In this document: positions 1 through 64,000 of the stretch, one piece after another | Numbering within the stretch: position 1 is the stretch's first letter | Layout: each line of letters opens with the position of its first letter | DNA from: Sphaerosporella brunnea | Taxonomy: Eukaryota; Ascomycota; Pezizomycetes; Pezizales; Pyronemataceae | Assembly (NCBI GenBank): GCA_008704415.1 | Contig: VXIS01000193.1 | Span: 1 to 64,000 of the forward strand | Direction: 5' to 3' | Length of the DNA stretch: 64,000 bases | Notes under the pieces: model-generated | What the model was told of the DNA's origin: nothing | The model's database searches: none | Seen by the model: the letters and a program-made list of their open reading frames with translations, nothing else | Program-made: the position numbers and the translations under genes

Positions 1-2972
1 TGCGATTCTTAGAGGTCCTCCATTGCAGAATTCCAACACAAAGGATAGAAAGCGATCCAGCAGCACGGACTGTTTTGAAAAACCCAAGAATCATCACCGT
101 GCATATATCAGCTGAACGCCACGCTCGATCAGACCTTCAATCAAGATCGTTCTGTGATTGGCTGGGCGACCCAGATGACGGGTGCTTTAAACCGTTTGTT
201 CTTTCCAGTCACCACCCAACGTGATCCCCGCAGTTCAAATTGAAGGCGGACCTTGAAATGCGATGCAAAGAGAAGAAAAGAGCATATACCCTCCCTCGTC
301 CCCGATCCTTTTGCAGTCATCATCAACAACAACCTATTTCCACTGCAAAGCCATGTTCGCGAACGCAAACAGATGCCGTCACTGCACGCCGACCTCGAAC
401 TGGCCGCCCTACAGCCGACGGATACACGGTGTATTGTCGCCACTGCGGTGGGATAGTTGCGAAAGACTATCGGGTGGCTTTTATGCAGGAAATCATTGAC
501 TGGTATGGGTTTGAAACACGTTAATTTTGTGGGCTGGGAGAGATGATGCTCTTTGTAACCAGTTCTTTTGCTGCCTGAATTGTTAAATCCTACATAACAA
601 GCCATGTACATATCCCACGCACTGAGTAAGCGATTGCTATCGTGTGAGTGGCATCGCCCATAATAGAATTCAAGAACTGCGATCTTGCATAGTTACTGCC
701 ATCTGTACCGCATGTGCCTTATACTAGCACCGACTTGCGAGTGGAAAGCCAAACAAATATGTCCTGCAGTTGGTTTCTAAAACGTTTGCTTGCAGGTAAC
801 TTTTCCTCTTCACTATGCAGCACTCAACAGAACCAACGAAATCGCAGGCCTGCTCATTGGCCGAGTTATGTTGTATGAAAGGGGTGGGTCTTGTACGATA
901 TGGATGTGCAAAATGGGTGCACCGCGCGGCTAGGTTTGGCCGCGGCGCAATGAAAAATGCGTAACTCTGGCTGTGCCTGCCCCTGAGGGTAAAATATACG
1001 GCTTGGGGAAGATGGTAAAAGAAGGCTATTGGATTTTGACTGGGGAGCTATAACTACTTACCTATGTATACATACATGTGGAGCCAGCATTCATCCACCG
1101 TAGATAGATTCAAAAGGCTTACCTCCTCCTCCTCCTCGTACCAAAGCTTCTCACCATCTGCCTTTTTCACTGGAGCATGCTGCCATTTCATTGTTGGTTG
1201 TGCACTCTCTCTCCGGCGCTCTCCCAGAAACTCTCCCCCACCTAACTATCACCAACACGGTCTTTCGCTCACGATTGGTGAAGCGGATGTCCCCCCGCCG
1301 CCGCCTCATAGTACCTTATCACAGCTTCAACGTTGTCATTGTCGCCGCGCCGCTCTAGCTGATATTCCTTGAGGATTTTTTTGATGCTGTTCTTCACCGA
1401 ATCTAGAGGGCTGCTGCTTGCTGCTGGGTAGATGAGAATCCCAACTCACCAAAATCTTTGTAAGGTAGTATGTCTGCGCGACCTGTGTGTGTGTGTGTGT
1501 TGTGATTCGCGGAGCTCGTTGCAGTATATCCACTCAACACCTTGAGGTCGAAGCGCGGTTGAGCACGGCGTTTTTTGCCCGTGGGCCGCCTCATAGGCTC
1601 ACGCCTGGAGGCCACGAGCTGCCCGGAACCACCGAACAACGGCGGTGGACGTCTGCTGGTGGTGGTGCCGCAGCCCTGTATTGATGGCTTGCTTGGTTCT
1701 GCAATACTATGTACTTTCCCTACCTAGGCGAGTACTTTATTCCTTTGCTTTGGCTGCTGGCTTTCTTTCCCTCCGCGGTCAAGGACGGCGACCATCTCGG
1801 TGCTGGGCTTTTTTCGATCTCGGTAAGTCCCCCCAGCCCCCTTTTTGGATATGTTTTTTTCAAATCGTTGAAACGCAGCGGTCAGGACTTGCAGACCATT
1901 CCTTTGTCCGTGCCGCCATTCATGCAAGGACTTGGTACTTTTTTGTGCCCCAGCCGCGGACAATGGACGTACGTCGCGAGGTGTTTATGTGTAACTTTGC
2001 TGTCAGTGAGCTTGTCGGGCGGGCTCTCTGGCAAAAAAAGGTAAGCTGTAGCTTGTCATGATGGATGCGAGCGACCTCGAACCAGAGCCCAAGACTTGCA
2101 TGAACTCCTCCAGGTGGAAAAAAGCTTACACCGCGGCCCAAAGCTTTTCTTCTATATACTTGCCGCAGCTGCAGGTTACATATAGCACTGAGACGATGAT
2201 GGGCACACACACACACCGGTACGTATTGTACTTACTATACTGGTTGTTCCTTCCTGCCTTGCCATGCGCATAGCTAGCTAGACAGTACAACCTCCCGCGG
2301 CGCCTGGTTGTCACGTCTAAACTAAAGTTCCAGAGAGGTGACTTAGTTATACGTATACTTTCCCATTCAGCAAACCCATTAGACAAAAGTGTCATCCTGT
2401 CAGAGTAGTAGACAAACTACTTGTCTGATGTTGCAACTTACTCCGCGCTTAGCTAGATATATATATATATATATATATAGTACCTTCGCGCTTAACATAC
2501 ACACATATCACATCACATCTCGTGGGATATCGGACACCCTTGGTGGTTGGACACCCACCCGTGGCTGTCTACATTCACAGTCAAACTTGTCGTAACGAAG
2601 CCAGCCACCTTTCCTTAGACCCAGCAGTAGTCCTAGGCCTAAGAGGTAGTATAGTCCCTTCACTCATGGCCGCAAGCGGCCGAATACACTATGCTTAAAC
2701 AAACAAAAAACGAACGAAGCCACCAGTTCTTTTTTTTTTCCCGATATAGTTCTACGAATCTGTCATCTTCCAGCTCCACAAGCGTAAAATAAAAGAAAAA
2801 AAGAAAAAAGAAAAAAAGCAAGCCTTCAACTCCAGAAAACCAAGCGTGATATCTCCCACGAACCCCCCCCCCCCAAAACATGCCATATCATTATTTCCTC
2901 GCAACAACAATACCTTTCCTTTCCGTGTCCCGGCCCTTCCCAATCCCCCAAAACCCGTCTCCCCCAGCAAAC
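1..2972. other. Gene-poor left end
   Basis: I see no convincing gene here. Open frames up to about 156 codons exist on both strands, but they overlap each other, lack recognisable domains and show no consistent splice structure. The stretch has simple repeats: a TCC run near 1122-1137, a GT run near 1486-1501, an AT run near 2457-2479, a poly-C tract near 2867-2876, and an A-rich tract near 2785-2818 that could serve the 3' end of the minus-strand gene starting at 3221. It may include the 3' or 5' flank of a gene outside the window. Confidence 0.5.
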
Positions 2973-3221
2973 CTAAACCTCCATCATCTCCCTCCTCTCG
3001 CCGCGCCCGCGCCTGCCATCATCATCATAATCACCATGCTCCCACTCCTCATCATCGTCATCGTAGCTGCCGTCCGAGCCGGCCACAACCCGGCGCGGAT
3101 GCATGCGCCGCGAGTACCAGTGGAACAGCGCAAACATGAAGAGCAGGAAGAACACTCCCGCGATGCTGACGCCGACTATGATGCCCGTGGCTTTGGATTG
3201 GGACGGTGCGTTGGTGCTCAT
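2973..3221 (-). CDS. Small single-pass membrane protein with acidic tail
   Basis: An 82-codon intronless frame with an ATG start (complement of 3219-3221). Residues 1-11 are polar. About residues 12-32 form one strong hydrophobic helix (GIIVGVSIAGVFFLLFMFAL). It is followed by a basic juxtamembrane patch (WYSRRMHPRR) and a tail with a DDDDEE cluster and an RRGRGERR cluster. The positive-inside rule suggests a cytosolic C-terminus. About 245 bp upstream lies a TATA-like element, with a pure CTGA tetranucleotide tract in the presumed 5' leader, so this resembles a real transcription unit. I do not recognise the family. The alternative is a chance frame, but the helix plus basic-stop pattern and the promoter argue against that. 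Confidence 0.6.
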   Translation of the reverse strand: MSTNAPSQSKATGIIVGVSIAGVFFLLFMFALFHWYSRRMHPRRVVAGSDGSYDDDDEEWEHGDYDDDGRRGRGERREMMEV

Positions 3222-3416
3222 TCTGGGTTGGTTTTATCGTGTAATAGTGGTGGTGGTGGTTTGTATCGTGTCGTCGTCGTCGTCGTGGGAGGTTTGGTGT
3301 TTGAGCTTGAGATCTGGAGCTCGCTCGCCGGTGAGAGTAATGATCAAAGGAAAAGAAAAGAAAAAAAAAAAAAGCGAATGTTCTGTTCGTCAATCGTCTC
3401 GTCGTTAACCTCAATC

Positions 3417-3446
3417 CGTCAGTCAGTCAGTCAGTCAGTCAGTCAG
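3417..3446 (-). repeat. CTGA/CAGT tetranucleotide microsatellite in a 5' leader
   Basis: About seven perfect CAGT units on the plus strand (CTGA on the minus strand) lie between the TATA-like element and the start codon of the small membrane protein gene. Such tracts change length easily and here would alter leader length, not protein. Confidence 0.8.
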
Positions 3447-3467
3447 CGCCCCCCAGCAAACTCCCGC

Positions 3468-3476
3468 CTTAAATAG
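3468..3476 (-). promoter_or_regulatory. TATA-like element of the small membrane protein gene
   Basis: The minus strand reads CTATTTAAG, about 245 bp upstream of the ATG at 3221 and just upstream of the CTGA tract. Position and sequence fit a core promoter. No transcription start can be fixed from sequence. Confidence 0.4.
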
Positions 3477-4275
3477 TTTCCTTCCCCTACCCGTGCCCGC
3501 CCCATTCCCAACCTCCCGGGAGGAGGAGGAGGAAGAGGACCACGGAGCGGGGCAGAGCGGGGCGGGCGGGCACAAAGCCAAAAACCCTGGAAGTTAACAA
3601 ATCCCATGTTCACCCCTCCCTCCAAGACACCCCCACAAAAGGAACATGAGAACTATATGTACGTATACCAAGCTTTTGCGATCTCCATCAGGCAGCGATG
3701 GCATCTCATGTCGTTGTACCTCATCGATCTCCATCGCTACACAATCTGGGTAACTCAGGGGTTGTGCAGGCGGTCCAATGGGCGGCAGCCACATGCTGCT
3801 GTCAATGCGGGAGCTAGAAGTATCCTACCGCCCTGCCTTAGCTCTGTACTAGTAGCTTCAGGTTAGGGACTTCCCCCGCGGGGGCCGCAGAGCCGAGACA
3901 TCGCCATTTCGATTCGGGAAGCGGGAAAAAAAGGGGGAAATCGCACGCGATATCGATAGATAATCATCATGTCCAGTAGATCAAGCCTCAAAATTACATA
4001 CGATCTACCAAAAACACAGACACGCAAAGCAAATGCACATACGTTCCAAAAACAAAACTTCTCTCAGAAAAGAAAAAGAAAAAACTCCGTTTATGTAGGA
4101 AATCCCATCCCTTCCATGACATGCACCCCGTCAATCAATCCATCCTTTCAACATGCCACATTTTTTCCTTCTCGCGATGAAGCCGTATTATGAATGCCAG
4201 TAAGTTATGGAACTGTCAAAAAGAAAAATGAAAAAGCATAAGGTAAGGAAATCGCAAAATCACAGCCCATACAGT
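3477..4275. other. Intergenic, 3' flank of the class VII chitin synthase
   Basis: No gene is visible. The stretch has GC-rich and A-rich blocks. It must contain the 3' UTR and poly(A) region of the minus-strand chitin synthase ending at 4276, and upstream promoter sequence of the small minus-strand gene. Confidence 0.5.
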
Positions 4276-7200
4276 TTACATCGGCATATTCGCCAACTCC
4301 GCATCAATCATCCGATCCAAAAACAGCCTGCGCTCGCCCTGGCACTCAGTCTGCAGTCTCTGCTCTACAAGCGCTCTCACTGTAAACGAATTAGCATTTA
4401 TCCTGTACCATCAAGTAACAAGAACGTACCTTGCTTCTTCGTGATGGTTTCCAAATCGACCTCGCGAAGGACATGTCGAATAGTTTCAACAATAGACTCA
4501 TCATCGGGGCCGCCTCCCATCCTCGTAAAGTCAACCTGGCTGACCGGTCGGCTCTGCGGGAATCCCAGAGGGGTAGTAGAGAGGCCACGAGGTGGCGGCG
4601 TGTGAACGCTAAGCAGGTTATCGCTGCTAGGCATACCAGTAGACAGCGGGCCGGGCTTGCCCTGTTGATGCCCGCCGTCCTGCCAATAGTCACCGGTGCT
4701 CATTCCACCCATCGACATCAGGCGCTGGTGCTGGCCCTGGTCAGGAACAGCCGTCATATTAGTGTATGCAGAGTAAGTGGAATGCCTGTTCCCAAGCATT
4801 GCTGGAGACCGAGGGGGCATGTAAGGCTGGCCACCCATGTTCGGAAGCCCTGTGAGAATAGTGGATGCAGGCTTCACGGAGGAATACATCGAGTGCATGT
4901 CGTCCATCTCGTAAGCGTCGTATCCGTTGTCACCAAATTTCTCGGTTCCACCACCGCCGCGGCGTCCAGGCAGCTTGTTTTTTGTGGCGTACTCGTCCCA
5001 GGTTTGCAGAGGGATGCTCTTCGGATCGAAAGGCGGCTCCACGGTGGCAACGATTTTCTTTGCTCCTGTTTCTCCAACGACAATACGTGTGCTACCCCAC
5101 GAGAAATCGTCTTGTGCCCAGAAAGAGTAGATGGGTAGAACGAAGGAGTAGATCGGGAAAGCGATGATGTAGATGATCATCCACCCAACGTGCTGCCACT
5201 GCCGCTTGACGATGAAGATGACAGCTTGCAGACCGTACACACCAGCAATCATTGCCAACGACAGATACGGGAAAGGGCCAGTCTTAGTGGCGATAACGTA
5301 TATGAGATAACCCAAGTAGATGCAGGTGGCAGGAAGAATGATCGTACCTGAAAACCATTAGCAAAGGCGATACGACGGGCAATTGGCATTTGCCTGCACG
5401 TACCGAAGAGATCAAGGAACACGACGAATCTCATCGAAAAGAGACAGAAACCACACATCTCCTCAAGGAACATGAGCTCAGCCAAGTTGTGGACGGTCGA
5501 GTTGATCCAACGACGTCTCTGAGACAGCAAAACGCTCCAGCTTTCGGGTGCAGCAGTCATGGCGTATGCATCGGGCACAAACTTAAAGCTCATGTTGGGG
5601 AAGTGTTTGGTCATCAGTGTGGTTAGGTAACGGTCCTCACCCAAGGACAGCAGGTTCTTTTTGTGCAGCGTGTCGACAATTCCGTCAGAGTATTCATCAA
5701 TGACCTTACTCGATATGATGAGAGGGCGACCTTTATCAGCTGTTCTCAGTCGATACATGCAGAAACTGCGAAAGTTAGCACACCAGCAACAACGATACAG
5801 TAACCATATCCTTACCATCCAGGCAAACAAGTGACGGATCCGAACAAACTCTCAAAGGCCTTGGCAAGGTGGTGGGAAATGTAGTATCTGCCAAGGGTCA
5901 GTGGATGGATTTCCAGAGCGATGTTGTTGACTGAACATACTCATAGACCTGAATCATGGTCCACCAAGAACGCTCCTCGTTTTCAAGACTAGTTTCACCA
6001 CAGATACCTGCAATCTTTGCATCGTGCGCACATGCTGCAACCAACCGGTTTAGGGCATCTTCCTTGACGCTAGTATCAGCGTCGACCATGAGGATATACT
6101 CATATAGCTCCGGATCGACACCGATAATGTTGTTGATCTGATGGAACATCTCGAGTTGCAACGGTGACATGGGAGTACGATGGTGAACCTTGTTCAAGAA
6201 ATCAAGGACAAGAACCTGAGAATCACGCTTTCCACGATTACCGGGCTTCGTAGCCTCAGTTGGCTTGCCGCATTTGACCACGACGATGTAGGGAACAACG
6301 CAGCCCTCATATTCGTACAATCCGGAGTAGACCTTTCCGTAGTTGAGTTGAGCATTGCCTTCACCGACACTCTTAAACGGCAGTGCAGGTGGGTCAACCT
6401 TGGGGTCGACGCCGAGAATCTCAAGCACGATATTGGGCGTAGGTCGGTCATTGCCGCCTCCGACAACCATACCGTCACAGATAACGAACAACAATTTTCT
6501 CTTGTTGTCATAGTTGAGAGCAGTCAATGAGTCCAGTGCCTTGCGCAGTTGATCCTCGCCCTCGGTATATGCTGGGACCTGGCAGATAACGAACTTGTCC
6601 TGCTGCGCCGGACGACGCTTGGTACCGAGCTGGAGAGCTGCCAAAAACTTGACCAGGATGACCGCACACATCATTGCGGCGAAACCGAGGAGAACGTAAC
6701 CACTGGCCTGGCATCTGGGACCGTATCGGAAGTCGACCTTTCCCACATAGAACATGTTTTTCAGACAGCGCATGTTCGGTGCCTTAGTGGTGGAGTTAAT
6801 GTTCTTGTTGTACATGGCGGTGATATCTGACCCAGGGTTTTGCTGGAAGAGATCCTCTAGGCCGCTGTCCAAGAAGCGATACTCAGCAGCATTGTTGAAC
6901 ATCTCAGCCGTGTAAAAGTAATCAGTCAAGTCGAAGACTTCGTCGTTGATGATAGCCCAGGGCTTGTTGTACGCAACTCCCTGCTTCTTGATCTGGTTCT
7001 TGTCCCATACGAGATTTCCAGTCCAGTACTCTTTCATTCTCGGGAGGAACGTTTGAGCGTACCAATCCGGATTGTGCAGAGCGGAGGTGATGAATGGAGT
7101 CTGGCTTCCTGACCAGTGCACAGCAGTGGGAACTGACTGGGCATTAGTGTCGTTGTATTGCAGCTTGAAGGCTTTATCGGTGACGAGTTCAGGACATCCC

Positions 7201-9802
7201 AAATAGAAGAGAGGAGGGAAATACGGGCTGAGGTCTTGCCCAGCGAACTCGAGCATGGCTTCTTTCGTGGTATCTTGGCCGGTAATGTCACTGTGCTGGA
7301 GTGTATAGAAACTCGTAATGTCGTACACTTGACCGTGAATGCTGACCCAGAAATCGTTCTCGCCTTGATGCCTCGCTACATTATTGCGGGACCAAGCTTT
7401 GTCGATATCGGGACACAGCAGTCTCGCAAAAATGACAATCCAGAAAATAATAAGGGCGTTCAAGAAGAAGATCAACCACACAAGAACCAGTTTTTCTCTC
7501 CATGCCATTCGAACGTCCGGGCGTTTCATGCGGCCAATATATCTCAGCATGAAGCTGGGAATCCAGAAAGTCAAGGCCCACACAAAACCGACCCAAAGTT
7601 TTCGAGACGTTGTGACAGGGCGCTCCTCGATGTGAGTTTTTTCGCCGAGTTCAACATCACCGGGGGCGGTGTATTGGTTGGCTTCGTACTGACCGAGAAG
7701 GGTAGGTTGCTCTTCATGGCCTACGGGGGATGGCGAATTACCAGACATCGCGCTCGCCCGGAGAAGATGCTCTCTGGAAGCTGCCTGATCGTATGCCGCG
7801 GCATTCATTGGTGGGAAATAGCCACTTCCGTTTGTGTTGACGGCATATCTAGTGTCCATGGGCATTCCGCCCATGGCGCCCATAGCGCCCAATCCCATCA
7901 TTCCTGGCGCGACACCTGGTTGCTTGATGTCGAGCATGTTTTCCGCCTCCCACCAGCAAGGCTCGCGCATCCACACGCGCTCGTTGCCCACCACGACCTC
8001 ACCGTTGCTCCAGCCGCGCTCGAGCACCCAGCTTTCAACGCCATCTCGTCCACCAGAGCAACCCAATACCGCATATCGTACTGCAAACTCGTCGAAGTCG
8101 AAATCGGCGGTGAAGTCGATTCTCTTATTGCGTCGGTTTGCCCACTCTGGTAACCGCCAAGTTCTCAGTTGCCGGCTCACCGAAGAAGCCGACCAGGGCT
8201 GGCTTTGAGAATGCAAATCATCGGTAGGTAGAACACCGGCTGTGGGACACAGATTTAGGTGGTACCAGGCTCTGCTTGCGGCGAGCAGTTGCGAAACGTC
8301 TAGTCGCACAGTAGCCGGAGATCGGCCGAATTCAGCGGGGAATAAGACCTCTTTGAGGAATCCACCGTCTTCCACCTCTCGACCCGCCTTCTCGATTATT
8401 TGCTCTCTTCGGTCCTGCTCGTACTCGCGTTCTCGACCCATGCCGACCAAGCAGGCAGTCTCGGCGTCGCCCCAAGCCGCCTTCATTTCCCGAACAACAG
8501 TGCTGCTAGCGTTCGGCACGGGGACACCGTCGGTCTTCATTTCAATGTTGAGGCCACTTTCATCGTCGAAAACACCCTTCAAGCAAACGGCTCTTGCTAA
8601 TTTTTCGTTGGGCAACTCCAAAATCGTGATTTGAACGGTGTCACCTTCCTGGCTTCCGTCTGAGTCGGTGGCAGCATCTTTCCGTGCGGCGAAGTCCGCT
8701 ACGATCGCCTCGTTGGCCTTTGTGATGATCCACTCAACAACGAGTTCGTAGACGGTGCCAATAAAATGTTCACGTTCACTGTCGCCCATTCTCTTCGCCA
8801 ATACTTCGGGGTCAACACCGAGGAGACCAGCGACATCGCTACACACTTCATCCACTACCTCTTCATCGACTAAGAGACCGACAGCGTTTCCAAGTTTTAG
8901 GATACCAGCAAGGACTGAAAGCAATCCACGCAGCATGCCACCCTTGATTCCGACGGCCCTCAAGTTGGTTCTCCAGTCTTCCGCCGCGGCGGTATCGTCG
9001 GCGGTAGGGAGGAAATTTGGGAGAGTATAGGTGTTGCTGCGGGCAAGAAGGGTGTACTTGTCTGGACTCTGCAGTCCCAGCCCCTGCCTCTCCGCAGGCG
9101 TCGATACCGCCGACAACAAATAATAGAAAACATCGAAAGCGCGGTAGCCGGGCTCGGCGGGTATGTGAAGAAGACCGTTCTCGACAGCCAAGCCAGCATC
9201 AGAGAGCGAAATATGAGCACCTGAAATTGCGCCGGACAGCGAAATCTGAACAGAGACTGCAAGTCCGCGATGGAATGGTAGGGAGAACGGTGCTTCGGGC
9301 GTGAGGCAATTGGTAAAGGAGTGGATGAGGTTGAGGCAAGTATTCAAGAGGTCGGGCGCGGCTGGAAGGGTTGACAAAACAGGCAGAAGGAGAGACGGCG
9401 ACGGCGAATGCAAAGACCTAGAAACTGGGCGTCAGCAAGGAGAGAGAGAGAACGCTCCAATTACCGGGAATCCCGGCTCGGCACGCCCAAAGCCTGAGGA
9501 TCTTTCACTTACGTCAAGACGATTGTCTGGTCCTCTGCCCGTCGTCGTGCATGCTCCCAGGCTCTCATCCCCAGCTCCTCGTCAAATATCCCTATAAACT
9601 CGCTACCACCTCTGGGAGAACTCGCATTTACCACCACGGACGTGGCAGAGTCTAGGGGATACACAGCGCCGGAGAGATATGCATTATGAAGCGCCGAAAG
9701 CAGCGAGGACGTCGTGAGGGTGCCTGGTTGATTCGATTGCATGCCGCCGTACGGGGCAGCCGAGGTAGTCGAATAAATCGACTGACGATTGGAGAACGAC
9801 AT
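4276..9802 (-). CDS. csmB: Class VII chitin synthase with P-loop-less myosin-like domain
   Basis: The product polymerises UDP-N-acetylglucosamine into chitin at the plasma membrane and hyphal tips. Six exons (9802-9513, 9417-5941, 5887-5816, 5765-5404, 5347-4430, 4379-4276) give 1740 aa. Order: divergent myosin-motor-like domain (about 1-600) with no GESGSGKT P-loop; transmembrane pair; cytochrome-b5-like domain; glycosyltransferase-2 chitin synthase core with EDRYLTT and QRRRW (about 1362-1366); C-terminal membrane helices; Gly/Pro-rich linker; DEK_C-like end. The lack of a P-loop separates class VII from class V. The start is the ATG at 9802; an in-frame TTG 21 bp upstream is not used. All junctions keep frame and splice sites are GT-AG. 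It is head to head with the class V gene, the usual ascomycete arrangement. The symbol follows Aspergillus usage. Confidence 0.95.
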
Positions 9803-12351
9803 TGTAGGAATTACTCTAGGCAATCCAAGCCGTGGGTGGTTGGAAGGCTGTGGCCGTGGTGGTTATACACCGTTCTTCGGGGAGCACACCAAACGGGGTG
9901 GGGGGGGTCGGATTAGCAGTGCAGGTGATAAAATGCTAATATCTAAGCTGGATTGTCCGCGGTCCAGAGTCTTCAAATATTGCGAGAGGAGGGAAGCTTG
10001 GTCAGGTTCAAGGGCAGGGTTGGGGGTTGCTGAGTTGCTGTGAAGCAGAGTGGGTCCCCTTTCAAAGTGAAGAAAGACACAGCAACCAACACACGCCCAA
10101 ACAAATAAATTAGGCAAAGAAGGAAGCGAGCGACAAAAGCGAGATGGGAGCGAACGTCGAGAGTGCGGCAGTAGAGCAAAAAAAGAGGATTGACTCTACG
10201 ACAGCACGAAAGCAGTGTTGTGGAGGCAACACTCTTCTTTCGCGGAAGAGGGACAGGAGAGTTGCGATCAGTCAGTCAGGCAGTGGTGGTGTTGCTGCGT
10301 TACGGGTGGTGGTGTTTTCAGAGAAGTCCGCCAAGCAGCAGAGTCGGATTTGGGTGGTTGTGTCACAGCCAGCCAGCAGCTTTCTTTCTTTTCCTTCCCG
10401 CAGCGGCGCCATTGAGCATCCAAGCAGCATGTCGGCTGCTCACGCTCCCTCCTATTTGCTGGTGCCCCAGGAGCAAGAGCAGCTGCCCGAGTACCATGTT
10501 TGTGCGCGACGATGCCACACACTCTCTGGAGCAGCGCAGGAATGGTTTGGGTCGACGCCCTACCCAGCAGGCGCAACCCCTGGAAAACGGACTGGGACTG
10601 CACCCTATCTCTTGGGACAGGGCATGCGACAAAGCTTTGTTCCTCCAGAATCTCCAGAAAACTCGCTCTTACCACGATATCAATACCGCAAACAAACTTC
10701 CAGCAGTAGTAGTAGGGAAGGGGCAAATGCTGAAGGGACTACCGGCACCTGCTGCAAGTGCGTATGTGTCTGCGCTTTCTGGGCGAAACACAGTTCTGCT
10801 ATATCCGAGATCTCGTGCGTGGCTATAAAAAGCAGCCGATCTCTGTGATGGGTGCCAGTAGCTAGCGTAACTGCATACCTCGGTGAGTATCTACTGAGCA
10901 GGCAGTTTTTTTTTTTTGCGTGCCACCCTTGCGCCGGGGGCGGGAGCTGAAGGCGGCTGAAAAGAAAAATATCGGCTGTTTGCGGTGGTTTGTTTCCCCT
11001 TTGTGGCGACCTCAACCCCTGGAGGGTCCGAGACTGCTCGTGTCACAAAGCAACGAGAGGTGAAAAAACAGCAGACGTGGAAGGAAAAATAAAAAAAAAA
11101 TAAAAAAAATAGAAACGGGTGGGATGCTGCTATATTTAGAGCAGCCGTCCAGATGCTGTGCTGCTGCGGAAGTTTCTCCTGAGCAACGGTCGACATCCGC
11201 TTGCCTCCGGAGACCCTTCCCATGAGGATTATCTTGGGATATGGCATCTACATACCCGTGCCGGCGCGTGCTGGAAGTCTGGGTGGAGCATCCGGAGAAC
11301 CCAGTCAACGCTGTCTGTCCGTCCGTGTGTGCGGAGAAAGGCGGCGGCGGCGACAGCGGTGGTCTCGACGTGGTGTGAGCTGTGCGTAGAGTGCTCGTAG
11401 CGGCGGCAAGCAGAGATCCACCTTTCCAGAACCATCCGCCGCGACCGCCGGGGAAGAAGCGATTGTTCCGGAGTGGCTATCCGCACATGACTGCGGAGGA
11501 AATAGAAATGCGTCGTGAATCGTGATCATCAACAAACCGATGCCAACAGCGATCAGTGGCCCCATTCATCATCACCTCCATCCCCATCCCACCCACAACC
11601 ACCATTCATCATCACCATCGTCCTCCCCTTCCAGCGGGCAGACCAACACGGACCCTGCAAGCGTTTTGATCGGTGGTTTTTAGCGTGAGGGCCCGTGTTC
11701 GCTCTTGCTCAATTCGCTTAGCTTAGCTCCTGTTCGTGTGTCCCTATCTCCTACTGCTGGCGTTGCTGGTGCTTGCGTAGAGTATCTGACCCCTGTCTCG
11801 TCCCCCCCCAGCCAAACCACACCCCATCCGCCTTTCAGGGAAAAAAAAAAGGGCACCAGAGCCGTCTGCATTGTCGTGTCAGTGCCGAGTGCTACTAGAG
11901 TAGAATACCCATCCCATACACGCCTTCCCGGTGATAATCGCCCATCGCCAAACCCTCACTCAACCTTCTTGAACATTTTCTCTCCTGGAGATACTCCCCC
12001 ACGCAAACAAAGTATCTTTGTTGTGTTTTTGGCCTGGCGGGTTGTGTTTGTTTTGCTGCCGAATCCCCCCCCGCTCCCGTCTCCTCACTCGTTCCTGTCC
12101 ATCTCATTCGTTTGTTGCTGTCCCAGAGCATTCCCCTTTCTCCATCTCCGCCCAGTGTTGATCCCGCTTTCCGCCCGCTCGCTGTTCGCCTCGACCCGCC
12201 AACGGATATACCTTCGTTCTTCGCCGGTTAGCTGCTGTCCGCAATACCTTGCAAGCCCATCGACCCGTCGACAGTGTTGTCTGGCATAATCGCGTCTTCG
12301 TTCCTGCCCAGTGTCCGCGAGGGGCGCATCCCCCCCGCCATCACCAGCACT
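9803..12351. promoter_or_regulatory. Shared divergent upstream region of the two motor chitin synthases
   Basis: 2.55 kb separates the two start codons. A plus-strand TATAAAA lies at 10824-10830, far from the class V start, so either the leader is long (and possibly spliced) or another transcript exists. Pyrimidine-rich DNA occupies 11800-12330 before the class V ATG, typical of fungal leaders. Several overlapping frames of 80-230 codons occur but none has coding character. In other ascomycetes these two genes are co-regulated from a common region; that this holds here is inference. Confidence 0.6.
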
Positions 12352-15300
12352 ATGGCACAACCGCCGCCTCAATCACAACCATCTTTGCCGTCGTTGCCGT
12401 CGCATTTGCAAAGTGATACGCACATCACCGCCCATCTAGCCTCGCGGTTCCATCTCTCGCTGCCGACAGCGACTCTCAATTCTCAGGCGATTGTTTCGAT
12501 AAACACCTTCTCATCTCCCAATGTGGTCGGCGTGGAGCTCGATAGCATGGCCAGCAGGATGTGGCGGCGTCTCGGGGGACGGGGGGAGAACCAGGTTGCC
12601 GTGTTCCTGTGAGTATTGTCGATTGCGGGTGTCAGCTTTGTTTGGGGCATCGTTGACGTTCTGTCTTACAGGGGAGAGTCCGGATCCGGAAAGACAACAC
12701 TGCGCTCGCACTTGCTGTCTTCATTGTTAGCATTTACTTCAACTCCTCTTTCGCACAAGATCTCGCTTTTCACTTATCTCTTCGACACCTTGACCACGAC
12801 GAAATCTCTCACCACGCCCACCGCTTCCAAGGCAGGATTGTTCCTCGAGCTTCAGTACGACGGTGTCTCGCAAACCCTGATCGGTGCCAAGTTGCTTGAT
12901 CATCGTCTCGAGCGCTCTCGCATCACCAACATTCCTACGGGAGAGCGAAACTTCCATGTCCTGTATTATCTTCTTGCGGGGACGTCGGATGCGGAGAAGG
13001 AGCATTTGGGACTCAAGAACGCGGCCACTGCCGCCTCCAACAAACACGGTGGTGACGTGGGTAAGGCAGGCCAGAAGAGGTGGAAGTATCTAGGTCATCC
13101 CACTCAGCTCAAGGTCGGTATCAATGATGCGGAAGGGTTCCAGCACTTCAAGACTGCTTTGAGAAAGCTGGAATTCCCACGCAATGAGATTGCCGAGATC
13201 TGTCAAGTGCTCGCCTCCGTCCTGCACCTCGGTCAACTCGAATTCTCAAACAGCCATGCTACACTAGCCGACGGTAACGAATCTGGCGCGATTGAAGGTG
13301 GTGATCAAATAGTAGTGGTTCGCAACAAAGACGTCCTCGGAATCATCGCGGCGTTCCTTGGCGTCCCTCAAGACGGGCTGGAAAACAGTCTCGGATACCG
13401 AACCAAGACACTGAACCGGGAGAGGGTTACGATCATGCTCGACGCCAAAGGCGCTAGAGCCCACGCGGATGAACTCGCCCGAACGTTATACTCCCTCCTC
13501 GTTGCCTGGATCATTGAGTCCTGCAACGAGCGTCTCTGCGCTGTCGAGGACTCGATTGCGAATACTATTTCCATCATTGACTTCCCCGGTTTCTCACAAA
13601 CCTCGACCACTGGTAGCACTCTTGACCAATTGCTCAACAATGCGGCGACCGAGAGCTTGTACAACTTCTGCTTACAAAGCTTTTTCGATAAGAAAGCGGA
13701 ACTTTTGGAGAGCGAAGAAGTCGCCGTTCCCGCGACTAGCTACTTCGACAATTCGGATGCCGTACGTGCTCTACTGAAGCCGAGCAATGGCCTACTCAGC
13801 ATTTTGGACGATCAAACCAAGCGTGGGCGGACCGACGTGCAGTTTTTGGAGAGTCTGAAAAAGAGGTTTGAGACGAAGAGCAATCCTGCCATCAGCATCA
13901 GTGGTGCGGCAAACAGCTTCACTATCAAGCATTTTGCCGGTGAGATCGACTACCCTATTACTGGTCTCATCGAGCAGAACAGCGAGATCATCTCTGCCGA
14001 TCTGATGAACCTTTTCCGAAGCACGACTAGTTCCTTCATTACCGACTTGTTTTCTAGCAAGGCGGTAACTACCGTTCACCATCCTCGCGAAAAGACAGCC
14101 ATCATGCAAGGTCAAATCTCCTCTCGACCATTGCGAATGCCCAGCGTTATGAGAAAGAAGGGTGAGAAGCAGAGCAGTAAATCGGAACCCAAGGAGAACA
14201 CATTGCTTGATCAGGGTGCCGCTGGTCAGTTCGTCGGCGCATTGGACACTGTGACAAGATCCTTGACTGGAACAAACACAAACCCATACTTCATATTTTG
14301 TTTGAAGCCCAACGACCGCCGAATCGCCAACCAGTTTGATTCCAAGTGTGTGAGAACTCAAATACGCACTTTGGGTATCGCAGAGATCTCTCAACGAGTC
14401 AAAAACGCCGATTTCTCCGTTTTCCTACCTTTCGGAGAATTCCTTGGCCTTGCCGAGGCTGAGAGCATCATAGTTGGCAGTGAAAGGGAAAAGGCCGAGA
14501 TGGTCGTGACGGAACGGGGCTGGCAACCTAATGAAGCCCAAGTAGGAGCGACTGGTGTCTTCTTGAGCGAGCGATGCTGGTTCGAGGTGGCACAGACGGG
14601 CGACTCCGTGCCACGAGGTGCTCATGCTTATGCGGCGGATCCTGAAGATGGTGATGGTCCGCTGACCCCGGTGGGTGAACCTGGAGGTGCATCTGGAGGG
14701 GGCCTATTCAGTGGTTCGGACTCCAGAGTGAGGCTAATTCCCGGTCAGAGCCCTTCCTCCGGGCTTGGATCTCATATCTACGGCTCTGGCGGCAAGGGCG
14801 GCTATTTCGCAAAGTCGGACGACTTACGATCCGAAGCCGCGGCGTCTGCATTCAATTCTGGTGACATGTTCCGTAACTTCGACACCCGACAACAGATGGC
14901 GGAGAAAGGCCAGGCAGCGCGCGAAGAGGAAGTCGAAGAGCTATCGGTGTCTGGATCGCGCAAGCGGTGGATGTTCGTGGTATGGATGTTTACCTGGTTC
15001 ATTCCGGACTTTCTGATCAGGTGGGTTGGTCGCATCAAACGGAAAGATGTTCAGCTCGCTTGGCGTGAGAAGCTCGCCATCAACTTGATGATTTGGTTAA
15101 TGTGTGGCATTGCGGTTTTCTTCCTCGGTACCTTGATCCGAAATCCCTCTATCATGCTTATCGCTGACCTCCATAGTTGTATTCCCGAACTTGATCTGTC
15201 CCAAGCAGAATATCTTCACCCTTTCGGAACTTTCTACTCATGACGGCGGTAAAAACCACATCGAATCCGATGCCTATATCGCCATCCGTGGTGTCGTTTT

Positions 15301-18129
15301 CGATCTTACAAACTTCATACCTTCCCACTATCCCAACATCATCCCAAAGAAGTCTTTGCTGAACTACTCTGGAAGGGATGCTACGAATCTGTTCCCTGTG
15401 CAGGTTTCAGCCCTTTGTGCTGGAGTGGACGGTATAATCAACCCTGCGGTCCAACTCAACTACCAGGGGACGAACACCTCTCAGGACTTAACGTTGGACA
15501 GGAATGCCAAATATCACGACTTCCGGTACTTCACCAATGACTCCCGGCCTGACTGGTTTTACGAGCAAATGATGGTCATGAAAGCCAACTTCAGAAAGGG
15601 AGATATAGGATACTCCGCCAAAGACGTTGCGCGAGAAGCCAACAACCAGGGCAAAGACATGGCTATCATCGGGGACAAGGTCTATGACATGACTCAGTAC
15701 AATCAGGGTGGACGAAGGATAATATTCCCTACCGATCAGAAAAATACCGATGCATCGGGCATCAACGTCGACTTCATGGATCCTCAAGTGGCGAATCTCT
15801 TCGCTGGTCGCAAGGGCCAGGATATCACCAAATACTGGGAGACTCTTAATTTGACTCCCGTTATCAAGGACAGAATGATGACTTGCTTGAACCGTCTTTT
15901 CTACATTGGAAAGGTTGACACCCGAAACTCCACCCAGTGTCAATTCGCTCGGTATCTCTTGCTTGCTATCTCAATCGTCCTGGTCTCGGTTATTGGTTTC
16001 AAATTCTTTGCCGCGCTTCAGTTCAGGAAGAAAAACATGCCTGAGAGTCTGGACAAGTTCATAATGTGCCAGGTGCCGGCTTACACCGAGGACGAGGAAT
16101 CGCTGCGAAGGGCCATCGATTCCGTAGCAAAAATGAAGTACGACGATAAGCGCAAACTGTTGATTGTTGTTTGCGACGGTATGATCATTGGTCAAGGAAA
16201 CGATCGCCCGACTCCTAGGATTGTTCTCGACATCTTAGGTGTTCCTGAGTCTGTTGACCCTGAGCCTTTGAGCTTCGAGTCACTCGGAGAAGGCCAGAAG
16301 AGGCACAACATGGGCAAGATCTATTCAGGATTGTATGAGGTACAAGGACACATCGTGCCATTCCTGGTTCTCGTGAAGGTCGGAAAGCCATCTGAGGTCC
16401 AGAGGCCTGGTAACCGTGGTAAGCGTGACTCTCAGATGGTAATCATGCGGTTCTTGAGCCGAGTACATTACAATGAGCCCATGAGTCCCCTTGAGCTGGA
16501 GATGCATCACCAAATTCGTAACATCATCGGCGTCAATCCGACGTTCTACGAATTCATCCTGCAAATTGATGCCGGTGAGTGATCTAATTTCCCTAGAATC
16601 AAGTACCTACTAATCGTTTCCAGATACTGTGGTTGCCCCGGATGCAGGTACTCGTATGGTTTCTGCCTTCTTGGCCGACACTCGTATCATTGCCCTCTGT
16701 GGAGAGACAGGTCTGAACAACGCGAAGCACTCGATGATCACCATGATTCAAGTGTACGAATACTTCATCTCCCACAATCTGGCGAAGGCTTTTGAGAGTT
16801 TGTTCGGTTCGGTCACCTGTTTGCCTGGATGTTTCTCCATGTACAGAATCCGTGCCGCCGAGACCGGAAAGCCCCTCTTTGTCAGTCGGGAAATCATCGA
16901 AGCTTATTCTGAGAACCGTGTCGACACTTTACATATGAAGAACCTTCTGCACCTTGGAGAAGATCGTTATTTGACGACACTACTTTTGAAGCATCACGGC
17001 CAGTACAAAACCAAGTTCATCTTCGATGCTCACGCTTCGACCATTGCGCCAGACTCCTGGGCTGTCTTCCTGTCGCAACGTCGCCGATGGATCAACTCAA
17101 CCATCCACAACCTTGCAGAATTAGTGCCAATGCAGCAGCTTTGCGGTTTCTGTTGTTTCTCGATGCGTTTCGTTGTCTTCCTCGATTTGCTCAGTACCAT
17201 CGTCGCACCTGTCACTGTTGGATACCTCGTCTACCTCATCTACATGGTTGCGACAGCTTCAACCCTAGTTCCTCTGTGGGCGTTCGTGTTGCTCGCCGCT
17301 GTGTACGGTCTGCAAGCAATCATCTTTATTATGCGACGCAAGTGGGAAATGGTATGTGGCTCTATCACTAGCTGCTTGAATTTATGCTGATGAAACAGAT
17401 TGGCTGGATGATCCTGTACATCGTTGCCATTCCAGTCTTCAGTTTCGCGCTCCCGCTGTACGCTTTCTGGCACATGGACGATTTCTCGTGGGGTAACACT
17501 CGTGTCGTCACTGGTGAGAAGGGTCAGAAGATCGTCATTTCCGACGAGGGCAAATTCGACCCCGCCAGCATCCCTCGCAAGAAGTGGGAAGACTATCAGC
17601 ACGAGTTGTGGGAGCAGCAAACCCAGCGCGGCCACGACGATACCCGGTCCGAAGTCTCGGGCTACTCCTATGGCACCAAGTCATACGCCCCTGCGTCTGA
17701 GTACGGCTACGGCGGTATGGGTATGGGCATGCCCGCGCCTCCTGGATACCAGAGCCGTCCTATGTCGCAGTTTGAGCTGCCCGTACACATGCCGGGCGCT
17801 AACAGCCGCCTCTCGCTTGCGCCTAGCGATATGATGTCGCAGCGCAGCGGCGGATACGGGCACCCAGATATGGAGCTGGCCGTATTTGATTTGCCGTCGG
17901 ACGATGCGTTGTTGGCGGAGATTCGGGAGATTTTGCGAACTGCAGATCTGATGACAGTGACGAAGAAGAGCATCAAGGCGGAGCTTGAGAATAGATTCGG
18001 AATGAACCTCAACGCCAAGCGGGCTTATATCAACTCAGGTATGTCCTTCTTTCCCCCTTTCGCCGCCCTGAATAGTTGGGCTAATTCAGGCTTGCAGCTA
18101 CGGAGGCGATTCTGGGCGGTAATTTATAG
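12352..18129 (+). CDS. csmA: Class V chitin synthase with myosin motor domain
   Basis: Membrane glycosyltransferase making chitin; the N-terminal motor aids delivery or retention at growing tips. Six exons (12352-12608, 12672-15127, 15177-16574, 16624-17351, 17399-18038, 18098-18129) give 1836 aa. Motor domain about 1-780 with an intact P-loop (GESGSGKT, residues 87-94, formed just after intron 1). Then a transmembrane pair, a cytochrome-b5-like domain, the chitin synthase core with EDRYLTT and QRRRW (1522-1526), C-terminal helices and a DEK_C domain whose last residues come from a 32-nt final exon. Introns are 47-63 nt, with CTGAC or CTAAT branch sites visible in most. The intact P-loop marks class V as opposed to the class VII neighbour. 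Confidence 0.96.
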
Positions 18130-18821
18130 ATTTTTTTGAATTGATGAGATGGTTGGGATGATGATTATTATATTAAAAAAGGCACGGAGTATGTTGATGT
18201 GCGATGTGGTAGGCAGGGAGTGGTAATTCAATTAGGGTTGATGTGATTATTGTTTTTTTTTCTCTCTGTTTTTTTCTCTGCATTGGTTTGGAGTATTGTA
18301 GTGCTGGTTTTTTTTCCCCTTTTTTCCGTTTTTTTGTTGATGGATTGAGGTCGTTGTTACGTGAAGTACTTATGTGAAGCGACTACGTATGCGGTATCTA
18401 ATAAATCATTGTTTGGACGTTATATATACATTGGAGTACTATAGCCACTCGAAATTGGCTTGAGTCGGGAGATACTGCTAGTAGTTGGGGAATGATGAGG
18501 TCCTCGATGTGACAGCGTGATTATGTATGGTTTTGGGGGATCCATCCAGGAGCTCAAGCGAAGGATGGCGGTTTGGGATGGGGGTTTTTTGTGTTGGGTT
18601 GCGACGACGCAGCCGGCTTTTGTTTTGTTTTAATCATATTGCATTTGGCCGCTTGCGGCCATGGCATTTAAAGTACAGAATCATCGCCGCCCCTAGGCAC
18701 AAGTCCTACTCTGGGGTTCGCTCCTCCGAAGGAAAAGAAAGCAAGGAAATTGCAAATGGAGAGAATATGTTAAGGAAAAAGGTGACAAGGAAAAGATACA
18801 CAAGCATAAACAGGTCTGACA
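18130..18821. other. 3' flank of class V chitin synthase
   Basis: AT-rich with many short T tracts (18250-18340). Presumed 3' UTR and terminator region. No gene seen. Confidence 0.5.
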
Positions 18822-19045
18822 TCAGTTGGCCATCTTCGGCCACATTCCGACACTCGTGCTTTCCAAAAAGGCCATCACCGCCTCTGTGCAACGGCCATCC
18901 GCCAGCAGGTCTCTCACTGCGGTGTTTGTCTTCCGCCTCCTCTTGCCCTTCTCCCGGGTGGCCTCCACCACCGCTTTCCACAGCACCTGATGCTCGCCGC
19001 GCCACTTAAGGCAGGTCTTGAAGACGACGCAGCCGGTTGTAGTTA
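18822..19045 (-). pseudogene. Coding-like fragment, possible LINE RT C-terminal relic
   Basis: On the minus strand an open stretch of about 70 codons without an ATG ends at the stop 18822-18824. It encodes a Trp/Lys/Arg-rich segment (KWRGEHQVLWKAVVEATREK), a basic patch, and then LLADGRCTEAVMAFLESTSV. The ending with a VMxFLxxTxVG pattern resembles the C-termini of fungal Tad-like LINE reverse transcriptases as I remember them; that is a memory-based resemblance, not an alignment. A neighbouring frame upstream also looks coding, so a frameshift or an intron is likely. It could instead be the last exon of a real gene. Confidence 0.3.
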
Positions 19046-19652
19046 GCCCAGCCAGGGAAGGTGTCTGAAAATGAGGGCCGCGGGTCGTGTCAGTTGTTGT
19101 TGGGGGCGGGTGAGGAGGGAGATAGCCACTCGGCGCTCCCAGGCGTAAGGCGATTTATTGCCCATGACTCTCTACTCGTACATGCTTGCTTTTTTCATGC
19201 TGGCGACATATCAGGAGCATTTTGCATGGCAACTGGCTGGTTTTTTTTTTTTTTTTTTTTTTTTTGTAAGTACATGTAGCACTTCTTGCCGCATTTGGTG
19301 AGGGTGATCATGACAGCTGTAAAGTTAGGGTTTTTTGAAGGGTCGCATTTTTCACGGTTCGAGAATAAGTTTAAGCTTAAATAAAGTTATCCCCCCCCGG
19401 GCCCGGCCGCGGCCGCGGGAAGTATAATTGATTTGTGTGTGTGTGTGTTGGGGGGGGGGAAGAGGTTACGTTATGTATCATTAACCATTTCTATCTACAC
19501 ATTTTTTCATGCAATGCCATATTTCTCCATCATTATCATTATTATAACCGCCCAGGGGGAAAAAAAAAAAGCAAATGCCGTTTTTTTTGTTTTCCAAAAA
19601 AAAAAAAAAAAAAAAAAAATGCGTCATAAATAACATACTGTGCAATCGCTCA
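19046..19652. other. Low-complexity intergenic DNA
   Basis: Contains long homopolymers (T run about 19242-19265, A run about 19597-19619), a GT run near 19434-19448 with a following G run, and a GC-rich patch near 19392-19418. No gene seen. It includes the 3' flank of the MFS gene. Confidence 0.6.
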
Positions 19653-21669
19653 TTAAGTGGGTGTGGGTGGCTTCCTTTCATTCTCTTCCTCGCCATCGTC
19701 AGACGTCTTCTCGTAGCTCTCGTCGCCATCTTGGTCAACTTGTGTCTGCTCGTCAAACATCTGTTTCCGCTCCTTCAGGAACTGGAAGAACTTCGAGCGC
19801 CTTCTAACTGCGTCGCCTGTTCACACGGGGTTGATCAGTACAGCTCAGCTATAGTAACCACAGGTTGGGTAAAAAAGGGGGGGGGGGGGTGGTAAGAAAC
19901 ACTCACCATAATGAATAAACAAAAACGGACACACACTCATGGCGAGTCCCAAGAAGGCCAGCAAGCTCGAAGCCCAGTTGATGCCCAGGCCGTGATACAT
20001 CTGCTGCGAAAACAGGGGGAAGGCGGCGCCGAGCAGCGAGCGGCACATGGAGCAAGCCGCCAGCGCGGACGCCGCATAGATCTCGTAGAAGTCGGTGAGG
20101 TAGTTCAGGAAGCTGATGAAGAGCATCGTGAACCCGCAGCCGAACGGCACGCCCGACATTGTCGGCACCATCCAGTGCACGTCTGCGCGCGCCGTCCACG
20201 CTTGCCAGAACATTCCGCTGACGCACAAGGGACCCCCGATACACGCCAGGGGGAGCCGTCGGTATTCGCAGCTGAAGGCTTCGCCGCGGGATTCTTTGCC
20301 TTTTAGGTGCCGGTCCCAGGCTAGGACGAAGAGGTAGGAACAGCCCGCTCCTACGCCAATGGGGATGAAGGGGAGGCCGCTGATGCCGGGGCGGAAGTGG
20401 TAGATTCCTGTTTCTTTTTTTTCAATTTCTGATATTTTCCGGAGTGGGTTTTTATTGGGGGGCGCTTACCTGAATAGATCAACGGGTAGCTCTGGAAAAA
20501 GATGTAGAAAACGGCGTAAATGAATCCCAGGAACAACGACACCAGCAGGACGATTCCCTCGAACCAAAACATACGGAACGGTCTCGAAAGGGTCGTTTTC
20601 AACGAGGTTCTCAGCGAGCGATCCTCCAGTTCTAGTGGGGCGATGACATCGGTCTCGCCCTGTGCTCGCAGCCGCGCTGCTTTGCGGAGCAGAAGGATCG
20701 GTGCGAAGGTCTCGGGACAGAACCAGAGCGGGATGAAGGAAAGACAAGCCACCATCACTTGGATCCAGAATACCATGCGCCAGCCCAGCCTGGAGACGGA
20801 AACGAAGCCTCCGATGATGGGTGCCAGGGTCGGCCCGATCATGGTCACGGCCGAGAAGATCGCCATGTCTACAGCGCGGGGTTTGTTAGCTTTTTTTGGT
20901 GTTGGGCGCTGGGGGTGAGTGAGGAGAGTTACTTCGCCCTCGGCTCTGGGGATCCTGCCAGATATCCGCAAATACTCCGCCAGTCACTGACATAGGCGCG
21001 CTGGCGCCGATGCCGGTCAGGAAGCGGAATATCAATAGTGCTTCGATGTTTGGTGATACGGCACAGCAGATGCTGCCGATCACGAACCAGCCAAATGCTA
21101 TCAGAGTCACGCCTCTTCGTCCATAGTATTCACTCATAGGAGCGAAACCAATTGGTCTGGAGTAACAGCCACCGTCAGCGCTTCCTTTCTCCTCCCGTCA
21201 TGGCACGTGGGCTCCTTACCCAACTACATATCCCATCAAAAACAACGATATAGTAAGGATCATAAGCTCATTCGTCGAGACACCGAAGTCGGCTTTTATG
21301 AATGGTAGTGATCCCGAAGGAAGGGACGACGCAAAGGTACTGTTTGAAACGGCGAGGATACCGGCAGTGGTGATGAACCATTTTCTCCCCTGATGGATAT
21401 GTCAGTCAGTTTATGCTGGTATAGCAAGAGGAAAGGCGCTGTATACTCACATGAGACCAGTTCCGTGGATCTTCTGGGTCGCCTGGTGAGAAGCCTATCA
21501 CCCTCCGCTTTAACTTCTCCTCGCCTTCGATCTTTGACTCAATGCCCACCCGTAGCTCGTCCTCCTCTGGAAGACCTTCGCCCCGCAGACGTGATGACTG
21601 CACTCTCTGGATGTTCAACGAACACACCTGCTCGAGGGCCTCGGTATCCTTGCCGTGGGGGCCTTCCAT
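19653..21669 (-). CDS. MFS drug:H+ antiporter-1 (DHA1) type transporter
   Basis: Predicted plasma-membrane proton antiporter for drugs, polyamines or other small molecules. Six exons (21669-21451, 21389-21220, 21156-20933, 20868-20470, 20407-19907, 19816-19653) give 558 aa, the usual size. An acidic cytosolic N-terminus leads to the family signature DPEDPRNWS (64-72) ahead of helix 1. The motif-A-like loop GFAPMSEYYGRRG follows helix 2, and multiple hydrophobic helices fit a 12-helix fold. The tail is highly charged (Asp/Glu/Lys). All introns are GT-AG. The start is the ATG at 21669, upstream of which the frame becomes T-rich and unconvincing. The signature motif is typical of fungal DHA1 proteins; the substrate cannot be deduced. 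Confidence 0.9.
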
Positions 21670-23464
21670 CCTCAGTGCAAATCCGCAGTGCCGGTGATGT
21701 TTATACTGAGACCAGGAAAAGAGGAAGAAAAAAAACAAAGTGAGAGTTCACGAAAGGTTGCAGCTCCAAGTTTCTTGCAAGATTGGGCTCAAAAAAATTC
21801 TAACCGCGGACATCGTCCACATAAAGAAGGCGGAGCAAGACGTAAACTCCCTCCCTCGGCCCTTCTACTCCACCTTACCACAACAAACGCCATCGGGCAT
21901 CATGATCTCCCCAAAGTTTTTTTTCCTGAAAAGGTGGGCCCCAATCGCGCACCCTAACATTTCGGCTAAGTCGGCATTTGAAGACTTACCAGGGACCGCA
22001 GCTGCTTGCCGGTTTCTAAGTTATGCGCCGCCGCCGCCAGCTGGTAGGCCCACTTCACACTAAAACATAACTACCATAACCATAAACCTCGTTCCGCGCA
22101 CATGTGGAGAGCGAGTCGGCTTCTGCGCCGTCAGAAGTCCGCGTCGGTTCCATGCATATGTTCCCCCTTGTTCTTTCCTCCCAGTGTTTTGGATCCTTCG
22201 TTCGTTTTGCGAAACATGGCGCAACGGAAAAATATGGCCCGCTTCCTCCTCCTCCAACACGCGGCTTTTGTTTACCGAATGATTTACGAGCGGCGTAAAT
22301 GATGATGAGTTTTTCCACTGTGCAATCTATCTGGAGGGAGCTTGGAGGGAGACCTATGTGTACCAATGAACACCCGTCAGTTGAAATGGTAACTTGAATG
22401 ATGCCGGAAGCTCACCGGGGTCCGCAGGTATCCATCACGAAGAGGTGCCGGTCCAGCCGGGCGGGAGCTTTGCTCAGAGAAGAAGCTCCCAGTTTCGCCA
22501 CGCTTGCTACATAAATCCACTGTGCATCTGTGGGCTGTAGCCTTATCCGTCCGTCTCGAAGAGTGCCCAATTTACGCTCTTCCCCCCCCCCCCGCGGCGG
22601 GGTGTCAGTCTTGGCCTCCCTCAAACTTCTCCAACTCGAAGCTGGTTCGCATACCACGAGGCCGCCCACGTTTGCCGATGCGCACGCACTTCACTCGATT
22701 TGACAGTTCCATGCAGAGCCCGAATCCAGCGCACAGGACACCATGAAGCCTCCGCCATACCTATGTATTTGTAAGCCCGATTGCGTTCACAAAAAAATTC
22801 GAAACCACGTATGCCCACCGGCCGGGGCCTTGGTATGCTGGCTGATCCTGTTGAGAAATTGGAATTTATAACCAGTAGTAGTAGATCTGAGATGGTTTCG
22901 GATACTGCCGTCCCTTGTCTCTCGGTTGAATGTTTCCGGATTTTCAAAGTCAAGATCTTCAGGCTTGTAAGTATGTACTACTGCAGGCCAGACAGTTTGC
23001 GGCTGGCAGATGGCTTCGAACTCCAGCCACCACCGCACCAACCCGAAGGCTCAGAACCGTGGTAACTACATACTGCCGCATGCCCTCTATGCGGTCAGGA
23101 TGGACCTACAAAATTCCGGAGGTACATAAGGGGTGGCCTATTCAATCTGGTGTCCAATTAGGCATAAAATTCCGGCAAAAGACAACTGCGAGTGATCAAT
23201 CCCTTCGTTCCTCCCGCAATTTGCTGTAAACAGGCGTCAAGCTTTTTTTTTGATAGCGAAAATCTACTCACAGAGCGTCACTCACTACGCCAAGCCACCC
23301 GTGAAAAGCAACGTCAATTAAATTGCGCGCGCGGCTCCTCGTCATTTTAGCGCCAAGCCGCCGTTTCCATTGGTGTCACTTGCGGCTCCAAAACAAGCAC
23401 CGAAACATCAAACAATCACTCCATCTCCAGACACCATCCCCCCGGATCCTCACCTCACGACACT
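21670..23464. other. Intergenic, MFS and SEC20 upstream regions
   Basis: Short open frames occur on both strands (longest about 107 codons) with no recognisable domain, and frames overlap on opposite strands. It must include the promoters of the divergent MFS and SEC20 genes. I see no tRNA or mobile element. Confidence 0.5.
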
Positions 23465-24678
23465 ATGGCCTGCCTCGTACCGATATCGGAAAGAATAGCC
23501 TCGCTTTCGGATACCCATAAAGAAGTTCGCCAACCCACAGACCGCCTTACACTCGACCATTCAGCTAACGTGTTCAGTGCATGACCCTAATCACCCGCCT
23601 CTCCAAGCTCTCTGCACCCGGAAGCGAAGGCGAGACCGCGAGGAACGAGCTGGCACAGCTGATCCACCAGACCCTGCGAGAAGCAGAAACGGAGTATGAG
23701 CTGCTGGTCGACGAAGCTGAGACCGCGGGGGTCTCATCCCTCGTGTCGAAGACTGGCGAAGACCTCAAGATCGCCCGGCGACAATACCGCAAAGCTCTAT
23801 TGGCCGCTAAACACAACTCTGCGGCGGCCGATCGGGAAGCTCTATTTGCGAGCCGCCGGAAACAGACGGAAGGAAACGAAAAGGTGTCGCAGAAGGATAT
23901 ACTAGTCTCTGCTAGTAGCGACGTCACCGCTGCCCTGCGACGTACACAACATCTGCTCCAGAGTGAGCTCTCGCGTAGCCAATTCGCCAGCGATACGTTG
24001 GCACAGAGCACAGAAGCGCTGAAAGAGCTGAGCGAGAGATATTCGGCGTTTGATGATGTTTTGGGAAAGAGTAGGGAACTCATCAGAGATTTGGTCAAGA
24101 AAAACAAGAGTGATCGCTGGTACTTTGAGAAGGCAATTCAGTTACTGGTGGCTACCCTGATTTGGATCGTCATACGAAGACTCTTTTGGGGACCTATATG
24201 GCTGCTCGTTGTGTGGCCGTTGAAGACAGTATGGTGGATCTGTGCGAGTGTCGTAGGGTTGGGCATGGGCTCCGCAACGACAGCGGCGATCTCAACGGCT
24301 TCGGCGAGTGTGACCCGCCTAGTGGTTATGTCAAGTCCTGTTGTGGTGCGGGTAGAACCGATCGAACGTGCTGCACCGCCCCCACCAGTGGTGGCCCAGG
24401 AACGAGGGCAGGTAGTAAATGATATGGAGCCGGAGAAAGCGTCCCCACAGATGGATGCGCAGGATATGCGGGAGGTGGTCGGTAAGATCATCGACGACGG
24501 CGGCGAATCGACCACCATCATGAGGAATACCATGAGTCGGCGTTTTGAGGAGCCACCAGAGCATGAGGAAACAGGCATCCCGGTAGTTGACGAACAACCC
24601 GCGCAGGAGACAGTACCGGACGTCAGGGCGGCGGAGGCGGCGGCGGAAGCAGCAGCGGAGGCAGTTCATGAACTATAA
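23465..24678 (+). CDS. sec20: Sec20-type Qb-SNARE for Golgi-to-ER retrograde fusion
   Basis: Sec20 sits in the ER membrane with Ufe1, Use1 and Sec22 and receives COPI vesicles. The main exon begins at 23578. An upstream ATG at 23465 adds 21 residues (ERIASLSDTHKE region) through an intron 23525-23577, with a weak GTTCGC donor but a good GCTAAC branch and CAG acceptor; the heptad pattern continues across the junction. This gives 386 aa. If the intron is not real, the start is the ATG at 23581 (365 aa). Order: helical N-terminal region, SNARE-like coiled coil (about 120-200), a long hydrophobic hairpin-like segment rich in Trp (about 205-255), and a lumenal tail with an AEAAAEAAAEA repeat. The membrane segment pattern matches fungal Sec20. 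Confidence 0.8.
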
Positions 24679-25863
24679 ATGCATTCACACATGGCGTTAT
24701 TGTTGGGAGCGATATATTATCTAGTAGCTAATGGATCAATGGACGATTTAAACTGTCACTTTCCGTTTTATGCATCGTTCCTCTAGGAGGCTTCCATTCG
24801 GTATCACTCGCGGTATGCAGAGTGCGTACTCTGCAACATAAGCTTAAGCTTACGACGTCTAGATCTACCCAATGCATCGTGATACACGATCGAAGGCCTC
24901 GAATCAACATGGTGGCCGGTTGTCTCCACAAGTACCCTAGACCCTATAGATATCTAATCCCAACTCGCGAGCCGCGATCGGTCGGACGATGTTGGGTGGC
25001 CGGTGCTGAGAGGGAATCTGTATGCACTTGCGGCTGTGGTAACAACTCGGCGGGACGGGCCGATGTGGGCTCTGGGAAATCGAATGGCATGGCAAATGTT
25101 GGTCTTTCAGATGCGGTGGCGTGCAATTAGTAGGTGGAAGAACACAGTCACGACTGATATATCTATCGCTAGCCGCTAATTTCCTAGCTCACCGCCGGCC
25201 GGCCGGTTCCGTCGATCTTGCAGTTGGCTGCGAACGTCTCAGACAGACCCCACGGGAGGTGAACATTCTCAGCCATGCTATCGCGTTGCCACTTATGTCG
25301 TTTTTCCCTCCGCAAGGCAGCCCGTTGCCATGCGTATTTGTGAGCCAGCCAGCGTGCTTTTCAGCGCGACACAGAGGGAAAAACGACATAAGTGGCAGCG
25401 CGATAGTAGATCCTCTTAACCATGCTTATCCAGGGCTATCATCTCCGTTTGAAAAAAAAAAAAAATTAAAAAAAATTAAAAAAAATTGGGCATATGCTGA
25501 ATGCCTCTTAACAAGTTCTGCTTGACGTCAGTTTTCCATCTACTGCATCATTACCACACTCCCCTGACCATGATAATCTGGAATCCCCAGAAGTTAGACG
25601 CGTTCAATGCTTTCAATAAGTTCACCGAGAGACCTTCTCTGCCGCTAGTGGAAATAACGGAGCACTTGGGAAAGTATAGACAGCACTGTGGGCTGTACTT
25701 GGTTCATTGGATCTCACTCGGTCGCTATGTTTGGTAAGTTCACTGTACTTAGCACTTTAAGCATCACGGCAACTTCTTTTTCTTTTAGAGTGCTCGACGA
25801 ATGATCATACTGTCATAATCACTCTCATTAACTCATTTGCCCGTCCCATCGCTCCTGCAACAT
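24679..25863. other. Intergenic between convergent SEC20 and CCT1
   Basis: Holds a foldback element (listed separately), an A-rich tract at 25450-25488, and the 3' flanks of the two convergent genes. No gene seen. Confidence 0.55.
25281..25403. mobile_element. Foldback MITE, 123 bp, TA flanks
   Basis: Terminal inverted repeats of about 30 bp (left end TCGCGTTGCCACTTATGTCG, right end its complement with one mismatch) enclose a short unique centre. TA dinucleotides flank both ends (25279-25280 and 25404-25405), the target-site duplication expected for Tc1/mariner-type insertion. Too short to code for a transposase. Confidence 0.75.
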
Positions 25864-27849
25864 CTAGTGCCCACCATGCGGGTCCTCCGCTGGTTGTTCC
25901 GCTGCAAACTTCGTCAGCACCCTACCCCAAATATCTAAACGGTAAAAAAAGGATTACTCACGATCCAGTTTAATCATCGTGTCAATGCGCATGATCGAGA
26001 TGCACGCCTCAACGGCACTCTTTAAGCTCTTGATCTTGCTCATAGACGGCTCGAGCACACCCGCTTTAACCTCATCCACAACCTTCCCCCTCATCAAGTC
26101 CAGTCCGTAGTTCTTGTACGCCTTCTTCTTGGCGTCCGTGTCCGCGGCGCTCTGGGAGGCAGCATGGTAAGAACGCAGCTTGGCGACCAGGTCGCTGGCG
26201 TCTTTTGCCGCGTTGATTGCGAGGGTCTTAGGGATAATCAGAAGTGCGGTGGCAAATTCGGCGATGGCGAGTTGCTCACGGGAGCCCTGGGGAAAGTCAG
26301 TAACCGCTGACGCAAAAAGAGTGGTGGGGGAAGTACCAGAGTGGTAGCAAAGTTCTCAAGGTAGATGGAAAGCGCAGTCTCAACGGCCCCTCCACCGGGA
26401 ACAACCTTTCCGCTCTCGAGGGTGCGCTTGACTGCGCATAGAGAGTCGTGGACTGATCGCTCCATCTCGTCGAGCTGGTAGTCGTTTGCACCACGGAGAA
26501 TGATGGAGGCGGAGGCGTAGGTCTTGGTACCCTTGATCAGAATGCACTCGTCATCAGATATCCTCTCCTGCACCACCTCCTCCGCGAATCCAAGGTTCGA
26601 AGGGTCAAAGACTTCGTCACCCTCCAAATTCGACAGCGTGCTGATGAGAGTCGCACCAGCTGCCTTAGCGATACGACGGAGGTCTTCCTTCTTGCAGCGA
26701 CGCACAGCCATGGCACCACGCTCCACAAACGCCTTCAGGCACAGGTCATCGATACCCTTGGTGGTCAGGACGACGTTGGCTCCCGCGTCAAGGATCAACT
26801 TTATGCGGTCAAGCACCATAGAGGACTCTCTCTCTCGGATCTTCTCAAGCTGCTCAGGGTCGTCGATGGTTATGTGGACACCGAGCGCCATGCGCTGCCT
26901 CTGGAAGTTGATGTCCAGACAGGCGATTTTGGCATTTTGAACCCGTGTAGGCATGGCCTGGGAAGCAACAGTGCAGTTCAGGGCGTATCCCTTCACCAGA
27001 ATCGACTCCAAAGCGCTCTTTCCGTGCGCCTTCAGAATGTTGACCGCCTTGACCGGGTACTTGACGTCGCCACGGCTGTTGATCGACTTCACCGCCTGCA
27101 TCGCGTCCACACACATGTTTGCGAAGAAGTCAGAATCGGAGCCGATGATCTTAGAGGACATTGAGGTTTTGGCGATGTTGATGAGGGTCTCGCGGCCAAG
27201 AGCGTCGACAGATACCGACATCACTTCCTGAAGGAAGCGTAGAGCCTCTCGTAGCGCAATTCGGTAACCGGTTATTATAGTAGTCGTGTGGATCCTGTTG
27301 CGGATCAGGTCGTTGGCACGCTTGATCAGCTCCGAGGCCAGAATCACAACGGATGTGGTTCCATCTCCGACCTGTAGGTACTCTATCAGTACCGCACTGA
27401 CAGTATTTCGGTAATATCAATTGTACGTCCGCACCTCCTTGTCTTGCTGCTGCGCCAAAGTGACTAAAATCTTGCCCGCCGGGTGCTCCACGTCCAGTAG
27501 ACCCAATATCGTCGCACCGTCGTTCGTGACCGTCACATCACCGATGTCGTCCACCATCATCTTGTCGAGGCCGGAGGGGCCAAAGGAGCTCTTGACAATA
27601 TTCGCGATAGCTTGCGTAGCGAGAACTGAATTCAAGATCAGTGAATGAGAGTTCGGTGAGAGTTCGGTTGAGGGCGGAAGGCTAGAAAGAGATACCATTC
27701 TGATCTCTTATATCGGAACCACTGATTTTCTCACCCCCGAGAACTACATCAATGGGGCATCAGCAACCAAACGTGGACAACCGGATGGATAGGGAAGAGG
27801 CCATACATAGAGTTCCGCTGTTCCGTGGAGCGGAGAAGATACCAGACAT
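25864..27849 (-). CDS. cct1: T-complex protein 1 subunit alpha (CCT1)
   Basis: Alpha subunit of the cytosolic chaperonin CCT/TRiC, which folds actin, tubulin and WD proteins in an ATP-driven cycle. Six exons (27849-27807, 27743-27696, 27625-27435, 27371-26337, 26286-25962, 25901-25864) give 559 aa, the family's size. Seen: [14 protein letters not shown] leader, NDGATIL, the ATP-binding GDGTTSV loop (96-102), [10 protein letters not shown], the apical domain with [17 protein letters not shown] and [15 protein letters not shown] segments, VVPGGGAVE, and an acidic-basic C-terminus. Alpha is distinguished from other subunits by [20 protein letters not shown] and [13 protein letters not shown]. 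The start in a 43-nt first exon is required to build the conserved N-terminus; a nearby ATG at 27698 is in another frame and spurious. Confidence 0.96.
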
Positions 27850-28164
27850 GATATATTATTAGATGGATATTTGTTGTAATAAGGCGGGATGGGGGGGTTA
27901 GTGGGATGTTTGGTTCGAGCTGTGTATGTAGTAACTTTTCTGGGGAGTTGAGCCTCTGACATTGCTACACACATCACCCCGCCGCGTGCCCAGCGTACAT
28001 TTGATCACACCACACTCGCTGACTTGGTGATTGGAAGTTGTCATCTCCCCAAAGCTCTCTGCTCTGCCTAGTCCCCTACTTACGACCACCCCCCGCCGCT
28101 ACCACCACAGAGGGATCCGCTATCTACGTCCCAATATTCCTCTTCCAATTACTTCGTGATTCTT

Positions 28165-28228
28165 TCTTGCCGACCCTTTCTCTTGCCAACCCTTTCTCTT
28201 GCCGACCCTTTCTCTTGCCGACCCTTTC
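28165..28228 (+). repeat. 16-bp tandem repeat, four units, upstream of PRP4
   Basis: Four head-to-tail copies of TCTTGCCGACCCTTTC at 28165, 28181, 28197 and 28213. Copy 2 has one change (G to A). A degenerate fifth copy may follow. It lies 235-300 bp before the PRP4 kinase ATG, in promoter or leader. Confidence 0.9.
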
Positions 28229-28462
28229 TCCTGTCGACACACGCCGCCAACGCTCGATCTGCCGACTCTCGATACCCGAAGTCTATACTGGTACAGCCGT
28301 GCATAATCTCTCATCACCCGGGGTTGGAACTCTTAAGCGCGACATTTGAGAATCTCCGGCAAGAATACGAAGGCTAACATCAACGCTTTCTTCAATCCAA
28401 AGCCTCATTCAAACTAGAGCAATAGCAAAAAGCAAATAATCCCCACACATCGAAAAAAAACA

Positions 28463-31188
<2,726 letters not shown>

Positions 31189-31786
31189 CGTTGAATTGGG
31201 AAGAGGCGCTTTTAGCTCAACTTGGACGATAGATTTGCGTGGTGCGTACTTTGTAGGATAGTTTACATTTGTCTGGATGCATTTTCTTGCTTTGCTTTAC
31301 TTGGTGGCATTCTGCATGGAAGGCAATCAACCCCGGATGTCTGATTGAATCGTGAGATACTATACCAGTATGGATATTGTGATGTTACTAGGCTGGTGAT
31401 GTTCTATTTGAGGTTCAAGAGCCAACATTGATTTCGACATTCTGACACCTTTCAAGTGAAGGCGATTTACTATCTCACACCAAGTTACTCGATTGACCTA
31501 CTTTTTATTTGCCAAGACGCCAGGGGTTCGCGCTTTCTTTTCACTTTACGCGGGATCTCAACAACACGCGTGTCAAAACAATTCTCTCTCTCTATCACAC
31601 TCCCCGCTTCTCCACTTCCTTCAATCGACAACACCCACTCTCCCTCATTCTCCATTAACGATTAACGATTTTCTTCCTGTCGAACGGCGTTACTAGAATC
31701 GGCCTCTCGTCTTTCTTTACCTGTAACGATACCCGTGAGCCATCTCGTGTTTTTCACCTCCGAATCACAGCTCAGATACCATCACG
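31189..31786. other. Intergenic PRP4-MCM3
   Basis: 598 bp holding the PRP4 3' flank and the MCM3 promoter, including an MCB box listed separately and a CT-rich leader near 31585-31690. Confidence 0.6.
31566..31571 (+). promoter_or_regulatory. MCB box (ACGCGT) upstream of MCM3
   Basis: ACGCGT in the palindrome ACACGCGTGT (31564-31573), 216 bp upstream of the MCM3 ATG. In yeasts the MBF complex uses this element to drive G1/S genes including MCM genes. Its role here is inferred from position and sequence. Confidence 0.6.
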
Positions 31787-34377
<2,591 letters not shown>

Positions 34378-35241
34378 TTATATCTGGAATGATACCATTG
34401 CTACGCTGTCCCCCGTGGGGGATCGGTGGAGCTGAAGCGGATGCGGTTTTGTTGATGATATCTGTATCACCTTGTTTTCCTTACCTCTCCAGCCTGTAGA
34501 TCGATCCATCTCTGCCCCCTTTTGCGCCGCAAGTGATGCCGGGCCAACCAATAAGCAGTTTCAAACTCGGTGGCTGTAGCCGCCGCGCGCCTCGGCCCCA
34601 GCCCAGATATATGTACCTCTTTTACCGATTGGGCCCGGTGTGTCCTTAAGAGGTACCTGCCTGCCTAGGAAGTATAACTTCGATTTTTTTTAATTTTTTT
34701 TTGGTGTCCTAAATATAACAAAAACGACTTAGCTCGTAGGGTACTAGTCGAACAACAAGCTTTTGAGATTATGCAAGTACTGGGATTCCCCCGGATTGAT
34801 GGGGTTTCCACATGCCACTCCACCTCATTCTACATACTCCATGCACTCTAGCTGATTACGTGGGATGGATAGTGTAGTGGGAGAGTGAGAGTGCCGGTGA
34901 GTGGGTTAAGGCTTTGGGTGGGCGTTTTATGGCGCCTTTGGAGGCGGAGAGAGGAGGGATCCGGAGTTGCACGTGGAGTTAGAGTATGAAACAAATGCAT
35001 ACGAATCAGACCACCCTGCCAATTAAGCCAATAATCGGGTGTAGTCTGCCTGGAGAGCTGTGCATGGTACATACGTCGTCGTTCCCTTGTTATATAACCC
35101 CTCCCCATCTCCCGTGTTGTTGTTGTGCGCTCCCCCTTTCCCTCCTATCAGCTCCGGATCCTCCGCAAAAAAACCATCGCAAAACCGCAAAACAACGCAG
35201 CATCCAAGCAAAAAAAACTCGTTACAAGAAGAAACGGAACA
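34378..35241. other. Intergenic MCM3 to secreted peptide
   Basis: No gene seen. MCM3 3' flank with T-rich tracts near 34683-34702, and the promoter of the small secreted peptide gene at the right end. Confidence 0.55.
35091..35097 (+). promoter_or_regulatory. TATA box of the small secreted peptide gene
   Basis: TATATAA, 145 bp before the ATG at 35242, followed by a C/T-rich then A-rich leader. Strong match to the TATA consensus and well placed. Confidence 0.55.
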
Positions 35242-35412
35242 ATGAAGCCTACGCTCCTCATCGGCCTATTACTATCGCTCTCGACGAAGACGGTGTTTGC
35301 GGCCCCAGTATCATTACCGGTACCTGTTACTGACCCGGAAGCCCTCGCGGACTTTCGGGAGTTTTTGGTGGCTGAGAAGGTGGCCGAAATGGTTGCTGAG
35401 GGGACGGAGTAA
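35242..35412 (+). CDS. Small secreted peptide, 56 residues
   Basis: A 56-codon frame starting ATGAAGCC in an A-rich context (purines around the start, typical for fungi). Residues 1-20 form a signal peptide (MKPTLLIGLLLSLSTKTVFA, with an Ala-x-Ala-like site at FAAP). The mature part is about 36 residues, Pro/Val then Asp/Glu/Ala-rich helix (ADFREFLVAEKVAEMVAEG), with no cysteine. It has its own TATA box. No family recognised; it could be a secreted signal or pheromone-like peptide precursor, but no Kex2 pair or repeat is present. It may also be non-functional. An in-frame non-ATG extension upstream is unlikely. Confidence 0.5.
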   Translation: MKPTLLIGLLLSLSTKTVFAAPVSLPVPVTDPEALADFREFLVAEKVAEMVAEGTE

Positions 35413-36509
35413 AGGGGGGGGGCGGGCAGCTGGGTAGGGAGGGATTAGATTGGATTTTTGGTGCTTTTGGTTGGTCGGAAGGGGGTTTCATTGCTATGAG
35501 CTTATGACATCAATTTGTATAACGACTATTGTGGTGGGATGTATAGAGGGTGGTCATGGGTTTGAACTGGATGGAAGGCTGGGGGTCGGGAAGGTCAGGA
35601 TATTCAACAAAGCAAAAGGGAGAAAACAAAAACTATTCAAATCAGCAGTCGAGCGAAGAGTATGCCGTAGCAACAATGGCCGTGATATCTACCTGCCGTA
35701 CAACACAACACAAAGCCAACTCTTACCTACAACGGGTGGCTGCCGTTTGTTTTGTTGTTTGTTTTGTTTTTGGGGCTTCGGGGCATTTCGGCTGTAACTG
35801 GACATCTTATGGCTACAGCAGCGAGTGCACGTGGGAGTTGAAGAGGTACCCTCGCCGATACATGGAAACTGCCTCCCACGTGGTAGTCCTTGAAAATTCC
35901 GCCTAGATTCTCCCACACCAACCGGTGATGCAGCTTTCCTTTGCCTTCTTAGAGAAATTTTGCAGCCCACTGGCGGTGGCAGGAGATAAGCAACGTCTGC
36001 AGATAAGGCCTGATGGTACTTACTCGGCATGCCAATTCATGCCGGGGAACCGACTCGGCACCTGTTGTACAGTTTGCAAATTGGTTGCTATGCTGTCGGG
36101 CGCCGGATACCGGATCGGATTATGAGCACGCTGCAGGCCCTCAGGCCGAAGCGCGGTGGTAGCACTGCATGTTGTGGTCGGATCAAATGATGATCATGAG
36201 CGTTTTTGTGTAGGGGATAAACGTTTCCTTTACAAGCTGCACATGTTTGATCAACATCTCCATGCCAGGCCAACGGCATGCAGGTAGAAATCTACTGTAG
36301 ATATTGCGATTGACTGGGACTCTGAATCGCGGTGCAAGTCAAGCACCTGCCCAGGACCCAGGTACATACTTCTTGGTACTCAAGTCATGGCTGAGTGACA
36401 ATTCATGACTGTGGGTAACACAAGGCGATCGACCCTGCTAGCTCCCGTTGTTGGTGTTGGTTGCAACACAGACGCAAGACGCACTGTTGAACGCGTCCCA
36501 CCCACTTCG
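35413..36509. other. Intergenic before the DEVH helicase
   Basis: No convincing gene; frames of about 60-118 codons overlap on both strands. An ACGCGT lies just upstream of the helicase start (36490-36495). Confidence 0.5.
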
Positions 36510-39500
36510 ATGCCACCGACGAAATCAACAGTAGTCGCTTCGAAGAAGCAACAACCGCCCGCCGCTTCATCTTCGCAGCAACCGGCGGCAGAGGAGAAGA
36601 AACCTCCTTCTGTCCAGGAGATCATCGGCGGGAAATCATGGACCGGCAAACTGCCACAAACACTATTGTATGTTTTGGTTTCCAAGCTTGTATAAAGTCA
36701 GTCAGTGTACCTGACTGCAGGAAAGCTACGAGCATTGTGTTAGGCAAGGCTGGGAGAAGCCTCAATATGACAACCCCGTATGTCACTGTTTCTTGGAAGC
36801 CTCAACCCCTTCCTGATCGGTCACTAACTCTCGAGGTTGTGGCGACAGAAACGTGAGAAGAGCGGTTTTGTCACCGCGGTTCACATCGGCCTCAAAAACA
36901 CCCGCACCTCTGAAATACAGCGTATAACTTTCCGCCCGCCGGCTGAACTGCCGTGGGTTCCTCAGCCGACTCCGCTCGAGAGCCGGCATCTTTGCGCCAC
37001 CTATGCCTTGCACCGCGTTTGCTCGATGAAAAATATCCATCACATGCTACCACCCACTCATAAGCAATTCTGGTCCGCACTGGAAGAGATCCGCCAAGAG
37101 GAGCAGAAGGCCGGGAAGGCGTGGCGTTATGAGGCCGATCCTTTCGCGGTGAAACGCGAACACGACGCTGCCCGAGCGAAGGCGGAGAAACAGAAGGCAG
37201 CGGCAGGCAAGGATCCGAAGAAGGCGGCCAATCTGCTGCTTGGCGGTAAATCCAAGGGCTGGCAGTCCGTGCCAGTGGTAGACATGAGCTGCGATAGACG
37301 CCGGGAGACCGAGGATCTGATTCGCCGGTATCATGTCTGGAACCCTCACGGCGTCGAAATGAAGAAAGAGGTGAAGGAAACGATCATACAGGAGCTCACT
37401 GATCTTGGATTCAAAAAACTCCACATTGAGGAAGCCTGCGACTGGGTCAAGGATAGAGAGGAGGCCCTGGAATGGCTGCTGATACACGTTCCTGAAGACG
37501 ATGTTCCTCAGAGGTTTTTGCCTGAAAACTATGCCGCTGGAATCACAATGTCCACAGGCGAGAGTCTCGGCACTGATTATGCAGCAAGAAGGTTGGCCGC
37601 TGCAGGGTACTCGCTGGACCTTTGCTACGAGGCTTTGCATCGGAACAGTCTCAATGAGGACCGCGCCGCTGAAGCTTTGATGCAGATGCTTGTGCACGGG
37701 AACCAGACATCTCCCGAAGGCCCTATTGAAGAGTACATGATAGACCTCACGGATCCCGACGATGCAAATATTTGGAATGAGGAGCTGCAATCTCTCGATG
37801 CTATCTATGGACCAGAACGGTTCACAGTAGTGTCGCCGCAGGTGTGCAGAGTGCTTCTGGAATTGCAGCAATCCGAAGGAGAGAACCTGCCCAAGATCAT
37901 CCTGGAGGTCAGGAAGCCCACAGCGTATCCGGGGTCGCTTATCTATCCAGAAGTTATACCAACCCTTGCTATCGTTACTGAGGGTGACGGTAGATTAGCA
38001 GCATATGTACGGTTAAGCATCATCAAGCAAGTTGCAGAGTACGCCGAAACACTCAAGGGCGAGCAGATGATCTTCACAATTGTGGACTGGCTCGAGAATG
38101 AGATCATTCGTATAATTGAGTCCCCCGGACGGTTGCGAGATGTAGCTACCGCGGTAACTGGAAGCGACGAGAGGAATGATCGGCCGTCGGCAGAGAACCG
38201 CAAACGACGCCGAAACCGTGCAAAGAAAGGCCCGATAGATTGGACACCAGGAACCAAAGCTAGCATCGATGTTCTGCGCAACACGGAGGAACGGCTGCAA
38301 TCACCACAGCAAAAGAAAATGTTGCAGGCACGCCAGAGCTTACCCGCTTGGCAGCGTCGAGAAGATATTGTTAACGCAGTAAATTCCGCCCAAGTAGTTA
38401 TAATTAGTGGAGAAACTGGAAGCGGAAAGAGTACACAATCCGTTCAATTCATCCTCGACAATATGATCCAGCGTAAACTGGGGAGCGTGGCAAATATTGT
38501 GTGTACACAGCCCCGACGTATTTCTGCACTTGGCTTGGCAGACCGTGTCAGTGATGAGCGGTGTCAAACAGTTGGACAAGAGGTTGGATATGCCATACGC
38601 GGAGAGTCAAGGCAAACCCATGGTGTTACGAAGGTCACATTTGTCACGACTGGTGTGCTGCTTCGACGGCTGCAGACGGGAGATACTCTCGAAGATGTTT
38701 CGCATATCGTCATCGATGAAGTTCACGAACGGAGCTTGGATACGGATTTTTTGCTAATCTTAGTCAAGAGGATCATTGCAAGACGGAAGGACCTTAAGAT
38801 TGTATTGATGAGTGCAACGTTAGATGCAGCTGTTTTCTCAGAATATTTCGGAGGCGATACAATAGTCAAGCGAGTCAACATCGAAGGACGGACGTTTCCA
38901 GTTACCGACCATTATCTTGACGCTGTGATTGCCAAGACTGAGTTTACAGGTAGAGGAGTAGGTGCAGGGGGGCGGCGGTATGAAAATGCCGTTGAGGAAG
39001 GAATAGATCCCGCTGTAGGACATATCATCCGAGGCCTAGGGGATAGGATCAACTACAATCTGATTGCCGCGACTGTTATGTACATTGATAGGCGGCTTGG
39101 TGATGCGGATGGTGCCATCTTGATCTTCCTACCTGGTGCGTTGCTTTCCTCTTCGAGACATGACAGAAACTGATGAATATCAGGAACGATGGAGATATCA
39201 CGCTGCATCGATGCAATCAAAACTCTTCCTAACGGCTCCAACCGATACCACGCTCTCCCTCTCCATGCCGCTTTGACGCCCGCTGAGCAGCGCCGTGTGT
39301 TCCCAGCCCCGCCGCTGGGCCGGCGTAAAGTCATTGCCGCCACGAATGTTGCTGAAACCTCTATCACCATCGAGGACGTTGTTTGTGTTATAGACACCGG
39401 CAGGGTGAAAGAGACCTCCTTCGACCCCGCCGATAACGTGGTCAAACTACAAGAAGTGTGGGCTTCTCGTGCGGCAGCAAAGCAGCGTCGTGGACGTGCA

Positions 39501-40768
39501 GGCCGTGTTCGCGCCGGTGAATGCTACAAGCTCTACACCAAAGACACCGAAGAGCGCAAGATGCCTGAGCGCCCAGAGCCGGAGTTGAAACGCGTGCCGC
39601 TCGAAAAAACCTGCCTCGGAGTGAAGGCAATGGGTATCAAAGACGTGCGCGCGTTCCTGGCAGCTGCACTCAGCCCACCGAACACAATGGCTGTTGAAAA
39701 CGCTTTGATGGTGCTGGAAAAGATGGGCGCAGTCATCGACGACGAACTGTCCGCACTTGGAAGACATATGGCGCTCATACCCGCGGATCTGAGATGCTCA
39801 AAGCTGATGGTGTATGGTGTTCTTTTCGGATGCCTCGATCCGGCGATTACTATCGCCAGCATTCTCACTGCGAGATCCCCCTTTGTCTCGCAAATGGACA
39901 AGCGCGAGGAATCCAAGAGTGTCCGAACAAGGTTTGCAAACCAGCAGGGGGATCTCCTCGCAGACTGCCGTGCGTGGGAGCAATGGAGTGAAATGCGGAA
40001 ATCGCACTCCTATAAAGAAGTGAGAACCTGGTGCGACGAAAACTTTTTGAGCCACCAAACGCTCCTCGATATCGCCTCCAACCGTTCGCAATACCTTGAC
40101 GCCCTACGAGAAACAGGATTTCTTCTGATATCCCGTGGCGTAATGCTTCCGCCAGACCTTAACAGAAACTCGGAAAATAATGTCCTCATCCGCGCGCTCA
40201 TCGCTGGCGCCTTCACCCCGCAGATCGCGCGCATACAGATGCCGCAGCAGAAATTTGCTTCCAGTTCTAGTGGCGCGCTGGCGGTAGATCCGGAGGCGAA
40301 GACGATCAAGTACTTTACTAACGATAACGGCCGTGTTTTTGCCCACCCGTCTAGCACGGTGTCTGAGGCCCAATCATTCCCGAATAATGCAGGGTTCTTG
40401 ACGTTCTTTGGGAGGATGGCTACTAGTAAGGTATTTTTGAGGGATTGCACTCGTAAGTCCCCTCTCCCACGCACCCAACGTTTTCTTAAGTCTGGAATTG
40501 ACATGCGGTAGCGGTCGGCGCCTATGCGCTCCTCCTTCTGGGCGGAAAGGTTGAGGTTGATACCCTTGGACGAGGCATTACCGTTGATGGCTGGATCCGC
40601 CTGAGAGGTTGGGGACGAATCGGAATCTTGGTGCAGAGGTTGAGGGCTATGCTGGATGGCGTGCTCGGTGATATGATCGATAATCCGGATCTGGCAGCTG
40701 GTGCAAGCGGTGAGAAGGAGGAGGTTGTCAACTGCGTTGTGGGGCTGATTGAGGGAGAGGGTATTTGA
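36510..40768 (+). CDS. DHX57/YLR419W-type DEVH-box RNA helicase
   Basis: Predicted ATP-dependent RNA helicase of the DExH/RHA group, cytoplasmic or ribosome-associated in relatives. Five exons (36510-36671, 36721-36777, 36849-39135, 39184-40452, 40512-40768) give 1343 aa. Order: Ala/Lys/Gln-rich N-terminus, SWTGKLP motif, UBA-like helices, RWD domain (about 310-450), helicase domain 1 with GETGSGKS (594-601) and DEVH (696-699), SATL motif III, helicase domain 2 with TNVAETSIT and QRRGRAGR, HA2 and OB-fold C-terminus. UBA plus RWD before the helicase defines the DHX57 subgroup. Exon 1 needs a poor GTTTTG donor at 36672 to stay in frame; the better GTATGT four bases upstream shifts the frame. 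Confidence 0.93.
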
Positions 40769-41098
40769 GATGCTAGCCTTGAGAAATTTTTTTTTCCTTC
40801 ATGCGCTGTCATAGACGCCCGCCAGGGGGTATAGAATCCTTAACGGGGTGTTTTTTTTCGCATGCAGAATAGAGACTGTCCAACGGGAATGCTCCTGATG
40901 TTCCACACTCTCAACTTACAGCTCATATCAAAATAAAAAATTCATTTCTGTACCAGTGTGCTATCGATACTGAGATGCGTGGGACCAGATCCAAACATCT
41001 GCTATTCTTTGATCGAAAGGTCATAGGGGTCGATAATTACGGTTCAATCAGGTACATTTCTGTACGTGACTTAAGCTTAGGTAAACTGCCACTGTAGA

Positions 41099-41566
41099 TT
41101 ATTGCGCCTGGGACCGCGGTATAAAAAGGTTGGTTTGTAGCGAGATATAGCCCAAGAGAAAGCTCGGCACCCAAGAGGAAGCGGAATAGAGCAATTCCTG
41201 GATATAACGCAGCCCCTCTTCGAACTCCGACCGGCGCCCATTCACATTAGCAAAATGCCCCGCCACCGATTCAGGCCAACGTTGAAATACGTGGTGCAGA
41301 GGTAAGACCGGCACCTGGGCAGTTGGACGACGCATCCACATCGTTGCTCGCTGTCGATCCAGGCCCTGACAACTATTGCGCAAACCCAATGCCAGCAGCT
41401 TTCCAAATACAGGAGCGCCCGTCAAGACCCTTTCCGTCGCCAAAAGCCATATCTGGGCACTGGCAAATAACCAGATCTTGCTCAGCTCCTCCACACCCTC
41501 GGAGCGGTCATTTTCTATACTAGGAACTTGATACACGAAAAAAAAAAAAGCGGAATCGAAAGCCAA
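41099..41566 (-). CDS. Possible coding exon, unknown protein
   Basis: An open frame of about 155 codons on the minus strand with a non-ATG left limit. The central part (about 41100-41520) has coding-like composition: hydrophobic helices (KIWLFASAQIWLLATERVL), an Arg/Trp-rich loop and a C-terminal helix ending SQAQ. No domain recognised. There is no good in-frame ATG at the 5' end. An ATG at about 41592 would read into this frame if the T10 tract at 41565-41574 were one base longer, so a homopolymer indel, an upstream exon or pseudogenisation are all possible. Confidence 0.3.
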   Translation of the reverse strand: MAFDSAFFFFVYQVPSIENDRSEGVEELSKIWLFASAQIWLLATERVLTGAPVFGKLLALGLRNSCQGLDRQRATMWMRRPTAQVPVLPLHHVFQRWPESVAGHFANVNGRRSEFEEGLRYIQELLYSASSWVPSFLLGYISLQTNLFIPRSQAQ

Positions 41567-41955
41567 AAAAAAAAGTGAGAATCATAAGCCATCACCCGGT
41601 CTCGGTGCAACTCTAAATGTTTCAGTGTAGTTTTGTCTTAGTTCTGTATTGGTTTCGGAAAGGTATTGAAATGTATGGTAAAATATCATAAATACTTATC
41701 GACCCTGAAGGCCACGAGTGATACATAGTGAAGCACCCGACCAGAGGACTTCCCGTGTCCCTCCGGCTACTTGTGTCTCTGCAAGACCAATGGCAACTAC
41801 TAGTGGTGGAAGCGATGGAGGTTGTTGTAGATTATATAGTTCGCTGAGGAGGTTGGAGCTGCTGTGGTGGACAAGGAGGTTGGTTAGGGAAACTGGTCAC
41901 AACGATGTAAAGGTCCTGTCCTCAAATACTCTAGAATATAGTAGCCATGCCAGAC

Positions 41956-42280
41956 CAGTGTTCCTAATAGCCAGCCCAAAAAGCCCGGCTGTGCGGGCGG
42001 GCTGCCAAAAGGCAACAGCCCGGCTGTCTCAAAATCACGACGGGCTGGCTGGCGGGCTGTCGGGCTGCCAAGCACTTTTGACTGAGGTGAACCTGTCATG
42101 CAACCATCAGTTTGACCTAGTTACGTCGTAAACCGAAGAAACTGAAGAGTCCATTCCCCATAGCGCATGATCCCTGCACCCGCTGGAAGCCCGCCTGCCA
42201 GCCCGACGTGGGCTGCAGCCCAAACAGCCCGCCCGTTTTTGCGATCAGCCCGACGGGCGGGCTGGCTGTTAGGAACACTG
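41956..42280 (+). mobile_element. hAT-type MITE copy 1, 325 bp
   Basis: Ends CAGTGTTCCTAATAGCCAGC and its near-complement (GCTGGCTGTTAGGAACACTG). A perfect 8-bp target-site duplication TGCCAGAC flanks it (41948-41955 and 42281-42288). An 8-bp duplication and CAGTGTTC termini are diagnostic of the hAT superfamily. The body is GC-rich and made of many AGCCCG/CGGGCT palindromic pieces, so it can fold strongly. No coding capacity. Confidence 0.93.
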
Positions 42281-43189
42281 TGCCAGACGCCTTATGGACC
42301 TACTTACCTACCTTAGCAGGGAGGGTAAAATGGTCATGTAAGCGTTACATGAGCGTTATGTGCGAAGAAATCACCACATAATGGCTATATAATGGTTTGC
42401 CGCCTATAATGGTCATATAAGGGCTTTTAGCGACTATGCGTTCTGTTTTCAAATCATCTGAACAACTAACTCCCGCATATCTTCGCTTGGCTCTTAGCAG
42501 CAACCGCACTGTCGAATCCGTCTTATCTTCTTCAGAACCCCGAGCATTAGCATCGCACTATATCCTCGACCTCTCGGACACCCACAACCGGCGTCTCTTC
42601 ACGGGACGAAATTAAAGTGCTTGGTAAGCCTATAGTTCCGGCTTTGGAATTGTCACATCTCCCGGTCACCTTTTTATGCTGCATCTACTGGTGGTGTCGC
42701 CTCTGTTTTGGGGGTTGCAGGAGACGAGGCAACAGTCGGTGCGCCTCGACGGTGATGGTGATGATGGAGATGGTTAGTGCCTGGCGGGGTCCTCGCCGCG
42801 GCGGCGTCGGATGCCCGCCGTGCGGCGAGAGCAAGGCAAATAAGCTTTCCACCGTACATGCCTACCTCAGCAGGGGAGGGGTGTTTTTGAAAATCATCAT
42901 ATGGCCATTACGTGGCTGCTTCAGAGTGCTATACTCTTCCTTCTCCAACGCTTTGGGCGCCTGAAACAGGATTCTTCATCACCGAAATCACATGGTTACG
43001 AAGTACATAAACTACCGTTCGTGGCTCATCCAACCTTCCTCAGCGATGGCCATTGTCTCCGTAGCTCTGCCCATTAGCTCAAGCACTGACTCTTCGAGCT
43101 CCCCCCTGGGAAGTATTGACACGACATCCTCACTCTGACTAGCTATAGGGATACGGATTCTGGCACGTGAAATACCCTAGAATGCCCGC

Positions 43190-43653
43190 ATGCGGTACGG
43201 AATGGGCTCCAACAGGTTGGAAACACGGCGTGATTTTGGTCTCTCATACAAGACAATCAGTCAAGAGGGACGCTTTGAAGTATGGCCGGCGTCATTTTTG
43301 GGGGTCGATGGTTTGTCGGGCGTGAACGTACCAACTACGATGTCGTACATTGAGCTCGATGAGAGTGATGGGAAGGCCTTTGACCTTCCTCGTGATGCAC
43401 TGCAGTATCATCCAAGTGGCTTGGACGCAGACAAGAAATTTATAACCTAGGTCAATACTATTGAGACGATCGACTTCATACTACATGTAGCATACTTTGA
43501 GACCGCATTGACTGTATCTTGGGTTACTAGTTTATCAGGATCCACGGCGTTGTCCGGGATGATTCCCTTATCCAGCAGATACTTGAATGCCTCGGGTGTC
43601 AGGCTGCACTTTCTCCCTATGTCCTGGCTGGATTCGGACGTGAGACCTCCCAT
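43190..43653. other. Two weak open frames between the hAT MITEs
   Basis: A plus-strand frame of 86 codons (43190-43450; ends YHPSGLDADKKFIT) and a minus-strand frame of 68 codons (43447-43653; contains SLTPEAFKYLLDKGIIP) abut tail to tail. Both have coding-like composition but no recognised domain, and neither has clear flanking exons. Possibly remnants of genes broken by insertions, or chance frames. Confidence 0.25.
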
Positions 43654-43922
43654 GAAAATGACAATACTGACCTTTTTGTTTGGTCAGATAGCTCCGCAGG
43701 TATACACACGCTCATCAGGCCCCTTTTTTAACCCAATTGCAAAGCATCTTGGGCAGATCCCAAAAGATATTCCGACACCTTTAAAAGAAACCCTACAAAT
43801 GATAGTGTCAGTTCAGTACCTATAAATCAGTATGTTTCAAACATGCCGGCGTCTCTAGGGATACATAAAGATCTGTTAGTTGCTGAGCGCGGACCCACTT
43901 GTGTAGAGAGCGTGCTTGTCGC

Positions 43923-44204
43923 CAGTGTTCCTAACAGCCAGCCAGCCCGCCCGTCGGGCTGATCGATAAGACGGGCGGGCTTCCAGGGATCATGCGCTAT
44001 GGGGAATGGAGCAACAGCTACACAGAAACACTCTTCAGTTTCTTCAGTTTACGACGTAACTAAGTCGAACTGATGGTTGCATGACAGCCGAAAGTGCCTG
44101 GCAGCCCAGCAGCCAGCCCGGCGTGATTTGAGCCAGCCGGGCTGTTGCCTTTTGACAGCGCGCCCGCACAGCCGGGCTTTTTGGGCTGGCTATTAGGAAC
44201 ACTG
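43923..44204 (-). mobile_element. hAT-type MITE copy 2, 282 bp, inverted
   Basis: Same family as copy 1 but in the opposite orientation: its right end matches the left end of copy 1 over about 60 bp. A perfect 8-bp target-site duplication CTTGTCGC flanks it (43915-43922 and 44205-44212), so it inserted independently of copy 1. Confidence 0.93.
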
Positions 44205-44925
44205 CTTGTCGCTATGGCTCATACGCGCTAAGCTGATACCTTTCATCATGTTAACGCCTGTCACCTCCTACCAAAATAACCTCGGGTGTGAATAGTCCGA
44301 TCAACACCCACAGGCCTCTACTCCGGTAGATTCGCCACCTGGTGGCCGCAGGGTCCACATTCCAATGCATCGCTATGTACATATTGCCGTCAGAACTCGC
44401 ACAGGTTCCATCGGTCAACGATGGTGATGATGAAGGTTTTGAGTCATCATTCACCCGCCCAAACACAGAGACTCAGAGTCGAGACACAGGAAATCGGCAG
44501 CTCGGATGTTTCTCGCACATTTGGACCCTTTACCCACGGGCTTTTCCAACTTCTTTTCATCATTCGGCGGGGGTAATCCCGACGCTTGGCCGGCCAGGGA
44601 TGCGATAGAAAGCAGCGAAGTCATGGGCTCGTTCGGTGATCGCGGGGGCTGTCGTAACATGCAAACGTCTTGGGTACTCTGGGCAAAAAAAAAGACGAGA
44701 TTCTTATCCAGAGAGCGAGGCCCGAGTTGACTAGGTGCTTAAGTATTTACCCCCCGATCTGGAAAGAATCCCATTGATGTTGGTTGGTTTTGCAATCCTG
44801 CCGCATGCAGTAACAGGGGCTTCGTGGTGCCAGCGAGAAATCGTTTTCTATACCATGACTTGCAGGGGGGAGTTTTGTATCATACCATATATACTTTTTT
44901 CGGTGCCAGTAAACAAAGCGTTCTA

Positions 44926-45143
44926 CCGTAAAAACTCGGATAAAAGATACCCCCCCAGATTTGGTTAGCGGCAAATAATTGCCTTATAGGGAAGTTAATG
45001 TCTCCAAAAGGAAGTCAGTAAAAAACAAAAACCCTCCTTTGTAAGCAAAAACCCTCCTTCATAAGCTTAAAAGTTTCCCTATAAGGCAATTATTTGCCGC
45101 TAACCAAATCTGGGGGGGGTATCTTTTATCCGAGTTTTTACGG
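44926..45143. mobile_element. Long-TIR foldback MITE, 218 bp, TA flanks
   Basis: Nearly perfect inverted repeats of about 68 bp (outer end CCGTAAAAACTCGGATAAAA) surround an 80-bp centre with two copies of AAAAACCCTCCTT. TA dinucleotides flank both ends (44924-44925, 45144-45145), consistent with Tc1/mariner/pogo-type mobilisation. The TIRs differ only by one C in a poly-C run, so the insertion is young. Confidence 0.85.
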
Positions 45144-45592
45144 TAGTTCTATCATGGCCAAATGATACCTAGACCGTTGTTATAGGCCCGACAACTGGCG
45201 GGAAAAGTTGGAAAAAAAAATAAACAAACATCCACCCCAGAGTATTCCTGACGCATTGATACCTACTTACCTACCTAGGTACTTGTTATCTCCCGCAGTG
45301 TCGAAAGTGCCGAATACAGCAACAACACGCTAAAGACTCATGTAACGAAGGGCCCATTGGCCCACCACGCTCATTATATAAACCACTTTGTGGTCGTTTA
45401 GCAGTACGAGATGAATGGAGCCGTGTAATCTCAGAATCTATCAACTACGCCCAGATCTATGACCACGAGGGTACATAGCTGCTCATATTCCAGGAAAAAA
45501 TGATCTCGGTTAAAAAAAACCTCCCTAGATTGCTTTTTTTCTTGTGACTTTGCTCAGAATGGAGTTTCATCCTCGCCCAGCAAATCTGAGAG

Positions 45593-46094
45593 CAGTGTGT
45601 TGTCAGTATCCGGCCCAAACAGCCTGGGCACCACTGGGGCCGGCTTTTTGATCAGCCCCACACAGCCCGGCTGATGACGCGAGCATCAATAAGACCGGAA
45701 GAGGCGCTTGCACACCCGAGTGCCGCCTTCAAAGCGCCGATCGCGCGGCGGCTGTTGTTGCTCATGAGCGATCCTCAACGAAAACCATCAAAACAAGCAC
45801 CCGGGCCGGCTGCGAATCCTACGTTTCCATGTCTTCTTCCTGCCATCCAACCGGAGTCCGCTGGAAGCGCAACTCTCAAGCTTCGGAGGTGCCAGTGGCA
45901 GGGAACCCCGAGCCCATCTGAACTCGCCATCTGGCCTCCTTGAACCCCAAGTTGGTGCAGAGCCTTCTGGTTTTTTTTCTTTTCTTTTCTTAGTTTAGTT
46001 GTCATTTGCGCGCATATTCGATTCACTCTGCTTGTTGTTGTATTTGCAGCCGGCCCAAACAGCCAGCCGGGCCGGCTGGCTACTGACAACACTG
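45593..46094. mobile_element. Degenerate hAT-like element
   Basis: Right end reads CTGGCTACTGACAACACTG (to 46094) and the left region from about 45593 reads CAGTGTGTTGTCAGTATCCG, an imperfect match; both continue into GGCCCAAACAGCC. Ends resemble, but differ from, those of the two hAT MITEs. No target-site duplication found, so boundaries are approximate. Confidence 0.5.
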
Positions 46095-46341
46095 GCTGGG
46101 AAGGTCTCTCTTACCCGAGGAAACACGGTACGGCATGAAAAATTTCCCTCATTCGAGGGGATCTGGATACTGATCGAGTTCACTCACCTGGAATTGTGAG
46201 AGGCAAGTTTTTCGTAACTAGGAGATCCGTCCGTGTGATTGCGGCCATAGGCAACAGCCAGCTAACTACTATGCCTCCTGGACCACATTCGACCCCCGCC
46301 CCTGGTGTTTAGGGCGTAGGGCTAGAAATCTAATAACTAAT

Positions 46342-46485
46342 ATGGCCGCTCAGACGGGCGTTTTTGACTTGGATATCCGAATTTTCAACCGGCTGTTTAT
46401 CGATATCTGTAAGCCATTTGACGCCGAAACTGACCTTAAATCCAGAAACGTCGAAAAAAATATAAACGCCTGTCTGAGCGGCCTT
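46342..46485 (+). mobile_element. 144-bp MITE family C, copy A
   Basis: TIR ATGGCCGCTCAGAC left, GTCTGAGCGGCCTT right, with 3-bp flanking repeats AAT (46339-46341, 46486-46488). The body is about 97% identical to copy B at 49082-49225. The superfamily is not assigned: a 3-bp duplication fits CACTA or PIF/Harbinger, but the termini match neither. Confidence 0.85.
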
Positions 46486-47248
46486 AATGCACCACCACTA
46501 AGGTGGATATGATGTGTCCAGCCGCCGCAACGATATATCGCCTACCTTCACAGCTAGCTACATAGTATGTATCTCATGGAAAAAAAAAACCAGGCTGATT
46601 TCTATACTTCAAGACTCTCATCTCGAGCTGAGAAGCGTGGTAGGAGGTCAAACTCAACAACGCACTCATTTCCAAATCGAAAGAGAAAAAAATCCCCCAT
46701 CATTATCATCATAATTATCATTTGAATTGCGCATTTTGTCTTCCTGTCTTACAAGTATCGGTGTCGAAGCAGGCAACAGCAAGCACAACGATAACAAACA
46801 CGACAAACAAACACAACAAACACAAGTAAGATGTACCTAAGTGTAAACGCGCACGAGCTCAATCACCCTCCCCCCCCCACCTCTCTCCTCTTTTGCTCCT
46901 CTACAACTTCCACGCTCCATCCTTCCATCCTATGGTAAGCAGAGTTGAACCAGAACCACGGAAGCGCGGGGGGAGGGAGCGTTGAACTGACAACCTCTCT
47001 GAAAAAAAAGAAACGGCAGGAAAGCAGAGCAGAAAAAGAAACGACATAGCGACGACGGCGGAGGCGCGGACTGAAATCAGGAGGTGGTAGGGGCAGTAGT
47101 AGCTGCCGTCGTCAGAAAAAATCTGAAAAGGAAAAGGAAAAGCGACAAGAAAAGCAACATATCCTTCTGGGAAAAAAAGCCAAGCGTCGAAAAGGTGATG
47201 CAAAATGTGAGGAAGTATGTATCACTTCATCAGCCAGGTCGCAACGGT

Positions 47249-48643
47249 TTAGTAAGGCTTGTGCCTATACCTGCCACGCTTGGAAAGCTGATCCTCAGCC
47301 GGCTTGACGTTTCCAAAACGGGCAGCGCGCCTCCTACGGCGCTTCGTTTCCGCATCCTCATCAGTGGCGGGAAGTCCCAGCTTGAACGGGCACTGTTTCT
47401 CGGCGGCGGGGACGCCAGCAGCACCAACACCACCACCACTGTCCCCTTCCCTGCTCTTGTCTTTGTCCGTGTTCCGGCTCCTAACGCGGCCCTTCTTGCT
47501 AGCACTCTGGTTGCTGTTGTTCATGGCGATGCCGCCTCGGAGACGGGTGGATCCCTTCTTCTGGTTGCCGTGCGAGGGAGAAGTAGCAGCAGCTGCCTGC
47601 TGCTGTAGAGAAGATTTCTGAGTCGTGTTCTGGGCGCTCTGGGCAGGCAACTTCTCTTCCAAAGCTTTCTGAAGCTCCTCCCAGTCGGCAGCGACGGAGT
47701 GGTATTTGAAGCCGCGAGCGTTGCTCTTGATTAGATGCTGGGGGATGAGCTCCTGCTGGTTGCTGACATCGCCCTGGTTGTTGACATCCTGCAGTTCGGT
47801 GGTCTCCGGCTGCTGCGGCTTGGTGGCAGTGGGCGTTCCATATTCGGTGGCGGCAACTGAGCGGTACTGGAAGCCGGTGGTGGTAGTCTTGAAGACGTCG
47901 TTTCCATCGTTGTTACGAGTTTCGGCGCGTGAATCCATGCTGGAAGAGGCAGTCCGCTTGGCGCGCAGCGCAATGTCCCAGAAGCTCTCGGGGTGCTTAC
48001 GGGCGGAGCTGTGGGTGGTCGCGGAGTAAGAGATAGCCTGTTGAGCCTCGTTGTTGGTGGAGGGAGTGGTGAGGTTGGTGCTGGGGGTAGCTCCAGCTCC
48101 AGTAGCAGACATTGAAGCGTTATGCTGGGTGATTCCAGACTCAGGGCTTAGGGCTTTGTCCTCGTCGCTGGCGTTGGACAGATTGATCTAGTGGTGTTAG
48201 TATTGATTGTGATGGAAAAAGAAGTGGTGTTGTGGTGGTTGGATCAAGAAAGCCCGAGTGCTGCGCAATGACCATTGCTCAAGGGTTGGGGTTGTACGAA
48301 CCTCGTACATCAACTCGCGCGGAAACTCGCTATAGACGTAAATCTTCCCATCACCGAGGTCCACGGAGCAACCGTCGCCGAAGTCGAGGTTTAGATCCTC
48401 GTCTCCCTGTCCGGGACGGCTGTATCTAATTAGCTCAAAATCTAGATAACTACACGCAGGGTCCTTGTAGAAATATCTCTGCTCAATATCCTCACTGACA
48501 GTGCCATCATCATCGTCATCACTCTCCACTTCGGCGAGAGGAGCGCGAGGAGGATTGCGAGGAGGAATGGGAGGAGGAGTGATAGGATATGCGGCGAAAG
48601 AAAGGATGGTGACGGCACTGTGGGGCATAGTCTGCGCAGCCAT
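47249..48643 (-). CDS. Unknown low-complexity protein, two exons
   Basis: Two exons (48643-48302 and 48187-47249) joined over a 114-nt intron with a GTTCGT donor give 426 aa. The N-terminal 114 residues have a Pro-rich stretch, an acidic DDDDD run and a well-ordered Tyr/Asp-rich segment (QRYFYKDPACSYLDFELIRY). The rest is Gln/Asn/Ser/Thr-rich and disordered, with two similar short motifs (GFQYRSVAAT and GFKYHSVAAD) about 70 residues apart and a basic C-terminus (KRRRRRAARFG; KRGRYRHKPY), suggesting nuclear or RNA association. I do not recognise the family. Start is the ATG at 48643. The second exon's internal ATG at 48112 would lose the ordered N-terminus. Confidence 0.75.
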
Positions 48644-49466
48644 TTCCTATTATTCGCCCCCAATACAGTTAGCAAAAGAAGACAGTTATAATTCAAAGAC
48701 CACGGTGAGAGCAGGATGTTAAGCCAGTTCCCACCCTCTTCCTCCTCCTTGACCTAACTACTTTTGGCAGTGAAGCAATTATTCGTGGTGGGGTACTTTT
48801 TGGTTTGGAGTTTTGTTTCTGAAGGCGTTTTCGGGGCGAAGTACTAGTTAGCTGCGTCGTAGATGTTGTGTCGAGTGCGGCGGCGGAGCCAGCCAGTGGA
48901 CGTCGGGACGAACTGGCTCACTATACATCACTCAACGGCAATGCATGTTGGTATAGTGCAGGCAGCCTCAAACCGACTCGTCGGCAGGCTCCGCTTGGTG
49001 GAGACAGCGACGACTTGTTTATAAACTGATTACCGCGTGAGAACTCTGGGGAAACCTCGCTCCCGTCCCCTAAATAAGATGAGGGCCGCTCAGACGGGCG
49101 TTTTTGACTTGGATATCCGAATTTTCAACCGGCTGTTGATCGATGTCTGTAAGCCATTTGACGCCGAAACTGGCCTTAAATCCAGAAACGTCGAAAAAAA
49201 TATAAACGCCTGTCTGAGCGGCCCTATGCGCTCTGTAAGACTGAGGACCGGGCTTCCACCAGTCACGCAATCTCGTGATGTTACAAAAGACTTGCGACGA
49301 TGGATTTGGAAAGCTTGGATCCATGCAAAATCGCGACGGCGTCGCTATGGCCAGCTGTCAACCGCTATGGCCAGCTGCACAGCTTAGTCTTTTCGCCATG
49401 CATTTTTTCCGCTGTTGGCTGCCCCCAAACTCTTGAAACTACACATAGCCGCAGCCAGCAACAGCA
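48644..49466. other. Intergenic with MITE C copy B
   Basis: Upstream region of the minus-strand gene at 48643 and of the small plus-strand gene at 49467. Contains one MITE (listed) and a short direct duplication CGCTATGGCCAGCTG at 49342-49377. Confidence 0.6.
49082..49225 (+). mobile_element. 144-bp MITE family C, copy B
   Basis: TIR AGGGCCGCTCAGAC at the left and its complement at the right; 3-bp flanking repeats ATG (49079-49081, 49226-49228). Same length and orientation as copy A, with three internal differences and two in the TIRs. Confidence 0.88.
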
Positions 49467-49961
49467 ATGACGAGACCGAGCAAAAGGACCATCATTTCAC
49501 GACAAGCTACAGCTATTCACAAGCGCAGGCATCTGGCTGAGGCTGGGGCTGAATCACAGCAAATTGCCGGGCCTGTGTTTCCGGATGAGGTGGAGAACGA
49601 AGGAGAGGCAAAAGAGGACGACGAGGCAGAAGAGGACTACGAGGCAGAAGAGAACGACGGTGACCGGGAGGCCATGCATAAATCCCTACAGACCTACATC
49701 AACACGTTTCAAGTCCACAATGGTGCAGACTCCGACTCGGAGTCGGAAGCAGCGCCATTGCCAGAACAACCTCCACAAACTGGACAGCAAACATGGCCTC
49801 GGGTGTCAAGACCGAAAAGAATTGAGATTCTCAAAGCGGGTAGGTATGCAACCAAGATATTATGATTGTTTACATAGATGATCGCTGACGCGGTTTCAGC
49901 CCTTGCAGACATGAAGAAGCTGCTTTTATCCGCACAGAAGTGCCCCGCCGGCCAAGATTGA
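49467..49961 (+). CDS. Small acidic protein, two exons
   Basis: Exons 49467-49839 and 49900-49961 (60-nt intron, GTAGGT donor, GCTGAC branch, CAG acceptor) give 144 aa. A basic N-terminus (TRPSKRTIISRQATAIHKRR) is followed by an acidic Glu/Asp run (EDDEAEEDYEAEENDGD, with an AEED/AEEN repeat), a linker and a C-terminal helix (ILKAALADMKKLLLSAQK). The basic-acidic-helix layout resembles the leader of some fungal DDE transposase proteins, so this may be a truncated transposon ORF; this is inference from layout only. The stop follows shortly after the second exon's helix. Without the intron the frame ends at 49865. Confidence 0.55.
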
Positions 49962-51190
49962 TTCCCTTTTTCTGTCCAGGGTCCCCACCACTTCGCGCGC
50001 TTCGACCACTTTCCGCGCCCTCCGCACGCTGTTAAAGTCACGGAAACTCTCAGCGACGGGTCGGTTCAAAGCTGCCTGCACCATAGCTGCAAACAACGGC
50101 GGATCCGGGGTCTGTAAGCAGCCTGAAATCGGAAGTCCTCCCGTATCCGCAAAACGTAGACTTGGCGGCAATAGGGGGTCTCAATAACCTCCGTTCTCTA
50201 CGTACATTGTTGAAAATGTGAAGCTTTTGTGTGTACGTTCCCACCCCGTACGTCGCGAACGGAGGTTATTGAGACCCCCTAATGCAGCATTTACGACATT
50301 CCGCCGTATTTAAAATGCCGCCAGTCGGCTGCATTCCACGTTTAACTGCTACTAGTGAACAGCACAGTGAGGAGGCTGACCAGTCAGCGATCACGTGAAC
50401 TCACTCGTAAGGCGGCATTTGACAGGATGCCGCAAGAATATCCCGGGTCATTATCTACGCCTGATGATGTTTCAAGACCCAAGGAGTATTGAATCCCAAT
50501 CCGTCATATCTCGACTGGCCATGGGCGAACTGCCGCGATGAGGGGCTTGTAAGATCTCCGAGTTACTTTTGCGCGCCAGAGCAATTTGGCTGATTGGTCG
50601 GCGCTTGCGGCATGTAATAACATACAGCATCTATGCCGACAAGAATCTAGCAGTTTGGCTTATGCAATCACCGCTGCACTGCCCTCAATTGTTCCCATAG
50701 CATGTAGAAGTAGCACTTCGAAGCCACAGCCACATCCCAATCAGCTGGTTTTCAAAAACCCTGGTTACCGGTGCGCAATCAGATATACCATTTTCACTCC
50801 CCATTCATTGCTGGCACGAGTGAGTGGAGTGGTCTACCGGGAACACTTACAAACTTTCCACGTATGGTCGAGCGCTGCCCACCCGTCCGCACTCGCCGAA
50901 AATCACCTCCGAGTTATGTGGGCTGACAAGGAAGAAAGAGGATAACGAAGGGCGGTGAATGTATGTGAAGAGTTAAGAAGCAGAGATATGTAAACGACCA
51001 AGTCCAGTTCAATTCCCATGCATTGATATAGATAAGTATCCAACCGACCCGTTTTCAAAAGCAAGTAAAAGTAAACAAATAAACAAGTCAACAAATAAAC
51101 GCAACCATGACGCCGAAAACCAAAACCCTCCAACCGATCCAGCCAGCTAGCCTCTATCCCAGCCTCAATCCGCCACCTACAAAACACCAG
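49962..51190. other. Intergenic with one MITE
   Basis: No supported gene. Contains the 106-bp foldback element at 50174-50279 and the 3' flank of the minus-strand gene ending at 51191. A frame of about 119 codons at 50586-50945 begins with TTG and has no recognisable feature. Confidence 0.5.
50174..50279. mobile_element. Foldback MITE, 106 bp, TA flanks
   Basis: Perfect TIRs of 23 bp (outer 20: GGGGGTCTCAATAACCTCCG) extending into an ACGTAC pair, with TA on both sides (50172-50173, 50280-50281). The perfect TIRs suggest recent movement. Non-coding. Confidence 0.85.
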
Positions 51191-52078
51191 TCACAAAACC
51201 AGCCCCCACCTAGCCGCCCCCAGCACCGCAAGCACAACCACCAACAACACCAGCGCATGCCTCAGCACCGGCGCGCACGCGCTACCCCACCTAGGCCTGG
51301 GTCTTCCTACAACCCTCCTCCTTTTCTCGGTCGCGGCAGTAGCGATCACCTCCTCAACAGCGCCGTCAACAAGCTCACCGACTCTACACCTCACATCCCC
51401 GAGCTCCTTCAGCTCGGCGACCAGGATCCTCAAAACCTCCCTATCCGCGGCCGCAGCATCATCCATCGCCCTCAACAAATCCAGCCGAGCGCTCTCCTCG
51501 CTTTTACAAAACCCCTTCCAGTTGGTATAGCTCGCGATCATCTCCTGGCTCTGCCCGCGGCGCTTGAGCGCGATCGTGATGTCGGCGGCGCGGCGCGAGT
51601 GGCTGGCGCGGTGGGAGGCGACGAGGGCTGCTAGCGGGTCTTTGGTAGAGGGGCCGGCGGGTGGCGGAGGTGCTAACACCGACACCGGTAACGGGGCAGG
51701 AAGATGCGGAAAGCGCATATCTGGCTCTGGGTCTTGCCTGTGGTTGTTGTTGGTGTTGTTGTTGTTATTGCTGTTGTGGTGGCGATGGAGAGCAGCGGCA
51801 GCGGAGGAGGATGAAGCAGAGGGTGCAGCCAGCTTGCGTTTTTTGGATTGTTGGGCGCGTGGAGTCTCGGTGATTTTTATGGCGGGGATGGAGGCGGAGA
51901 AGACACGTGGTGCGGCGCGGTCGACCTGGGTGGCCACCGTCGAGGTTGAGGGTGCTGCCGGAACTACGTACCCATCGTCCGAGTCGGAGTCGGCTTCGGC
52001 GGTTGGGGTGGGCGTTTTTGGGTCGGTGGCGGCGTCGCGCGTGCTGAGATGGGAGGGCGGCCGCATTGTTTGTGCCAT
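51191..52078 (-). CDS. Tail-anchored unknown protein
   Basis: Intronless frame. The ATG at 52078 gives 295 aa; the frame is open further upstream but that part has no coding character. The N-terminal 160 residues are Ser/Ala/Thr-rich and disordered with a DSDSDD cluster, a KKRK basic motif and an Asn/His repeat (a microsatellite near 51735-51785). A helical region follows (about 200-270; DLLRAMDDAAAADREVLRIL), then a basic stretch and a final hydrophobic helix (HALVLLVVVLAVLGAARWG) close to the C-terminus, the layout of a tail-anchored protein. No family recognised. It is divergent from MDM10 with 326 bp between the starts. Confidence 0.7.
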   Translation of the reverse strand: MAQTMRPPSHLSTRDAATDPKTPTPTAEADSDSDDGYVVPAAPSTSTVATQVDRAAPRVFSASIPAIKITETPRAQQSKKRKLAAPSASSSSAAAALHRHHNSNNNNNTNNNHRQDPEPDMRFPHLPAPLPVSVLAPPPPAGPSTKDPLAALVASHRASHSRRAADITIALKRRGQSQEMIASYTNWKGFCKSEESARLDLLRAMDDAAAADREVLRILVAELKELGDVRCRVGELVDGAVEEVIATAATEKRRRVVGRPRPRWGSACAPVLRHALVLLVVVLAVLGAARWGLVL

Positions 52079-52404
52079 TGTTGTTGTTGTGGATTGGAGT
52101 GGGTGAGATGCGATGAGAGCTGCGGATGCGAAGATGGGACGGGATGGGGGTGTAAATACTAAACAACCTGCTTGCACGTGTCGTCCCGGCAACCAGCTCC
52201 GGCGTACGACCTGGGGCTGAGAAACACACGCGACAGCCAAGATGTGAGGATTCCCCATTGCAAGCCAGCCACCTGGAATTGACCAAGTTTGACATGTCCG
52301 GAAGTCCTCTCTCCCCTAACCCTGACCTACCCAACCTAAGCACCCCCGCGTTCAACTCAGCTCCAGCTCTGCGCGCCTGAAACCCCCCCCCCCCACCCGC
52401 CACA
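52079..52404. promoter_or_regulatory. Divergent promoter, unknown gene and MDM10
   Basis: 326 bp between two divergent start codons; ends in a C-rich tract (52382-52396) directly before the MDM10 ATG. No specific motif identified. Confidence 0.45.
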
Positions 52405-53445
52405 ATGCTCGACTTCATGGACCTAATCCAAACCGCCTTCTCCACGGCGACCCACTGGGACCCGGACAACAGCTACAGCGCGCTGAACCTCAGCAGCACC
52501 TCCCTGCTAGACTTCCCCACGCCGCGCGGGCTGCGAATGCACCTCTCCTCCCTCTCCACGCCGCACTTCGCAACCTCCTACACCCTCGGCAGTCTCAACG
52601 TAATCGACGGCAGCCTCAGCTACCTCTACAGCAGCGTCCCGCTCGCTCTCTCGCCGTCATCAACCCTAGATCTCCGACTGCTCTCCCCGGGGTACCGGCA
52701 GCTGCTCCCGCCCTCCCCGCCCACAGCCGCAGAAACCCTCCATGCCGCCACGCTACTGTACGGGCGCATGTTCCTCCCGCGGGGCACGCTCGAGGCACTG
52801 TATCTGCGGCGGCTAAGCCCGGCGCACCAGCTGCGGGCCACAGCCGTCAGCGACGCCAAGCTGCGGCACGGGGGGACGATCCTCTTCACGCTGCAGCACG
52901 ACACGGCAAAGTACAGCAGCGAGTACCTCTACAGCAGCGACGTGTCTCTGCTCGGCTGGCGGGGGCTGTACAACTTCGCCGCGCCCTCCACAGGCGAGGC
53001 CTTGGGCCGTCTTAGCGCCGGCGCGGAGCTGTACTACGGCGTCCTGAATAAGTCTGCCGGCATGTCTACCGGGCTGCGCTACGCGACGCTGCCCTCGCAC
53101 CCCGGCATCCCCCTGACCATGACGCTGACGCTGAATCCGCTGATGGGCCACCTCTCCGCTACCTACGCTGTCAAAGCCGGAAAATCCCTCTCCCTAGCCA
53201 GCAGGTTCGAGTTCAACATGTACTCGTACGAAAGCGATATCGTGATGGGGTGCGAGATGTGGCGGCCGCGCGGGCAGGGCGCGGAGGGGGTGCTGAAAGC
53301 TAGGATCGGCCAGAATGGTGCCGTGGGACTGCTGTGGGAGGGACGAGTCAAGGAGCTGCTGTTTTCGGTGGGCGGGTTGGTCGATTTTAGACGCAGAGAG
53401 GGCCCGGTTAAGGTCCTGGGCGTGGAGGTCGCCTATAGCTCCTAG
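52405..53445 (+). CDS. mdm10: Mitochondrial distribution and morphology protein 10
   Basis: Outer-membrane beta-barrel that anchors the ERMES ER-mitochondria tether and also joins the SAM complex for Tom40 assembly. Intronless, 346 aa. Diagnostic N-terminus MLDFMDLIQTAFSTATHWDP, then TPRGLRMHLSSLSTPHFATSY, LGSLNVIDGSLSYLYSS, a central YGRMFLPRGTLEALYLRR segment, and alternating polar/hydrophobic strands to the end. There is no signal peptide, as expected for a barrel imported from the cytosol. It seems somewhat shorter than many filamentous-fungal relatives, which often carry loop insertions. The next gene on the minus strand is convergent. Confidence 0.95.
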   Translation: MLDFMDLIQTAFSTATHWDPDNSYSALNLSSTSLLDFPTPRGLRMHLSSLSTPHFATSYTLGSLNVIDGSLSYLYSSVPLALSPSSTLDLRLLSPGYRQLLPPSPPTAAETLHAATLLYGRMFLPRGTLEALYLRRLSPAHQLRATAVSDAKLRHGGTILFTLQHDTAKYSSEYLYSSDVSLLGWRGLYNFAAPSTGEALGRLSAGAELYYGVLNKSAGMSTGLRYATLPSHPGIPLTMTLTLNPLMGHLSATYAVKAGKSLSLASRFEFNMYSYESDIVMGCEMWRPRGQGAEGVLKARIGQNGAVGLLWEGRVKELLFSVGGLVDFRRREGPVKVLGVEVAYSS

Positions 53446-53849
53446 ATTTTTTGAGAGGCGTTGGGATATATACCACCGGCGTTTGATTTTTGGGGTTTTG
53501 CATAGCGGTGCGTAGGTAGACAAGTTTTTTTTTTTTTGCTCATGATAGGTAGAGATGGGCCGGATGTAAGGTGTTTGGAGACCATGGAGTATGGCTACGG
53601 TAAGGCCCTTACAATGCAAGTATCCATTTTGCGAAATCGAACTCTGATAGATATCTAAACGCGGTAGCCAGAAAGAAAGAAACGCACAAAACGCAGCTTC
53701 TACTATTTCTACAGATGATGCAAGGGGACAACGCAAAAGCAGCCCGACCCAACCCAACCAAAGTACGAGTTTACAAAAGCGACAAAGGGAAACAATGGGG
53801 AATCGCTTCAACAAAAAAAACAAAACAAACCAAGACATGAAGAAGAAAT
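53446..53849. other. Convergent 3' flanks of MDM10 and carnitine acetyltransferase
   Basis: 404 bp with T- and A-rich tracts; no gene seen. Confidence 0.6.
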
Positions 53850-56039
53850 TTACAGCTTCGCCTTAGGCGCCTCCAACTCCGTCTCCATCATCTTGCGCAT
53901 CTCATTGGCAGCCTCGGCAAGGTAGAACTGCAGCTTGTCGGCGCCGAGCTTCTTGCTGGCGATGTTGAACTGCAGCGCGTTCTCGTTGACCATGTACGCG
54001 ATGCCGAAGCCCTGGTCGATGACCTGGCTCCACCCGTATCCGTTGAAATGCTCCGAGTTCAGCTGCGAGGTGGACAGGAACCAGCTGCTGGAATAGCCGT
54101 AGGTCGGGTCCTTGTACACGGCGGGAAGCTCCTGGCCGGGCTCGAGGAGCTGTTTCAGGCCGAATAGGTGGCGGTCGACTCCCTTTCCGTCGCTGGCGGC
54201 GGTGATGTACTCGACGTGCGACTTGATGGCCTCGCGGAAGAGCGCGATGCAAGTCTTGGTCTAGTGCTGTTAGCTTGTAGGTCAAGAAAGATGGGAGGGG
54301 CACAAACGTCGACAGTGTGGTCCTCCATGGCCTTGCACCAGGCTACACTGGCCTCAGAGACACTGCGGCAGGTCTCGGTGCGGCCGAGTTGGTACTTGCG
54401 AGTGGCGGCGGACTCGTAAGTGGGGCGGTTCTTGCCGTACATCTTGTAGTACGCCAGCTGGATAATCATCTGGACGTAAGCGTCGGGCGAGCACTTGAAC
54501 TTCTTGATCATGCTCTTTCCGTAGCCCAAGAACTGCAGCACGCGCAGGTCGTGCTGGCTAATCAGCTCACGGAAGTGCTGTTGCGCCTCGTCGATCTTGG
54601 TCTGCACCTCGGGCGAGATGGTGAACTTGAGGGCAACAGGCTCCGGCAGGTTGCTGCGGACGTTCTCGGTGTCGAAGGGTATCTTCTTGTGGGCAATCAC
54701 GTTGCACACGTAGTCGTTCAGGCGCAGGGTGGGAGTACCGTCCATCATCGAGTGCTCGCCCATGAAGCCGGCGCTGCCATTCTCATTGACAATGAATTGG
54801 AGCGGCTTGTCGTAGAAGCGGTTCTGGCCGTCGCCGTGCCAGTACTGGTGGGCACGCTCCTCGAGGGTAACGGGGGCAGTGTTGTCCAAGCAGACCACGA
54901 ACGATGCTGACTCGATAGCCTCGAGCGACTTGGCGTTGTCCGGGGAGGCTTCGAGCAGCAGTTTGCGGGCCTAAAACAGTCAATCACACGTTCAAACTCA
55001 ACAAGTGGGGTGGTGAACATCAGTCCAAATATCGCGGTTCTCGCTGGTCAGCGCACCGACAGCAGGCACCTTCTCCGAGTCCGCAAGCTCGTAGACCCGC
55101 TTGAACTGGGCCTCCAGCTCTCCGGTAGTCAACTGCCGTCCATCGACTTCGTGAAGCACCTTGAAGAACTGGTTCTTCCGCACCACGACGATGTGCTTAT
55201 TCGTCTCGTAGTCGTACTTCTTGGGGTAGTCCGCGGGCTTCTCAGGGATGCGGCAGCAGTTGAACATGTACTTATACGAGTCCATGCAGATGGGGGCCTT
55301 GCGCATGTACTCGGGCTCGAGGTTCCCGGTGACGACCTCCTTGCGGAACTCGAGGGCAGCAGTAGAGATAGCTGCCGCGCGCTTTGCGGGGTTCTTTCGG
55401 CGCTTGTCGTCGAAGTAGGAGTAGAAGTAGCTGACGTACGGAACCACTGGGTCCCGGTATCCCAGGTAGGCGGTGAAGTTCCACCACTCCGAAAGCCAGT
55501 TCTTGACCTCCGGGTTCGAGGCGCGTGCGAGCAGCTTCTTCTGCAGCTCCTCACCCACACCACCGGGCTTGATGAACTCCTCCACGGCCGCCTTGGTGTT
55601 CTCGTATTCCTTCGGCGTAACGATCGGGTGCACCGACTTCAGATAGCGCTCGGCGGTCTCTTGCAGCGTGGGAACAGGTAGCCGCGGGAGCGACTCCTGG
55701 AAGCGCAGCATGCGGCCTTTGCTGAGGTCTTCCACATAGCCTTTACCGCGTTCGTCAGCGCAAAATTCGCACGTGCACAACGGAAATCAGACAAGACATA
55801 CCGGGAATGGAGGAGCTTGCGCGCGTTGCAGGTGCCATCTTCAAATTCAAAATCTTGGGTGAAAGTCAACAAAACAACGCTCTTTTTTTGTTTTTTGTTT
55901 TTCTGGAACAACAGCAGTTGAGAGAGCTCAAAGAAAATAATTTTGCGCGTACCTGAGACGAGGCGACAGGGCGGCGAAGAGAGGCCGAGGTAACGGACCT
56001 AAAAGCGGATGTGCCTCGGCAAAACACGTTCGACAGCAT
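53850..56039 (-). CDS. Carnitine O-acetyltransferase, dual mitochondrial/peroxisomal
   Basis: Transfers acetyl groups between CoA and carnitine so acetyl units can leave peroxisomes and enter mitochondria. The peroxisomal form starts at the ATG 55838: exons 55838-55802, 55740-55019, 54970-54308, 54260-53850, 610 aa, with catalytic His in GEHSMMDG (His326) and a C-terminal AKL, a type-1 peroxisomal signal. An upstream exon 56039-55953 encodes 29 residues rich in Arg/Ser/Ala without acids (starts MLSNVFCRGTSAFRS), a typical mitochondrial presequence. It joins at 55853 in frame over five residues to the internal ATG, giving 644 aa. Alternative start sites would thus target one gene product to two organelles, as described for other fungal carnitine acetyltransferases. 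Two introns have weak donors (GTTTGT, GTTCAC). This is the acuJ/CAT2 family. Confidence 0.93.
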
Positions 56040-56936
56040 CCGTGAGACAGCTCACAAGAGAGAGGGAGAGAGTGGAGGATAGAATGAAGGAGGGGGTTCT
56101 CAGGAAAGCTGTGTCCACAGCAATAAATGATCGGTTGAGCGGAAGCAGGTCGGATCGAGGGAGCAGGTGGCAGAGCAGCTGGCGGGCTGATGGGGGGGGG
56201 GCACGAGGTGGATGCAAAGTGTGGGCGGGAACGGGGGGGCGGTGACGCAGGTTGCAGCAAGGATCCATCTGGGAGCGATCACATGCTGAGACACGGCGAA
56301 TGGATGCAGGTTCATCCTGCAGCTGAACCGCAGGCGACTGGGCCCGCGGGCCGCACACTTTCAGAGATTGTCAGCAAGCCGAGGATTCGCGGTTGTCGCG
56401 GTCGGACGGCGGGCTTTGTCAGCCACAGCTGAAGAGCCCTGGGCGCCACAGTGCGGGGTCTTTGGGGGATTGACCGCCCGCTTGTCCCCCACGTTCTGCT
56501 CCGTGTGTATCATCGGAGTAAGCGGCCTTTTGGCTGGAGCCTACCAGACATAGCTGGACTGCTCGCAAACACATCGTCCATAGTAGAAGAAGCTAGATAG
56601 CGCTGTGCTCGCGCTAATTGCGGTACTCTATTCATGGTCATCATAAGTTGGCCCGGCTGGCAACTCAGTAGATACAACACTGCCACATTAATATTTGCTG
56701 ACGAAGCAGCATTTCGTTATCGACATGTCGACAACATCATCCCCTAGCAAAAAAAATCGTACGGACAACGGGATATGTTCCCATTCTGCATCCTCATCTC
56801 GCCAAACAATTCCCAAGCAGAGACATGTCCAACGCCGTTGCACCGAGAGATGGTGTACTCTAGGAAGTTGCCCTCCAAGAAGCCTCGTCCTGACCACCGG
56901 TGAAGACTTCCAGCGATGATATTTCCCTTTTCGCAG
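56040..56936. other. Upstream region of carnitine acetyltransferase and decayed DNA
   Basis: GC-rich part (56040-56450) is probably promoter. A lone hAT-like end (GGCTGGCAACTCAGTAGATACAACACTG pattern, 56654-56682) resembles the right end of the degenerate element at 45593-46094. From about 56846 the sequence is shared with 60270-60464. Confidence 0.45.
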
Positions 56937-57012
56937 GCCACTATCTACGGGTGAAAACCGGCTGGTCACGGTGAGAAAAAACCACTCAAGATTCACAAAA
57001 CCTCTAACTAGC
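56846..57012. repeat. Diverged duplication, copy 1
   Basis: About 165 bp that matches 60270-60464 in the same orientation (shared blocks include GAGAGATGGTGT, TTGCCCTCCAAG, TGATATTTCCCTT, ACGGGTGA, CACTCAAGATTC and CAAAACCTCTAA). It covers the 5' part of the pseudogene that follows. Confidence 0.7.
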
Positions 57013-58911
57013 GAGGGCAAAGAATCGGTTCGAAACTGTCGTTAGTGCGCTGAACGATGCTGTTGCCAACTTCAAGGTATGTTGTGAAGATGCGACGAGC
57101 AATTCCTTTCTTCGTTCTTGCAGCGGGACCTGAAGTCCCTTGCCAGGGGGATTGGGCTGTGGAAGAGAGAACTGCTTGCGCACTTGACATTGAAAGCTTA
57201 TCTCCTTGCAGGCTACAAAAGCGGCTTTAGAGGGAATCCTCGCTGTGGCTCTGTTTCTTGGAACCATCGGCGTGCTTCTAGCCACAGGAGACGCAGGAGC
57301 TCCGGCTGTCTGGGCAGCAGCTTCGGCTGGCGGTGGAGCCATTGAAGCCGTAAGTGACACCCAAGCATCCAGCCACACTTTCAAAGCTTGTACCAACTCC
57401 AACTCTCCAATCTTCCAGACTGGCAGTGTTACCAGTACAGCCACGAGTACTGCAGAAAGTGCAAACAACCTTAAAGACTTCCTGGAGGCTTTCATCCCTC
57501 TAGTGGAGTAGCTTTCAGCCACGGTAGAATACATAACGAAAATGGTCGACATGGCCAAAGGATTCGAAACAGAAAATACCATTGGTAAGCTTTCAAACGT
57601 CGGTAGTTGAGGCCCTCATTCTAGAAACTCTTGCCAGAAAACGGTCAATCCCCCGAGGTTGGCGATCCAGAGCTCCTCCAGGTCTGACGAGAGCGCTTGC
57701 ACGATCGAATAATTGAGATGTTTGAGACAGTAAGCGTCACACCACGCCACCACGATAACAAGACTGAGCCCAATTGCAGGTGAAGAGCAAAGACATTGAC
57801 GGTGCAGCCGAGTACCGTGAGGCTCTTTTGAAGCTGTGCGGGCTTGGAAAGGCGATCCTGCAATGCCAAATGGCCGTCATCCAGGCAGGAGACGGATACA
57901 CCAGAATGACACTCCAGCTTCAACTTTCACGGAGACAGACAGCCCGACCACGTCAGGCTCTCTCAGCCTTTGGCGACCAAAAAGTTTTTTGGATGCTTTC
58001 AAATCTCAGATGTTTCGAAGCTGCTCCTCATATGAAACTGGGTGTTCATGGACTTTCAGCATTACGTGGCGGCCTACATGTACTTTCCCCAAGCTGGAAC
58101 TCTACCCATCACGTTGTCCTGCACAAAATCTGCTGAAGATTACGCCAGGGACGCAGCTATCCTTCAAGATGCTATTGGCAGGGCAGTTGTGCTCACAAAA
58201 GGGCAGCTAGATACACCCATCCTTTTTCGGACCGGCGGCGATTCGAGTGGCGTATTTCTTCCCACCTGGAGAGAAACCCTGCTGAACGCCCGCAAATTTG
58301 TCTTTACCATCCCCACGGGCGACAAACTGTTCGCCAAGTATCGCCATGTTGGATTGCATCGAGCGAGGTAAGCACAGAGAATGAGGCCGCGTCTTCCAGA
58401 GTTCTAACTCACAATTTGTGCGCTCCCTCTCAGCTTTTACCTGGAATATGCCCCTGGGATCGAACAACCGGAAGTCGTCAGCCTCGACATTTCGATCAAC
58501 CGAAATATTCTCGATATTTCACTGAATCCTCCGCACGAAAAGCAAAGCTAATACCTCATGGATCCGGTCCGCTTCACGTTTGCGTACTTCACGAATGCTC
58601 CGAACACCCCTAAGGTTGACGGCACGTTTGTAGATGAAGGCCGGTACGTTGGATCGTCTCCTCTTACTACTTGGACGGTCACGGTAGAGTAGGAGGAGGA
58701 GGAGGAGAGCATTTCGCATCTGGGGGATATTGCGGGTGCTCGGCTGGAGTTGCAATGCGAATTCCAACCGCACGAAAAAATGAGCAATGTCAGCGTGGTT
58801 GCCTTTGATGGCATGCAGGTACTTGGAACGAGAGTAGTCAGCTATGTAGAAGATGTATGTCAGGCCAATATATTTCGGTTTCCACGAGAAATCCCAGTGC
58901 GGGTTATATAA
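56937..58911 (+). pseudogene. Multi-exon pseudogene of unknown family, four in-frame stops
   Basis: A chain of exon-like open stretches separated by short GT-AG introns (for example 57353-57419 and the one ending at 57779) reads through most of this interval. Coding character is clear: helical N-terminal part with a hydrophobic glycine/alanine-rich segment (ILAVALFLGTIGVLLATG), and a C-terminal part with beta-strand-like alternation. It is broken by in-frame stops TAG 57509-57511, TGA 57685-57687, TAA 58549-58551 and TAG 58691-58693, plus a probable frameshift near 57970-58040 and an inconsistent junction near 57160-57211. Three of the four stops would be CAR glutamine codons before a C-to-T change. 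I do not recognise the family. Confidence 0.65.
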
Positions 58912-59354
58912 TTTTTGGGGACATATATGCTCTATGCACTTGTCGAAATTAATAACGGGACCCAGCTCTATAGACCTACCAAACCACTGAAATTGTAAAA
59001 ACACAATTTCCCCAGTGATAAGAGATTTCCCGTTTTCTTCGAGTGGAAACCGAAACAGGGATTTTCACACGTCATTTTCTGGCGCCCTGGCTATTTTACA
59101 GGTCGATTTCTTCTCCTGCACGCGCCACTTTGCTGGGGCTTTCCCCATTGCAACTAATTTACCACATCGGTTCCTCAAACCCCAAGCGCAACGCCCATAA
59201 TTTGCGCACAATTTGAGTCACCACCCAGGGTCGACGTCCAGCTTCCCAATTTTTTTTTTTTTTAATCATAATTTCCACTGCGCATACCTGAAGAAATGGA
59301 CTGACCACAACTTGAAATTTTTCCACGAATCTGTCACCCCTTGGTTCCATAAAC

Positions 59355-59520
59355 TTATGGTGCCGGAGCGCTCAAGGCCCGGAAGTGGTAGTTCGCAAAA
59401 TAGTTTTTTTTTTTAAACAGCCTTTACCTGGCTGTGATTCGGGGTGAATAAGTACCTTTACTGGCGTTTCAAAACTATAATTCGACGCGAACTACTACTT
59501 CAAGGCTTCCGGAACCATAA
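59355..59520. repeat. Imperfect inverted repeat, possible old MITE
   Basis: Ends TTATGGTGCCGGAGC and the complement of TTATGGTTCCGGAAGC, with partial inner matches (AGTRGTAGTTCGC). No target-site duplication seen. The arms have diverged, so if it is a MITE it is old. Confidence 0.4.
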
Positions 59521-60269
59521 CCCCAAACACAGAAGCAGCGGTATATAGTTCCCCCGTCTTGGGGTAAGGTTTTAGGTCCAAATTCCTGAGAAATCTATCC
59601 CTTTTCTCCGCAAGCCATAGCTCTGAATGTTTGCGAATTCCTGGTCGGTCAGGTGGCTAGTCGGTTGCCAGAGCTTGAGATAGAGCGACGCAAAACTTTG
59701 CCGTACTGTATCTACAACAGGAGACTAGGAAACTGGCCCGGTACAATACTCTGCATGGTCCTACGAGTTCCCGCTTGGGCCTGGAGAATACCTAGCCACT
59801 GAGATTCGGGCATTGAAAGCCGGTGGGCCGACGGCGTCCAATAACGTCGAGAACGAATTCAAAGGCCATGGGGGATGCCGTCTGGCTCAAAGACCACAAG
59901 ACAAACACGGAATGCGCAAAATCTTGTCAACAGAAATTCCGAAAGCAGAATTCCTTGGAGATTTTACGAGTCCCCCTATCATAAAACCCCGAATCCTTTG
60001 CAAGTGGGAAAGCCGCGCATCATCCACAGAGCCCATGATACAAGCTCAGATTGGCAGCTCCCGCCGTGTATCAGTGCTCGATTTTCCCGTGAAGCTCTGC
60101 CCCTGCAGCGGCGTTCTGTGGCGACAATCCCGCTGCTGCTCTGACCGTCTGCATCGGCTTCTGGAAACTCAATCAGCGATTGCCAGCGGAACCTCAGTTT
60201 GCATGGTGGAGGGGCAATGCACCTTTTGAAGCTCATGCAGTTCCGGTATCGAGGTCATCGTCGGCAGGC

Positions 60270-60464
60270 AGAGAGATGGTGTGCTATGTAGTACTTACCC
60301 ATTTGCCCTCCAAGTCTCGTCCTGATCAACGGCAGCCATCTCACAGAGATTTTTGAGTGATAATATTTCCCTTGCATGACCACTGGCACTATATACGGGT
60401 GAGAACCGGCCGGTCACGATTAGAAAAATCCACTCAAGATTCGCAAAACCTCTAAATAGCCACC
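60270..60464. repeat. Diverged duplication, copy 2
   Basis: Matches 56846-57012 in the same orientation, 3.4 kb away, with an insertion of about 25 bp. Similarity ends where the pseudogene's first clear exon begins in copy 1. Confidence 0.7.
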
Positions 60465-61029
60465 GAATCCTCGAGATTCCCAACCGTCCACCACTTACTT
60501 CCTTTGGCCTTCCAGGCTAGAGCCACCGTCCACGTCAAAAGCTCCACCCCAAAATCACCAGCTACGGCCATAGAACACTGAAAACACATCCTCTCTTCTG
60601 TCTGCGACTGTATCCGAGTCCTCGCGCCCGAAAAGAGGCGATTTGCGCCAAAAGCGTCCGCGGCTGATAGTCCCCACAACCACACCTTTACATGATGTCT
60701 GCGCGCATGCGCCGAGTTCCTCGTCCACCAGCACCCGTTCAACTGCCCCCCAGGAAGCAGTATCTTTGCACCATCCACTGCTGAGAGTTATTGGGACTTT
60801 GACAAATGGCTTCACCCGCGCGAAAGTACCGTGTTGGGGCCTAGACATTGCCGCCGCGGTAGTGGCTAAGCAACGGTTGACCTTTCCCGACAGCAAGGCG
60901 GAGAATGGACCTGATCAAAAGGCAAAGTTGAATCAAAAGAAAGATGCGTTGAAAAACTAGATACGCAATTAAGAACAACGATCAACTTTATTGCCTTCCA
61001 TCCAAGATGAACCAGGAACAAGGAGATGC

Positions 61030-61218
61030 CTACTAGAACATCACCGGGTCGTGTGCGATACAGAGATATTCGAACGGATTCGAGAAGTTCACCTCCAGCT
61101 GATTCTCAATAAAGTCGCAAACTTGAAGGTTATTACCGAGCGCTACTATGGAATCCGAAAGCCTGAAATCGAGTGGATTCTTAAGCACTGTCAAGCCTGC
61201 TTGCTTGAACCACAGAAC
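61030..61218 (+). pseudogene. Relic of an integrase H2C2 zinc-binding domain
   Basis: Within an open frame (60991-61398) a segment of about 60 residues has the layout of an integrase zinc-binding module: VHLQLI near the first His, then ERYYGIRKPEIEWILKHCQA with the Cys pair CQAC (third and fourth ligands). The second His expected a few residues after VHLQL is replaced (ILN). No DDE catalytic core follows, and the frame soon loses coding character. It is best read as a fragment of a retrotransposon or integrase-type DNA transposon. Confidence 0.6.
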
Positions 61219-61504
61219 TGCTCTTGTGCCCCTTTGCAAAACCCATCTTATCCCAGCGAACACCCGAACGTATCCAGATCGATTAACCCTAAGACCTTAT
61301 CGGTCACGGCCCGGGTGACAGTGACTCTGAGCTTTCAAGTGTTGACGATTCACCTGTGGGAGTACAGGAGAATCATAGATCTTGGGTGTACGAACTAAAA
61401 TTCTGTCTACCGGGTAGGCTGACCTGCCGAGAATATCAGCCAGTAGGGCGGCAGGCCGGACTGTAGGCTTACAGAATTATCTTCTGGGCATATATAAACC
61501 TTTA

Positions 61505-61705
61505 GGCCGCGTTTGGCACGACCGTTAGCGACCGTTGGGGGTTTTCCAAACGGTCGACCTTTGCGACTGTTAGCCCACACATTTTGCTGAGGAATTGTGA
61601 TGACAGAGATCTTTGCGTGGCAACCGCTCTTTCCCAAACAACTGCTGCCGTTAGCAACCGTTTAAAGCTCGCACTCCTTCGCTAAAGGTCGTCCCAAACG
61701 CGGCC
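61505..61705. mobile_element. PIF/Harbinger-type MITE, 201 bp
   Basis: TIRs of about 30 bp starting GGCCGCGTTTGGCACGACC (right end GGCCGCGTTTGGGACGACC on the other strand). Both sides carry TTA (61502-61504 and 61706-61708), the 3-bp TWA duplication of PIF/Harbinger, whose termini also typically start GGSC-GTTTG. Inner repeats of CCGTTAGCRACCGTT occur. Non-coding. Confidence 0.88.
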
Positions 61706-62329
61706 TTAAAGATCGATCGCCGTTGCTGTAAAGGGCCTAGGGTCCATTTACGGATCACCTCAACATTAACCACGAAAGTCGGGCCGTTATGGGCTTTAAT
61801 CTCAACTAAGTTGCAGTTACGCCCGAAAGGTAGTTTCAAGGCCTGTCGTTGCCGGCGCCTTGCCACTAAGTCAGCTCCCAGCTAAGGTTCACCATTTGCG
61901 CATTGTATCACTGATATCTGTCAGCCGTCTAGTCACCAAAAGAGGGCACTTAGCGAGGATGAAGTGGGATTGAACAGCGGCTGGCTAGAATGGAACGGAA
62001 AGTATCCACACCCGTTTTGAGCCTCGCTACATGAAATTTTTTGAAAAGGATCTAAATGGAAGAAGTCGAACGGAAGTCGAGCCATGTAATTAGGCAATGA
62101 CGTTGGTGTTTGCAACGTCCAGTTGTTTGCTGTCGATTTGAATACGGCCAGCTGGGTGATCAGGTAGTAATTGTGAGAGTAGATTGTCCATTAGACCGCT
62201 ACCACTCATGGTTGAGCATAAAATTAAAAACCGGTACAGTTCTCAAACACCTCAGGCCGCATATCTGCCACAAGTGGGGTAAATTCTCGCCACTAGTCCG
62301 CCGTCCTCATCCCGAATCAACGTATCGAA
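61706..62329. other. Intergenic, 3' side of the mini-exon gene
   Basis: No gene supported. It should contain the 3' end of the minus-strand mini-exon gene if that gene terminates in or after the Glu/Lys block. Confidence 0.4.
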
Positions 62330-64000
62330 TCACCATCTGGCTCTACTCCTCCATCTCCCCAATCGCGACATCAACATTTGCCACCACTTCTTCTTCTTCT
62401 TCTTTTCCTCCTTCTCCTTCTCCTTCTCCTTCCCCTTCTCCTCCTCCTTCACCTCCTTCACCTCCTCCTTCACCTCCTTCTCCTTCCCCTTCTCCTCCTC
62501 CATCACCTCATTCTCCTCCTCCTTCTCCTCCTCCTTCTCCTCCTCCTCGTCCTCCTCTTCCTCCTCCTTCTCCTCCTTCTCCTCCTCCTTCTTCTTCTCC
62601 TTCTCCTTCTCTTTCTCCTCCTCCTCCGTCTGCTCCTCCTCCTTCTCCTCCTCCTCCTCCTCCTCTTCGTCATCTAGGCAAAACTAGCTGAATGTCAATC
62701 ATAGCACCTACAGAGAGGGCAGCCAGAAAATGGATCACATACAGTCTATAGCGCAAAAAGAGTCAACCTTCAAACAATGGCTGCTGCAAGGAGAGAGGCG
62801 AAGCACATTACTTACTTCCTGCGGAGAAAAAATAAGTCGAAAGCCAGCAACACGTTGACGAGCGAGGCGGTGAAACGATTCACTTACAAGCTGCAATCCA
62901 ATACAAGCCGACCCATCAGCGATGAGGTGGACAAGAAGCTAACTGGAAGGGTTCCACCTACAAACTGCGACGCACGAGGGACAAGGATCAGCAATAGCGA
63001 GCATGAGGTCTGAAAAACAGAATGCGGTGCACTTACCCCCTGAAACAAAAAGACCCGAAAGAGAGCCAAAAATTATTAACAAGCCAGACGGATGGTAATG
63101 CGGTTCACTCACAGCCTACAAACGTAACGAGGGGCGAAGTTCAGCTATCATACAAAAACAAACCGTTAATTTGGGAGTGGTTCACGTACAATCTACACCG
63201 CAACAGCATCCGGATTTCAACCCCGTCTCGGCGTAGGGGGCGCGGTGGTTCCATTCACTTACTCTCTGCATGGCAAAGTGAGCGAAACGTCAGCCATATC
63301 GTCTCAACTAGGGAGGCGGGAGCGGGGATTCCATTCACTTACCTCCTGCATTGCAAAGCGAGCCGAACGTCAGCCATATGGCCTCAACCAGGAGCGGTGG
63401 TTCCATCCACTTACGTCCTGCATTGCAAAACGAGCCGAACGTCAGCCATATCGTCTCAACCAGGGAGGCGGGAGCGTGGATTCCATCCACTTACGAGCTG
63501 AATTGCAAAGCGAGCCGAACGTCAGCCATATGGTCTCAACCAGCGAGCCGGAAGCGGGGATTCCATTTACTTACCTTCTGCATTGCAAAGCGAGCCGAAC
63601 GTCAGCCATATGGTCTCAACCAGGGAGGCGGAAGCGGGGATTCCATTCACTTACCACCTGCATGGCAAAGCGAGCCAAACGTCAGCCATATCGTCTCAAC
63701 CAGGGAGGCGGGAGCTGGGATTCCATTCACTTACGTCCTGCATTGCAAAGCGAGCCGAACGTCAGCCATATCGTCTCAACCAGGAGCGGTGGTTCCATTC
63801 ACTTACGTCCTGCATTGCAAAGCGAGCCGAACGTCAGCCATATCGTCTCATCCAGGAGCGGTGGTTCCATTCACTTACGTCCTGCATTGCAAAGCGAGCC
63901 GAACGTCAGCCATATCGTCTCAACCAGGGAGGCGGGAGCTGGGATTCCATTCACTTACGTCCTGCATTGCAAAGCGAGCCGAACGTCAGCCATATGGCCT
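62330..64000 (-). CDS. 3' part of a putative gene built from 3-nt mini-exons (partial)
   Basis: Minus strand. Seventeen successive AG-NNN-GT cassettes: GAC 63959-63961, GAC 63879-63881, GAC 63807-63809, GAC 63735-63737, GTG 63655-63657, AAG 63575-63577, CTC 63495-63497, GAC 63415-63417, GAG 63343-63345, AGA 63263-63265, ATT 63190-63192, GCT 63113-63115, GGG 63037-63039, TTT 62962-62964, CTT 62888-62890, GAA 62816-62818, ACT 62743-62745. Introns between them are all 69-77 nt. The last intron (62674-62742) leads to a terminal exon in the GAG/AAG block. Acceptors are CAG or TAG. Donors are GTAAGT or one-base variants. CTGAC/CTGAT/TTGAC branch-like sites lie about 17-26 nt before most acceptors. 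Read in phase 0 the cassettes spell DDDDVKLDERIAGFLET without a stop; the two other phases meet TGA. Phase 0 enters an Arg-rich tail. Frame and 5' end are unresolved because the array leaves the window. Confidence 0.6.
62374..62673 (-). repeat. GAG/GAA/AAG trinucleotide-rich block in the terminal exon
   Basis: 300 bp made almost only of CTC, CTT and TCC on the plus strand (GAG, AAG, GGA on the minus strand). It reads as poly-Arg, poly-Glu/Lys or poly-Gly/Glu depending on minus-strand frame. The Glu/Lys frame stays open for 114 codons from 62671 to the stop at 62330-62332 and ends in a non-repetitive basic, Trp-rich tail (WWQMLMSRLGRWRS); the Arg frame stops at 62503-62505. Confidence 0.85.
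63241..64000 (-). repeat. 72/80-bp tandem repeat array carrying the mini-exons
   Basis: Nearly identical units of 80 or 72 bp; the two lengths differ by a short indel in the intron (GGAATCCCAGCTCCCGCCTC versus GGAACCACCGCTCC). Each unit holds GTAAGTGAATGG, a TGGTTGAGACGATATGG core, GGCTGACGTTCGGCTCGC and TTTGCAATGCAG plus three exon bases, read on the minus strand. Units left of 63241 are older and diverged. The array continues past 64000. Confidence 0.93.

Follow-up and report, generated by a model that had tools for sequence, protein, structure and literature searches.

The minus strand at the right edge of the window probably holds the 3' end of a NACHT-ankyrin (NLR-type) gene of Sphaerosporella brunnea, in which the C-terminal tail of the protein would be encoded by 29 predicted exons of one codon each, reshaped by duplication and loss of units and by selection on the codons; this reading was made from genomic DNA. 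The window is the whole stretch of DNA that was analysed, that is the first 64,000 bases of contig VXIS01000193.1 (90,721 bases, below C105) in an assembly of 50.6 Mb and 640 contigs. An extract of PMC6908789 describes S. brunnea as an ectomycorrhizal ascomycete and gives a genome of 51.6 Mb in 872 contigs, unlike the assembly analysed here.

Array layout and splice sites

Seventeen cassettes of exactly three bases, each between an acceptor-like and a donor-like site, are present on the minus strand at 62743-63961, as stated in the initial annotation, and the size of 69-77 nt that it gave was borne out for the 16 introns separating them. In reading order the codons are GAC (four times), GTG, AAG, CTC, GAC, GAG, AGA, ATT, GCT, GGG, TTT, CTT, GAA and ACT. 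The predicted features are as follows.

62330..62683, minus strand, predicted terminal exon, coding part, from reading frames and the match to the C35 paralogue, with inferred acceptor
62684..62742, minus strand, last array intron, GTATGT...CTAG, 59 nt (69 nt with the acceptor before 62673 of the initial annotation)
62743..62745, minus strand, predicted microexon ACT (T)
62816..62818, minus strand, predicted microexon GAA (E)
62888..62890, minus strand, predicted microexon CTT (L)
62962..62964, minus strand, predicted microexon TTT (F)
63037..63039, minus strand, predicted microexon GGG (G)
63113..63115, minus strand, predicted microexon GCT (A)
63190..63192, minus strand, predicted microexon ATT (I)
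63263..63265, minus strand, predicted microexon AGA (R)
63343..63345, minus strand, predicted microexon GAG (E), in the block of near-identical introns
63415..63417, minus strand, predicted microexon GAC (D)
63495..63497, minus strand, predicted microexon CTC (L)
63575..63577, minus strand, predicted microexon AAG (K)
63655..63657, minus strand, predicted microexon GTG (V)
63735..63737, minus strand, predicted microexon GAC (D)
63807..63809, minus strand, predicted microexon GAC (D)
63879..63881, minus strand, predicted microexon GAC (D)
63959..63961, minus strand, predicted microexon GAC (D), last before the window edge
C105:64033, minus strand, predicted cassette GCG, beyond the window edge
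up to C105:65360, minus strand, 11 cassettes above the LTR-bearing intron, going upstream GTG, CTC, TGG, GTG, CGC, TTT, GAA, AAG, CGG, CGA and ACA
C105:65429-67442, minus strand, NACHT-ankyrin exons of the array gene
C105:67247-67254, 8-base exon (ATCCTCAA) near the gene start, in the deposited protein model

Across the 17 introns from the first window cassette to the terminal exon, the donors are GTAAGT (13) and GTACGT, GTGAGT, GTAGGT and GTATGT (one each), and the acceptors are CAG (13) and TAG (4). Most of these introns have the branch-like site ascribed to them: 11 of 17 carry CTRAY at 12-45 nt from the 3' end, and 14 of 17 carry YTRAY. Chains of AG-N(k)-GT with a spacing of 50-110 nt were counted in the window; the longest had 17 members at k=3 on the minus strand, and at 20 other exon sizes the maximum was 6, seen at k=7 on the minus strand and probably the same array units read at an offset, with 1-2 otherwise. 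Genome-wide, the strict array pattern gave 31 matches, all in C105, its copy C419 and C35, and the reversed-pattern control gave 0. An Rfam scan of the window for intron-encoded RNA returned no match at gathering thresholds.

The array runs past the window edge: the seventeen cassettes are its 3' part, and 12 further cassettes stand at contig positions 64033-65360, bringing the C105 total to 29 three-base cassettes. Extension beyond 64000, as the initial annotation had proposed, recovered the rest of the array together with the upstream NACHT-ankyrin exons, and the predicted join at the array start leads from the last ankyrin exon into ACA-CGA-CGG.... Array introns are short and of fungal type, mostly 53-77 nt long. 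Among the C105 splice sites the first donor (GTTAAC) and the acceptor before TGG (GAAG) are weak, and a CTRAY site 12-45 nt from the intron end is absent in 9 of 30 introns. One intron, of 593 nt, carries an LTR (C105:64044-64495, just outside the window), which has 39 further scored copies of 97-98% identity, several of them paired about 7.8 kb apart; with an LTR at this place the C105 copy could be damaged.

The region C419:526-9900 corresponds to C105:64574-73946 without a single mismatch, two gap openings being the only differences, and a further 3558 bases beyond it are identical; C419:1-26675 as a whole repeats C105:64047-90721, with no substitutions in the stretches compared. Both contigs diverge within the array, where C105 has the LTR and C419 has more cassettes up to its contig end. 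Since substitutions are absent from the stretches compared, C419 is as likely to be an assembly duplicate as a second array allele; were it a duplicate, the true C105 array would exceed 29 cassettes.

A simpler origin for the regular spacing would be an unspliced minisatellite, in which copying of one intron-like unit, AG-NNN-GT junction included, left the spacing behind as a relic, and Tandem Repeats Finder does call the right part of the array an 80/152-bp tandem repeat. The left end argues otherwise: its intron bodies had been described as almost unrelated, and the mean identity of the eight introns there (0.512) is indeed barely above that of shuffled sequence (0.488, range 0.475-0.509), yet AG-3-GT is kept throughout. 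With the evidence from paralogues and from codons given below, we hold a minisatellite to be very improbable.

Host gene and protein models

Above the C105 array lie exons of 1760 bases, 8 bases and, as first exon, 89 bases, the sum of which is a multiple of 3, so that every C105 cassette would be a whole codon (phase 0). These exons are 100% identical to the annotated S. brunnea protein FN846DRAFT_228488 (P0001), in which residues SGSST span both junctions of the 8-base exon. Pfam domains of this protein are NPHP3_N/NACHT (PF24883, E 1.4e-41; PF05729, E 4.3e-07), a winged helix and ankyrin repeats, the latter C-terminal to the NACHT domain (PF12796 at 544-607, E 1.6e-07). The protein begins with MNGTNYIHAQHNSFEGSTLNGGQHFHGSSG, which may resemble the amyloid-type signalling motifs of fungal NLR (STAND) receptors.

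The deposited C105 model reads on into the first intron of the array, where it ends with ...LLQVNRYL, and the public protein thus lacks the array; the deposited model of the paralogous gene on C35 (P0121) ends before the ankyrin repeats. No cassette-encoded residues were present in these two public S. brunnea models, and no S. brunnea model of the third array gene, on C65, was found among the matches listed. Pfam assigned no family to the C35 upstream exons, in which GHSFGGLIIKQ is a putative esterase-like motif. Among 120 homologues listed, 37 had the block before the array junction by a loose pattern, and in 32 of these 37 a Val (GT) occurs within the next three residues and the protein ends 6-31 residues after the block; these 32 endings look as if they were read-through into the same first intron. 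The remaining five include the Tuber melanosporum entry P0089, which continues past the junction with YMRSELNDLLPVRGTIGPSDSDVRELDQQQF and lacks the Val. Relatives of the C65 receptor, among the matches listed, were numerous in Trichophaea hybrida and Wilcoxina mikolae, and a large number bore the label 'partial'; these models may break off at such arrays too.

Such endings can also be taken at face value, as truncated products: the first array intron would be retained or the array skipped, the protein would end after the ankyrin repeats and the array would be regulatory or decaying. The annotated end ...LLQVNRYL inside the first array intron, the comparable ending in 32 of the 120 homologues listed and the LTR within the C105 array all agree with this. 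Gene callers seldom place 3-nt exons. Ends of this kind are therefore expected from gene-calling software; moreover, the codons are varied and contain no stop when read in the inferred phase, and the Tuber transcript-variant entry P0089 extends beyond the junction without the Val. A truncated product is accordingly rated unlikely, and a spliced tail is preferred.

Related arrays in the genome

Two further NACHT-ankyrin genes have the same layout with other intron families, their arrays standing directly after the ankyrin repeats. The C35 gene has 36 cassettes in phase 0; in the C65 gene at least 44 cassettes were read and array matches reach 93651, and because its last ankyrin exon breaks off after the second base of a codon, its cassettes would be in phase 2. 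That AG-3-GT is kept by other intron families at C35 and C65 speaks against a minisatellite. The C65 array DNA weakly matches arrays on two more contigs, listed here.

C138:20471-21200 and 23830-24150, further arrays of the same layout, 12 cassettes seen
C64:20185-20700, further array of the same layout, 8 cassettes seen

Donors in the C138 and C64 arrays are GTGAGT (GTAAGT once), and all 20 cassettes seen start with C. Host genes for these arrays were found neither among 61 NPHP3_N matches nor among the Ank_2 matches listed (part of 199); upstream of one C138 array, other sequence precedes two cassettes and no recognisable host exon was seen.

Arrays were found at 3 of 17 NACHT places (C105/C419 pairs counted once), which is a lower bound. 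The other 14 places, scanned for about 1.5 kb past the match (less at contig ends), showed no chain of three, and neither did an extra 1-3.2 kb at five of them (C28, C242, C1, C99 and C417) and at three further loci (C315, C33:18 kb and C256); since the flank of about 1.5 kb was too short to show the C65 array, other arrays may be missed.

Terminal exon

From 62683 the predicted terminal exon reads F-C-L-D-D-E-E..., is acidic and lysine-rich and stays open for 117 codons, ending ...SRLGRWRSRARW, with a TGA stop at 62330-62332. The acceptor chosen in the initial annotation (exon from about 62673) seems less suitable, as it opens a frame rich in arginine that meets a stop after 56 codons. The probable start of the last exon is 62683, with the acceptor CAGCTAG ten bases upstream of the earlier choice; it was placed there because F-L-E-x-F-C is common to the codon-by-codon readings of C105 (F-L-E-T-F-C) and C35 (F-L-E-Q-F-C-A-P-S-stop). 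The predicted join at this acceptor is ...TTT-CTT-GAA-ACT to TTTTGCCTAG, and the spliced C105 tail is predicted as LLQ-TRRKEFRVWLVADDDDVKLDERIAGFLET-FCLDDEEE....

For F-L-E-x-F-C in the two spliced readings, the local alignment score was equalled by 28 of 5000 shuffled tails, and five of seven identities at the anchored place occurred in 1 of 100,000 shuffles; the motif alone is not rare, as 3 of 360 proteins compared have it at an unrelated position. In C35, GAACAGTTCTGC lies undivided within one exon; in C105, GAA, ACT and TTTTGC are separate, and thus intron positions differ while most codons agree. Recovery of the same residues from two genes by codon reading again counts against a minisatellite.

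Codon and intron variability

Variability was compared in blocks of near-identical units with aligned introns, after removal of identical units and of the LTR intron (C105 with C419, n=19; C35, n=20; C65, n=31). Introns in the tested blocks are 88-93% identical. Mean exon pi was 0.58, 0.64 and 0.56 versus mean intron pi of 0.115, 0.077 and 0.073 (C105 with C419, C35 and C65, the order used throughout this section), and none of the three-column intron windows reached exon pi (0/67, 0/66 and 0/74). Unit pairs with introns at least 95% identical (17/171, 45/190 and 100/465) still had 0.37, 0.67 and 0.49 exon differences per base versus about 0.03 per intron base. The exon triplet is thus the most variable stretch and not, as a duplicated minisatellite would have it, equally variable. 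In an ungapped version the exon ranked 1, 9 and 5 among 49 windows, and it came second of 25 in both short stretches, on C138 and C64; the aligned version was preferred because the windows that outrank the exon in C35 and C65 seem to sit at indel-shifted register.

In all three arrays the least variable exon base was the wobble (codon third) position, although this position falls at the end of the exon in C105 and C35 but at its start in C65; agreement in three of three has a chance probability of about 0.04. Single intron columns matched or exceeded the wobble base in 4/69, 6/68 and 5/76 cases and the first exon base of C105 in 2/69, and none did so for the other exon bases. Synonymous codons were scarce, the near-identical blocks having 8 distinct codons for 8 amino acids (22 codons), 10 for 10 (24) and 9 for 8 (34); column shuffles were as low in synonyms in 14, 0 and 363 of 5000, figures that ignore unit relatedness and serve as a guide only. 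Read in the two other phases, C65 gave 11 codons for 6 amino acids and 13 for 6. With the diverged ends included, C105 had 19 codons for 12 amino acids and C35 had 16 for 14; as synonyms appear there, the no-synonym result is limited to the near-identical blocks. Absence of stop codons was considered as a test of phase and dropped as weak, the C65 cassettes being stop-free in all three phases. Together, the variability and codon tests fit selection on the encoded residues.

Introner-like introns are near-identical spliceosomal introns scattered over many genes, and neutral proliferation of such elements, with three-base leftovers between insertions, could account for near-identical introns in tandem in one gene. 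A scatter of near-identical introns over unrelated genes was not found for C105 or C35 array DNA among the best-scoring genome candidates, where the C35 array matched nothing but itself and the C105 array nothing beyond its own locus and the copy on C419. In addition, variability is higher in the three-base exons than in the introns, which is not how target-site duplications behave. Array introns share near-identity with introner-like introns but, unlike them, were seen in arrays only, separated by single codons; this origin is judged highly improbable.

The claim that splicing of 3-nt exons is under selection therefore finds support in so far as it concerns selection for one-codon exons, because nearly unrelated introns keep the spacing, because paralogous genes with other intron families share the layout and because codon variation is far above intron variation.

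Relation to known systems

The initial annotation had known of no gene of this kind, which is incorrect. In the extracts covered, PMC4986451, PMC10197012, PMC9815663 and PMC3689799 attribute to Iotti et al. 2012 (Fungal Biol 116:261) the finding that NACHT-ANK genes of Tuber melanosporum have dozens of 3-bp exons subject to alternative splicing. The T. melanosporum NACHT-ANK 'transcript variant 5' (P0089) matches the C105 protein with E 1.3e-140 and 43% identity over 96% of the query. As far as those extracts describe them, the Tuber genes resemble those of S. brunnea in being NACHT-ankyrin genes whose presumed recognition part, at the C-terminus, has many 3-bp exons, and they are homologous and of the same order, Pezizales; the family differs (Tuberaceae versus Pyronemataceae), and the S. 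brunnea microexons are predicted from sequence. Tens of 3-bp exon-like cassettes, as in Tuber, were found at sequence level in S. brunnea: 29 in C105, 36 in C35 and 44 read in C65. The passages on Tuber NACHT-ANK in the citing papers contain no mention of a comparison of codon with intron variability, and the literature search yielded no description of such arrays outside Tuber and none of microexons in Pezizales. The kind of gene is thus already known; new are its occurrence in another family, the extra genes and a codon-level test suggesting that codons were diversified one by one.

Fungal NLRs with highly similar repeats and few hypervariable positions are described in an extract of PMC9815663. 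According to it, those repeats share with the array near-identical units and hypervariable amino-acid positions in a presumed sensor domain; in those NLRs the conserved frame of a unit is itself coding sequence, whereas in the array the frame is intron and the variable codon is the only coding part. Microexons of animals, plants and Trichoderma, in the extracts that treat them, are likewise very short (3 bp in Drosophila homothorax), but they occur singly or spread over many genes, with no tandem array of dozens in one gene.

Proposed mechanism and significance

Two splice sites three bases apart would hardly be bound together, and fungal introns are short and likely recognised as introns. Array introns would accordingly be recognised as introns and removed one after another, each three-base exon being added in turn to a lengthening upstream exon. 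As the initial annotation pointed out, the frame would survive if any cassette were skipped, each cassette being one codon; one residue would be lost, and alternative splicing could widen the set of tails made from one gene. In the germ line, the recognition tail would likely be reshaped as intron-codon units are duplicated in tandem or lost and their codons come under diversifying selection, and the array layout likely lets this tail change one amino acid at a time. The receptor would sense non-self and trigger a cell response via its NACHT domain, as papers on fungal NLRs suggest. More tentatively, and with somewhat less than even confidence, we propose a general scheme in which the intron is the conserved repeat and the lone codon the hypervariable site, so that a receptor tail is held as intron-flanked one-codon cassettes that are duplicated, reordered and mutated singly, in several receptor genes, and further thinned by splicing in frame.

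Three-base exons are a challenge to models of splice-site recognition, and 29 to at least 44 of them in a row would lend themselves naturally to testing whether splicing can be sequential and purely intron-defined. In immunity, the arrays would offer receptor variation by single residues, with the unit boundary kept by introns. Since the gene models of S. brunnea and of related fungi seem to end at the first intron of an array, public protein sets likely lack this class of receptor tail. The wobble and codon tests are easily run and can be applied to truffle and other Pezizales genomes.

Neighbouring sequences

Two more NACHT-type regions, at C105:76422-77630 and 86710-88540, lie within about 22 kb of the array gene, which makes this contig arm an NLR cluster. 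In the window itself, two groups of large open frames in divergent orientation, at 4398-9413 (minus strand) and 12616-18139 (plus strand), resemble chitin synthases with an N-terminal myosin-like part.
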